Part shown: positions 1 to 32,768 of the stretch, piece after piece
How the letters are laid out: each line of letters starts with the position of its first letter
Numbering within the stretch: position 1 is the first letter of the stretch
DNA from: Candidatus Poribacteria bacterium
Lineage (GTDB): Bacteria; Poribacteria; WGA-4E; WGA-3G
Assembly (NCBI GenBank): GCA_022820835.1
Contig: JAJEET010000027.1
Span: 1-32,768 of the forward strand
Reading direction: 5' to 3'
DNA length: 32,768 nt
Program-made: the position numbers and the translations under genes
The notes under the pieces: generated by a model
What the model was told of the DNA's origin: nothing
Databases searched by the model: none
Seen by the model: the letters and a program-made list of their open reading frames with translations, nothing else

Positions 1-114
1 GCGATGCGAAACACGGCACTCTCTGTTTTGCGATTCACTGGACATACAAAAATCACGGACGCACTCCAATATTTCGCAGCGAAACCTAAACTCGCAGTTA
101 ACATCATAAAATGA
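1..114 (+). CDS. C-terminal tail of a gene cut by the window edge, possibly a transposase
   Basis: Frame 1 is open from the first base to a TGA at 112-114, giving 37 residues that end in LAVNIIK. The pattern of an Asn/Leu-rich helix, then a Gly-containing turn (FTGHTKITDAL), then Ala/Pro-rich residues resembles the extreme C-terminus of ISAs1/H-repeat-type DDE transposases. The piece is too short to be sure. No start codon or catalytic residue is visible because the gene begins upstream of the window. The following 107 bp to the next gene hold only the Uma2 promoter. Confidence 0.35.
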   Translation, partial: AMRNTALSVLRFTGHTKITDALQYFAAKPKLAVNIIK

Positions 115-158
115 GAAACCCTACAATTGAATGACCCTGCACAGATTTGAATGACATC

Positions 159-187
159 TTGATTTTTCCTTAAAAATTTGTTAAAAT
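159..187 (+). promoter_or_regulatory. Sigma-70-like promoter for the Uma2 gene
   Basis: A -35 box TTGATT (159-164) and a -10 box TAAAAT (182-187) are separated by 17 bp in AT-rich DNA. They lie about 35 bp upstream of the ATG at 222. Each box has one mismatch to consensus. No operator is evident. Confidence 0.55.
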
Positions 188-221
188 AATTTGACAAAAA
201 GGTTGATTCATGGAGGCAAGC

Positions 222-800
222 ATGTCAACGCTTACAGCACAAACGTATCTGACCCCTGCGGAATACCTCACTTGGGAACGCAAGCAGCCCTTTAAAAACG
301 AATACCACAACGGGTATATAATCGCTATGTCTGGGGCAAGTCGCACCCACAATCTCATTACCATGAATATAGCAAATCAGTTGTACAACCAATTGATGGA
401 GCAGGAGTGTGAAGTCTATGCCAACGAGATGCGCGTGAGGACAAGCCCGACAGTCTCATACTTCTATCCGGATGTTGCTGTCGTCTGTGGTGAACCCCGT
501 TTTGAGGATGACACCTTTGACACACTCATCAATCCGATTATTGTTATAGAAGTGCTGTCACCCTCAACCGCAGCGTTCGATCGCGGCGAAAAATTTGAGC
601 ACTATAAGCAGCTTGCATCCTTGCAGGAATACATACTTATTTCACAAGACAGCGTGCGTGTTGAGCACTACCGGCGCGAAGGGACGCAATGGACCCATAA
701 CAGATTTCAGCATCTTGAAGATACGCTATCACTCACTTCAATCGAATGTGAGGTGCCTCTGCGTGCCATCTACAGACGCGTCATACCTAATGTATCATAA
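222..800 (+). CDS. Uma2-family (DUF820) PD-(D/E)XK nuclease-like protein
   Basis: This is a 192-residue protein of the Uma2 family, a restriction-endonuclease-like fold common in cyanobacteria and Poribacteria as stand-alone genes of unknown biological role. Family landmarks are visible: an N-terminal LTPAEYLTWE segment, the YPDVAVV strand supplying the putative active-site Asp, and IVIEVLSPST supplying the Glu, followed by a GEKFEHY helix. An ATG at 210 is in frame, but its bases overlap the Shine-Dalgarno GGAGG (212-216). The ATG at 222 sits 5 bp after that motif and is the better start. It has its own promoter upstream and is probably monocistronic. The nuclease-like fold is clear from the motifs; any actual nuclease role is inference from the family. 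Confidence 0.85.
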   Translation: MSTLTAQTYLTPAEYLTWERKQPFKNEYHNGYIIAMSGASRTHNLITMNIANQLYNQLMEQECEVYANEMRVRTSPTVSYFYPDVAVVCGEPRFEDDTFDTLINPIIVIEVLSPSTAAFDRGEKFEHYKQLASLQEYILISQDSVRVEHYRREGTQWTHNRFQHLEDTLSLTSIECEVPLRAIYRRVIPNVS

Positions 801-861
801 AATTAGTATAGCATACTTAAAACAGAATTTCACATATATTTGCAATTAGGAAGGAAGCTGC

Positions 862-2493
862 GTGACAACCCAACAGAAACGCCCCATCGTTCTCATCATT
901 CGGGACGGCTGGGGACATAACCCATACCCCGAATGGAACCGAGCAAACGCCGTTCATCTCGCAAAGACACCCGTAGATGACTGGCTCAGACAGAACTATC
1001 CACACGTTCAGATTCATACCTCCGGTGAAGATGTCGGTCTACCTGCCGGTGTTATCGGCAACAGTGAAGTCGGACATCAGAATATCGGCGCAGGACGCAT
1101 CGTCAATCAAGAACTCTTACGCATTAGCACCATGATCCGCTCCGGCGAATTCGCAGAAAACGAAGTCCTATTAGACGCAATCGGACACGTCAAAAAACAC
1201 GGAACGCATCTCCATCTCATGGGCTTAGCAAGCGATGCCGGTGTTCACAGTTCATTAGAACACCTCTATGGACTCCTCACACTTGCCAAGCAGAACGAAC
1301 TCAAGGCAAATCAGGTATTGATTCACAATTTCAGCGACGGACGGGACTGCCAACCCGACCTCGGTATCCGATTCTGTGAACAGATTGAAGCGAAACTCAA
1401 AGAGATCGGTATCGGTCAAATCGCCTCCGTTATCGGTCGATACTATGCCATGGATCGCGATGACCGATGGGAACGCGTTGAAGTCGCATATCGCCTCTTA
1501 ACCGAAGGCACAGGCGAACGTGTCACAAATGCGACAGATGCCTATCGCGACTATTACGATAACCCAGAGGATACCAACCGAAAAGGCGATGAGTTTGTCC
1601 GCCCGAGTGCAGTTATCGGAACCGACGGTAAGCCACTCCCACGTATCACCGATGGCGATGCCGCGATCTTCTATAACTTCCGTGGCGACCGACCGCGAGA
1701 ACTCACCAAAGCCTTCTGTCTCGATGAATTTCCGTTTCAAGCAGAAGGAAAAGACGGTGTCACACGACAGATGGGTTTTAAACGGAATTGCAAACCCGAC
1801 GTTAAGTTTGTTACTATGACCGAGTACGAACAAGGGATGCCTGTTGAAGCAGCTGTCAAAAAGCCGCCGAAAATGCCGAACACACTCGGTGCTTATGCCA
1901 GCGAGGTAGGATTAACACAGTTCCGATGCGCAGAGACTGAGAAATTCCCGCATGTTACCTTCTTTTTTAACGATTACCGAGATGAACCCTACCAAGGCGA
2001 AGAGCGTCAAATCATCGCCTCTCCACGTGACGTAACGACCTACGACCAGAAACCGGAGATGTCCGCACCCGGTGTAACCGCAGAGATGCTACGTCGGATC
2101 GGTTCCGATAAATATGACCTGATCGTACTCAACTATGCCAACGGCGATATGGTCGGGCATACAGGTTCCCTTCCAGCGGCTATTAAAGCAGTTGAAGCAG
2201 TAGATGCAGGCGTAGGAAAAATCGTTGATGCCGTGCTTAAAAAAGACGGGGCACTCATCGTCACCGCTGACCACGGGAACTGTGAACAGATGATTGATCC
2301 AGAAACAGGCGGAATCCACACCGCACACACCACATACAACGTCGATCTCATCGTTGTTGATAACCAACGCAAAGGACAGCAACTCCGTGAAGGGGGACGA
2401 CTCGCCGACATCGCACCGACTGCTCTCTACCTACTCGGTTTAGATCCACCTCCTGAGATGACAGGTGAATCCCTTTTAAGTAGGAGTTGCTAA
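862..2493 (+). CDS. gpmI: 2,3-bisphosphoglycerate-independent phosphoglycerate mutase
   Basis: This cytosolic glycolytic/gluconeogenic enzyme interconverts 3- and 2-phosphoglycerate through a phosphoserine intermediate and two metal ions, normally Mn2+. The alkaline-phosphatase-superfamily metal motifs are present: RDGWG near residue 15, GNSEVGHQNIGAGR with the catalytic Ser at about 68, the late DHGNCEQM motif, and the HTAHTT motif. The protein has 543 residues against about 510 in typical homologues, with the extra length in middle and C-terminal loops. The start is GTG at 862, preceded by AGGAAGGA (848-855). It follows the Uma2 gene by 61 bp on the same strand and ends 34 bp before the next small gene, so co-transcription is possible. 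Nothing suggests inactivity. Confidence 0.96.
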   Translation: MTTQQKRPIVLIIRDGWGHNPYPEWNRANAVHLAKTPVDDWLRQNYPHVQIHTSGEDVGLPAGVIGNSEVGHQNIGAGRIVNQELLRISTMIRSGEFAENEVLLDAIGHVKKHGTHLHLMGLASDAGVHSSLEHLYGLLTLAKQNELKANQVLIHNFSDGRDCQPDLGIRFCEQIEAKLKEIGIGQIASVIGRYYAMDRDDRWERVEVAYRLLTEGTGERVTNATDAYRDYYDNPEDTNRKGDEFVRPSAVIGTDGKPLPRITDGDAAIFYNFRGDRPRELTKAFCLDEFPFQAEGKDGVTRQMGFKRNCKPDVKFVTMTEYEQGMPVEAAVKKPPKMPNTLGAYASEVGLTQFRCAETEKFPHVTFFFNDYRDEPYQGEERQIIASPRDVTTYDQKPEMSAPGVTAEMLRRIGSDKYDLIVLNYANGDMVGHTGSLPAAIKAVEAVDAGVGKIVDAVLKKDGALIVTADHGNCEQMIDPETGGIHTAHTTYNVDLIVVDNQRKGQQLREGGRLADIAPTALYLLGLDPPPEMTGESLLSRSC

Positions 2494-2527
2494 AATACAA
2501 GCGTATTGAGCGATGGAGGGTTCTAAA

Positions 2528-2839
2528 TTGAATAACGCGCAACATGACTATGTTCCAGAAGACACCTTTTTAACAGCTGAGCGAGAGGCAGAATTCAACG
2601 CTAAGAAGGGAACATGGTTTTTTATCGGTTTCTTTGGAAATATACTCGGGATCCTTATTGCTTCTGTCTATGAACCGATTCCACCTGCTTCACGTCTGCT
2701 TGGGAAAACACCTAAGTTTACTGCTCTCTATACAGATGCTTATATAGCAAAAGGTCGAAGTGTTCAACTCCGTCAATCTGCAATCGGTTTAGCCGTTGCA
2801 ATCGGTCTCGCTATTCTATTCGCTATCCTTACTTCTTAA
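2528..2839 (+). CDS. Small membrane protein of unknown function
   Basis: I do not recognise a named family. The product is about 103 residues with a charged N-terminal third (EDTFLTAEREAEF), a first hydrophobic segment (WFFIGFFGNILGILIASVY), a polar middle, and a second hydrophobic segment at the C-terminus (AIGLAVAIGLAILFAILTS). This suggests two membrane helices with short tails. An ATG at 2513 is in frame but overlaps the GGAGGG Shine-Dalgarno at 2515-2520. TTG at 2528 lies 7 bp after that motif and is the likelier start. It lies between gpmI and prs on the same strand. That position gives no firm functional hint, and expression as a real protein is inferred from the ribosome binding site and the clean hydrophobic pattern. 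Confidence 0.7.
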   Translation: MNNAQHDYVPEDTFLTAEREAEFNAKKGTWFFIGFFGNILGILIASVYEPIPPASRLLGKTPKFTALYTDAYIAKGRSVQLRQSAIGLAVAIGLAILFAILTS

Positions 2840-2938
2840 AACGTATAAAATCCAAAAGAACGTGCATGGTTTGCATCTTTCTGCTCCAATGAGCAATGTG
2901 TAATGAATAAGCTTAACCCAGTATAAGGAGGTTTTGGC

Positions 2939-3934
2939 ATGTCCACACCGATTGATCAGCAAGTTGGCGACGATTTCAGGCTATTCGCCGGAAGCGCGAA
3001 TCCAGCATTAGCAAAAGAAATCGCTTCGATTTTAGGCGTTGAACTCGGTAAAATTACAATCGGTCCGTTTCCGAACCTTGAGACTCGCGTCCAAATTGAG
3101 GAAAGTATCCGCGGCACCGATATTTATGTTGTGCAACCAACAAGTCAACCTGCCAACGAAAACCTGATGGAACTACTCATCACGATTGACGCGATGAAAC
3201 GGGCATCAGCCCGGCAGATTACCGCTATCATTCCGTATTTTGGGTATTCGCGTCAGGATCACAAAACAACAGGACGCGAACCGATTAGCGCGAAACTCGT
3301 CGCCAATCTATTGACGACAGCCGGCGCAAGTCGCGTCATGGCTCTGGACCTACATGTGCCACAAATACAAGGCTTCTTTGATATCCCTATGGATCATCTG
3401 ACTGCCGTGACGACTCTGGTAAACTACTTCCGCGAGAAGCGGGTCGAAAATGGTGTAATCGTTGCACCTGATGCCGGTCGTGCCAAGCTAGCAGAGAAAT
3501 ATGCCGATATGCTTGGGCTGCCGTTAGCGATCATGCACAAACGACGAGCCGGTATTGATGGGCAGAGCGTCAAATTCGTTGAGCTTGTTGGGGATGTCAA
3601 AGGCAAAACCCCAATTATCACTGACGATGAAATACAAACCGGCGGAACTATCCGCCAACAAGCCATAGCATTAGCGGAGGCTGGTGCAGAACCGGCTTAT
3701 GTAAGTATCACACACCCTATATTGGTCGGTCCGGCGTTAGAACATCTCAAGCATCCATCCATTCGTGAAGTCGTCACGACCAATACGATCCCTGTTCCTG
3801 CTGAAAAGCAGTTAGATGGCAAAGTTAAAGTGCTTTCTATTGCACCACTTCTCTCTCAAGCCATATTGAGAGTACATCAACACCGATCGGTGAGTCAAGT
3901 TTTCCGAGATCAGCACCTCGATTTCCCGGTATAA
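2939..3934 (+). CDS. prs: Ribose-phosphate pyrophosphokinase (PRPP synthetase)
   Basis: This enzyme transfers diphosphate from ATP to ribose-5-phosphate, giving PRPP for purine, pyrimidine, His, Trp and NAD synthesis. The 331-residue length is near the family norm of about 315. Motifs in order: FAGSANPALAKEIA, the PTSQPANENLMELL segment, the ATP-binding YFGYSRQDHK, the GASRVMALDLH strand, APDAGRAKLAEK, the flexible-loop KRR, and the PRPP-binding loop TDDEIQTGGT. A strong AAGGAGG (2925-2931) sits 7 bp before the ATG. The PRPP loop reads DDEIQTGGT where many enzymes have DDMIDTGGT. The Asp pair and the TGGT are kept, so activity is expected. The glycosyltransferase gene follows almost immediately. 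Confidence 0.95.
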   Translation: MSTPIDQQVGDDFRLFAGSANPALAKEIASILGVELGKITIGPFPNLETRVQIEESIRGTDIYVVQPTSQPANENLMELLITIDAMKRASARQITAIIPYFGYSRQDHKTTGREPISAKLVANLLTTAGASRVMALDLHVPQIQGFFDIPMDHLTAVTTLVNYFREKRVENGVIVAPDAGRAKLAEKYADMLGLPLAIMHKRRAGIDGQSVKFVELVGDVKGKTPIITDDEIQTGGTIRQQAIALAEAGAEPAYVSITHPILVGPALEHLKHPSIREVVTTNTIPVPAEKQLDGKVKVLSIAPLLSQAILRVHQHRSVSQVFRDQHLDFPV

Positions 3935-3977
3935 GTTGTCGTTGACATCAAGCGGCTGCGTTTACGAACAAAAGCAG

Positions 3978-5072
3978 ATGATTCCGATCCTCTACCTCAG
4001 CCATTGCGGTTCAAGCATCGGTGGCGGTGAAAAGCAACTCGCTTACCTCGTCACAAATATCGATCGAAAACGTTATCAGCCGCTTGTTGTCTGTCCTGAC
4101 GACGGTGTTTTCGTAGAACACCTTAAACATGCCGACATCCCAACGGTGGTCCTTCCGCTGCCCTCGTGGCGGAAAGTGAAATCGCTAATAGCGAGATATC
4201 GTGCCGCCGAAAAGTTAACTGCACTCGCCAAGACGCACAACACAAAACTCGTCCATACCTCCGATTCATGGTTTAATCCGTACGTATTACATATCAGAAA
4301 ACGGTTGGGAATCCCTGTCATCTCACACGTTCGGACGCTCCTCACAACCGATCAAGTCCGAAAGTATAAATTCAACCAGATGGACAGGATCATCGCTATC
4401 TCTGAGGAAAGTAAAACCGCACTGGTTCAAGCCGGAACTGATGCGCAAAAAATTGATCTCACCCTGAATTGTGTCGATTTAGACGCTTTTCAACTTATCC
4501 CTCAATCCAAACCCTCGACAGAATACGTCGTCGGTATCGTCGGACGGATTGAACCTTTCAAACGCCAAAAAGAGTTTATTGAAATCGCCGCCGCGGTCAT
4601 CGCACAGAACAAAAACGTTCGATTCCACATCATCGGCACCGCACTGAATACGCCTGAACATCGTGCCTATGAACAGGATGTCCGCCAACTGGCACTAAAA
4701 TATCGGCTACAAGAGTTTGTCTGCTTCAAAGGGCACCGCACTGATATGCCTAACGTCATGCAGGAACTCGACCTGCTCGTAACGCTTTCAGCAGGAAGCG
4801 TGATCGCAGAGGCGATGGCAGCCGGCAAACCGGTAATCGGCACCCCGATCGGTAGTACTGCTGACATGATTACTGATGGTGTAACAGGATACATTATTCC
4901 CTTACACCGGACAGAAGCGATTGCAAGTAGAATCCTCGAATTCGCCACAGATCCAAACTTAAACATCCATATCGGACAACAAGCGAGAAAGGCTGCCGAG
5001 GAAGCGTTCAGCGTTGAGAAGCACGTCCAAAAAGTACAAGACGTGTATCAAGGACTGATCAGTACTCCTTAA
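3978..5072 (+). CDS. GT4-family glycosyltransferase
   Basis: This is a GT-B fold glycosyltransferase of about 364 residues. The N-terminal acceptor domain begins MIPILYLSHCGSSIGGGEKQ, with the Gly-rich loop typical of GT4. The C-terminal donor-sugar domain shows VGIVGRIEPFKRQKEF, VRFHIIGTAL, CFKGHRTDMPNVM and AEAMAAGKPVIGTPIGSTAD. A TTG-initiated extension back to 3936 is open but has no ribosome binding site, and the family N-terminus matches the ATG at 3978; the start is therefore a choice on homology pattern. In the usual EX7E motif the second Glu is present (AEAMA) but the first is replaced by Leu (LSAGSVIAE), which is unusual for an active enzyme. The acceptor and donor cannot be told. 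It follows prs by about 40 bp. Confidence 0.88.
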   Translation: MIPILYLSHCGSSIGGGEKQLAYLVTNIDRKRYQPLVVCPDDGVFVEHLKHADIPTVVLPLPSWRKVKSLIARYRAAEKLTALAKTHNTKLVHTSDSWFNPYVLHIRKRLGIPVISHVRTLLTTDQVRKYKFNQMDRIIAISEESKTALVQAGTDAQKIDLTLNCVDLDAFQLIPQSKPSTEYVVGIVGRIEPFKRQKEFIEIAAAVIAQNKNVRFHIIGTALNTPEHRAYEQDVRQLALKYRLQEFVCFKGHRTDMPNVMQELDLLVTLSAGSVIAEAMAAGKPVIGTPIGSTADMITDGVTGYIIPLHRTEAIASRILEFATDPNLNIHIGQQARKAAEEAFSVEKHVQKVQDVYQGLISTP

Positions 5073-5088
5073 AATCAGTTTAAAAATA

Positions 5089-5118
5089 TTGACATAATCC
5101 AAAGAATCGGTGTATACT
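5089..5118 (+). promoter_or_regulatory. Strong sigma-70-like promoter
   Basis: A consensus TTGACA (5089-5094) and TATACT (5113-5118) are separated by 18 bp. The expected transcription start, near 5125, coincides with the ATG of the gene remnant. The same promoter could now serve the dioxygenase gene at 5385, since no other good promoter was seen before it. Confidence 0.6.
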
Positions 5119-5124
5119 ACCTAT

Positions 5125-5318
5125 ATGAGACAACCTTATGACAACGTAACCAAATTTGTAACGACTGCGTACGCTGAACCTTTTGCAGAACACATTCTCA
5201 AGTATCCAAACGTCAAAGTACTGGAGAACTTGGCGACGACCGGAATCTTTTGCTCGCTGCTTTGGGCATTTTTGGTGGTTTAGTTTATGATCTTCAAATA
5301 AAAATACCAAGCAATTAA
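5125..5318 (+). pseudogene. Remnant of a small gene, possibly an Rpn-like PD-(D/E)XK protein
   Basis: An ATG at 5125 opens a 52-codon frame ending in TAG (5281-5283). Its start, MRQPYDNVTKFVTTAYAEPF followed by AEHILKYPNVKVLENL, has the look of the N-terminus of Rpn/transposase-associated nuclease-like proteins. After LENL the frame becomes unconvincing. A different frame continues as LGDDRNLLLAALGIFGGLVY and ends at TAA (5316-5318), which looks like a protein C-terminus. I read this as an internal deletion with a frameshift that joined the two ends of a once longer gene. The family name is recalled from sequence pattern only. The DNA from here to the dioxygenase start holds nothing else recognisable. 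Confidence 0.45.
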
Positions 5319-5384
5319 CATCCGGAGATAAAAAATAGGTGGAATCCGCGTAGAATGGTAGCATCTCATTTAGGAGGCAACACA

Positions 5385-6245
5385 ATGCTTACACCAGAAC
5401 AATGTAAGTCTTATGAAGAAAATGGCTATATCGGTGTTGAGGCAGTGCTAACGGTGGAAGAGGTGGCGGATCTTCGACGGGTCACCGACGAATTTGTTGA
5501 GAAATCAAGAGAGGTCACCGAACATACCGACATCTTCGATCTCGAACCAGGACATACCGCAGCGAACCCGCGCGTGCGTCGCATTAAAAGTCCGGCACTC
5601 TATCACACCGCCTACGATCAAACCTTACGGCATCCCAAAATTCTGGATATTGTAGAACAACTTATTGGATCCGGGGTCCGGTATAATGGACATAAATTGA
5701 ATATGAAATATCCAGAGTTCGGAAGTCCGGTTGAATGGCATCAGGATTGGGCTTTTTATCCGCACACCAACGACGATCTGCTCGCAGTCGGTGTGGTTAT
5801 TGATGATATGACGGTAGAGAACGGCGCATTGATGATAATTCCAGGTTCTCATAAAGGACCAACCTTAGATCATCACCAAGATGGCGCCTTTATTGGGGCA
5901 GTAACGGATCCCGATTTCACGCCGGACGGTGCTGTGCCTGTTGAATTGAAGGCAGGTGGGATTACAATCCATCACGTTCGCGCATTGCACGGCTCTGCAC
6001 CGAATACGTCCAACAACCCGCGTCGCTTACTGCTGTTCCAGTATTGCGCCGTAGATGCCTGGCCCCTAAAAGGCATCCCCGATTGGGACACATTTAACGA
6101 CCTTATCATCCGCGGTGAACCGACGAATCAACCCCGTATGGTAGCTGCCCCGGTGCGGATGCCGGAACCGTACGCTGAGTTAAAAGGTTCTATCTACGAA
6201 GTGCAATCGCTACTTGAAAACCCGCTCTACACCAAGAATCAATAG
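5385..6245 (+). CDS. Phytanoyl-CoA dioxygenase-family (PhyH) oxygenase
   Basis: This is a 286-residue non-haem Fe(II)/2-oxoglutarate-dependent oxygenase of the PhyH family, which is strongly expanded in Poribacteria. Iron ligands are visible as H119 and D121 (WHQDW) and H202 (ALHGSAP). The 2-oxoglutarate-binding Arg follows at about 213-214 (NPRRLL). The double-stranded beta-helix core is marked by VGVVIDDMTVENGALMIIPG. The start at 5385 is chosen because TAGGAGG (5371-5377) lies 7 bp upstream; an ATG at 5355 is in frame but precedes that motif. The substrate cannot be predicted; family members hydroxylate fatty acyl-CoA, osmolytes, halogenated or small metabolites. It ends in TAG with a weak hairpin plus a T-run just downstream. 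Confidence 0.92.
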   Translation: MLTPEQCKSYEENGYIGVEAVLTVEEVADLRRVTDEFVEKSREVTEHTDIFDLEPGHTAANPRVRRIKSPALYHTAYDQTLRHPKILDIVEQLIGSGVRYNGHKLNMKYPEFGSPVEWHQDWAFYPHTNDDLLAVGVVIDDMTVENGALMIIPGSHKGPTLDHHQDGAFIGAVTDPDFTPDGAVPVELKAGGITIHHVRALHGSAPNTSNNPRRLLLFQYCAVDAWPLKGIPDWDTFNDLIIRGEPTNQPRMVAAPVRMPEPYAELKGSIYEVQSLLENPLYTKNQ

Positions 6246-6263
6246 ATTATCGTAAATCGAAAT

Positions 6264-6282
6264 CCCTCCTTGCAGGGTTTTT
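6264..6282 (+). terminator. Weak intrinsic terminator after the dioxygenase gene
   Basis: A 4-bp stem CCCT/AGGG (6264-6267 and 6274-6277) with a 6-nt loop is followed directly by TTTTT (6278-6282). A second small palindrome, GGGTT/AACCC, lies at 6300-6312. The stems are short, so efficiency is uncertain. Confidence 0.4.
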
Positions 6283-6350
6283 GCTGGGGTGTTTCTTCAG
6301 GGTTTGAAACCCCGCCAATCTTTGGGTGTCCAATTAATTGTGGGCTTTAC

Positions 6351-6386
6351 GATAAAAAGAAATGGCGAGGTACGCATACCTCGCCA
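6351..6386 (-). terminator. Intrinsic terminator of the first HMA selenoprotein gene
   Basis: A perfect 10-bp stem TGGCGAGGTA/TACCTCGCCA (6363-6386, loop 4 nt), read on the minus strand, is followed by a U-rich tract TTTCTTTTTATC. It lies about 40 bp after the stop at 6427. The terminator of the second HMA gene has the same tract, suggesting the two units arose by duplication. Confidence 0.75.
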
Positions 6387-6426
6387 CACGAATTAACTGA
6401 CGCACTTCAAATTTCGCAACTTAAAC

Positions 6427-6786
6427 TTAGTTAGCAACTTGCGCGCTGAAGGCTCCTGCACCTTCGACTGCTTTCACGAGCGCGTCTGTCTCAACTTTCC
6501 CCTTTTCAATCTTCACCACAGCATTGTTATCCGTCGAAGAAACACTCACGACTTCAGAAACACCGGTGACCTTGCTAAGTGCATCCTGCACCGCACTGGT
6601 ACACGAGCCTCACGTCATACCTGTCACAGCCAGTGTAACTTCTTCAATGCTTGCTGCTGTTTGATCGGGTGTTTCTGTCGCTTGGGTTTCTGTTTCTGCT
6701 GGTTTCTGCTGGTTGTCCGCACAAGCAAAAACAAATAAAAGTGCCGCGAGGCAGACAAATAGCGTTCTCACGTTCAAATGACGCAT
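6427..6786 (-). CDS. HMA-domain lipoprotein with in-frame TGA (putative selenocysteine) in the metal motif, copy 1
   Basis: Reading on the minus strand from ATG at 6786, with AGGGGA upstream, gives 119 residues if the TGA at 6610-6612 (codon 59) is decoded as selenocysteine. Residues 1-21 form a lipoprotein-type signal (LLFVFAC) and a Thr/Glu/Gln-rich linker follows. From about residue 48 there is a full heavy-metal-associated (HMA, CopZ/MerP-like) domain: EEVTLAVTGMT-U-GSCTSAVQDAL, then GVSEVVSV, AVVKIEKGKV, ALVKAVEGAG. In the HMA family this position is the first Cys of GMxCxxC, which binds Cu(I), Hg(II) or Zn(II). The product would thus hold metal through a selenolate and a thiolate in the periplasm or outer envelope. 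A hairpin begins 17 nt after the TGA. Alternatives are a premature stop or pseudogene. The intact frame beyond TGA and the same TGA in its paralogue argue against these. Confidence 0.85.
6578..6592 (-). promoter_or_regulatory. Candidate bacterial SECIS hairpin, HMA copy 1
   Basis: On the minus strand, GTGCA-GGA-TGCAC forms a 5-bp stem, plus one G-U pair, with a 3-nt loop beginning with G. That G is the 24th nucleotide after the TGA. As I recall, bacterial SECIS elements have a G among the first loop bases and lie 16-37 nt downstream of the UGA, so this fits. It is within coding sequence, as expected for bacteria. Confidence 0.6.
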
Positions 6787-6811
6787 CTGTTTATTCCCCT
6801 TATCGATAGCG

Positions 6812-6827
6812 GCGATCTCCAGATCGC
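6812..6827. repeat. Intergenic 7-bp palindrome between the two HMA genes
   Basis: GCGATCT-CC-AGATCGC forms a perfect 7-bp inverted repeat. It lies about 25 bp upstream of the copy 1 start, so it would fall in the 5' untranslated region or in an operator. It also resembles short REP-like palindromes; which role applies cannot be told. Confidence 0.5.
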
Positions 6828-6853
6828 TGTATCTTATATTAAGTTCTTATCCC

Positions 6854-6885
6854 GATAAAAAGAAAGGGTGGGAAACCCACCCTTT
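6854..6885 (-). terminator. Intrinsic terminator of the second HMA selenoprotein gene
   Basis: A perfect 10-bp stem AAAGGGTGGG/CCCACCCTTT (6863-6885, loop AAA on the plus strand), read on the minus strand, is followed by CTTTTTATC. It begins about 10 bp after the stop at 6896. This should separate the copy 2 transcript from copy 1, so copy 1 probably has its own promoter, which I could not place with confidence. Confidence 0.8.
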
Positions 6886-6895
6886 GTATTAAGCC

Positions 6896-7291
6896 TTATT
6901 TAGCAGCTTCGGCACTGAAGCCAGCACCTTCAACTGCAGCAGTAAGAGCCTCAGTCGTAACTTTACCTTTCTCAATTTTCACAACAGCCGTATTACTCAC
7001 ATCGGAAACGCTCACCACTTCAGAGACACCGGGGAGCTCGCTAAGTGCAGCCTGCACTTTGCTGGTACACGAGCCTCAGGTCATACCCGTGACATTCAGT
7101 GTGATCTCTTCAATGGCGGCTTTCTCCACGGCTTCTGCTACGTCACTGGCACTTTTCGCATCAGATTTCATGGCGGCACTGTCTATTTCTGTAACGGGAG
7201 TAGACATCTCTGCCTTCTGTCCCATCATACCACAACCGACCATGAACGCAAAAGCGATAAGACAAATCAGTGATAATTGTACAATACGCAT
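6896..7291 (-). CDS. HMA-domain lipoprotein with in-frame TGA (putative selenocysteine) in the metal motif, copy 2
   Basis: The start ATG (7289-7291) has a strong AAGGAGG (7299-7305). Decoding the TGA at 7076-7078 (codon 72) as selenocysteine gives 131 residues. The N-terminus is a lipoprotein signal with lipobox MVGC (Cys 20), followed by a Met/Ala/Ser/Asp-rich linker of about 40 residues. The HMA domain is complete: EEITLNVTGMT-U-GSCTSKVQAAL, PGVSEVVSVSD, AVVKIEKGKV, ALTAAVEGAGFSAE, stop TAA. It is clearly paralogous to copy 1 in the domain while the linkers have diverged, yet the TGA and the downstream hairpin are conserved. That is the strongest evidence that the TGA is read as selenocysteine. 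Expected role: periplasmic soft-metal binding or delivery. The partner transporter is unknown. Confidence 0.88.
7043..7059 (-). promoter_or_regulatory. Candidate bacterial SECIS hairpin, HMA copy 2
   Basis: On the minus strand, AAGTGCA-GGC-TGCACTT forms a perfect 7-bp stem with a 3-nt loop starting with G. It is extendable by two G-C pairs beyond an A/A mismatch (7040-7062). The first loop G is again nucleotide 24 after the TGA, the same position as in copy 1. Confidence 0.65.
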
Positions 7292-7326
7292 GGGTTAACC
7301 TCCTTGAATATTTATTTGCTTATTAT

Positions 7327-7356
7327 ATTCTAACAGATTATTAGTTTTCTTGACAA
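7327..7356 (-). promoter_or_regulatory. Promoter for HMA copy 2
   Basis: On the minus strand, TTGTCA (7351-7356) and TAGAAT (7327-7332) are separated by 18 bp. This gives a short leader of about 30 nt before the ATG at 7291. Confidence 0.55.
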
Positions 7357-7432
7357 GATATTTTTACGTCCCCAGGATCCTTTAGTTCTACATTCTCAAT
7401 TCATAACTGACTTGCCCTGAAATAGTTTTTAT

Positions 7433-7461
7433 TTGACAGCCATACGGAATTCTGTTATTAT
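7433..7461 (+). promoter_or_regulatory. Sigma-70-like promoter for the MATE gene
   Basis: A consensus -35 TTGACA (7433-7438) and TATTAT (7456-7461) are spaced by exactly 17 bp. The transcript would start near 7468 with a leader of about 90 nt before the ATG at 7559. The 270 bp between HMA copy 2 and the MATE gene therefore hold two divergent promoters. Confidence 0.7.
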
Positions 7462-7558
7462 GCACCAAATTGATGCTATGCCTACCATTGAGACTTCGTT
7501 TGCAGATCTGTGCTAAGCAGAACTGAGCACCACGCAATAGGAGCCGCAACACAAATAC

Positions 7559-8932
7559 ATGAGAAAAGCACCGGGCGATCTAACGCAAGGGAGTCTGCTG
7601 AAGCATCTTCTGCGGCTCGCCGGACCGATAATACTCAGCTATATTCTTCAAGATGCCTTCAATATCATTGATATGATCTTCGTTGGCAGGCTCGGTCCGG
7701 GGGCAATCGCCGCTGTCGGTGTGAGCGGAAATCTGCTCCGACTCATCGGTGTTTTCGCACTCGGCATCTCAACGGGTACAGGGATCATAGTGGCACAGTA
7801 TTTAGGCGCGAGAGACCGCGCTCAAGCCGAACATATCGCGATGCAGTCAATCCTATTAGCCGTCTTTTTCTCCATCTGCGTCACACTCGTCGGCTATCCT
7901 TTAGCGAAACCCGGATTGCTTGCCGTGCGAATGGTTGATCCCGAAGTCCTAACTCTCGGTACAACCTACATGCACATCATTCTCATCGGTATCAGTACAA
8001 TGTTTTTATCAATGACCCTCGGCTCCATTTTCCGAGCCGGTGGGGACGCGTTTACGCCGATGCTCGTGCTGATTTTTTCAACCGTGATCAACATTGTCCT
8101 TGATCCGTTATTGATCTTCGGGTTATGGGGGTTTCCGAAACTCGGAGTGGCAGGTTCAGCGTACGCAACGCTAACCGGGCGCGGTGTCGGTGTGATTGTC
8201 CTCCTCTATCTGTGTTGGACCGGTAGAGCACCTATATCGTTAAAAAGCGTTCGGTTTCGGGCAGATTTCACGCGGATGTTCGCCATCCTACGGCTCGGCG
8301 TTTTCAGCTCTATGCAAGGGTTCTGGCGGCATGCTTCAAGGCTCGGTTTCCTATGGGTCATAGGACCATACGGTAAGACGGTTGTTGCCGCATATACAAT
8401 CTGTATGCGACTCCGGATCCTTGTGATGAACCCCGGATTCGGCATTGCAAACTCCGTCGCACCCTTGGTCGGACAAAATTTAGGTGCCAATCAGGTGGAC
8501 CGTGCTGAAAGATCCGCACGCGTCGCAAATATCTTAGGGGCCGCAATTATGGCAGCCATCGGCGCAATATTCCTCGTCTTTCCTGAGACGTTCATTCGGA
8601 TTTTTACCCCAGATACGGATGTGGTTGAAATTGGGATCGTCTACCTACGGTTTCTGGCACCAACATTCGGGTTTATCGGTTTCTCACTCGTCTTAGGAAA
8701 AGCACTCAACGGTGCCGGGGACACGTTCTCGCCAATGGTCATCACACTCGGTTCACAACTCATCATCGGTTTAGGACTTGTGATTATACTTTCACGTCTG
8801 ATCGGACTGAACGGCGTTTGGATCGGGATCGCACTCTCAAACATTGTACAAGGCGGCGTGATGTGGCTATGGTATCATACGGGTAGGTGGAAATCGATAA
8901 AAATTGTCCAAAGGAAACCAAAAACAGTGTAG
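7559..8932 (+). CDS. MATE-family multidrug/cation efflux protein
   Basis: This 457-residue inner-membrane antiporter belongs to the MATE/DinF family, which exports cationic compounds in exchange for Na+ or H+. The N-terminus (LTQGSLLKHLLRLAGPIILS then DAFNIIDMIFVGRLGPGAIA) and the second half (VGQNLGANQVDRAERSARVA, ALNGAGDTFSPMVI) are the two homologous halves of the family. About 12 hydrophobic segments are visible, the usual number. AGGAG is found 15 bp before the ATG, a long spacing, but no better in-frame start exists. It has its own promoter and precedes the rhodanese by 51 bp on the same strand. It may be co-transcribed with it. The substrate cannot be predicted. Confidence 0.92.
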   Translation: MRKAPGDLTQGSLLKHLLRLAGPIILSYILQDAFNIIDMIFVGRLGPGAIAAVGVSGNLLRLIGVFALGISTGTGIIVAQYLGARDRAQAEHIAMQSILLAVFFSICVTLVGYPLAKPGLLAVRMVDPEVLTLGTTYMHIILIGISTMFLSMTLGSIFRAGGDAFTPMLVLIFSTVINIVLDPLLIFGLWGFPKLGVAGSAYATLTGRGVGVIVLLYLCWTGRAPISLKSVRFRADFTRMFAILRLGVFSSMQGFWRHASRLGFLWVIGPYGKTVVAAYTICMRLRILVMNPGFGIANSVAPLVGQNLGANQVDRAERSARVANILGAAIMAAIGAIFLVFPETFIRIFTPDTDVVEIGIVYLRFLAPTFGFIGFSLVLGKALNGAGDTFSPMVITLGSQLIIGLGLVIILSRLIGLNGVWIGIALSNIVQGGVMWLWYHTGRWKSIKIVQRKPKTV

Positions 8933-8983
8933 GGCACAGCCCTTATACATAATTTTGAGAAATTTAAAAGGAGTCAGATAATA

Positions 8984-9826
8984 ATGGAAGCCTATAAAGG
9001 CTATGACAATCCGCAACTGGTTATCTCTGCAGCGGAATTGAAAGGCGCGCTCAACGATGAAACATTTTGTATCGTTGATACGCGACCGACTTATGAATAT
9101 ATTCGCGGGCATATTCCCGGCGCGCTGCATTTAGACCTGTTCGGTCTAAGCCTCATTGATACCCGTAAAGAGACTTATGATGCCTTTATGTGGATGATCG
9201 CGTATCTGTTTCAGCAACGCGGACTTGACTCTGCGAAGCCGATTATATGGTATGAAGCTATATCTGGGACCAGGGCATCGCGCGGGTTCTGGTTCTGTGA
9301 GTACTTAGGACACGCTGAAACCAGGCTGTTAGATGGAGGTTTCAAGGCGTGGTTAGCGGCTGACGGTCCAGTCAGCACAACAGGGGCAGAACCGCCGGAA
9401 GTGCCACCCTTCCCGATAAATGCACAGCACAACACCCACATGGATGCAGATGTGATCCGTGTCCTCTTAAACCGAGACGATTTTGTACCTCTGGATACAC
9501 GGACAGATGACGAACACTACGGTCGGGTAGCGCGCGCAGAACGCGCCGGTGCTATTCCGGGTTCCATCCATATTGAATGGCTCAATAACCTCGACGAAAC
9601 GGGTGCCTTTAAACCCGCCGATGAACTCCGAGCGATGTACGAAGCCGTCGGTATTACACCCGAAAAACAGGTCATGTGCTACTGACAGGGCGGATACCGC
9701 TCTTCGCAAACCTATCTGGCGTTGCGACTGTTGGGATACCCCAAAGTCAGCAACTACATAGGTTCTTGGAAAGAGTGGGGTGACCGGCTGGATCTGCCGG
9801 TCGAAATTCCTGAAACTCAGGTTTAA
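8984..9826 (+). CDS. Two-domain rhodanese (sulfurtransferase) with in-frame TGA (putative selenocysteine) at the catalytic position
   Basis: Read through the TGA at 9683-9685 (codon 234), the gene encodes 280 residues ending at TAA (9824-9826), the usual length for a tandem-rhodanese thiosulfate/3-mercaptopyruvate sulfurtransferase. The N-terminal domain (about 13-135) has [20 protein letters not shown] and an inactive loop ([11 protein letters not shown]). The C-terminal domain (about 150-275) has [25 protein letters not shown], then [38 protein letters not shown]. The TGA falls exactly on the catalytic Cys that carries the persulfide. AAGGAG lies upstream of ATG 8984. Sec-containing rhodanese-like proteins have been reported in marine metagenomic surveys, as I recall, so decoding is plausible. 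Stopping at TGA would remove the whole active-site loop. It is convergent with the hydrolase, 3 bp apart. Confidence 0.85.
9687..9727 (+). promoter_or_regulatory. Candidate SECIS region after the rhodanese TGA
   Basis: Two consecutive hairpins follow the TGA. The first (9687-9703) has a 7-bp stem with one G-U pair and an AUA loop, very close to the TGA. The second (9704-9727) has a perfect 6-bp stem TCGCAA/TTGCGA and a 12-nt loop containing a GG, 33-34 nt after the TGA. Neither matches the ideal bacterial SECIS as cleanly as the HMA hairpins. Confidence 0.4.
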
Positions 9827-9829
9827 AAG

Positions 9830-10551
9830 TTACGGTACACGGAGTGGACCTACGACTTCGGCGACTTCAGCTGGACACTCGTGTGGCAGATAATGTCCAA
9901 CATGAGGAATCCACACCCACTGAATATTTGGGTTCGGCGGAATGCACAATTTCTTTTCAGTTAGCGCATTCCGCCCCATACCACCAAAGACTTCCCAAAT
10001 CGGGATGCCTGCCTGTTGTAAGTAGGCGTACGCATCGAACGCCGTGACAGATTCCCAAAAATGGTTCCAGATTTCAGGTTGAAACGACTGCGTGTCCTCT
10101 TAGACTTCTGCTGAATCTCCGCAATCGCTACCTCTGACAAGGAACCGTAAAACCGCCCAGGATCGAAAGAACTTCCGGCAGCCGAAAGACTCGTCCAACC
10201 CTCCAACAGCACAAGTCCAATAACACAGGATGAACGTTGTGCAACCTCCATCGCCACCATACCTCCAAGGCTATGTCCGACGATTACCAACGCTTGAAGG
10301 CGCAAATGATTTACAAGGTGCAAGACATCTTCAGCAAGGTCTGTTAGTGTGAACGGTTGCGTCGGGACTGTACTCTGTCCGTGTCCACGAAAATCGAGCG
10401 CGATGAAACGTTGGTTGTGCGGTAATCCATCGGTCACCGACATCAAATCTGATGCATCACACCCCGTCCCGTGTAAAAAAATTAGAGGCGGTGGCAGATT
10501 CCCTGAATCGTGGTAAGCCATCTCTCCCCAAGACATTTCGATGGTTCTCAT
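9830..10551 (-). pseudogene. Alpha/beta hydrolase with a single frameshift
   Basis: The minus-strand reading begins MRTIEMSWGEMAYHDSG and shows the alpha/beta hydrolase fold: LIFLHGTGCDASD (oxyanion loop), ALDFRGHGQST, and the nucleophile elbow IVGHSLGGMVAM. Near 10098-10103 the frame is lost. In frame it runs on as basic nonsense to a TAA at 9961. A one-base-shifted frame continues as QSFQPEIWNHFWESVTAFDA, PIWEVFGGMGRN, and WIPHVGHYLPHECPAEVAEV, which contains the expected catalytic His, and stops at 9830-9832. Restoring one A in the AAGAGG run would give a normal enzyme of about 240 residues. This is either a recent null mutation or an assembly error. No strong ribosome binding site was seen. 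It sits 29 bp downstream of the amidohydrolase, probably in one operon. Confidence 0.8.
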
Positions 10552-10580
10552 TGTAGGTGTTCGCTTTTAGGGTGCCGATT

Positions 10581-11426
10581 TTAGGAAGACAAATTCCATA
10601 TTCTTGCAGCGGTGCCTCCGAGAATCTGTTCCTTATCATCGTCTGTCAGGAATGGAAGTCCCTCCCGAATCAGACGGAGCTCTTGTTCTAAAGTGGGCCA
10701 GTTATGCTTCTGTCTGTGATGCCCCGGGTATCCCGTTCCCCACACTGTCCGTTCCACACCGAACACCGAAAGCAGTTTTTGTATGAACGGGTGCACGTCT
10801 GCATAAGGAAAATCTTGGTGCGAACGTCCGGCGACATCCGATAATTTAAGATGTACATTGTCGTATTGCGCGAGGTCCACAATCGGTTGAAACGCTGCAG
10901 CGTTGGCATCTATCTGCGGATACCCTAAGTGGTCAAGAATAAGCGTCAGGTGTGGATACTGTTCCGCAATGACTGCAACCTGATCGGCGAACTCGGCGCG
11001 AAGATGAAATTGGATGATTGCATTCAGTGCGGCGATCTCCTCCCACATTGGGCTGTTCTGTTCGGTTAGCAGAACCTTTTCATCGGGATAGTACATTGGA
11101 TGGAAACGGAAGCCGACCAGACCACGATCTTTTATCCAATAGCGAACCTGCGTTGCATTGTCCGGGTCTTGTGGATCAATCAATCCATGTCCAATGAATC
11201 GGTTCGGAAAACGCGCCACTGAATCCGCGATGTAACCGTTATCCCAAGTCGACCAACTCGTTTGCACCAATACCGTCCAGTCTACACCGCGCGCGTCCAT
11301 CTCCGACAAGAGCTCATCTGCAGTTCCGGGTTCATCTGGATAGGAATTCCAAGTCGGTGCCGTCGGACCGACAGGATACTTCGGGGGATCTATTTCCCAG
11401 ACATGAACATGTGTATCTACAATCAT
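10581..11426 (-). CDS. Amidohydrolase-2-family (TIM-barrel) protein lacking the usual catalytic Asp
   Basis: This 281-residue protein belongs to the amidohydrolase_2 family, whose members hydrolyse or decarboxylate lactones, cyclic amides and carboxylated aromatics. Metal-site HxH is at residues 6 and 8 (MIVDTHVHVW). The following His motifs are GFRFHPMYY, IIQFHLRAEF and LILDHLGYPQ. Where the family usually has GSDxP, whose Asp is catalytic, this protein has WGTGYPG. It therefore lacks that acid, so its chemistry may differ or it may not bind metal classically. The start at 11426 is set by GAGGAG 6 bp upstream; longer readings lack this. The stop TAA is at 10581-10583. The operon partner is the alpha/beta hydrolase, a common pairing in catabolic clusters. 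The substrate is unknown. Confidence 0.87.
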   Translation of the reverse strand: MIVDTHVHVWEIDPPKYPVGPTAPTWNSYPDEPGTADELLSEMDARGVDWTVLVQTSWSTWDNGYIADSVARFPNRFIGHGLIDPQDPDNATQVRYWIKDRGLVGFRFHPMYYPDEKVLLTEQNSPMWEEIAALNAIIQFHLRAEFADQVAVIAEQYPHLTLILDHLGYPQIDANAAAFQPIVDLAQYDNVHLKLSDVAGRSHQDFPYADVHPFIQKLLSVFGVERTVWGTGYPGHHRQKHNWPTLEQELRLIREGLPFLTDDDKEQILGGTAARIWNLSS

Positions 11427-11454
11427 GGAAAGCTCCTCAATACGCACCACCACT

Positions 11455-11481
11455 GCAGGCGAGGTTTTAAACCTCGCCTGC
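11455..11481. terminator. 12-bp palindrome between moeA and the amidohydrolase gene
   Basis: A perfect 12-bp inverted repeat (11455-11466 and 11470-11481, core GGCGAGGTT/AACCTCGCC, loop TTA) lies 23 bp after the moeA stop. No T-run follows on the minus strand. It belongs to the family of GGCG-N-GG palindromes seen repeatedly in this window and may act as a terminator or an RNA-end stabiliser. Confidence 0.55.
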
Positions 11482-11504
11482 AAAGTGATTTGCGTAAACT
11501 CTGT

Positions 11505-12707
11505 TTAGAACAGGAATTGGGCATCCACTTTTTCACCAGCCTGTAACGATGTCGCTGTTGAAATCGTAATTAAACCGTTTGCCAATACAAGGGAATGCAA
11601 GATACCTGACCCTTGGGGCCCGGTTGTTTGTGCGGTGATCTCTCCGCCAGACACTTTAAGGATTGCGCGCATATAATTAACACGTCCATCTCTATTCGTC
11701 ACGCTCTCAGTCAAAGTCGCTTTAAAAGTCGGACGTAATAGTTCGGTATGTCCAGCCATTTTGAGAAGTGCAGGGCGGACAAAGAGCTCAAACACAACGA
11801 GTGAAGAGACGGGGTTACCGGGCAATCCGAAAATCGGTTTCCCGTCAGCGATCCCGTAAGCCTGCGGTTTTCCAGGTTTCATAGCGACGCGCCAGAAGTT
11901 AATTTCACCTAACTTCGCCAAAACGGTCTTTACGACATCGTGCTCACCGACAGAGACCCCACCACTTGTGATAAGTGCGTCAGCCTTCGCGAGCGCGGCA
12001 CGAAAGATCCGCTCTGTTTCTGCTTCATCATCAGGGGCGATCCCCATATCAATGGGTATACCGCCAGCTTCTTCAACTTGCGCATAGAGTCCATAACGGT
12101 TGCTGTCCCGAATTTTTCCCGGTTCAAGCCGTTCACCGAGGGGCGTAAGTTCATCACCCGTCGAAACAATCGCAACGATAGGTTTCCGGTGTACTGTCGC
12201 TTCCTCACAATTGAGAGAAGCCAGCATTGAGACCTCTGGCGGACGCAGGTGCTTCCCCTTTCCCATCACTTGCTGACCTTCTGAAACACTCTCGCCGGTA
12301 AAACGGACATTTCCAGCTGTGTCAATACTTTCAAATATCTTGACTTCATCGCCTTCTTGCTGCGTCACCTCTTGCATAATGACAGCGTTAGCCCCCTGAG
12401 GCATCATCGCGCCCGTCATGATTCGCGACGCTTGCCCCGCTGCAACCTGTTTTGTCGGAGCATACCCTGCTGCGATCGTCTCTACAACTGAAAGCACGGC
12501 GGGATTCTTCTCGGACGCATCTTTTACGTCGGCTGCGCGAACGGCATATCCATCCATCGCTGAATTGTCAAATGGCGGGATATTTTCCTCGGCATGCAAC
12601 GCCTCTGCAAGCACATAACCCGTACACTCAAGAATTTCCCGCTTTTCTGAGGGTAAAATTGGAATGGTATCCAGCATCCGTTGGCGGGCTTCATCAACAC
12701 TTAGCAT
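11505..12707 (-). CDS. moeA: Molybdopterin molybdenumtransferase
   Basis: MoeA inserts molybdate into adenylated molybdopterin (MPT-AMP) in the last step of molybdenum cofactor synthesis in the cytosol. The 400-residue length matches the family. Motifs in order: ENIPPFDNSAMDGYAVRAAD near residue 41, SRIMTGAMMPQGANAV, IVSTGDELTPLGERLEPGKI, SNRYGLYAQVEEAGG, ALITSGGVSVGEHD (the MoCF-binding loop), KPGKPQAYG and GLPGNPVSSLV. The start ATG at 12707 follows AAGGAGA about 9 bp upstream. It is the only Mo-cofactor gene in the window and is not adjacent to other moa/mog genes. Mo enzymes such as formate dehydrogenase are often selenoproteins, but any link to the nearby TGA-containing genes is speculation. 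Confidence 0.95.
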   Translation of the reverse strand: MLSVDEARQRMLDTIPILPSEKREILECTGYVLAEALHAEENIPPFDNSAMDGYAVRAADVKDASEKNPAVLSVVETIAAGYAPTKQVAAGQASRIMTGAMMPQGANAVIMQEVTQQEGDEVKIFESIDTAGNVRFTGESVSEGQQVMGKGKHLRPPEVSMLASLNCEEATVHRKPIVAIVSTGDELTPLGERLEPGKIRDSNRYGLYAQVEEAGGIPIDMGIAPDDEAETERIFRAALAKADALITSGGVSVGEHDVVKTVLAKLGEINFWRVAMKPGKPQAYGIADGKPIFGLPGNPVSSLVVFELFVRPALLKMAGHTELLRPTFKATLTESVTNRDGRVNYMRAILKVSGGEITAQTTGPQGSGILHSLVLANGLITISTATSLQAGEKVDAQFLF

Positions 12708-12808
12708 CTAATTTTTTCTCCTTTCGATATTCTCATTCCAATATGATACAACACGATGTTGATATGTGCAAGTCCATTAATTTTGATCTGCCAGTTGAGG
12801 CATCTTCA

Positions 12809-12892
12809 TCGTACGATAGCCCCTCGGGTGCTATATTTACTGACGGCTGACGGCTGTCGTACGATAGCCCCTCAGGCACTATATTTACTGAC
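12809..12892. repeat. Two 36-bp direct repeats in the moeA upstream region
   Basis: Nearly identical units at 12809-12844 and 12857-12892 (48-bp period) share a CGTACGATAGCCCCTC core and the end CTATATTTACTGAC. They are flanked by short TGACGGCTGACGG-like tandem repeats to about 12915. The differences lie in the GGGTG versus AGGCA segment, where the first copy can form a better hairpin (ATAGC/GCTAT). These are probably non-coding dispersed repeats. Apart from the promoter below, nothing else is seen in 12725-12931. Confidence 0.65.
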
Positions 12893-12931
12893 TATTGACG
12901 GCTAACGACTGACTGCTTTTTCAACTTTGAT

Positions 12932-12960
12932 TTGACATTGACATAATCGTATGATATAAT
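12932..12960 (+). promoter_or_regulatory. Perfect-consensus sigma-70 promoter with extended -10
   Basis: TTGACA (12932-12937), 17 bp, then TATAAT (12955-12960), preceded by TG at 12952-12953, gives a full match to both boxes plus an extended -10. It points toward the metal-handling genes. The leader would be about 160 nt. Confidence 0.75.
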
Positions 12961-13127
12961 TTATCGCAAGTTTATCGGCACTCTTTACATTTATAATAGA
13001 TTTCAGAATTAATGAAACACGACACAACGGGCGAGGGAACCTCGCCTTTACGAGGGTGGTCTTCGCAATCACTGAAATGTCTCTTTAATTATTGACTTTA
13101 CTATAATCATCAAACAGGTTCTCGTTT
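12961..13127 (+). promoter_or_regulatory. Leader of the metal-handling gene set
   Basis: Just after the -10 box are two TTATCG direct repeats (12961-12966, 12972-12977), 11 bp or about one helical turn apart, a possible operator. A 7-bp GGCGAGG/CCTCGCC hairpin lies at 13030-13046. A second TATAAT (13102-13107) near the gene has no convincing -35. No known riboswitch was recognised. Confidence 0.35.
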
Positions 13128-13466
13128 ATGAGAAATAGCATGACTTATCCTAATCCGCTAATATTTGGACGTGGTTTGAAAACTTGCATTGCAATAAGTC
13201 TATGCTGTTATATCCTGTTGCTCGGTGTCACTGAACTCACACACGATCATGCCGAACATTGCCATTCGGGGGATACCTGCCATTCGGAGGATACCTGCGC
13301 AGCCTGTCTCTTTCACAGCCAACACGTCAGTGCCGAAATTGAATCCCCTGCACTTATATATCCTCTTCTTTTCAGTACGACACTCCCATTTTATGAAGCC
13401 GTTTTTCTTCCTTTAAGACTTACCACGAACACGCGAAGTCGCGCCCCACCTGTATTCTCCAATTAA
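13128..13466 (+). CDS. DUF2946-like small His/Cys-rich membrane-associated protein
   Basis: This is a 112-residue protein with one N-terminal hydrophobic segment (TCIAISLCCYILLLGV). It is followed by a His/Cys-rich, probably periplasmic stretch: THDHAEHCHSGDTCHSEDTC, then CAACLFHSQH. A second hydrophobic region, a Pro-rich tail and the end SRAPPVFSN complete it. Clustered His/Asp/Cys with a CxxC and an RAPP-type tail resemble DUF2946/metal-regulated small proteins, some of which lie in Zur-controlled clusters; this is pattern recognition only. Metal binding, probably Zn or Cu, is likely from composition. The ATG at 13140 is an alternative start. It leads a set with a metal-rich lipoprotein, a TonB receptor and a MerC-like protein, though 335 bp separate it from the next gene. 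Confidence 0.65.
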   Translation: MRNSMTYPNPLIFGRGLKTCIAISLCCYILLLGVTELTHDHAEHCHSGDTCHSEDTCAACLFHSQHVSAEIESPALIYPLLFSTTLPFYEAVFLPLRLTTNTRSRAPPVFSN

Positions 13467-13520
13467 CCAGCAAATTTTGCCATTTACAGGCGGATTTTGT
13501 TTTTCCTTTATACTCCTATT

Positions 13521-13565
13521 GTACAAAGACCGCGGGGTTCTCTATACGCGCCCCGCGCTTTGTAC
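13521..13565. terminator. Long G+C-rich hairpin after the DUF2946-like gene
   Basis: The arms GTACAAAG/CTTTGTAC (13521-13528, 13558-13565) and CGCGGGG/CCCCGCG (13531-13537, 13551-13557) form a 15-bp stem interrupted by an AC bulge, with a 13-nt loop. No T-run follows. It could terminate or attenuate transcription, or be a REP-type element. Confidence 0.5.
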
Positions 13566-13602
13566 ATCCGTACTTTGCAATATACTATAGTGCTTTTGTA
13601 GT

Positions 13603-13719
13603 AGATGCTGCCTGATTGTGTGTATTCAATGGCTCTCGTTAGGATTTTGTAGCGTATCCTGTTAGGTTGCGCTGCCTACGCACAAACTAACAAGTTTAGG
13701 CTACAACACAGCAGCATCT
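13603..13719. repeat. Nested inverted-repeat element upstream of the metal-rich lipoprotein
   Basis: Three nested arms face each other: AGATGCTGC/GCAGCATCT (13603-13611, 13711-13719), TTGTAGC/GCTACAA (13647-13653, 13700-13706), and CTGTTAG with a near-complementary CTAACAAG (13659-13665, 13687-13694). The whole could fold into a cruciform or a structured RNA. It resembles a miniature transposable element or dispersed repeat and fills the 335-bp gap before 13801. Confidence 0.55.
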
Positions 13720-13800
13720 GTAAGTTCTATCTATTTTAGAAGCGATACGCACACACTGTGTACTATCAAATTAAAAAATTTTTAAAATTGGAGACTACGA

Positions 13801-14376
13801 ATGTTTACGTATCTTTTTGGACGCGACTTTTCTGTCGCTATTTCTCGATTAATGTTACTCGCCTTTGTCGCCATACTTCCCCTCATGGGCGGTTGCGGTG
13901 AAGATGACAACCCTATTGTTGATGATGGACATGACCACGCACACGAAGCGGATGCACCCATGCACGCCGATGTCGACGGCTTTATTTTGGAAGTCGGGGA
14001 CAAGGAGGTCTATCGTCAATTTCAAGGCACCCATGAGGGCAGCCTCACCGTCACTGTTGGTGAAGAGATTGAGGTCCATGCCGTCTTTCTTGATGCAAAC
14101 GGTGCCGAAGCCCACCTGGATGAAGTAGAGGCCGTGGATGAACATGGACATGAGGAAGTCTTCGGCTTGGGCTTGTCGGATTACGATTCCGCTATTATTG
14201 AGATTCATCTGGAACACGAAGATGAAGAAGAACACGGTGAAGAAGAACACGGTGAAGAATTAGGATTTGGACTCGAGGGACTGAAGGCAGGAACAACGGA
14301 AATTAAACTGCAACTTCTTCACGGGGATCATCCTGACTTCACAGCAGCACTCCCGATACCAGTAACGGTACAATAA
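13801..14376 (+). CDS. His/Asp/Glu-rich metal-binding lipoprotein
   Basis: This 191-residue protein begins with a lipoprotein signal whose lipobox LMGGC ends at Cys 32. The mature part starts with a His-rich segment (DDGHDHAHEADAPMHADVDG). It has an Ig-like or cupredoxin-like beta region (SLTVTVGEEIEVHAVFLDAN, then EEVFGL). A highly acidic His-containing loop follows (EHEDEEEHGEEEHGEELG). Such clusters bind Zn2+, Cu2+ or Ni2+ weakly and suit periplasmic metal capture. No catalytic motif is seen. GGAG lies 7 bp before ATG 13801. It stops 10 bp before the TonB-receptor start, so the two are very probably translated from one mRNA and may hand metal to or from the receptor. Confidence 0.75.
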   Translation: MFTYLFGRDFSVAISRLMLLAFVAILPLMGGCGEDDNPIVDDGHDHAHEADAPMHADVDGFILEVGDKEVYRQFQGTHEGSLTVTVGEEIEVHAVFLDANGAEAHLDEVEAVDEHGHEEVFGLGLSDYDSAIIEIHLEHEDEEEHGEEEHGEELGFGLEGLKAGTTEIKLQLLHGDHPDFTAALPIPVTVQ

Positions 14377-14386
14377 GGGGGACATC

Positions 14387-16654
14387 ATGTTAAGCACTTG
14401 TGCTTGTTCGCACAGGTCTCCCATGGTGAGGACGCTTAAAAAGTGTCCTCACCTATTGGTGTTCGTATTTGGAATAGTAGGATGCCTGTTCTGCTATCTC
14501 AAGGATGTCCAAAGTGCTTCGGACACAACGCAGTCTTTGGAAGGAGAAGTTACTGAAGAACGGAGTCATACTCGCCTGAGTGGCGTTAGCGTCCAGATTA
14601 AGGGCCTTGAGAGAAGCGTGAGGACCGATTCAAATGGTCGGTTTAAGTTTGACGCAGTGCCAGAAGGGCAACAGACGCTTCAGTTCCTGAAGGGCGGTTA
14701 TCAGCGGTTTGAACTGGTTGTTAATGTCAATGCCGCCACGCCTTATCTCAAGATTGAAATGGAAACGTTGTCGTTTCAACTGCAAACTATCAGGGTATAC
14801 GGTTCAAATCGCACGCTTTCACAGTTTGAGGAGACCACTGACTTAGCACTCAGTGAAGTTGAACTCCAAAGACGGGTTGGTATGACCTTGGCAAACGCCC
14901 TTGCAGATGAGACAGGTATCTCGCAACGGACGATGGGGCGTGCGGTCGCGCGGCCTGTGATTCGCGGACTCGGTGGAGACAGACTCCTTATCCTCGAAAA
15001 CGGTGAACGCACAGGCGACAAATCCGCGTCCAGTGCCGATCATGCCGTTTCTATTGATCCAACAACTGCGGAGGGTGTTGAAATCACGCGGGGACCCGCA
15101 TCGCTCATCTACGGATCGAGTACGTTGGGCGGTGTTATTAACGTCAAAAGCAACAATATTCCGCAAGTTCTGCCGAAACGACTGGACATGTATCTAACGT
15201 TCCAAGGCGAATCTGTAAACTCAGGTTTGACGGGAACAACGGGTTTAACCGTTCCAATTGGTGATTTCGCGGGCAATTTAGAATGGAATCGTCGGTTCGC
15301 CTCTGATACGCAAACCCCAATAGGTGTACTCGAAAACACTGCCCTTTCAAACGTCAATTTTTCAGGCGGTGCTGCGCTGATTAAGCCGTGGGGCTTCATC
15401 GGTGCTTCTGGAAGCAGTTATCGTTCAGATTACGGTATCCCCGGTTCCCCCGAAGGGCATCTGAGTGGGGTTAACATCGCACTTGACAAGCAACGCTATG
15501 AAGGACAGATCGAATACCGCTTCAATACAAGGCTGCTTGAAAAGGTAAAACTCCAGACTGCCTATACGCGTTATCAGCATCAAGAGTTGGAGTCCAACGG
15601 AGCACTCGGTGTGGAATTCGGTCTACTCACCTACAACGCCTCAGCGATGGCTTACGTGTTAGAAAATGCGATTGCAGGGGTCTCGGGCGAGTACCGAGAC
15701 CATGCAACAGGTGGATTTTACTGGACACCGCACACCCGTGAATTTGCAGTTGCTGGTTTCTATCTAAACCAATATAATTTTGACAAACTCACCCTACAAG
15801 GGGCTATCCGCTATGACATTAGACGGTCAGAGCCGTTTAGACCTGGGGCAGTTATTCGAGCTGGAACCGTCCAACGCCGCGACTTTAAGGGCATGTCAGG
15901 GGCTACCGCTGCAATTTACCGCTGGACAGATAAATTGAACATCGGAACTAACTTGATGAAGACGTTCCGCGCACCGGGTATAGAAGAACTTTTCAGCGAT
16001 GGACCGCACTTAGCTGTCTATTCCTATGAGATAGGGAACGCCGAGCTGGAACCTGAGACCGGATATGGTGCTGAGTTCTTTGTCAGATACGCAACTGATA
16101 GGTTCAGGCTAAATTTGATCCTGTTCCGAAATCGTATATACAACTACCTCATTCCGACGAACACTGGTCTGAAGGAGTGGGGTAGCGGTGCAGCGGGATG
16201 GTTGTGGATTTACCAATACATGGGGCATCATGTTCTGATGAATGGAGTTGAGGTCCAGATTGGTGGTGAGGTGCTGCCGCAAGTCCGCATTGCTTTCGAT
16301 ATGAGCGGCGTCCGTGGGAGGCTTGAACCTACCAGAAGCCCCTTGGAACGTATTCCGCCCCTCAACGGCAAACTCGTGTTTAGTTACACACCCTCCGCGT
16401 TTCATTTTCACGTAACATCCCGTTTCTCAGCGGGCCAAACCCGTCTCGGCGAATTTGAGGAACCAACAGATGGCTATCTCGTCTATGATATTGGAGGTTA
16501 TCTCAATTTTTCGTGGTGGCAGCTTGAGAACATGGTCGTTTTCGAGGTTGAAAACCTCTTTGATACAACATATCGCGAACATCTGTCCCGGATCAAAGCA
16601 GTGATGCCGGAACCGGGACGGAATCTGAAGTTTTTGTATAAACTTAATTTTTAG
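14387..16654 (+). CDS. TonB-dependent outer-membrane receptor, probably for a metal
   Basis: This 755-residue protein has an N-terminal hydrophobic signal (HLLVFVFGIVGCLFC). A carboxypeptidase-regulatory-like beta domain follows (about 50-125: SLEGEVTEERSHTRLSGVSV, then FDAVPEGQQTLQFLKGGY). Next is a plug (about 150-250: ALADETGISQ, RPVIRGLGGDRLLILENGER, EITRGPASLIYGSSTLGGVI) and a 22-strand-type barrel ending in GRNLKFLYKLNF, with the aromatic C-terminus needed for outer-membrane insertion. It takes up ligands using TonB energy from the inner membrane; no TonB/ExbBD genes are nearby. Zinc, as in ZnuD-type receptors, is suggested by the flanking His-rich lipoprotein and MerC-like gene, but this is inference. 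Start: ATG 14387 follows AAGGGGGA; ATG 14423 is the alternative. Confidence 0.9.
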   Translation: MLSTCACSHRSPMVRTLKKCPHLLVFVFGIVGCLFCYLKDVQSASDTTQSLEGEVTEERSHTRLSGVSVQIKGLERSVRTDSNGRFKFDAVPEGQQTLQFLKGGYQRFELVVNVNAATPYLKIEMETLSFQLQTIRVYGSNRTLSQFEETTDLALSEVELQRRVGMTLANALADETGISQRTMGRAVARPVIRGLGGDRLLILENGERTGDKSASSADHAVSIDPTTAEGVEITRGPASLIYGSSTLGGVINVKSNNIPQVLPKRLDMYLTFQGESVNSGLTGTTGLTVPIGDFAGNLEWNRRFASDTQTPIGVLENTALSNVNFSGGAALIKPWGFIGASGSSYRSDYGIPGSPEGHLSGVNIALDKQRYEGQIEYRFNTRLLEKVKLQTAYTRYQHQELESNGALGVEFGLLTYNASAMAYVLENAIAGVSGEYRDHATGGFYWTPHTREFAVAGFYLNQYNFDKLTLQGAIRYDIRRSEPFRPGAVIRAGTVQRRDFKGMSGATAAIYRWTDKLNIGTNLMKTFRAPGIEELFSDGPHLAVYSYEIGNAELEPETGYGAEFFVRYATDRFRLNLILFRNRIYNYLIPTNTGLKEWGSGAAGWLWIYQYMGHHVLMNGVEVQIGGEVLPQVRIAFDMSGVRGRLEPTRSPLERIPPLNGKLVFSYTPSAFHFHVTSRFSAGQTRLGEFEEPTDGYLVYDIGGYLNFSWWQLENMVVFEVENLFDTTYREHLSRIKAVMPEPGRNLKFLYKLNF

Positions 16655-16673
16655 CAAATTTAAGGAGATAAAA

Positions 16674-17075
16674 TTGAAAAGGTATTTTAATCAAGAATTA
16701 GTGGATACGACAGGCGCGTGTCTCTCTGTGGCGTGCGCGATCCATTGCCTTGCGATGCCGCTTTTAGTCGCGGTGTTGCCGCTAATAGGATTGAGTTTTC
16801 TCGTCAGTGAGCGCGCCGAAGTTGTTCTGATCATCACGGCAGCAGTACTTGCAACTGGAAGTTTAGTGTGGGGGGTTCGGCACCACCGGAGTTGGCGGGT
16901 GTTTTTGATACTTGTGGTGGCATTGGCATTTATCGCCACGGGTCGAACAGCAGTTGAAGGCACCTTTGAAGTTGTTTTCCACAGTGTCGGCGGCATTTTA
17001 CTCGCCTCCGCGCACCTCGTGAATCGGCATCTTTGTAAAACTTGTCCAGCGTGCGAGCACGAAGGTGTAAATTAA
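16674..17075 (+). CDS. MerC-like small inner-membrane protein
   Basis: This 133-residue protein is predicted to have four membrane helices. The first holds the MerC-type Cys pair (CLSVACAIHCLAMPLLVAVL); then LVLIITAAVLATGSLVW-like and VFLILVVALAFIATG segments and a late VVFHSVGGILLAS helix follow. It ends in a Cys-rich tail (HLCKTCPACEHE). MerC proteins carry Hg2+ or other soft metals across the inner membrane. Relatives next to TonB receptors are thought to act in zinc or copper handling. TTG (16674) is the start, 6 bp after AAGGAG (16662-16667); no ATG is available nearby. It starts 19 bp after the TonB receptor ends, so it is the last gene of that operon, followed by a strong palindrome. 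Confidence 0.82.
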   Translation: MKRYFNQELVDTTGACLSVACAIHCLAMPLLVAVLPLIGLSFLVSERAEVVLIITAAVLATGSLVWGVRHHRSWRVFLILVVALAFIATGRTAVEGTFEVVFHSVGGILLASAHLVNRHLCKTCPACEHEGVN

Positions 17076-17082
17076 CAGAAAT

Positions 17083-17105
17083 AGGCGCGGTTTGAAACCG
17101 CGCCT
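17083..17105. terminator. Bidirectional palindrome between convergent genes
   Basis: A perfect 11-bp inverted repeat AGGCGCGGTTT/AAACCGCGCCT about a single G separates the MerC-like gene from the convergent LamG gene. It shares the GGCG-N-GGTTT form of the other palindromes in the window. Confidence 0.65.
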
Positions 17106-17111
17106 TCAATA

Positions 17112-17903
17112 TCAGTATGTCGCTTTGATAGCACCCCATACGGTCGTCAACTTTCCAGAAGCATTAACTGAAGACGGTTGCAGTTCCGACTGTTTCAGTT
17201 CCTCGGCGGTCAACGGACGATTCCACACCTTCACCTCATCAATCAACCCTTTGTAAAATCGGTTCAGATGCTCTCCTACCCAAATTGACTGTCCACTGTT
17301 GATGTCTTTTGTATTGTCATCAACTTCATCAATCAATTCACCGTCCACGTAGAGTCGTATCTTTTTTGCTTTCTGGTCTCGGACACCCGCGAGCACATGC
17401 CATTTATCATCGTTCAGAAAATCCGGAGACCTTATCCCAGCACTACTTGCCCGCCCTACATCGCGGACACTAAACCCCATCTTGCCTCGAGCCGCTGGGT
17501 CGTCGCCGCTAACGGAGAGTATCCAAACCGCATCAGTGGCTGGACGATAGTTCCCGACGATCCCATCGTTCTGTGGCGGCTCATCGTCTGTTTTTACCCA
17601 GACCTGGACTGTTAATGAATCACCCGTGGAAAAGGTAATCGAATCTTCCAGTGGTATTTCAACAAAGTCATCTGTGCCATCCAACTCCAACGCTTCGCCG
17701 TGTTGCCCGGCGACCACCTTTGCACCACCGTTAATGATCCCATCATTGCCTTCCGGCGACTGATCCTTTACGGTATCGCCTTGAATGGTGCTTTCATCAA
17801 AACTCAGATGCAGCACTAACCCTTCCGGTGGATTGGCTTGACTATACGGCAGAAAACCGATGAGCATCCCGATCACCGCGAAAATCACAAGAACCCTTTT
17901 CAT
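17112..17903 (-). CDS. Secreted LamG/concanavalin A-like lectin domain protein
   Basis: This 263-residue exported protein has a signal peptide (MKRVLVIFAVIGMLIGFLPY, cleaved near SQA-NP) and a single LamG/laminin-G-3 jelly-roll domain over nearly the whole mature chain. Landmarks are LVLHLSFDES, VKDQSPEGNDGII, ALELDGTDDFVEIP, LTVQVWVKTDD, KWHVLAGVRD, IRLYVDGELIDEVDD and YKGLIDEVKVWNRPLTAEEL. These domains bind carbohydrate or matrix components and are numerous in Poribacteria and Planctomycetes; no enzyme motif is present. AAGGAG lies 7 bp before ATG (17903). It ends with an ordinary TGA (17112-17114), evidence that TGA is a real stop in this genome. A 10-bp inverted repeat lies just upstream. 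Confidence 0.87.
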   Translation of the reverse strand: MKRVLVIFAVIGMLIGFLPYSQANPPEGLVLHLSFDESTIQGDTVKDQSPEGNDGIINGGAKVVAGQHGEALELDGTDDFVEIPLEDSITFSTGDSLTVQVWVKTDDEPPQNDGIVGNYRPATDAVWILSVSGDDPAARGKMGFSVRDVGRASSAGIRSPDFLNDDKWHVLAGVRDQKAKKIRLYVDGELIDEVDDNTKDINSGQSIWVGEHLNRFYKGLIDEVKVWNRPLTAEELKQSELQPSSVNASGKLTTVWGAIKATY

Positions 17904-17923
17904 GATAAACTCCTTTTAGGCAA

Positions 17924-17952
17924 TTAGCCAAAAACAAGACGGTTTTGGCTAA
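17924..17952. repeat. Perfect 10-bp inverted repeat upstream of the LamG gene
   Basis: TTAGCCAAAA (17924-17933) and TTTTGGCTAA (17943-17952) flank a 9-nt spacer, 20 bp upstream of the LamG start. It is placed to be an operator or a 5' leader hairpin of that gene. The rest of 17953-18149 shows no gene or clear motif. Confidence 0.5.
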
Positions 17953-18149
17953 ATAGTGGTTTCGGAACTAACGAAAAGACGCTTCTTAACTCTGTACCAC
18001 CACATCAATTGCCAAAATGATAGCAGATTTGACAAAAACTGTCCAGAACCATTTAGTTTTTGGGTGTGTAAATATTCTGTCAAAAGTTTGCGTTGGAAGA
18101 ATGGAAGTTTGATGGGATTGTCAATATCAGGGTTTTCAGTAATTTTCAC

Positions 18150-18178
18150 TTGCAATCCATTGTGAATTTGTATATAAT
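18150..18178 (+). promoter_or_regulatory. Promoter of the restriction-modification gene
   Basis: TTGCAA (18150-18155) and TATAAT (18173-18178) are spaced by 17 bp. The expected start is near 18185, about 33 nt before ATG 18218. Confidence 0.65.
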
Positions 18179-18217
18179 ACTTCACATAAATTGATGAATT
18201 AGGGAGCTGACCCAAGG

Positions 18218-21200
18218 ATGCGAGACATCAAACCGACGCACAAACCGATAAAAACCTTCTACGCAGAACTTAGACAATACGAGCACCTCGGCGCGACAAA
18301 TGAAACCGAAATCCGACTTGCCTTCGCAACACTTTTCCAACACTACGCCCGTCAAAACAATCTAACGCTCATCTGTGAAAAATCGCTCCGAACACCGAAA
18401 AATACCACAATTTACGTGGATGGTATGCTGACGGATAACGCCTTCGGCTTGCCGCGCGGTTATTGGGAAGCGAAAGACCTCCACGATAATCTCGCGACAG
18501 CTGTTAGACAGAAATTCGACGCAGGCTATCCGCAGGAGAATATACTTTTCACCACGCAAGCACGCGCCATCCTCTATCAAGATGGTCAAGAGGTCATGGA
18601 TATCGGTATCGTTGATCCAGAGGCGTTTATTCGGGTGCTTCACGCTTTCTTCGGTTACGAACAAGCAGACGTTGCGAACTGGGAACGCGCCGCTGTTGAA
18701 TTCAAGGACAAAGTGCCAGCGCTCGGTGAACGTGCCGCAGCTTTGATCCAAAACGAGGAGGCTACCAACGCTCGGTTTCAAGAGGCGTTCGCGGACTTCT
18801 ATCGCCACTGCCAAGAAGCGATTAATCCGAATCTCTCAAAGTCTGCTGTCGAGGAGATGCTCATCCAACATCTCTTAACGGAACGGATTTTCCGCACCGT
18901 TTTTGACAATCCCGATTTCACGCGCCGAAATATTATCGCACGCGAAATTGAAAATGTGATTGACGCGCTCACATGGCAGGCTTATAACCGTTCCGAGTTC
19001 CTCCGCGAACTCAATCCTTTTTACGGTGCGATTGAACGCGCCGCTGCAACCTTTATCGACTTCTCACAGAAACAACATTTCCTCAATACTGTCTACGAGC
19101 AGTTTTTTCAAGGTTTCTCCGTAAAGGTCGCGGATACACACGGCATCGTCTATACACCCCAACCGATCGTTAATTTCATGGTGAAAAGCGTCTCACATCT
19201 ATTGACAACCGAGTTTGGACGTTCACTCTCAGATACAGGCGTTCACATCATCGATCCCTTTGTCGGCACCGGGAACTTCATCGTGCGGCTTGTCCAAGCA
19301 ATTGATAAAACCGCACTCAAGGCGAAATACAGCGATGAACTCCACTGCAATGAGGTGTTGCTGATGCCTTACTACATCGCCAGCATGAATATTGAGCATG
19401 AGTTTTATGTCGCCGCAAACCAGTATCAGCCTTTCGATAACCTCTGCCTCGTGGATACGTTTGACCTGACAACCGAGCGTCAACTCTCCCTGTTCGTGCC
19501 AGAGAACACGCGGCGGGTCGAAAAACAGAAGCAGACGGAGATGTTCGTGGTTATCGGAAATCCCCCTTACAACGCTCGGCAGATGGATGAGAACGATGCC
19601 AACAAGAACCGTAAGTACCCCGAATTAGACAAACAGATTCAGGAGACTTATGCCGAAGCCTCTACTGCAACGAACAAAACCGCCCTCTATGATCCCTACG
19701 TCAAAGCAATCCACTGGGCATTAAATAGAATTGAAACAGATGGGATCGTAGCATTTGTGACAAATCACAACTTTATTGATGGTCAGGCGTTCGATGGGAT
19801 GCGGAAACATCTCTCCGATGCGTGTGATAAGATCTATCTGCTGGATCTGGGCGGCAATATCCGTAAAGGGCACACCGGGGATGCCAATGTCTTCAACATT
19901 CAGGTGGGAGTGAGCATTAACCTGTTCGTGAAAAAGCGTCAACACCCATCGAGACCTGCCGATATTTTTTATAACGATGAGACTGCGGAGATGCCGAAAG
20001 AGGCGACGTTTGATTTTCTGGACAAGTGCGAACACATCGGCAATGTCAACTGGGATTCTATTCAACCCGACGCACGCTATACCTGGCTCACCGAAGGACT
20101 ACGCGAAGATTTTGAGACGTTTCTACCAATAGGGAGTAAACAAGCAAAATCAGAAAAAGGTGAGGTTTCGGATGTGATTTTCCACCAATTCAGTAGCGGA
20201 GTGAAGACAAATCGCGATGCATGGGCAATCAACTTTGACCGAGATACACTGGCGATAAACGTCCAACGAATGATGGAATTCTATAATGCACAAGTATTTG
20301 AGTGGCAAAGTATAGTGGACAAATCAAGTATAAATGTTGATGATTTTGTGACGTATGACAATAGAAAAATTAACTGGAGTCGCGACTTAAAAGCAAAATT
20401 ACGAGGCGGCAGAATCGCTGAATACGACGAACACAAAGTGCGGACTGTGCTCTACCGTCCATTCACGAAAAGAAACATTTTCTTTGATAGACTCTTCAAT
20501 GATGTTGTATATGTGTTCCCATCCATCTTTCCTACACCTAACACAGAGACGGAAAATCGTATAATTTGTGTCAATATGCCACAAGAAAAACCGTTTACCT
20601 GCCTTATGACTAACTGCATTCTCGAGCAGGTTGCGACCGGTGGTTTTGGATCACCTACACAATGTTTTCCGTTCTACATTTATAATGGAGATGGCACAAA
20701 CCGACGGGAAAACATCACAGATTGGGTATTGGCACAATTCCAAGAGCATTACAGCGACGCGAACATCACCAAATGGGACATTTTCCACTATACGTACGCG
20801 CTCCTGCATCATCCCGCGTACCGCGAGCACTATCAGGCGAACCTTAAGCGAGATTTGCCCCATATTCCTTATGCACCCAAATTTTGGGAATTCGTTGAGG
20901 CAGGAAAACGATTAGCAGACATCCACATCCACTATGAAGACCAACCCCAGTATAAGTTAGACCTGATTGAAACACCGGATACGCCCTTGGATTGGCGTGT
21001 AGCACAGATGAAATTCTCCAAAGACAAAACACAGCTAAAATACAACGATTTCCTCACATTGGCAGGTATCCCTGCCGAGGCGTTCCAGTATCGGTTAGGA
21101 AATCGTTCAGCATTGGAGTGGGTGGTGGACCAGTATCGCGTAAAAACGGATAGACGGAGCGGTATTGAAAACGATCCAAATCGCGCAGATGATGAAACCT

Positions 21201-21298
21201 ACATCGTAGATCTGATTCGGAAGGTCATCAGTGTCAGTTTAGAGACGGTGGAGATTGTTGAGCAGTTGTCGGGGTTGGATATCGGTGGGGAAGCGTAA
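18218..21298 (+). CDS. Single-chain type IIG-like restriction-modification enzyme
   Basis: This 1026-residue fused nuclease-methyltransferase has an N-terminal PD-(D/E)XK-like domain, with acidic residues at D68/D73 and E84-A-K86 (GYWEAKDL). A helical connector spans about 120-300. The gamma-class N6-adenine methyltransferase has the AdoMet motif DPFVGTGNF (about 346-354) and the catalytic NPPY (about 448-451, VVIGNPPYNA). The C-terminal 500 residues would hold the target-recognition part (VLYRPFTKRNIFFD, then GDGTNRRENITDWVLAQF). No DEAD-box or Walker helicase motifs are visible, so this is not a full type ISP enzyme. The short ATG start follows GGGAG by 10 bp and its own promoter. One protein would both modify and cut DNA. 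Its 3' end is duplicated 650 bp downstream. Confidence 0.88.
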   Translation: MRDIKPTHKPIKTFYAELRQYEHLGATNETEIRLAFATLFQHYARQNNLTLICEKSLRTPKNTTIYVDGMLTDNAFGLPRGYWEAKDLHDNLATAVRQKFDAGYPQENILFTTQARAILYQDGQEVMDIGIVDPEAFIRVLHAFFGYEQADVANWERAAVEFKDKVPALGERAAALIQNEEATNARFQEAFADFYRHCQEAINPNLSKSAVEEMLIQHLLTERIFRTVFDNPDFTRRNIIAREIENVIDALTWQAYNRSEFLRELNPFYGAIERAAATFIDFSQKQHFLNTVYEQFFQGFSVKVADTHGIVYTPQPIVNFMVKSVSHLLTTEFGRSLSDTGVHIIDPFVGTGNFIVRLVQAIDKTALKAKYSDELHCNEVLLMPYYIASMNIEHEFYVAANQYQPFDNLCLVDTFDLTTERQLSLFVPENTRRVEKQKQTEMFVVIGNPPYNARQMDENDANKNRKYPELDKQIQETYAEASTATNKTALYDPYVKAIHWALNRIETDGIVAFVTNHNFIDGQAFDGMRKHLSDACDKIYLLDLGGNIRKGHTGDANVFNIQVGVSINLFVKKRQHPSRPADIFYNDETAEMPKEATFDFLDKCEHIGNVNWDSIQPDARYTWLTEGLREDFETFLPIGSKQAKSEKGEVSDVIFHQFSSGVKTNRDAWAINFDRDTLAINVQRMMEFYNAQVFEWQSIVDKSSINVDDFVTYDNRKINWSRDLKAKLRGGRIAEYDEHKVRTVLYRPFTKRNIFFDRLFNDVVYVFPSIFPTPNTETENRIICVNMPQEKPFTCLMTNCILEQVATGGFGSPTQCFPFYIYNGDGTNRRENITDWVLAQFQEHYSDANITKWDIFHYTYALLHHPAYREHYQANLKRDLPHIPYAPKFWEFVEAGKRLADIHIHYEDQPQYKLDLIETPDTPLDWRVAQMKFSKDKTQLKYNDFLTLAGIPAEAFQYRLGNRSALEWVVDQYRVKTDRRSGIENDPNRADDETYIVDLIRKVISVSLETVEIVEQLSGLDIGGEA

Positions 21299-21480
21299 CC
21301 CAAAAAAATAATTTGACATCCCAAATTAAACACGTTAACATATATACAAGTTATCATACATAATGTATCAAACACGTTCTGAAAAAACACGATCTGTCCG
21401 CAGTCGAAATTAACAAACGTTGATCCATAAATCAGCTTAGGTGTCAATTTTAGAAACAACAACCGTTTCAAACCCAGGGC

Positions 21481-21583
21481 CGGTAGATTCGGTTTTGCGG
21501 CGTACTCGCCTGCCCCCCTGATAAGGGGGGATAAAGGGGGGTTGCGACCTGCATTCCAACCGAACCGGATCCTACGCGAAAAC
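21481..21583. repeat. Dispersed-repeat-like element with a C6/G6 hairpin
   Basis: CCCCCC (21513-21518) and GGGGGG (21525-21530) form a hairpin, followed by another G-run. They are flanked by TTCGGTT/AACCGAA inverted ends (21488-21494, 21558-21564). No coding frame is convincing. The surrounding 21299-21480 holds only a promoter-like TTGACA-17-TAACAT (21313-21341) with no gene after it. Confidence 0.5.
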
Positions 21584-21608
21584 CTTGAAAACTTCATAAC
21601 CCTCTTCA

Positions 21609-21683
21609 GTCCTGTAAGGACGGTATGTTTATAGCAGCGTTATCAGACAAGAACCTAAGCCCTGTAAGGGCGATATGTTTATA
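21609..21683. repeat. Pair of 25-bp hairpin repeats, 50-bp period
   Basis: Copies at 21609-21633 and 21659-21683 share the form G(T/C)CCTGTAAGG(A/G)C followed by G(G/A)TATGTTTATA. Each begins with a 5-bp stem around GTA. The two copies differ at a stem position and its partner together (T-A in one, C-G in the other), so pairing is kept. Only two units exist. No gene is seen from 21684 to 21944. Confidence 0.6.
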
Positions 21684-21944
21684 ATCATTATTCTGGCGCA
21701 CCCCGAATCTGAACCGACAGCCCCTAACCCGTCGGAGAAAAAAATATAACGCAAATTTTTGCGTACAAAAAAAATTAAAGTGCCTTTATGACGAATGCAT
21801 AGCGAGTAAGCAAAAATCAAAACCCATGTAGCTCTGAAGCAAAAAGAAAAGGACACACATTTAGGTATCCCCAAGACCGCCTGAAAATCGTCCAAACGAT
21901 AGAAGGTAGAATCTCGCCATGCCATTAAGCGGATCGGCATCCCA

Positions 21945-22073
21945 AACGATCTGAACCACGCAGACGATGAGACATATATTGCATATATGATCCGGAAGGT
22001 CATCAGTGTCAGTTTGGAGACGGTGGAGATTGTTGAGAGGTTGTCGGGGTTGGATATCGGTAGGGAGGTGTAG
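21945..22073 (+). pseudogene. Duplicated 3' end of the type IIG enzyme gene
   Basis: This 129-bp stretch aligns without gaps to the last 129 bp of the restriction-modification gene (21170-21298). By my count 109 of 129 bases and 34 of 42 residues match, and it ends in TAG. Upstream of it the similarity stops and frames are closed, so only the C-terminal tail remains. This is either a remnant of a second, related enzyme or of a tandem duplication. It lies directly before the toxin-antitoxin cassettes. Confidence 0.85.
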
Positions 22074-22091
22074 CGTTTCCCTTTCTTATTT

Positions 22092-22120
22092 TTGATTATT
22101 AATTTTTTCTATGGTATAAT
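22092..22120 (+). promoter_or_regulatory. Promoter of toxin-antitoxin cassette 1
   Basis: TTGATT (22092-22097) and TATAAT (22115-22120) are spaced by 17 bp. The transcript would begin near 22127, about 55 nt before the HigB-like start. No inverted-repeat operator was seen around it, which fits the absence of a DNA-binding antitoxin domain. Confidence 0.6.
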
Positions 22121-22182
22121 AACTGGAACGGACAATCTTGATGTAACTGAATCGAGGAGCAGACATTTCCTGAAAACATCTA

Positions 22183-22488
22183 ATGGAGATTACTGGACGA
22201 AGAAAACTGGACAAATTTGCACAGAGACATTCGACTGCCAGAAGTGCTCTTCAGCGGTGGTATACATTGATGGAGGAAGGAACTTTTACGTCTTTTGTCG
22301 ATTTGCGTGAAACGTTTCCTCAAGCAGACCCGGTGCCAATAAAGGCAGGCGAAAAAACAACCTTAACAGTCTTCAACATTGGTAGGAACGTGCGTCTCAT
22401 CGCATTTGTTGAATATGAAGATCAGGTAGTTTCTATTATGCGTGTGCTCACGCATGACGAGTATGATAGAGGTAAATGGAAGAGGTAA
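22183..22488 (+). CDS. HigB-family toxin (putative mRNA interferase), cassette 1
   Basis: This 101-residue protein matches the HigB_toxin pattern throughout: an N-terminal basic helix (GRRKLDKFAQRHSTARSALQ), RWYTLMEEGTFTSFVDLRET, FPQADP, the core strand TVFNIGRNVRLIAFV, VVSIMRVLTHDEYD and the terminal GKWKR. HigB toxins are ribosome-dependent or free RNases of the RelE fold that cut mRNA; the His near the C-terminus (THDEY) and basic residues are the usual active-site features. The core is one residue shorter than the common GGNKxRL form. In-frame TGA upstream of ATG 22183 fixes the start, although no close Shine-Dalgarno is seen. It ends 3 bp before the TPR gene, whose ribosome binding site lies inside its last codons, so the two are translationally linked. 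Confidence 0.85.
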   Translation: MEITGRRKLDKFAQRHSTARSALQRWYTLMEEGTFTSFVDLRETFPQADPVPIKAGEKTTLTVFNIGRNVRLIAFVEYEDQVVSIMRVLTHDEYDRGKWKR

Positions 22489-22491
22489 ATT

Positions 22492-24420
22492 ATGGCGATG
22501 GAAACACAACACCCATTTGATATTTCATCAATACCGATGCCTTTAGAATTGGATACCGCTTCATCTGGAGTGACCTTAAGCAGATCTCAATTGTTTCGGA
22601 GGTCGGAGCCGATACAAATTCAGGTCGAAATTCAATCGTCGGCTCCCGTTGTGTCCACAACCTACCCTGAGAGTGCATATCAATGGTTAGTAGAGGTATT
22701 GGACGGATTAATCGATTTCGGGCAGCGGCATGGTCACTACGGCGTTATTGAGCTGACCGAAGACGAATATCAATGGCTGGATGATATATTAGAAGAACTA
22801 ATCTATTCTGTTGGTGAGGATAAAAGTCATCCGTTAGCACCGCTAATGAGATTCATTATTCGGATTATTGCCAACTATGAGGATGCCTACGTTCCAAAAC
22901 TCACCGAACGGTTTCCAGAGTTAGCAGAGGAAGCACCGATAAAAGCTGCAAGAGAAAATAAGAAGCCAGATAAAAGTACGCCTAAACCGAAACCGAGCGA
23001 CAATGAACTCGCCACGCACGCTTTTTTCTCTATTGGTTATTTTCTCTATCAAGGGAACAAGACGGAAAAATCACTGTCTGCTTACGATAAGGCAATTGTG
23101 TTAAAATCTGATTCATGGGAAATCTTTTATAATCAAGGAATCGCGCGGTACGATTTTAAACAATATGCAGAGGCAGTGGCCGATTTTAACAAAGCAATAG
23201 AATTGAACCCCAGCATTGCTAGCGCCTATTACAACCGAGGAATTGTGAAATCTGAATTAAAAGACTATGAAGGAGCAATTGCCGATTTTAATGAAGCAAT
23301 CATATTAAAACCTGATCATGTTGAAGCCTACAATAACCTCGGCATAGCAAAATCCAGACTTAACCGACATGAATCTGCCATCGCCAATTTTGATAAAGTG
23401 ATTAGGTTGCATCCAAACCATGCTAACGGCTACTACAATAGAGGACTGAGCAATAATAAAATCGGTAACCACCAAGCTGCAATTGACGATTTTAATAGAG
23501 TAATTAATTTAAATCCGAACGACGCTGAGGCCTACCATAATAGAGGATACACAAATTACCAACTTGGTAACCACCGAACTGCGATCATTGATTTTGACAA
23601 AACAATTGAGTTGGATCCAAGTAATTTCGCAGCATACTATTATAGAGGGACTGCAAAACTATTACTTGATAACTACCAAACTTCGATTGACGATTTTGAT
23701 AAAACAATTGAGTTGAAACCAGATATTGCCGAATCTTATTACTGCAGGGGAGTTGCTAAAAAGCAGCTTGGTAATTTTCAAGAGGCGATCACTGATTTTA
23801 ATAAAGCAATTGAATTAGGGCTCAACTCCGCGGAAGTTTATCTCAATCGTGCGGACGCTAAGGGAGAATCAGGACAATACGATGAAGCTCTTGCAGACTA
23901 CACTGAAGCTGTTCGCATAAAGCCTGATTATGCAGAAGCATACTACAATCGCGGCAATTTACAACAAAAACATGGACAACACAATGATGCCTTAGCTGAT
24001 TATACCGAAGCTATTCGTATAAAACCTAATTTCGCGGAAGTATACCACAACCGAGGTAGTTTAAAACGAGAATTAAGACAATCTGATGAAGCTATTGCCG
24101 ACTACACTGAAGCCATTCGTATAAAACCTAATTTCGCATTGGCTTACTACAATCGGGCACTTGCAGAAACCCAACGTGAAGATATTAATTCTGCTATCGT
24201 TGATTATACTGAGGCAATTCGTATAAATCCCAATTATGCCGAAGCTTATACTAATAGAGGAGTAGCGAAAGCCTATTTGGACAAGATTAATAAGGCAAAA
24301 TCGGATTTTCAAACCGCTTTAGAACTGGCAGAACAACAGGAAAACGAGAACCTTATAGCATTTATTGAGGAACGACTTCAAGAACTCAACAATTTTACAC
24401 CACAGGATAGTGGAAACTAA
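22492..24420 (+). CDS. TPR protein with HigA-like N-terminal segment, putative antitoxin of cassette 1
   Basis: This is a 642-residue protein. Residues 58-140 (YPESAYQWLVEVLDGLIDFG, then IELTEDEYQWLDDILEELIY, SHPLAPLMRFIIRIIANYED) resemble the short helical N-terminal segment of HigA antitoxins: the EDEY helix, a Leu-rich helix, then xIxNYEDAYVP. A Lys/Pro linker (144-170) follows. From about 171 come some 13 tetratricopeptide repeats of 34 residues with the YYNRG...A..DF..AI.L.P pattern, ending in a capping helix. There is no helix-turn-helix, so it cannot bind DNA as HigA does. Position right after a HigB toxin, with overlapping translation signals, makes an antitoxin or toxin-controlling role likely. 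The alternative is an unrelated scaffold protein. The arrangement recurs in cassette 2. Confidence 0.8.
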   Translation: MAMETQHPFDISSIPMPLELDTASSGVTLSRSQLFRRSEPIQIQVEIQSSAPVVSTTYPESAYQWLVEVLDGLIDFGQRHGHYGVIELTEDEYQWLDDILEELIYSVGEDKSHPLAPLMRFIIRIIANYEDAYVPKLTERFPELAEEAPIKAARENKKPDKSTPKPKPSDNELATHAFFSIGYFLYQGNKTEKSLSAYDKAIVLKSDSWEIFYNQGIARYDFKQYAEAVADFNKAIELNPSIASAYYNRGIVKSELKDYEGAIADFNEAIILKPDHVEAYNNLGIAKSRLNRHESAIANFDKVIRLHPNHANGYYNRGLSNNKIGNHQAAIDDFNRVINLNPNDAEAYHNRGYTNYQLGNHRTAIIDFDKTIELDPSNFAAYYYRGTAKLLLDNYQTSIDDFDKTIELKPDIAESYYCRGVAKKQLGNFQEAITDFNKAIELGLNSAEVYLNRADAKGESGQYDEALADYTEAVRIKPDYAEAYYNRGNLQQKHGQHNDALADYTEAIRIKPNFAEVYHNRGSLKRELRQSDEAIADYTEAIRIKPNFALAYYNRALAETQREDINSAIVDYTEAIRINPNYAEAYTNRGVAKAYLDKINKAKSDFQTALELAEQQENENLIAFIEERLQELNNFTPQDSGN

Positions 24421-24540
24421 ACTTACATTAATTTAGCATTAGTGATTTCTCAGGGACATTCAATTGTAGGTTTTTTGTTTGGTATACTAAGTAGGCGAAT
24501 ACTCTGACGTGACTGACTAAAAGGCGGATCTTGTCCACAA

Positions 24541-24858
24541 ATGCGCATTACAGGCGAAGAAATACTGAATAAATTTGCACAAAGACACCCAAATACCAGA
24601 TCCGCACTTCATCGGTGGTATAACCTGATAGAGCAAGGGAGTTTTAAATCTCTTGAAGATTTGCGTGCAATGTTTCCGCGCGCTTCTCCGGTGAAAGTTC
24701 CCGCAGAAGATTTTGGACAACCGGGTGAAGAAATAACATCAACAGTCTTTAACATTGGTGGTAACAAAGCGCGTCTTACTGCATTCGTGCGATATAAAGT
24801 ACAGCGTGTCATTATCCTAAAGGTAGAAACACATGCCGAATATAGTAAACGGAGATAG
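24541..24858 (+). CDS. HigB-family toxin, cassette 2, with altered C-terminus
   Basis: This 105-residue paralogue of the cassette 1 toxin has MRITGEEILNKFAQRHPNTR, then LHRWYNLIEQGSFKSLEDLR, MFPRASPVKV, a longer insert (EDFGQPGEEITST), the standard core VFNIGGNKARLTAFV, and VIILKVETHAEYSKRR. The canonical last residues DKGKWK are replaced by SKRR and an early TAG, so the C-terminal end is degenerate. The core keeps the GGNK form that cassette 1 has lost. Activity may therefore be reduced. It lies 120 bp after the first TPR gene, behind a weak TATACT (24483-24488) promoter-like box, and 12 bp before the second TPR gene. No good Shine-Dalgarno precedes ATG 24541. Confidence 0.8.
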   Translation: MRITGEEILNKFAQRHPNTRSALHRWYNLIEQGSFKSLEDLRAMFPRASPVKVPAEDFGQPGEEITSTVFNIGGNKARLTAFVRYKVQRVIILKVETHAEYSKRR

Positions 24859-24870
24859 AAGAGGTAAATT

Positions 24871-26172
24871 ATGTTGAGGCAAACACAACCTGAGTTTAAT
24901 GTATCAGCAATTTTGGATTCAGATCCTGCTGTCCGGGATTTAACACTGACTCCCTCGCAATTATCGGAGAGTTCTGAATCTATACAAATTCAGGGACAGA
25001 TTGAAATATCGTCTGTTGTTGATACCCCGAATTATCCGGAAAGTGCCTATCAATGGTTAGCAAAGGTCTTAGATGGATTAATCGATTTTGGACAACGGCA
25101 TGGACATTACGGGATCATCAAATTGACTGAAGATGAATATCAGTGGTTAAACGAAATATTAAAAAAACTAATCTTTTCAATCGGCGAAAATGAAAATCAT
25201 CCTTTGGCACCACTGATGGAATTCGTTATTCGACTCATTGACAATTATGAAGACGCTTATGTTCCAAAATTGACAGAACTGTTTCCAGAGTTGGCAGAGG
25301 AAAAAATTGTAGATACCTCCGTAAGCGAAAACAAGCAGACCAAGGTAAACACACCTGAACTGAGGGACATTGAACTCGCTGCACGTGCTTTTTTTTCCAT
25401 TGGTTACCTCCTTTATCACGGGAATCGGACAGAAAAAGCTATTTCCGCTTATGACACAGCAATTATATTGAAGCCTGATTTTTGGGAAGCTTTCTACAAT
25501 TCGGGAATTGCGCGGTACGATCTCAAACAACATACGGAAGCAATAATCGCCTTTAACAAAGTGGTAGAATTGAACCACAACTTCGCGAGTGCCTATTACA
25601 ACCGAGGTATCGTGAAGTCTGAGCTTGATCAACCTGAGTCTGCAATCGCAGATTTTGATAAAGTCATTGAACTGGACTTGAACCGAGATTTCGTTGACAT
25701 CCACTACATAAAAGGAATTGTGAATGCCCACTTTAAGCGATACGAAACGGCGATCTCCGACTTTGATGAAGCAATCCGTCTTAACCCAGACGATGCCAAG
25801 GTATACGATAGCCGCGGAATAGTAAAGGGTTTGCTTAAGCGATACGAACCTGCCATCTCTGACCATACTATAGCTATTGATATAATGCCTGATTTTGCCG
25901 AGGCTTACGCGCATCGGGGGGGAGCAAAAGTTGAATTGGGAAATATTGATGAAGCGAAATCGGATCTCCAGACTGCCTTGGAACTATCAGAACAGCAAGG
26001 GAACCCTGATTTCAAATCACTCGTTGAGGAATGGCTACAACAACTTGATCAGATAGGCTCAAACAAGCAACCACGCCGCGGTGGGCAGTGGAAGGGGAAA
26101 GTGAAGATAGCCGAGGACTTCGACGAACTCCCAGAATCCTTTACGGAAGTCTTCCGCGGAGACAACGAATAA
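24871..26172 (+). CDS. TPR protein with HigA-like N-terminus and antitoxin-like C-terminal tail, cassette 2
   Basis: This 433-residue paralogue of the first TPR protein has the same HigA-like region at about 54-136 (YPESAYQWLAKVLDGLIDFG, then LTEDEYQWLNEILKKLIFSI, IRLIDNYEDAYVP). After a linker there are only about six TPRs. Unlike cassette 1, it ends with RRGGQWKGKVKIAEDFDELP followed by ESFTEVFRGDNE. This strongly resembles the toxin-wrapping tail of DUF2281/VapB/AbrB-type antitoxins (G-x-K-G-x-hydrophobic-x-DDFD-x-LP). The start codon is set by GAAGAGGTAAATTATG, identical to that before the cassette 1 TPR gene. It may be a chimera able to bind a second toxin type. It ends before a bidirectional palindrome at 26182. 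Confidence 0.8.
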   Translation: MLRQTQPEFNVSAILDSDPAVRDLTLTPSQLSESSESIQIQGQIEISSVVDTPNYPESAYQWLAKVLDGLIDFGQRHGHYGIIKLTEDEYQWLNEILKKLIFSIGENENHPLAPLMEFVIRLIDNYEDAYVPKLTELFPELAEEKIVDTSVSENKQTKVNTPELRDIELAARAFFSIGYLLYHGNRTEKAISAYDTAIILKPDFWEAFYNSGIARYDLKQHTEAIIAFNKVVELNHNFASAYYNRGIVKSELDQPESAIADFDKVIELDLNRDFVDIHYIKGIVNAHFKRYETAISDFDEAIRLNPDDAKVYDSRGIVKGLLKRYEPAISDHTIAIDIMPDFAEAYAHRGGAKVELGNIDEAKSDLQTALELSEQQGNPDFKSLVEEWLQQLDQIGSNKQPRRGGQWKGKVKIAEDFDELPESFTEVFRGDNE

Positions 26173-26181
26173 ATCCGTTTC

Positions 26182-26196
26182 GGGGTTAGAAACCCC
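26182..26196. terminator. Short palindrome between the TPR gene and the convergent permease gene
   Basis: A 6-bp stem GGGGTT/AACCCC with loop AGA lies 10 bp after the TPR gene and 52 bp from the permease stop. There is no T-run. It belongs to the GGTT-type palindrome set of this window. Confidence 0.45.
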
Positions 26197-26247
26197 TCCT
26201 ACAAGAGAAAAGGAGCTCCTAATGCGAAAAACTTTACAAACTTATTC

Positions 26248-27705
26248 TCATTTCAGATCGCATTTGAGAAAGGACAATTGTGCTGCGGTAAGGAATAGGA
26301 GAGTAAAAAGGATTAACAACCCGACGGGTAAGATCACGTTTTGATAGGACATGCGCTCTTCAAATCTTGGTATAGCATTCGGATCTACCGGTTTTTGAGA
26401 CAAGCCTTCTCTCACAGGATAGATATGCAAACTCTCCGGATCGTCACTATCCTCCGTTTTGATGAAATCTATAAAGGTTTGTCTGTAACGGCGCACCTGT
26501 TTGACGAAATCCATATAACGTGTAATCCCTGTGCCTGCTAACCCTTCCATCGCATATTGGAAACAGGCGATTGGAGAGATTTCGGTGAGTTCACGGGCGA
26601 GTCGCACTTGCCGAAACTGCTGATCTATATGGGTGTCGGCAATTTGAGTTCTTGTTTCGTATCTTCTCGTGAAGTACGTCGCCCATCGACGCGTCGCTGA
26701 TGGATTATCAGATGAAGGTGCTTCGCTGAGTTTGGTTACCTCCAGCAACTCCATTGGACGAAACTCATCCTCAATGTTTGCTAATTGCGCGCGTTTTCGC
26801 GAGGAGACTATTTCTATTGATGGAATCGGATCGAGAGTGCCAACGAAAAGTCCGAGCAGACTCGGAAAGATAAACGCCAAGCACACCCAAGTTAATAGCA
26901 GCCACACTAAACTCGTAATCGCGTTTGATACGCGACTCGAGAAAAACAATCCAAGAAAAATAAAGATAGAGATATACAGCGCAAAAAGTCCGATCATTCC
27001 CAAAATCCTGAGACAAGCACTGAAATCAAAGGGGATATTTCCGGAAAGATAGATCACCAGCAAATTCATCAAAACACCAATTACGAGCGGGAGCATAAGG
27101 GTAAGAAACGCTCCCAGATATTTCGCTAACAATACCTGCCCGCGAGAAATCTGATTGGACATCATGAGGCTCAGTGTTCCGTTTGCCCGTTCCCCGGCAA
27201 TAGCATCAAAGGTAAACAGAATCACAAAAAAACTCATGAAGATACCGATGAAAACCCAGTCGATTTTGATGAGGGTCGTCGCGTCACTTCCGTGATTTGA
27301 GGGTAGGTATTCAAGTGTCCATAATTCTCGCCACTGGTACGCTGTTGCAACACCCCCGCCGCGCGCCGCTCCTGAGCCTACTATCGGGATAGAACGAGGG
27401 ATGAGTTCATCAGCCCCGTCAGCACAGAACTTGAAAGGACTTGGCTGCTTGTAAATCTCGCCGGGACCCCGCATCGCAAGTTTCCCTAAACTCTCCTCAG
27501 CAGAGTCTTTGACAAGAGATAATCTTCTTTCCATCGCGCTGTTATACACATCGATTTCTTCTCTATACCCGCTATCGCCAAAATCGCCAAAACCGTATAT
27601 GAGTGCGTTCACCACCATCAGGAGCGGTAGAAGGATTATCATCAAAGCGAACCGGAGCGTCATGAGGTTGTGATGTACCTCTTTCTTTGCAATATGCCAA
27701 ATCAT
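26248..27705 (-). CDS. ABC-2-type (DUF3526-like) transporter permease, third of the cluster
   Basis: This 485-residue inner-membrane protein starts MIWHIAKKEVHHNLMTLRFA with its first helix. A large extracytoplasmic loop of about 120 residues follows (30-150), then five clustered helices (about 150-290). The family motif FTFDAIAGERANGTLSLMMS, the cytoplasmic coupling segment of ABC-2 permeases, comes after the second helix. A second soluble loop (about 300-450) precedes the last helix (LPVGLLILFTLLFLTAAQ). No ATPase is encoded in the window, so the partner lies elsewhere or beyond its end. The gene ends in TGA, a genuine stop. It is about 160 bp downstream of the second permease, with a repeat between. 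No Shine-Dalgarno is clear before ATG 27705. The substrate is unknown. Confidence 0.85.
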   Translation of the reverse strand: MIWHIAKKEVHHNLMTLRFALMIILLPLLMVVNALIYGFGDFGDSGYREEIDVYNSAMERRLSLVKDSAEESLGKLAMRGPGEIYKQPSPFKFCADGADELIPRSIPIVGSGAARGGGVATAYQWRELWTLEYLPSNHGSDATTLIKIDWVFIGIFMSFFVILFTFDAIAGERANGTLSLMMSNQISRGQVLLAKYLGAFLTLMLPLVIGVLMNLLVIYLSGNIPFDFSACLRILGMIGLFALYISIFIFLGLFFSSRVSNAITSLVWLLLTWVCLAFIFPSLLGLFVGTLDPIPSIEIVSSRKRAQLANIEDEFRPMELLEVTKLSEAPSSDNPSATRRWATYFTRRYETRTQIADTHIDQQFRQVRLARELTEISPIACFQYAMEGLAGTGITRYMDFVKQVRRYRQTFIDFIKTEDSDDPESLHIYPVREGLSQKPVDPNAIPRFEERMSYQNVILPVGLLILFTLLFLTAAQLSFLKCDLK

Positions 27706-27726
27706 TTTAATAGTTGTCAGTTGTCA

Positions 27727-27860
27727 GTTACCAGTTATCAGTCACAAGAGGCCTCTGGTAACAATTCACCTCCCCCTGGAATATTCCAAAGTGGGAGGAT
27801 TGTTACAAAACACCTCTTAACTGAAAACTCTCACTGTGAGGCAAACTGATAACTGATAAC
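27727..27860. repeat. Nested inverted-repeat element between two permease genes (MITE-like)
   Basis: Terminal arms of 16 bp (27727-27742 and 27845-27860, built on CAGTTATCAGT, 15 of 16 matching) enclose GTAACAAT/ATTGTTAC (27758-27765, 27799-27806), CCTCCC/GGGAGG and the centre GGAATATTCC. It has no coding capacity. It is either a miniature transposable element or a dispersed structural repeat, and it fills most of the 161-bp gap. Confidence 0.65.
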
Positions 27861-27866
27861 CTCCTT

Positions 27867-29366
27867 TCAACTCATATCGTATCGGAGGAACGACAGGTAT
27901 GCCCCCATGAATAAGACGATATTCCACGCCAATAAGATAAAAGTGTCACCCAAGGCACGAAAGAAATTCTCAGAAAGGGAGTTATACCGGTGCTGAAAGA
28001 TGGGAAGATCTGTGAACTCAGCTTTTCCTTTATCACCGGAGAACCATGCCCGCGCTGAAAACGCTTTTTTATCGGTGAGGTAGTCAACAACTTGACGTTT
28101 ATAACGCCTCGCCTGATTGATAAAACCGTTGTAATTTTCCCTATCCGTGCCGGTTATTGTCCCGACAGCAAAGCGGTACGTGTCAGCGAAAGAGAGGCGC
28201 GAAACATTTCTAGCGAGTTGTCTATTCGTTTCGCCAATATTTTCTCGCCGTTTGAGAATGTCTTCGGCTTTATTTGCATAATCAATACGGAGCGGTTCTT
28301 GATAACCTAATATCTCCTGATATTTGGTGGTGTCCATCTTGTGAATCGGTTTAGGGGTGTAGATCTCTTCAAATCCGATCCCTCCCGCTGTTCTTGTGTC
28401 CATCCCTAACGACATTTCACCCTCAGTAATAATCGCGTGGACGGGGTGTTTGTAACCGAATTCCTTGAGGATATAGGCATCCCGTTCTTCCCTGAAATCT
28501 TCCCATACCTGTCCAACCTGTTGCAGTGCTTCTTCTTCAGATTGAGATTTGGACGGTGGGAATTTCGCTACTGCAAACGTTGCCACATTTGAGTGGACGA
28601 TTGTCAAAATTCCCCAGATAAACATTGAAAGGATCAGTGTAGTCGCTGCCGTTTTCGTCCACACAGACAGGAGCAATCCGAAAAGATAACAGATGGATAC
28701 GTATAACAGCGAAACAACGAGTACCATGACGAGACATAGCAGGTCGCCACCATCAAAATCAGTCGCGGGAGACGTATAAGCGATAACGGTTCCGACACTG
28801 AAACTTATCACCACAATCGGAAACAGAGACAACACGCCCCCAAGGTATTTGCCGAATATAAGTGTGTCCCTCGGAATCGGATTGGATAACACCAGTTTCA
28901 GCGTACCGTCCTCCCGTTCCCCTGAAATTGTGTTGTAAGCGAATAGGATCGCCAACGCACTCAGCACGATTTTGAAGACGAAGATGACATCAATGGCAAG
29001 GAAAATCGAGAGGAACGGGTTATCCGAACCCTGTTTCTGTGCCTGTTGCTCCCAAATAGGTATCGCGAGCCGAATACTCACCATATCCGCGCCGGATTTT
29101 TCTGTGCCGATGTTAAAGATACTGAGCGGGTTCGGCTTTCTGTGTGCTTTCGGGTTAATTTGGCGATAGGTGTCCCACGTTCGGATCTCTTCTTCATGCT
29201 CCCGAACTGCAACATGATACGCCGATAACCGTTTTTCGTAATCTTCTACTTGAACAAAAACAGCGGCAGCGGTCGAAATCAGACAGACAACAAAACCGAT
29301 CATAAATCGGGATGTCAAGACATTTGAGACGAATTCGCGCTGGATAATTAGCCAAAGTGTCGCCAT
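27867..29366 (-). CDS. ABC-2-type (DUF3526-like) transporter permease, second of the cluster
   Basis: This 499-residue paralogue of the neighbouring permeases starts MATLWLIIQREFVSNVLTSR with a first helix, followed by a soluble loop rich in charged residues. The membrane block starts near residue 130 with the coupling motif FAYNTISGEREDGTLKLVLS. A second large loop and a final helix (FILLAWNIVLFMGAYLSFLR) complete it. The start is placed at ATG 29366 because the family N-terminus begins there; upstream codons in frame belong to the sigma gene end. It starts 4 bp after the sigma-propeller stop, so translation is probably coupled and the sigma factor's operon includes this transporter. It ends in an ordinary TGA. 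Confidence 0.85.
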   Translation of the reverse strand: MATLWLIIQREFVSNVLTSRFMIGFVVCLISTAAAVFVQVEDYEKRLSAYHVAVREHEEEIRTWDTYRQINPKAHRKPNPLSIFNIGTEKSGADMVSIRLAIPIWEQQAQKQGSDNPFLSIFLAIDVIFVFKIVLSALAILFAYNTISGEREDGTLKLVLSNPIPRDTLIFGKYLGGVLSLFPIVVISFSVGTVIAYTSPATDFDGGDLLCLVMVLVVSLLYVSICYLFGLLLSVWTKTAATTLILSMFIWGILTIVHSNVATFAVAKFPPSKSQSEEEALQQVGQVWEDFREERDAYILKEFGYKHPVHAIITEGEMSLGMDTRTAGGIGFEEIYTPKPIHKMDTTKYQEILGYQEPLRIDYANKAEDILKRRENIGETNRQLARNVSRLSFADTYRFAVGTITGTDRENYNGFINQARRYKRQVVDYLTDKKAFSARAWFSGDKGKAEFTDLPIFQHRYNSLSENFFRALGDTFILLAWNIVLFMGAYLSFLRYDMS

Positions 29367-29370
29367 AAAT

Positions 29371-32103
29371 TTATTCCGAACGTTCAAGGCGAAACACGCC
29401 TCGCCGCGCTGTACCGACATAAAACATCTCTTCATCAACAACGAGAGAAGTCACATTTCCCGAAAGTTCGGGGGCAACCTGTTCCCACGTGTCTGTATCA
29501 CTTTGCAGGCGATAGATACCTGCATCGTTAGCCCCATAAACCGCATCTCCCGCTGTCGCCAATGATTTGATGATAACAGGTTCACCGGCGTCATCGGTAA
29601 GTACGCTCCAGCCAACACCGTCTTTTGAATTGAAAACGCCTTTGTCGGTTGCGACGTGAACCGTTGCGTCGGCAAAGACAATTTGATTGAAATGTGCAAC
29701 AGATAGCGGCAGATGTAGCGTAATGTCGTTCCAACTATCACCACCATCAAGCGATTGGACGAGCTGCCCATCGCGTTTACCGACATAGACGGTTTCCCTT
29801 GCCGCAGCGATTTTAAAGCCTCTCCGGACGTTGTCCCGTGAGAGTTCGATAGTCTCTTCCACGCCTGTATAGAACCATTCCGTTTCGCCCGGATTCCACC
29901 GGTAGAGTTTATAGTTGTATTCCATATAGAACGTCCGACCGCTGACCGCGAAACTGCCCCACATCCCTTCCCAGATCAGTTCATACACAAATGGGGAGTC
30001 TGCTTGGACTTGTAGCAACTGTTTTAGGAATCGTTCTGCCCCAAAATCCGGGTTCTCTTGTATCAACTCGCTTGATAGAGGATCAATTGTAGAAGAAATG
30101 GTAACGATAAGTCCCTGCCCCATTTGTCGTTCGTCTTTGAAATTGAAGTTCCTTCCGCCTAACACGTGCCCCATCAGTTTCCCTGAAGTAAAAGAAGGCG
30201 GCACCTCAAGCGGAAGGCTTAAAACATTACCATCGTTAGATAATCGGAAAATAACAGTGGAATTGCCGCGAATTCCCTTTACATAGAGCACACCGTCGGT
30301 TTCTGCAGCTTGAACGATAAATGGCGGATTTTCCTTGTACGAAGGTCTATCCGTCTCTAACGCGACATTGACAGCATCCCATGATTGTCCCGCATCGGTT
30401 GATTTGACAAGGTTTGGACCTACCCTCGCGTAAAGTGCGGGTGACTGATTTGGTGCGGATTTCGCCATGAAACTGACCAAATCATCTACCCGACTTTCAA
30501 ACCTTGTATTAAACCGGTGCCACGTTTGACCGTCATCCGTTGAGCGATGGATGCCCGTGCTCCCAGCGGTATAAAACGTGTTTGGGTTCAGCGTCAGCGT
30601 GCTGCCTACACTGAACTGCATAGGCGTGATACCCGAAGACTCGATATACGTCCAAGTGTCGCCACGATCGGTTGAGCGGACCACCATACCGTTATCTTTT
30701 TCAATTACCAAAAGTGTTTTTTCTGAGGCGAGCAGTGCTATCTGCGGCAGAACACGCATGAGGTCTCGCGCCTCCACCGGTGTTATATCTGTCCAAGAAT
30801 CGCCGCCATCGGCGGATCTGAATACCCACCACGACAGCTTCTCACCTTTCCATAGTGGCATGAAATTTTCTTGAGGCGTTCCCTCGCCTTCCAGAATATT
30901 CACCAATACCGCCACATAGATATGGTCATCAGATACGACGAAGGAATTGACACTAACAATGTCATCCACCGGCAATTGCAGGTGTTCCCAAGTCCCAGCG
31001 TTAAGTCGGTATACCCCGCGATTCGTGCCAGTAAACAGCGTGCTTTGATGCATCCGTAACGAACGGATTCCAGCGTGTTCTGTCAAGCGATTGTGTAAGC
31101 CGTCGGTCATTGCCGTCCATGAATTGCCAGCATCATCAGATCGAAAAATACCAATATCAAGGCAGAGATAAAAAGTGCCTTCCGTTATGATAAATTCTCG
31201 TGTATACCCTTTCGGACAAGGACCGACGGAATGCCATGTTGTGCCTTCGTCGGTTGAGGCGAATAATTCGTCCGATGGAATGATGTAGAGCGTGCCATCG
31301 TGTTCCGCTATAGGTATACTGCCGTGTGTGTCTCGACGCAGGAAATCGCTGTTACCCAATCGCCATGTTTCTTCACCGACAGGTAATTTGTAGATACTTT
31401 CGTCCCCTATAACGGCGTAGAGGGTTTTATCCGACGTTACAGATAACGTGTTTACGACGTGTCGTGTGCCGGGTTCATTCATCTGAATCCAATTCATAAT
31501 ATCCTCCATAAGATCACCTGCGTACTGACTATCGCCCAAAGCCTCGTGAACGATAGGCACTTCCTTCTTCAGCCGCTTCCGAGCGCGATGGAGTTGGCTT
31601 TTAACCGTGTTCGGGGACACTCCCAAAAAATCACCAATTTCTTCACACGTCATTTCACTCAGATAGTGAAGTACGACGGCTGTCCGTTCACGCGCAGGTA
31701 ATTTTTCAAGGAGATACGCGACGACTTCGCGTTGCTTTTCTGTCGCTAATTTTTCGATCTGTTCCGCCATATATTGGGCGTAGAACAGTGCTTCTATTTC
31801 TGCCTCACTCATCGCGTCTAAAGACTGCATCGGGATTTTTTTCTCCCCAAGCCATGTAAGTAAACGGCGGGTAGCAATCATATAAAGCCATCCCGAAAAT
31901 CGGTTTGGATCCCTCAACGTCCCAAGTTTTTTGTAAGCCCTGAGAAAAGTATCCTGCGTGATTTCTTCAGCGACGTGGTAGTCCCGGACCCTCCGCCATA
32001 CGAACGCGTGTATCTGCTTCTCGTATTTTTTCACGAGCGCAGTAAAGGCACTTTCATCGCCTGCCAAGATACGTTCAACCCATTTCGCATCGTCGTTTTT
32101 CAT
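29371..32103 (-). CDS. ECF-type sigma factor fused to an Asp-box beta-propeller
   Basis: This 910-residue fusion opens with an ECF sigma factor: region 2 at about 10-85 (FVWRRVRDYHVAEEITQDTF then RFSGWLYMIATRRLL) and region 4 at about 131-181 (LPARERTAVVLHYLSEMTCE, then VSPNTVKSQLHRARKRLKKE). From about 205 to the end there are at least eight Asp-box repeats (S-x-D-x-G-x-x-W, e.g. RSDDAGNSW, RSADGGDSW, RSTDRGDTW, QSLDGGDSW), the mark of sialidase/Ycf48/VPS10-type propellers. No signal or membrane helix separates the parts. GGAGGG (6 bp upstream) fixes the start at 32103; the longer in-frame extension has none. The propeller probably acts as a sensor or anti-sigma-like regulatory domain in place of a separate anti-sigma factor. 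It heads the permease genes that follow. Confidence 0.88.
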   Translation of the reverse strand: MKNDDAKWVERILAGDESAFTALVKKYEKQIHAFVWRRVRDYHVAEEITQDTFLRAYKKLGTLRDPNRFSGWLYMIATRRLLTWLGEKKIPMQSLDAMSEAEIEALFYAQYMAEQIEKLATEKQREVVAYLLEKLPARERTAVVLHYLSEMTCEEIGDFLGVSPNTVKSQLHRARKRLKKEVPIVHEALGDSQYAGDLMEDIMNWIQMNEPGTRHVVNTLSVTSDKTLYAVIGDESIYKLPVGEETWRLGNSDFLRRDTHGSIPIAEHDGTLYIIPSDELFASTDEGTTWHSVGPCPKGYTREFIITEGTFYLCLDIGIFRSDDAGNSWTAMTDGLHNRLTEHAGIRSLRMHQSTLFTGTNRGVYRLNAGTWEHLQLPVDDIVSVNSFVVSDDHIYVAVLVNILEGEGTPQENFMPLWKGEKLSWWVFRSADGGDSWTDITPVEARDLMRVLPQIALLASEKTLLVIEKDNGMVVRSTDRGDTWTYIESSGITPMQFSVGSTLTLNPNTFYTAGSTGIHRSTDDGQTWHRFNTRFESRVDDLVSFMAKSAPNQSPALYARVGPNLVKSTDAGQSWDAVNVALETDRPSYKENPPFIVQAAETDGVLYVKGIRGNSTVIFRLSNDGNVLSLPLEVPPSFTSGKLMGHVLGGRNFNFKDERQMGQGLIVTISSTIDPLSSELIQENPDFGAERFLKQLLQVQADSPFVYELIWEGMWGSFAVSGRTFYMEYNYKLYRWNPGETEWFYTGVEETIELSRDNVRRGFKIAAARETVYVGKRDGQLVQSLDGGDSWNDITLHLPLSVAHFNQIVFADATVHVATDKGVFNSKDGVGWSVLTDDAGEPVIIKSLATAGDAVYGANDAGIYRLQSDTDTWEQVAPELSGNVTSLVVDEEMFYVGTARRGVFRLERSE

Positions 32104-32245
32104 GCATATCCCTCCAATTAACAATACTGGCTTATGACACGTGACTAATATTATAAACGAAAGGGTTGCAAATTCGTAGTTTTTTGTTTCAAATGTTTTG
32201 GGAAGTGTCTTCAGTTCAATAATAGAAACGAAGTAAAGGAGTGTG

Positions 32246-32768
32246 TCAAATGTCAACGCTGAAGAATTTTAGGAACGCTACGGTCGTCAACACAACTGCT
32301 AAGAAACAGAGCAGCAGCAAATCGACCATAGAGTGCCGGACGGTTTCTGATAAGGGGGTTTCTGTTATATCTGGCGGCGGGGAAATTTTCTTTGGTTTTG
32401 GTTGATCTGATCGCATGAACCTCGCAAATTGATCGTCTGAAATTTCATGGAAATACTCCGCCTCAAGTTGGTCATAATAACGCGTGCCTGTTTCAAAATA
32501 GGTGTCTCTTTTTATTTTTCCAGTCTTGGTTAAATTCATGACGACATAAATGAGCGAAGTTGTCGGTGTGATTCGGGAAAGGGTTTCTCCGACCGATTCT
32601 TGCCGCTTTTTTTCACGTTGATAGGCGCGTTCTATTTCGCCGACTTGCTCCTGAAATTTCTGTCGATATTCGGCATCAATCGGTTCCCTGAGTGCCCTGA
32701 TTTTTTCCTGATCCCTGCTGAGGTTAAGCTCCCCTAAAGTGCGCATTTTTTTTAGAATCACCTGGTCC
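32246..32768 (-). CDS. C-terminal part of an ABC-2-type permease, cut by the window edge
   Basis: The minus-strand frame is open to the last base of the window and ends in TGA at 32246-32248, giving about 173 residues. A charged coiled-coil-like stretch (REPIDAEYRQKFQEQVGEIE) is followed by TPTTSLIYVVMNLTKTGKIK, a soluble loop and one last helix (MVDLLLLCFLAVVLTTVAFL). This matches the second half of DUF3526-type permeases such as its two downstream neighbours. A GTG at 32761 could mimic a start, but the frame continues beyond the window, so the gene is partial. About 140 bp separate it from the sigma-propeller gene. It is presumably the first permease of the cluster. Confidence 0.75.
   Translation of the reverse strand, partial: DQVILKKMRTLGELNLSRDQEKIRALREPIDAEYRQKFQEQVGEIERAYQREKKRQESVGETLSRITPTTSLIYVVMNLTKTGKIKRDTYFETGTRYYDQLEAEYFHEISDDQFARFMRSDQPKPKKISPPPDITETPLSETVRHSMVDLLLLCFLAVVLTTVAFLKFFSVDI

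What the first reader, a model, noticed from the sequence alone, without database searches (positions are those of the whole stretch)
6427..7291. Tandem HMA-domain lipoproteins with selenocysteine in place of the first metal-binding Cys
Both genes carry an in-frame TGA at the first Cys of the HMA motif GMTCxxC, giving GMT-U-GSC, and both read on through a complete HMA domain to TAA. The paralogues have diverged elsewhere, so a shared TGA is unlikely to be chance. A U-x-x-C metal site should hold Cu(I), Hg(II) or other soft metals differently from C-x-x-C. I do not know of a well-described Sec-containing HMA lipoprotein family; sporadic mentions in metagenomic selenoprotein surveys cannot be excluded.
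Basis: partly seen in the sequence, partly recalled or inferred. Interest (0 to 1): 0.93.

Follow-up and report, generated by a model that had tools for sequence, protein, structure and literature searches.

The report
Selenocysteine-armed metal-binding lipoprotein pair
Two neighbouring genes of an uncultured Poribacteria bacterium very likely make lipid-anchored metal-binding proteins with selenocysteine in place of one metal-gripping cysteine, and relatives in the same phylum are predicted to string up to four such selenium sites along one protein, one more than the largest number listed in a 2026 review of bacterial and archaeal selenoproteins.

Summary
Two minus-strand genes (6896-7291, 6427-6786) each carry one in-frame TGA, exactly at the first Cys of the HMA motif (GMT-U-GSC), and read on through a complete HMA domain to TAA. 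The genome has selA, selB, tRNA-Sec and a selD that itself contains TGA. In fetched Poribacteria loci 128 of 138 distinct HMA domains have TGA at this codon, 10 have a Cys codon, none anything else. A hairpin with G-first apical loop follows at a fixed place; its silent codon positions are frozen (GTG 127/128, CAG 117/117, GCA 126/126) and slip where Cys replaces Sec. Selenocysteine is all but certain in silico. The tandem duplication predates the family; the family of genes spans the order. At least five genomes have multi-HMA proteins; four complete ones hold three or four TGA domains plus a final Cys domain. A wider scan found Sec-HMA domains in many phyla. Sec in HMA-type proteins is not new as such (P-type ATPase UxxC, UxxU protein, a MerP listing); the exported UxxC lipoprotein pair and the bead strings were not found described. 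Most likely function, inferred only: soft-metal trapping outside the cytoplasm, Cu(I) first; mer operon partners were not found.

The parts
6896..7291 (-). Gene A: Sec-HMA lipoprotein (predicted), 131 aa, ends in TAA
7076..7078 (-). TGA (codon 72) of gene A, first Cys position of the GMTCxxC motif
7043..7059 (-). SECIS-like hairpin of gene A, 7-bp stem AAGTGCA/TGCACTT with apical loop GGC; stem begins 19 nt after the first base of the TGA
6917..7102 (-). HMA domain of gene A (PF00403)
7232..7234 (-). Cys20, lipobox-like Cys of gene A (nearly invariant in the 24-row alignment)
7299..7304 (-). AGGAGG, likely ribosome-binding site of gene A
   Evidence: read from the sequence
6427..6786 (-). Gene B: tandem paralogue, 119 aa, ends in TAA
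6610..6612 (-). TGA (codon 59) of gene B
6578..6592 (-). SECIS-like hairpin of gene B, apical loop GGA
6454..6636 (-). HMA domain of gene B (PF00403)
6721..6723 (-). Cys22, lipobox-like Cys of gene B
   Evidence: position counted from the sequence

Best explanation
The two genes encode HMA-fold proteins, predicted to be lipid-anchored outside the cytoplasm, in which an in-frame UGA followed by a conserved hairpin is very likely read as selenocysteine, so that the metal site is predicted to be Sec-x-x-Cys, which would trap soft metal ions, most likely Cu(I), at the cell envelope. Shown by sequence: the UGA at the first Cys codon, the Sec machinery in the same genome, the TGA/Cys alternation, the frozen hairpin, the HMA domain, the lipobox-like signal and the old tandem duplication. 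Inferred: insertion of Sec, export and lipidation, metal binding, and the choice of metal. In known HMA proteins the first Cys is the exposed one that starts ligand exchange (recalled). A selenolate there would stay deprotonated, would be a softer and faster ligand, and its oxidised form would be easier to recover, which would suit an oxidising envelope. In this genome the CopZ-like protein and the copper-type ATPase keep plain CxxC, while the four HMA proteins with export-type N-termini carry UGA, so Sec goes with location here. Tandem copies, fusions and bead strings would raise capacity or hand metal on to a final Cys-only domain.
For: Sec: selA; tRNA-Sec, anticodon tca, 76.4 bits, beside selB; selD with its own TGA, CAGU. 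selB over cut-off in 75 of 84 genomes of the phylum and in 54 of the 55 best ones. TGA 128, Cys 10, other 0 of 138 domains. Hairpin codons: GTG 127/128 against 229/1215 further downstream in the same frames, CAG 117/117 against 10/97, GCA 126/126 against 159/747; silent diversity 0.02, 0.00, 0.00 at codons 7, 8, 10, and 0.20-1.19 at the other codons of 1-27. All four core pairs Watson-Crick in 127 of 128 Sec domains, in 1 of 9 readable Cys domains and in 0 of 3 Cys fusion orthologues. Median dN/dS 0.33 behind the hairpin. Orthologous fusion protein: Cys in 3 and TGA in 11 of 14 fetched loci, all 14 matching the own fusion outside the HMA part. Export: 113 of 128 Sec domains lie in frames with a lipobox-like signal; of the other 15, 13 are beads, one is the own cytochrome-WD40 fusion and one (L074) shows a lipobox by eye. 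In G034 and G038 the second Sec-HMA lipoprotein is fused to a module that lies directly downstream of the pair in nine other genomes of the genus and whose database relatives often carry Ig-like or LamG domains of secreted proteins. Fold: HMA core with pLDDT over 90, best Foldseek match MerP 1osd (TM 0.93 on the target), then Cu-ATPase domains; nearest PDB sequences are copper ATPases. MerT over cut-off in 1 of 84 genomes and 0 of the 72 of the order; MerA over cut-off in 0 of 84. Own pump: TIGR01511 copper-translocating ATPase 582.8 bits, cut-off 397; own 73-aa protein: TIGR00003 copper ion binding 64.6, cut-off 62.
Against: Single-sequence folding of the two hairpins is not unusual (z +0.41 and -0.92), and no Rfam family reached its cut-off in the window. 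Relatives are not independent, so the codon statistics overstate significance. No metal gene was seen conserved beside the pair: in 18 of 20 loci a GIY-YIG/UVR-type protein lies near, and the downstream module has no Pfam or NCBIfam match and gave no usable model. HMA folds bind Cu, Hg, Zn, Cd and others; the sequence does not settle which. Many MerA-like flavoproteins exist below the MerA cut-off (77 of 84 genomes at E 1e-100). Three f4 genomes have a Sec-HMA protein with one extra residue between Sec and Cys, and three f4 genomes also have or may have Cys forms.
Confidence: 0.6

Rival explanations
1. Mercury trap: the proteins are MerP-like extracytoplasmic Hg(II) binders, where selenolate would give extreme affinity, and they act alone as a sink.
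For: Best structural match is MerP; Sec-containing MerT, MerP and MerB-like proteins are listed in surveys.
Against: MerP model scores 45.1 and 44.6 bits, cut-off 92.55; MerT in 0 of 72 genomes of the order and MerA over cut-off in 0 of 84, so no import or reduction partner was found.
Confidence: 0.2
2. Redox protein: the UxxC pair works as a selenol/thiol redox couple in the envelope on an HMA scaffold, not as a metal site.
For: The 2026 review holds most uncharacterised selenoproteins, many with UxxC or CxxU, to be redox proteins (PMC13188914, section 7); one Sec-HMA domain is fused to a planctomycete-type cytochrome c domain and WD40 repeats.
Against: The fold is HMA, not thioredoxin-like; GMTUxxC keeps the metal-site consensus; frames of pump size in other phyla show the same change in an N-terminal HMA domain.
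Confidence: 0.15
3. Ordinary stop, pseudogene, or TGA read as Trp: the TGA is not selenocysteine.
For: Public gene calls end such proteins at ...VTGMT or read the TGA as Trp (15 of 89 hits read).
Against: TGA was only seen in place of the first Cys; 14 of the 128 Sec-domain frames and 4 of 18 large window ORFs end in TGA, so TGA is also a stop here; hairpin, machinery and selection as above.
Confidence: 0.02

Closest known systems
[quoted passage not shown] TIGR01525, ABB15669.1)
   Same: Listed as a predicted UxxC selenoprotein (tables of PMC2398784 and PMC13188914); one search shows GMTUxxC in N-terminal HMA domains of pump-size frames.
   Different: Part of a pump; here separate exported lipoproteins, fusions and bead strings. 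That the Sec of ABB15669.1 lies in its HMA domain is my inference; the record was not fetched.
NF041115 UxxU metal-binding (seleno)protein
   Same: HMA-like small protein with Sec in the metal motif.
   Different: Two Sec (UxxU); here Sec then Cys; 53.3 and 50.2 bits, cut-off 95.
MerP (TIGR02052) and the MerP entry of the GOS selenoproteome
   Same: Extracytoplasmic HMA domain (recalled); MerP stands in the GOS selenoprotein table with a first count of 2 (PMC2398784). Best fold match.
   Different: Below the MerP cut-off, lipobox-like signal, no mer genes found. The GOS table gives no motif, and the word MerP does not occur in the main text of the 2022 and 2026 reviews.
NF045683 MerT/CopZ fusion-like heavy metal transport selenoprotein
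   Same: Named a selenoprotein, with an HMA part.
   Different: No MerT part here; 38.1 and 35.2 bits, cut-off 375.
CopZ family metallochaperone (NF047957)
   Same: Best NCBIfam match by E-value.
   Different: 54.2 and 56.4 bits, cut-off 85; CopZ is cytoplasmic with CxxC (recalled), and this genome has a Cys CopZ-like protein as well.
Selenoprotein P of animals
   Same: Exported chain with several Sec (recalled); a comparison for the bead strings only.
   Different: No relation tested; the beads are repeated HMA domains.

Membership tests
HMA domain family (PF00403) | Match over the Pfam cut-off (24.8 bits) | tested here: met
   37.3 and 45.2 bits with U read as C; fold supported by model and Foldseek
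HMA domain family (PF00403) | CxxC metal pair | tested here: not met
   First Cys is UGA in both genes, so UxxC; Cys forms exist among relatives. The domain belongs to the family by profile and fold
Bacterial selenoprotein | In-frame UGA at a position where homologues have Cys | tested here: met
   128 TGA, 10 Cys, 0 other of 138; fusion orthologues 11 TGA, 3 Cys
Bacterial selenoprotein | SECIS hairpin just behind the UGA with G in the apical loop | tested here: met
   Conserved at the nucleotide level, though single-sequence energies are ordinary; definition of the bacterial SECIS recalled
Bacterial selenoprotein | selA, selB, selC, selD in the genome | tested here: met
Bacterial selenoprotein | Sec found in the protein | not testable with these tools
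   needs 75Se labelling or mass spectrometry
Lipoprotein | Signal peptide with lipobox Cys | tested here: inconclusive
   By eye and regular expression only: 113 of 128 domains in lipobox-like frames, Cys20 nearly invariant; no signal predictor was at hand
MerP (TIGR02052) | Score over 92.55 bits and mer partners | tested here: not met
   45.1 and 44.6 bits; no MerT in the 72 genomes of the order
UxxU metal-binding (seleno)protein (NF041115) | Two Sec, score over 95 bits | tested here: not met
   One Sec, 53.3 and 50.2 bits. Bead protein L063 reaches 179 bits only summed over five stretches
CopZ metallochaperone (NF047957) | Score over 85 bits | tested here: not met
   54.2 and 56.4 bits, and a signal peptide is present. 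Bead proteins L061 and L063 pass it summed over 4 and 5 stretches
Cu(I) binding protein | Binds Cu(I) | not testable with these tools
   needs purified protein

The most novel reading that the evidence does not exclude
Poribacteria coat their envelope with a selenium-based metal-binding layer: Sec-x-x-Cys HMA lipoproteins in tandem, a cytochrome-WD40 fusion, a fusion to a secreted module of unknown family, and bead-string proteins with three or four Sec domains ending in one Cys domain. The bead strings would be the most Sec-rich proteins on record from bacteria, a bacterial counterpart of metallothionein or selenoprotein P that soaks up Cu(I) or Hg(II) and passes it along a Se-to-S relay.
Probability: 0.4. 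Interest if true: 0.88.

Novelty: new variant of a known kind. Interest (0 to 1): 0.72.

Why it matters
It turns a sporadic survey entry into an order-wide, duplicated and structurally elaborated predicted selenoprotein family that public gene calls cut off at the TGA or misread. It makes a clear question testable: why put selenium into a copper- or mercury-type site, and, in this genome, only in the exported proteins? It also offers chains with up to four predicted Sec sites, each with its own hairpin, as natural test cases for repeated bacterial Sec insertion; a 2026 review counts 2-3 Sec at most beyond the usual one (PMC13188914, section 7).

Tried and rejected
Random stop or recoding to Trp: rejected, see the third rival. 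Single-sequence hairpin stability gave no signal, so I relied on silent-site conservation. Rfam scan of the window: no match at gathering scores. Metal clue from neighbours: none; recurring neighbours are a GIY-YIG/UVR protein and PhyH-like dioxygenases (one member of each scanned). The module downstream of the pair in nine g3 genomes, fused in two more, has no Pfam or NCBIfam match, no PDB relative by sequence, and its model is useless (mean pLDDT 34), so I did not search its fold. Mercury operon: not found. Crude hairpin test in other phyla: only 17 of 62 stretches beat 95% of shuffles, so there the case rests on HMA similarity (59 of 62 at E below 1e-5, though the pattern itself asks for HMA residues) and on selB over cut-off in 25 of 27 genomes tested out of 62 stretches (one of the 27, L122, is itself Poribacteria; L079 had no match at E 1e-30 and L114 only one below cut-off). 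Paper searches listed no paper whose title or abstract describes an exported UxxC HMA lipoprotein or a bacterial protein with four Sec; most hits were seen as listings only, and subscription journals are mostly not in the library.

Full report
1. Observation. Genes A (6896-7291) and B (6427-6786), both minus strand, each hold a single in-frame TGA in GMT-TGA-GSC and run to TAA. Read through, each matches the HMA family over the Pfam cut-off. AGGAGG precedes gene A. Both begin with a signal peptide and a lipobox-like Cys.

2. Organism and machinery. The three best hits that carry an organism name are 'Candidatus Poribacteria bacterium' (P0021, P0023, P0077), and 84 genomes of the phylum are held. 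The window's genome (5.43 Mb, 163 contigs, 93.5% complete) has selA, tRNA-Sec (tca) beside selB and selD with TGA in CAGU. selB over cut-off occurs in 75 of 84 genomes, 54 of the 55 that are at least 90% complete and at most 5% contaminated. The one good genome without it, G004, has only a weak HMA-like match with a TAG in it.

3. Spread in the phylum. 79 of 84 genomes have a match to gene A at E 0.001. In the printed rows, which are capped, 70 of the 72 genomes of the order (families f1-f4) have a match with a TGA (not G027 and G051; my count). Among the 12 genomes outside the order only G012 shows a TGA match, and that one has a TAG as well. So the family of genes is order-wide rather than phylum-wide.

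4. Cys/TGA alternation. A profile search of the fetched Poribacteria loci gave 178 domain hits; one without the motif was dropped and copies were merged, leaving 138: TGA 128, TGT 7, TGC 3, other 0. Most of these loci were picked by similarity to gene A. As a freer sample, the Pfam HMA search of 22 relatives lists 113 matches over cut-off, 63 with one TGA and 50 without (my count); of the 50, 25 lie in frames of 672-855 aa (pump size) and 17 in frames of 72-121 aa (mostly chaperone size, one of them a Cys lipoprotein-size frame of 114 aa). In the fusion family (planctomycete cytochrome c + WD40 + HMA; own copy scanned) all 14 fetched loci match the own protein outside the HMA part at 55-88% identity over at least 426 aa; 11 have TGA, and G015, G019 and G022 have Cys. 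14 of the 128 Sec domains lie in frames that end in TGA, so TGA is also a stop.

5. Hairpin. Behind the TGA every Sec domain has GTG (one GTA), CAG or CGG, any codon, GCA (two GTA), CTN at codons 7-11. This forms a stem whose loop begins with G at position 27 counted from the T of the TGA; the loop has 3 nt where 26-30 pairs (115 of 128) and 5 nt otherwise (13). Codon choice: Val GTG 127/128 against 229/1215 further downstream in the same frames, Gln CAG 117/117 against 10/97, Ala GCA 126/126 against 159/747. Pair 24-32 is GC 126, AT 1, GT 1; pair 26-30 is AT 106, GC 7, GT 2, AA 11, GA 2. Silent diversity at codons 7, 8 and 10 is 0.02, 0.00 and 0.00; the other codons of 1-27 lie between 0.20 and 1.19. 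The four core pairs are all Watson-Crick in 127 of 128 Sec domains, in 1 of 9 readable Cys domains and in 0 of 3 Cys fusion orthologues. Against this, single-sequence folding energies are ordinary. The sequences are related, so the Fisher values must not be read as independent tests.

6. Selection and age. Past the hairpin (codons 13-27) median dN/dS is 0.33 over 4738 usable of 8128 pairs (paralogues included). In a tree of 112 small genes (107 columns, 31 of 107 inner branches open) the 48 upstream and 48 downstream tandem genes separate with two label changes each; within family f1 the 46 upstream and the 46 downstream genes fall on different sides of a well-supported branch, and the two f2 pairs sit with single-copy f3 and f4 genes. 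So the duplication predates the split of family f1, and both copies kept TGA in the genes seen.

7. Elaborations. Own genome: two more Sec-HMA genes, a third lipoprotein-like one on C55 (ESMDUGGC) and the 540-aa fusion on C5. Bead strings: L061 and L062 (330 aa) and L064 (332 aa) have three Sec HMA domains and one Cys domain; L063 (406 aa) has four Sec and one Cys; each Sec bead has its own hairpin, most beads are 73 aa apart, and a ribosome-site-like motif precedes the start (Pfam counts 5 HMA stretches in L063 and 4 in L064). G027 has a contig-end piece with two Cys beads and no TGA. In G034 and G038 the second Sec-HMA lipoprotein (GMAUGVC) runs on into a module of about 400 aa that lies as a separate gene directly downstream, on the same strand, in nine other genomes of genus g3 (positions compared by me). 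The module has 837 database relatives, many with Ig-like or LamG domains (120 listed), but no family name. Of 15 database hits that I read, several small ones end at ...GMT, three read the TGA as Trp, and the bead strings appear as pieces (P0021 and P0023, named 'cation transporter', 129 aa).

8. Other phyla. A pattern scan of the collection of 84,980 species genomes for GMTUxxCxxxVxxA with a following L or F and no C-start codon after V, set so to avoid the VQ common in Poribacteria, gave 62 stretches; 59 match the HMA profile at E below 1e-5. They include CopZ-size proteins of Bacillota, N-terminal domains of pump-size frames (Aquicultor, Chloroflexi, Tissierellia and others) and lipoprotein-like proteins of Pirellulaceae and relatives (types judged by eye). 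One of the 62 is Poribacteria (L122). selB over cut-off: 25 of the 27 genomes tested.

9. Function. The model has the HMA fold with block means of pLDDT over 90 in residues 61-130 before the tail; nearest structures are MerP and Cu-ATPase domains, nearest sequences Cu-ATPases. No mer operon was found. The genome's Cys HMA proteins are a 73-aa copper-binding-type protein and an ATPase over the copper-translocating cut-off (TIGR01511). The four Sec-HMA proteins begin with export-type N-termini as read by eye. From this I infer soft-metal trapping in the envelope, Cu(I) first, with selenium used because the site works outside the cytoplasm. That selenolates bind soft metals more tightly and stay deprotonated is general chemistry, recalled.

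10. Prior art. The GOS survey lists MerP and a P-type ATPase UxxC as selenoproteins (PMC2398784, passages). The 2026 review (PMC13188914: section 7, parts 1 and 2 of 3 read, with the whole table; passages elsewhere; [quoted passage not shown] MerP, Poribacteria, lipoprotein and HMA do not occur in its main text. It also notes multiple Sec in some archaeal FrhD/VhuD proteins, listed there with 2. The 2022 review was seen in passages only (PMC9312934) and deep-Sep (PMC12013277) by a term search without hits. Other papers were seen as listings.

Noticed in passing
L182 (G012:C129) and L122 (2796-2839): A Poribacteria Sec-HMA gene has, besides TGA, an in-frame TAG where relatives have the Gln codon inside the hairpin; pseudogene, assembly error or amber read-through cannot be told apart.
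   Followed up: partly
L190, L195, L196 (G025, G024, G026): Family f4 genomes carry a Sec-HMA protein with one extra residue between Sec and Cys (U-G-x-S-C).
   Followed up: partly
G050 contigs C181, C359, C371, C350, C455, C144: One relative has six more TGA-bearing HMA matches beyond its tandem pair and its fusion, four of them in frames of about 100 aa.
   Followed up: no
L086, L087, L090, L097, L103, L106, L108, L114, L128, L133, L137: Pirellulaceae and relatives (Planctomycetota) have their own set of lipoprotein-like HMA proteins with PGMTUGGC, likely another overlooked selenoprotein family.
   Followed up: partly
L088 (Tissierellia): An open frame with two successive GMTUASC HMA domains, so two predicted Sec; the frame runs off the fetched stretch.
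   Followed up: no
L140 (1107-2657), L145 (3698-5227), and single genes in L066, L158, L170, L171, L146, L143, L141, L148, L075: A module of about 400 aa without a family name, with an invariant HNHGHQLE stretch, sits behind the Sec-HMA pair in genus g3 and is fused to it in two genomes; a possible partner.
   Followed up: partly
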